Assembly (NCBI GenBank): GCA_026981635.1 | Contig: JALSIF010000048.1 | Span: forward strand, 1-5,154 | Reading direction: 5' to 3' | DNA length: 5,154 bases | Source: JALSIF01 sp026981635 [NCBI: bacterium] | Lineage (GTDB): Bacteria > 4484-113 > JALSIF01 | Shown: positions 1-5,154 of the stretch, piece by piece | Layout of the letters: each line of letters starts with the position of its first letter | Numbering within the stretch: the first letter of the stretch is position 1 | Notes under the pieces: model-generated | Database searches by the model: none | Seen by the model: only the letters and a program-made list of their open reading frames with translations | What the model was told of the DNA's origin: nothing | Position numbers and translations under genes: made by a program

Positions 1-570
1 GTCAATGTAGGTCTTTTCCAGGGTGTGGGCGTACTCCTCAAGCTGGCTCTGCTTTCTCTTAAGTTCAACTATCTGGTGTTCCAGTTGGTCAATCACCCGA
101 AGCTGGTGCTCCTGCAGGTATCGCTCTCGCACCTCGGGCGGGACCTCCTCTCGCTCTCCCCGCAGGAAGGCGCGTACTTGGTTGGGAAAGGTCTCTATGT
201 CAATGGGCTTGCCGATATATCCGTCGCAGCCGATGGCCAGGGCGCGCTCCCGGTCCCCCGGCCCCACATGGGCGGTCAGGGCAACGATGGGGATCTGCTT
301 GGTCTCCTCCCGACTACGCAACTTGGCGGTTAGCTCGTAGCCTGAAAGGCCGGGCAGGCCAATGTCCATCAGGATGAGGTCGGGGCGCAGCTCCACCGCC
401 TTGCGCACCCCTTCAATGCCGTCAGGGGCATGCTCCACCCTAAACCCATCCGCCTCAAGAATGCGTCTCACCAGCTCAAAGTTGTCCCAGTTGTCCTCAA
501 TATAGAGGACCATGGGAGCACGTCCCGGCTGGGATTCTTTCTCCTCGGGTGTAAGTACCTTTTCTCTCAT
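1..570 (-). CDS. Response regulator: receiver domain plus coiled-coil linker, C-terminus outside the window
   Basis: The frame starts at an ATG (568-570) and runs open to the window edge, giving 190 residues with no stop. Residues about 20-138 are a CheY-like receiver. The acidic pair is E25-D26 in VLYIEDN, the phospho-acceptor is D69 in LILMDIGLPG, the switch Thr is T99 in VALTAH, and the conserved Lys is K121 in GYIGKPID. All catalytic positions are present, so it should accept phosphate from a histidine kinase; the kinase gene ends 20 bases upstream, making it the obvious partner. Residues about 146-190 are charged and heptad-like (HQLRVIDQLEHQIVELKRK), a coiled-coil linker to an unseen output domain. 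No DNA-binding domain is visible. A linker ending LEKTYID often precedes enzymatic outputs such as HD-GYP, but that is inference. An AAGGA 7 bases upstream supports the start. The receiver call is firm; the full architecture is unknown. Confidence 0.95.
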   Translation of the reverse strand, partial: MREKVLTPEEKESQPGRAPMVLYIEDNWDNFELVRRILEADGFRVEHAPDGIEGVRKAVELRPDLILMDIGLPGLSGYELTAKLRSREETKQIPIVALTAHVGPGDRERALAIGCDGYIGKPIDIETFPNQVRAFLRGEREEVPPEVRERYLQEHQLRVIDQLEHQIVELKRKQSQLEEYAHTLEKTYID

Positions 571-577
571 TTTGGAG

Positions 578-582
578 TCCTT
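578..582 (-). promoter_or_regulatory. Ribosome binding site of the response regulator
   Basis: AAGGA on the minus strand sits 7 bases before the ATG at 568-570, inside the 20-base gap after the kinase stop codon. This spacing suits a Shine-Dalgarno site, fixes the start, and suggests the response regulator is translated independently from the shared message. Confidence 0.75.
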
Positions 583-590
583 ATAAAACC

Positions 591-2696
591 TCAGTTTTCC
601 AACCGTCCCCCACCGGTGGGGGAGAGCTGTTGGTGTCCATTGGTGGGGGAGGGGCTCTCCTCCTCCCCTGACACCCGCCTACTGGCGGGCCTCTCCTCCT
701 CTCGCATCTTCTCAAAGTGGGCCGAGATGCGCTCGGGGGAGAGGGTGGGCAGGTGGATGGTGAACTCGGAGCCGTGGCCTACCCTGGAATCCACCGTGAT
801 GTAGCCACCGTGGGCCTCCACCAGATACTTGGTGATAGGAAGTCCCAGGCCGGTGCCGCGCAGGTTGCCGGCGAGCTGGTCGCCGAACTGGACAAACTCC
901 TTGAAGATCTTGTCCAACTTGTCGGGTGGGATGCCGACCCCCGAGTCGGCCACCTGAATGAGGATCTCCTCCCCCTGGCGGAAGGCCTTCACCCTCACCC
1001 AGCCCTCCGGGGTGAACTTGATGGCGTTGGAGAGCAGGTTGATCACCGCTTGGCGGATGCGAAGCTCGTCCACGTAGATGTCGGGAAGGTCTGGGTCTAT
1101 GATCACCTCCAGGCGGAGCCCCTTTTCCTGGGCGAGAGCCTTTACCACCTCAACCGCCCCCTCAATGATGGGGGCGATGGGAGTTAGGCGCTTCTCAAAC
1201 TTCATCTTGCCCGCCTCAATGCGGGAGAAGTCCAAGAGCTCGTTTACCATCTCCAGGAGGTGCATGCCGTTTCGGTAGATGGTGGCCAGGTCGCTCAGCT
1301 GCTGGGGGGTAAGGTTTCCGGTGGGGTCCTTCATGAGCAGGCGGCTGTAGCCAATGATGGAGTTTAGGGGGGTCCTCAGCTCGTGGCTCACCTTGGTGAA
1401 AAACTCGGTCTGGGCTCGGCTGGTGCGGCGCAGCCGGATGGCGTACTGTTCCAACCGCTCGTAGGCATTTTCCAGTTCTTTGGTCAGCCGCTTGAGCTTC
1501 TCCGCCGTGCGCTCGGCACGCTGCTTCTCCTCCCGGTACTGGCGGGTGCGCTCCTCCACCTTCTCGTCCAGGTGGTTGTAGAGCTCGGTGAGGCGCTGGT
1601 GCTTGACCTGGAGGCTTAGCAGCATGAAGTTGAAGGCCTCATAGAGGGTGTGCAGATCGCGGTCCTTGGGCGGGGGCAGGTCCTCCTCCAGCGCGAAGTA
1701 GCCGTGCTCGCGGATATCCTCCATGCGGCGGATCAGGCGGTAGAGGGGCCGGCTCAGGTGGCGGGCCAGGGCGAGGCCGGTGGTGAGAGTGAGGAGAATG
1801 AGTAGGCTACCCACCAGGATGAGGGAGAGGATGTGGCGTTCCATGAGGACCTGGGTGAAGGCGAAGGGGCTGGCGGTGACCACCAGCAGGGCTACCCGTC
1901 TTCCCTGGGGAGTAAACAGCTCCAGGGGGCGGGCGGTGAAGGCGTATTGGGGCTCGACTTCAGGCTTGCCGAACTGACTGCTCTTTAGCCGCTGGACCAG
2001 CTGGTCAAACTGCTCCACCACGGGCGGGGGAAGGTTTCCCGGGCTGCCCACCAGGTTTTCGCTCCTGCCATCTGAGGTGAGCAGGTGGATGTTGACCTCC
2101 TCTGAGAAGACGGGATACTGGGCCAGGTTAAAGTCCTCAAGCAGGATCAGCCTTCTGTCCCCAGGGAGGGGGCGCTGGCGAGCCAGATAGAGCCCATAGG
2201 GGGTGTAGAGCCAGCCGTTTCGCTCTCCCTGGCGGGCAAACTCACGGGCGGCGGCAGTCAGACTGGAGGTGGGAGAGAGGTCGGGATAGGTGAGGACTAG
2301 CCGATCTCCCTCCAGGAGGATCAAGCTGATCTGGCGGGGAAGTATTTCCCTGAACTGCTGTTGGAAGGCGGCCAAGTTACTGCCCCACCGTTCCGCCTGG
2401 CTCACCACCACTCCCTCAAACTGAGCCAGGTGGGTGAGGATGTCCAGCTCCCTGCGCTCCAGCTCGTTGGCGGTGAAGGCCAGCCGGTTCTCCACCGCCA
2501 GTCGGTTCTGCTTTCGTTCGGCGGTGGTGGCGAAGAGGAGGATGAGAAGGATGCCCACCGCCGGGATGAGGGCGGTGGAGATGATCAGTTTTCTGCGCAG
2601 GCCGAGGTTGAAGAGCAGGCGGTGGTACCAGTTGGAGAAAGGGACAAATAGGGGTAGTTCACCTGCCCCACGCGAAGTGGCCCCTCTGCGGTCCAC
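591..2696 (-). CDS. Membrane-bound sensor histidine kinase (HAMP, HisKA, HATPase) with an extra C-terminal tail
   Basis: This 701-residue kinase autophosphorylates on His and passes phosphate to a response regulator, most likely the next gene. Order of parts: a cytoplasmic N-terminus with basic residues; TM1 at about 37-58; an extracytoplasmic sensor region of about 225 residues (60-285) that I do not recognise, possibly Cache-like by size and position; TM2 at about 289-311; HAMP at about 310-365; a coiled coil at about 366-430; HisKA with H438 in VSHELRTPLN; and HATPase with the N box around N553/N557 (NLLSNAIKF), G1 box DSGVGIP (584-590), F box F598/F602, and G2 box GTGLGLP (614-620). The ATPase domain ends near 650; the further 51 residues are low complexity and come from repeat-rich DNA. 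The start is GTG. It is the only ATG/GTG/TTG between an upstream in-frame TAG (2841-2843) and TM1, but no Shine-Dalgarno is visible. It lies 40 bases after the WYL stop, so translation may depend on the upstream gene. Confidence 0.95.
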   Translation of the reverse strand: MDRRGATSRGAGELPLFVPFSNWYHRLLFNLGLRRKLIISTALIPAVGILLILLFATTAERKQNRLAVENRLAFTANELERRELDILTHLAQFEGVVVSQAERWGSNLAAFQQQFREILPRQISLILLEGDRLVLTYPDLSPTSSLTAAAREFARQGERNGWLYTPYGLYLARQRPLPGDRRLILLEDFNLAQYPVFSEEVNIHLLTSDGRSENLVGSPGNLPPPVVEQFDQLVQRLKSSQFGKPEVEPQYAFTARPLELFTPQGRRVALLVVTASPFAFTQVLMERHILSLILVGSLLILLTLTTGLALARHLSRPLYRLIRRMEDIREHGYFALEEDLPPPKDRDLHTLYEAFNFMLLSLQVKHQRLTELYNHLDEKVEERTRQYREEKQRAERTAEKLKRLTKELENAYERLEQYAIRLRRTSRAQTEFFTKVSHELRTPLNSIIGYSRLLMKDPTGNLTPQQLSDLATIYRNGMHLLEMVNELLDFSRIEAGKMKFEKRLTPIAPIIEGAVEVVKALAQEKGLRLEVIIDPDLPDIYVDELRIRQAVINLLSNAIKFTPEGWVRVKAFRQGEEILIQVADSGVGIPPDKLDKIFKEFVQFGDQLAGNLRGTGLGLPITKYLVEAHGGYITVDSRVGHGSEFTIHLPTLSPERISAHFEKMREEERPASRRVSGEEESPSPTNGHQQLSPTGGGRLEN
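606..623. repeat. 18-bp perfect palindrome in the 3' end of the kinase gene
   Basis: TCCCCCACCGGTGGGGGA is perfectly self-complementary. As RNA it could fold into a 7-bp GC-rich stem with a CCGG loop. It lies 13 bases before the kinase stop codon (591-593), and the response regulator starts 21 bases past that stop. No T-run follows directly on the minus strand, so it is not a classic intrinsic terminator. It could be a processing or stability element, or part of a dispersed palindromic repeat. Confidence 0.7.
615..651. repeat. Direct repeat GGTGGGGGAG, two copies 27 bases apart
   Basis: GGTGGGGGAG occurs exactly at 615-624 and again at 642-651. The first copy overlaps the right arm of the 18-bp palindrome. 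The offset of 27 bases is nine codons, so the frame is kept. Both copies are inside the segment coding for the kinase's dispensable-looking tail, which suggests that segment grew by local duplication. Confidence 0.65.
655..701. repeat. Hairpin flanked by 11-bp direct repeats in the kinase tail coding DNA
   Basis: CCCGCC (674-679) and GGCGGG (684-689) form a perfect 6-bp inverted repeat around a 4-base loop. The hairpin is flanked by exact copies of CTCTCCTCCTC at 655-665 and 691-701, 36 bases apart. A short GC hairpin between direct repeats recalls REP-like elements or a small in-frame insertion, but one copy in one window cannot prove it. Confidence 0.55.
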
Positions 2697-2722
2697 ATAA
2701 AAGTTTACCGACTTTGGGGGAT

Positions 2723-2758
2723 GGTGACCGCCTGGGTTACCGGTGACCGCGCACCGGT
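2723..2758. repeat. Cluster of GGTNACC and ACCGGT motifs at the WYL gene stop codon and kinase leader
   Basis: GGTGACCGC is repeated exactly at 2723-2731 and 2742-2750. GGTTACC lies between them (2735-2741), giving three GGTNACC sites within 26 bases. ACCGGT occurs at 2739-2744 and 2753-2758. The cluster straddles the WYL stop codon (2737-2739) and reaches to 26 bases before the kinase GTG. The kinase start lacks an evident Shine-Dalgarno, so a regulatory role (operator or RNA structure in the leader) is possible, as is chance in GC-rich DNA. Confidence 0.4.
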
Positions 2759-3852
2759 CCGGCCGAGTGGGCGTGGGGGGCAGGGCTGGTGGTGGCGGCG
2801 GTGGGTTGGTCGCTGTTGGATTTGGCGGTCGGGGAGGGCTCTACGGTGGCGTAGTCGGGCAGGATGAACTGGCGGGTGTCGTAGACCTTGCGCATGCGGC
2901 GGATGGTGCGATAGACCTTGTTTCTCAGGTGGGCGGGTTTCAGCACCCGGCAGTGTTCACCAAAGGAGAGCACCCAGCGGAGCACGTTCTCTAGTGAGGT
3001 GACCTTCAGGCGGACGATCACCGTCCCGTCGTCCTGTTCAATGATCTCCTTGGTGTGGTGGAGGTTTTCAATCCTCACCCAGTGGGAGGCGAACTTGTCA
3101 AACAGCACCTCCACGATCTGCTCGCGGGCGTTGCCCCCCAGCAGTACCGACTTCTCCTGGTGCTGTTTGAGGTCAAAGCTGGGATCGGGCTCAAAGTGCT
3201 CGCCGGTGCGCTCCACCTTCATGATGCGGTTGACCAGGAAGTCGCGGATGTCCTGCTTCTCCAGGTTGTAGCCCACCAGGTACCAGTTGCCCTTGTAGTT
3301 GAGCAGGTGGTAGGGGGCCATGTGCTTGATGGTGATCATTGCCTTCTGGCCGCTGAAGTAGTGGATGCGGATCCACTCCCGGTTGCGGATGGCGGAAAGC
3401 AGCACTGCATAGATGGTGAGGTTTACCTCCGGCTCGGGGCTGATGCGGAAGTCCAGCGTGTCAATGAGTGACTGGAGGTTTACCACCACCTCATCCTGGA
3501 GGCTGGCGGTGATCTTCTTGAAGGCCCGCTCAAGCTGGAGGTAAAAGGGGGTGGTCTCGTAGTGCTTGAGGATGTTTTCCAGCACCACGATGGAGAGCAG
3601 CTCCCCGTTGGTGAGGGAGACGGCGGGCAGCTCAAAGGTCTCGGTGTAGTAGTAGCCCCCCCGCTCCCGGTCTAGCTTCACCGGGGCGCCGAACTCGTCG
3701 CGGAGCAGTGCCAGGTCCTTGTAGGCGGTGGCCTGGCTCACCTCAAACTGGTCCATGTGGTCCTGGATGGAGGGATAGCGCCCCGCCGCAATCTGCTGGT
3801 GGAGCCAAATCATCCGACGAATCTGCTCAGCGGTGTAGACCTCTTGTGCCAT
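2737..3852 (-). CDS. WYL-domain transcriptional regulator (HTH, WYL and WCX-like C-terminal region)
   Basis: This 371-residue protein has the layout of one-component WYL regulators, which bind DNA through an N-terminal winged helix and sense a ligand through the WYL domain. Residues about 7-70 form the HTH, with the likely recognition helix in VSQATAYKDLALLRDEFG (38-55) and a wing around GGYYYT (65-70). A helical linker spans about 80-135. The WYL domain covers about 145-215 and contains the literal W190-Y191-L192 in KGNWYLVGYN, then R203-D204-F205 and the NRI motif (208-210). A WCX-like region (about 245-325) has the usual repeated beta/alpha pattern and ends in an Arg-rich helix. Residues 338-371 are a Pro/Ser/Thr/Ala/His-rich tail, probably disordered and unusual for the family. 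The ATG start is backed by AAGGA 4 bases upstream. The kinase follows 40 bases downstream, so the three genes probably share a message. Relatives include PafB/PafC (DNA damage) and regulators of phage-defence loci; neither role can be assigned here. Confidence 0.93.
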   Translation of the reverse strand: MAQEVYTAEQIRRMIWLHQQIAAGRYPSIQDHMDQFEVSQATAYKDLALLRDEFGAPVKLDRERGGYYYTETFELPAVSLTNGELLSIVVLENILKHYETTPFYLQLERAFKKITASLQDEVVVNLQSLIDTLDFRISPEPEVNLTIYAVLLSAIRNREWIRIHYFSGQKAMITIKHMAPYHLLNYKGNWYLVGYNLEKQDIRDFLVNRIMKVERTGEHFEPDPSFDLKQHQEKSVLLGGNAREQIVEVLFDKFASHWVRIENLHHTKEIIEQDDGTVIVRLKVTSLENVLRWVLSFGEHCRVLKPAHLRNKVYRTIRRMRKVYDTRQFILPDYATVEPSPTAKSNSDQPTAATTSPAPHAHSAGPVRGHR

Positions 3853-3856
3853 CTTG

Positions 3857-3861
3857 TCCTT
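3857..3861 (-). promoter_or_regulatory. Ribosome binding site of the WYL regulator
   Basis: AAGGA on the minus strand lies 4 bases before the ATG at 3850-3852. The spacing is slightly short but acceptable, and it decides the start of the regulator. Confidence 0.7.
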
Positions 3862-3878
3862 GCCTGCCCTGTGGTCAA

Positions 3879-3897
3879 ATAGGTTTTCCCAGCCTAT
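3879..3897. promoter_or_regulatory. Short inverted repeat, candidate operator upstream of the WYL gene
   Basis: ATAGG (3879-3883) and CCTAT (3893-3897) are perfect inverted arms around a 9-base spacer, 27 bases before the WYL start. Just beyond it, TCGAGCT is repeated directly at 3897-3903 and 3911-3917. Regulators of this type often control themselves, so this could be a binding site. Five-base arms are weak evidence and may be chance. Confidence 0.3.
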
Positions 3898-3928
3898 CGA
3901 GCTCTCTTCCTCGAGCTGGACCTCGTCT

Positions 3929-3995
3929 GGTCTGGTCCGGATTTTACAAGGTTCCGGTTAAGCCTGACCTGCCACCGGTCTGGGCTAGATTTTAC
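3929..3995. repeat. Two copies of GGTCTGGNNNNGATTTTAC in the WYL promoter region
   Basis: On the plus strand, GGTCTGG-TCCG-GATTTTAC (3929-3947) and GGTCTGG-GCTA-GATTTTAC (3977-3995) share 15 fixed bases in two blocks with only the central 4 bases different. The copies are 48 bases apart in the same orientation, in non-coding DNA. On the minus strand each reads GTAAAATC-N4-CCAGACC. A fixed-variable-fixed pattern in a promoter region fits two binding sites for one regulator, or a duplicated promoter segment, since each copy carries a TAAAAT box. Confidence 0.7.
3961..3986. terminator. Stem-loop between the repeat protein and the WYL gene, weak terminator candidate
   Basis: AGCC (3961-3964) pairs with GGCT (3983-3986), and GACC (3966-3969) pairs with GGTC (3977-3980). 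A small internal loop separates the two helices and the apical loop is TGCCACC. It lies downstream of the repeat protein in its reading direction, where a terminator would be expected, but no T-run follows on the minus strand. It would equally lie in the 5' leader of the WYL transcript if the promoter at 3989-4017 is used. Confidence 0.3.
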
Positions 3996-4017
3996 TCCCT
4001 TTGGCTTGATCTGTCCC
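3989..4017 (-). promoter_or_regulatory. Candidate sigma-70-type promoter for the WYL-kinase-response regulator operon
   Basis: On the minus strand, GGGACA (4017-4012; 4 of 6 match TTGACA) is followed after a 17-base spacer by TAAAAT (3994-3989; 5 of 6 match TATAAT). Transcription would start near 3982, leaving a leader of about 130 bases before the WYL ATG. A second TAAAAT at 3946-3941 has no convincing -35 at 16-18 bases. The -10 of this promoter lies inside the right-hand copy of the direct repeat, so a protein bound there would block it. Confidence 0.4.
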
Positions 4018-4032
4018 CTTCTACCGATCAAG
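4005..4032. terminator. 7-bp inverted repeat spanning the stop codon of the repeat protein
   Basis: CTTGATC (4005-4011) and GATCAAG (4026-4032) are perfect inverted arms with a 14-base loop that contains the TAG stop (4021-4023). In RNA it would form a 3'-end hairpin of the repeat-protein message. No T-run follows, so it is at best a factor-dependent or stabilising hairpin. It also overlaps the candidate -35 region, so it may have a double use. Confidence 0.35.
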
Positions 4033-5154
4033 TCCCCGTCCTATTTCAGGCCGGGGATGGGTTAGTTTCTCCCGCCGGTTCTGGTCCCACTTGCGACCGT
4101 TTCCCAGGTGCTCAAAGCCTTCTCCGGTGGGGTAGGTGTCCACCCCGGAGAGGTCAAGGAATACCCCCACCGCGGGCATAAACCGCCTCACTCCGCCCCG
4201 GCTCCAGCGGTTGGCCTCACCGAAGTTGGTGCCCGGCTTTGCCTGGTAGGTGTCGTTTCCCGCCTCCTCCCAGAAGATGCCGATGCCCATGGCGTTGGAG
4301 GCACCCAGAGACAGGTTGGGTGCGCGGTAGGTGTCATCGCCCCCCGCCTCGTAGAGCAGGCCGAGGGAAAGGTCGTGGCCCGCTCCCAAGGCCATGTTCA
4401 TGGGGGCGGTGTAGGAGTCGTCTCCCGCTCCGTCGTAGAGGGCTCCGACGGCGAAGTGGGCGGCTGCCCCCTGGACGTACCACTGGCCCAGGTAGCGGTC
4501 ATTTCCCGCCTTGTCGTAGAGCAGGCCCACCCCGTACCAGTAGCCGGCCCCCTGGCCAAACACCCCCACCAGGTAGCTATCGTCGCCTGCGCCGTCAATC
4601 AGGATGCCCACTCCGCCGGCCAGGGAGTGGCCGATCAGGTAGTCGGAGCGTTTGCCGTAGCCGAACCCCTGGCAGAGGCTGGCGTTGTGCTCCCGGGACT
4701 GGGGGCTGGGGTAGCGGATCTCGTCGTCGCGGCACTCGTAGGAGTCGTCTCCCTGCCGGTCGTAGAGCAGCCCGCTTCCTCCCACATAGCCGAAGCCCTG
4801 GGCATAGGTGAAGGCCTCGTAGCGATCATTGCCCGAAAGGTCGGCCAGGACGCCAAAGCCGAAGAAGCCAGCCCCCTGGGTCACCCGGTCACCCATGTAG
4901 GTGTCATTGCCGCTGTAGTCCACCACCACCGCGGTGCCGAAGCAGCTTGCCCCTCGGCCGGGGAAGTGATCCCCGTCCAGGTAGCGGTCGTCGCCCCCGT
5001 GGTCAATCAGGATGGTGGTGCCGGGAATCAGGCTCAGGTAGTCTCCGCGGTAGATCTCGCTTCGCTCGTCCAGGGAGAGGTGGACCTGGACGAAGAAGCG
5101 GTCCGAGTCAATGGCGGGGGAGGGTGGGGGATTGAGGCGGTCCAGGGAGCCCTC
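4021..5154 (-). CDS. GDDxY-repeat protein of unknown function, N-terminus outside the window
   Basis: The frame is open from the right edge to a TAG at 4021-4023, giving 377 visible residues. The GTG at 4927-4929 is internal, because the same repeat pattern continues upstream of it. Residues 1-47 are a non-repeat stretch (DSDRFFVQVHLSLDE). Residues 48-341 hold ten imperfect units, mostly 26-28 long, with consensus (L/I)-x-(Y/I)-D-x-x-G-(D/N)-D-x-Y and, in the first six, an aromatic/Gly-rich second half usually carrying QG-x-G. Unit 4 has a long insertion between its two halves with C141 and C161; unit 9 has another; unit 10 is degraded (GVDTY). Residues 342-377 are a basic tail. I do not recognise a named family. 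The D-x-x-G-D-D-x-Y turn and regular period suggest a beta-solenoid or beta-roll, perhaps binding metal as RTX repeats do, but this is inference. No signal peptide, membrane segment or catalytic motif can be seen in this part. Confidence 0.9.
   Translation of the reverse strand, partial: EGSLDRLNPPPSPAIDSDRFFVQVHLSLDERSEIYRGDYLSLIPGTTILIDHGGDDRYLDGDHFPGRGASCFGTAVVVDYSGNDTYMGDRVTQGAGFFGFGVLADLSGNDRYEAFTYAQGFGYVGGSGLLYDRQGDDSYECRDDEIRYPSPQSREHNASLCQGFGYGKRSDYLIGHSLAGGVGILIDGAGDDSYLVGVFGQGAGYWYGVGLLYDKAGNDRYLGQWYVQGAAAHFAVGALYDGAGDDSYTAPMNMALGAGHDLSLGLLYEAGGDDTYRAPNLSLGASNAMGIGIFWEEAGNDTYQAKPGTNFGEANRWSRGGVRRFMPAVGVFLDLSGVDTYPTGEGFEHLGNGRKWDQNRREKLTHPRPEIGRGLDR
4132..5013 (-). repeat. Ten tandem protein repeats of the GDDxY type
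   Basis: The units begin at visible residues 48, 76, 103, 129, 184, 211, 238, 266, 293 and 331. Their signature turns are GGDDRY, SGNDTY, SGNDRY, QGDDSY, AGDDSY, AGNDRY, AGDDSY, GGDDTY, AGNDTY and SGVDTY. Protein similarity is much higher than DNA similarity: the Ser in the same motif position is AGC in unit 5 but TCC in units 4 and 7. The array is therefore old and kept by selection on the protein, not a recent DNA duplication. The second-half QG is lost from unit 7 onward, so the C-terminal units are the more divergent ones. Confidence 0.9.

Follow-up and report, generated by a model that had tools for sequence, protein, structure and literature searches.

The window, the whole stretch of 5,154 nucleotides that was analysed, contains part of a gene for a repeat array whose family is widespread and unrecognised in the libraries searched. 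The explanation that we prefer, and to which we give about an even chance, is that the array is a Ca2+-stabilised right-handed beta-solenoid carrying one specific ligand-binding or catalytic site. The fragment would form the C-terminal portion of a protein that is probably exported, with about twelve coils and one repeat per coil. The D-x-x-G-x-D-x-Y motif would form a tight turn in each coil, Ca2+ would be bound jointly by Asp residues of neighbouring turns on one edge, in the manner of RTX and MpAFP helices, and a Gln-Gly-x-Gly turn elsewhere on the coil would stack Gln residues. This scaffold is proposed to present a single patch over the units G135 to G244, formed by Q162, R169, Y205, W206, Y226, H233, H260 and D261, which most likely binds or cleaves a ligand; an extracellular glycan is the best guess. 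We infer the fold, its handedness, the Ca2+ binding and the role of the patch as a site, the fold from models of middling confidence.

The window is a whole contig, and the reading frame of the array gene is still open at position 5154, which leaves a fragment without the N terminus of the array protein. The missing N-terminal part was searched for in the source genome and no match was found, a result of little weight. In the 377-residue open fragment the motif G-x-D-x-Y occurs at residues 54, 82, 108, 135, 190, 217, 244, 272, 299 and 337, giving spacings of 28, 26, 27, 55, 27, 27, 28, 27 and 38. The spacing of 55 corresponds to a unit with an insertion and that of 38 to a long unit. Based upon the spacing in whole relatives, two further degenerate units may precede residue 54, at about residues 16-20 and 28-35. 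The features of the array gene are listed below.

4021-5154, minus strand: 3' part of the array gene, 377 codons and a stop, with the 5' end lost at the contig end
5005-5154, minus strand: residues 1-50, a poorly conserved lead-in with two possible degenerate units, suggested by the spacing in relatives
4921-5004, minus strand: unit at G54, residues 51-78
4843-4920, minus strand: unit at G82, residues 79-104
4762-4842, minus strand: unit at G108, residues 105-131
4597-4761, minus strand: unit at G135 with an insertion, residues 132-186, which holds Q162, G163 and R169
4516-4596, minus strand: unit at G190, residues 187-213, which holds Q201, Y205 and W206
4435-4515, minus strand: unit at G217, residues 214-240, which holds Y226 and H233
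4351-4434, minus strand: unit at G244, residues 241-268, which holds H260 and D261
4270-4350, minus strand: unit at G272, residues 269-295
4156-4269, minus strand: unit at G299, long, residues 296-333
4024-4155, minus strand: unit at G337 and C-terminal tail, residues 334-377
4372-4671, minus strand: non-repeated conserved patch of Q162, R169, Q201, Y205, W206, Y226, H233, H260 and D261

The array described in the original prediction is present on the minus strand: ten units were found, nine with G-(N/D)-D-x-Y, whereas 10,000 shuffles of the same composition gave 0.05 such motifs on average and never more than 2. Its account of ten units of 26-28 residues with a nearly invariant turn holds for seven of the nine spacings and for the seven of ten units that have the strict form D-x-x-G-(N/D)-D-x-Y; it does not extend to the spacings of 55 and 38, to units 8 and 9, which start with E, or to unit 10, which reads G-V-D. 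The further statement that most early units have a QG-x-G half was roughly fair, with four strict Q-G-x-G copies at residues 93, 119, 162 and 201.

A family profile was built from the window protein together with four named relatives. At a cut-off of E 1e-10 it had matches in 73 of 385 genomes, namely all ten of the window's class (its own genome included) and 63 of the 375 others. Each of the ten genomes of this class had two or three scored array matches. The window protein alone found matches in 19 of 60 genomes at E 0.001. The named relatives lie on four MAG contigs, from a Chthonomonas sp. and a member of Fimbriimonadaceae (both Armatimonadota) and from two Planctomycetota. This spread of a conserved motif in effect refutes the reading of the array as a chance feature of a G+C-rich frame with no gene product, to which we give a negligible probability. 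That reading draws on a long open frame on the opposite strand (4108-5154), and is also opposed by the codon-position bias of the minus frame, which has 83.6% G+C at codon position 3 and 46.8% at position 2. The opposite-strand frame is best read as a by-product of the G+C-rich coding frame.

No array relative was found in viral, plasmid or phage collections. Across 36 array proteins, 18 of them with match positions, no Pfam model scored above cut-off on the array itself. The 36 proteins match 21 Pfam families at E 0.01, and in the 18 with positions the matches lie outside the array except for one kind, Peptidase_M10_C, which falls faintly within the array in the relatives L048 (E 0.0041) and L044 (E 0.011), both below cut-off. 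At the level of sequence, this match is the sole link to RTX proteins seen. Hits on the window to PFO_beta_C (0.15) and PorV (0.33), from a Pfam search with E up to 10, were far below cut-off and were rejected, and a weak SBBP match on L004 (E 3.1) was set aside. NCBIfam gave no match for the window protein and two relatives, the three proteins on which the absence from the array itself rests; the NCBIfam names returned for the 36 array proteins, which come without positions, are mostly of partner-domain kinds. Profile searches of the PDB with whole and unit profiles found no sequence relative of the array and no relevant match to any metal-binding protein. Weak matches with no bearing on the array were discarded, to ribosomal protein L35/uL29, ChlI and a viral polymerase for the whole profile and to proteasome beta-5, a tRNA endonuclease and cutinase for the unit profile. 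The original prediction had named as evidence against it a confident hit to some characterised family whose fold is different, and none occurred. No publication on the array family was found in the open-access literature searched, to which this statement is confined, and the available part of a paper on unknown solenoid families (PMC10584680) has nothing on it. Naming the family would annotate many exported proteins.

The arrays vary in detail and little in overall size. Among 35 array open reading frames (ORFs), 34 have 9-13 motifs over 270-381 residues, and one, L051, has six motifs. Spacings of 25-29 make up 252 of the 348 in these ORFs; 33 of the ORFs have three or more consecutive spacings of 26-28, and 30 have an interval of 45-57. 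The length is not strictly fixed, because 10 of the 35 contain an interval longer than 57 residues (79-134). Conservation was counted over 55 unique array segments, each with six or more motifs, taken from loci L001-L085, with duplicates merged and the others left out; a separate 25-row comparison of relatives omitted L003, a second view of the protein of L002. Unit by unit, the Gly of the turn is kept in 52-55 of the 55 arrays, Asp at G-3 in 42-55 and Tyr at G+4 in 48-54, and Asp at G+2 in 52-55 for every one of the ten units. Five of the eight regular units share a Gln at phase 11-12 (Q93, Q119, Q201, Q228 and position 256, where the window protein itself has Leu), with Gln in 35-52 of 55; this column may be an amide ladder.

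Structures were predicted with AlphaFold for the window protein (pLDDT 62.7, pTM 0.69) and for the L026 protein (pLDDT 64.9, pTM 0.72), in both cases from five sequences, and the two models have a similar pattern of strands. All ten units of the window model have a strand whose last residue is G-3, the first Asp of the motif, and in six of the ten a short strand of three residues follows the motif. Confidence is among the lowest in the insertion with R169, where pLDDT falls below 50 at residues 145-153 and 167-177. Foldseek gave no significant match, the best E being 0.66 for the window model and 2.4 for the L026 model, and nothing significant among viral predicted structures (best E 0.09). 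VIA-align was run over Foldseek's own candidates, where for repeats a Z under about 13 can mean only a common arrangement. For the window model the top row was 2odl, the HMW1 secretion domain (Z 16.5, rmsd 3.2, 240 residues aligned), followed by 3p4g, MpAFP region IV (Z 13.7, rmsd 3.2, 210 aligned). For the L026 model 3p4g was the top row (Z 14.0, rmsd 3.1, 252 aligned). Other matches included antigen 43 (7ko9, Z 10.7) and a Caldicellulosiruptor adhesin, and the classical RTX beta-roll lipase MIS38 reached only Z 3.4-3.6 over about 100 residues. HMW1 and antigen 43 are right-handed beta-helices that share the overall fold of the models in this comparison; no sequence relation between them and the array was found, and we know of no Ca2+ ladder in either helix. 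The models are read as right-handed because LpxD, GlmU and YdcK, which we take to be left-handed helices, align only at rmsd 11.5-13.3 A, whereas the right-handed helices near the top mostly align at 3-5.5 A. The VIA-align results are taken to support a right-handed beta-solenoid for the array and nothing beyond that.

The sequence of the turn suggests how such a solenoid might be stabilised. The RTX consensus GGXG(X/D)DXUX and its Ca2+ geometry are described in the available part of PMC2174480. The array turn agrees with the RTX nonapeptides (PF00353 HemolysinCabind) in Gly4, Asp6, a large hydrophobic residue at position 8, where Tyr is allowed, and frequent Asn or Asp at position 5; both have an acidic turn and a probably extracellular location. 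The array differs in having Asp-x rather than Gly-Gly at positions 1-2 and one turn per about 27 residues rather than one per 9, and so is not a tandem of GGxGxDxUx nonapeptides. PF00353 is absent from the 21 families matched by the 36 array proteins at E 0.01. A PF00353 search of eight genomes gave nothing over cut-off and four weak matches, none at the listed array places; in a control the model was over cut-off in 2 of 14 named genomes. By sequence model and by period the array is thus no member of the RTX family, though it may work like one.

A second comparison is offered by MpAFP region IV, which has one GND turn per 19-21-residue repeat, needs Ca2+ to fold, and has the consensus xGTGNDxuxuGGxuxGxux with an ice face of Thr and Asx (PMC3492233, in the part available). 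Its structure 3p4g is a Ca2+-bound right-handed beta-helix of thirteen 19-residue RTX-like repeats. The array would share with it a G-N-D-x-u turn once per coil, has a similar repeat number and a recurring structural match to it, and differs in its longer repeat (26-28 residues), the Asp at G-3, the Tyr, the Gln-Gly turn and the non-repeated patch. Because the turn agrees with the RTX consensus and the MpAFP helix, with its single GND turn per repeat, needs Ca2+, the array most likely binds Ca2+ between neighbouring turns along one edge. This would show that RTX-like acidic turns can fit a longer, 27-residue repeat. The proposal of a metal-binding beta-solenoid is supported by the strand ends and by the matches to right-handed beta-helices, within models of middling confidence, and by the unit-by-unit conservation of the Asp residues. 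The Ca2+ solenoid as a whole is plausible and moderately supported, and the Asp residues of successive turns would stack in it.

An ice-binding protein like MpAFP region IV would also account for the position of MpAFP near the top for both models and for the dominance of Asn or Asp at G+1 (417 of 547 cells). The residue at G-1 is most often Gly (148), Ala (143) or Ser (86) in 549 cells and Thr is not among the eight commonest, whereas the MpAFP ice face combines Thr with Asx. The array has no such Thr at G-1, and on these counts the ice-binding reading, which we regard as very improbable, was set aside.

Further evidence for the preferred reading, a solenoid with one specific site, is a set of polar and aromatic residues that are not repeated from unit to unit and are about as conserved as the repeat motif. 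Among the 55 arrays, Q162 is kept in all 55, D261 in 54, R169 and H233 in 53 each, Y205 and Y226 in 51 each, Q201 in 49, W206 in 47 and H260 in 44. W206, H233 and H260 share phase G+16 in three successive units and would be stacked one above another if each unit forms one coil; at the same phase four other regular units are weaker (Gly 35, Phe 27, Thr 21 and Ala 24 of 55). Such a pattern would be expected of a site to which neighbouring coils contribute. The conserved patch and the small variation in unit number and span make a single specific site on a size-limited scaffold seem more likely than the originally proposed ladder of equal sites that bind a repetitive ligand. Given the limited length variation and the conserved patch, what was a vague "repeat protein" now poses questions of ligand and Ca2+ that can be tested.

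The patch can be lost, because two of the 55 sequences, L021 and L056, have neither R169 nor H233; L021 also lacks D261 and sits on a very long branch (5.4). The L056 protein (3737-7033) and the L021/L051 versions keep the Asp-Tyr turns without R169 and H233, and are possibly site-dead.

A more specific form of the preferred reading is that the array is a beta-helix enzyme, for example a lyase or hydrolase of polysaccharides, whose catalytic residues would be found among R169, Y226, H233, H260 and D261. We consider this possible and clearly less probable than the general form. Successive units hold a conserved Arg, Tyr, His and Asp, each at a set position, which is reminiscent of parallel beta-helix lyases, and the Gln column could be compared with the Asn ladder of PL6. 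Phage tailspikes, which are glycan-cleaving beta-helices, occur among the structural matches at Z 9.5-12.2 (6e1r, 12.2; 5w5p, 10.9; P22, 9.5-9.7). Tailspikes are, however, common beta-helix matches, and those found here share 5-10% identity; Z is only 4.9 for isopullulanase and 8.2 for Jun a 1, an allergen resembling pectate lyase, and no Pfam enzyme family lies on the array above cut-off. PL6 enzymes have Lys, Arg and His at the catalytic site and an Asn ladder of 10 steps that runs through 10 of the 12 turns, and they usually use Ca2+ (PMC6879350, in the part available). The array resembles these lyases in its predicted coil number, in a recurring amide column and in conserved Arg and His in neighbouring units, and differs in having no sequence match and in its Gln instead of Asn. 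No lyase family is among the 21 matched by the 36 array proteins at E 0.01. The patch may work in a way comparable to a PL6 site, and binding without catalysis fits equally. No relationship of the array to MpAFP or to the lyases is shown. It is conceivable, though we hold it tentatively, that the arrays form a new family, frequent in bacteria that have been little studied, whose members are extracellular beta-helix enzymes or specific receptors and combine an RTX-like Ca2+ edge and a scaffold of about 12 coils with a single Arg-Tyr-His-Asp site.

Whole relatives are about 600-750 residues long, with a signal-like N terminus, then a helical part and then the array. In one model (L026) the helical part has about 230 residues, the first 110 or so at low confidence. 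Signal-like N termini were recognised in 33 of 35 relatives by a crude hydrophobicity and cleavage rule applied to 35 ORFs, which L026 failed on cleavage and L038 on hydrophobicity. The array protein is probably secreted or exported, the N terminus of the window protein lying outside the fragment. By eye, L043, L045, L047, L053 and L056 have lipoprotein-like signals (a Cys after a hydrophobic stretch), and these versions may be membrane-anchored.

The partner domains bear on another explanation, that the array is a purely structural Ca2+-stabilised stalk or adhesin scaffold holding neighbouring domains, with the patch as a cap, packing surface or docking face. The 36 scanned proteins combine the array with HEAT (5), Big_7 (4), BamB-like beta-propellers (3) and PDZ (2), and in one protein each with PKD, cohesin, dockerin and a beta-helix. 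The HEAT, Big_7, beta-propeller, PDZ and PKD domains, which are of a stalk or scaffold kind, together with the adhesin and secretion-domain helices among the matches (2odl, antigen 43 and the Caldicellulosiruptor adhesin), are what a stalk might show. Stalks are expected to vary in unit number and span, which in the array vary little, and the patch Arg, His and Asp are kept in 53-54 of 55 sequences despite the differing partner domains, more than a spacer should need. We regard the stalk as somewhat unlikely. The Big_7 members form one group on the tree (99/95), and the HEAT, PQQ and PDZ members each require two changes on the best tree; no repeated domain swapping is claimed, because each of these may have had a single origin.

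In the L038 protein (1763-5107, plus strand) the roughly 750 residues ahead of the array have no Pfam match at E 0.1. The genome of the window encodes another array protein, L027 (1855-3915, minus strand), on a different contig. It has 686 residues, its N terminus is signal-like, its array contains an interval of 112 residues, and it groups with the HEAT-bearing members on the tree.

Gene neighbourhoods in 15 stretches gave no functional clue. Neighbours were shared only within the window's class (L028-L030, and one family in L030 and L035) or between L023 and L026, the two Armatimonadota loci. The one exception was a group made up of antisense frames of the array itself; the overlap rule had kept these frames and dropped two array ORFs, that of L024 and the first in L035. 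Directly downstream of the array gene in the window, on the same strand, lies a WYL/WCX-domain transcriptional regulator with an N-terminal HTH-like part (2737-3852, minus strand; Pfam WCX 6e-18, WYL 3.7e-16, and HTH_11 1.5e-4, below cut-off); no link between it and the array was shown. By eye, the minus strand also encodes a putative membrane sensor histidine kinase (591-2696) and then a putative response regulator (1-570).
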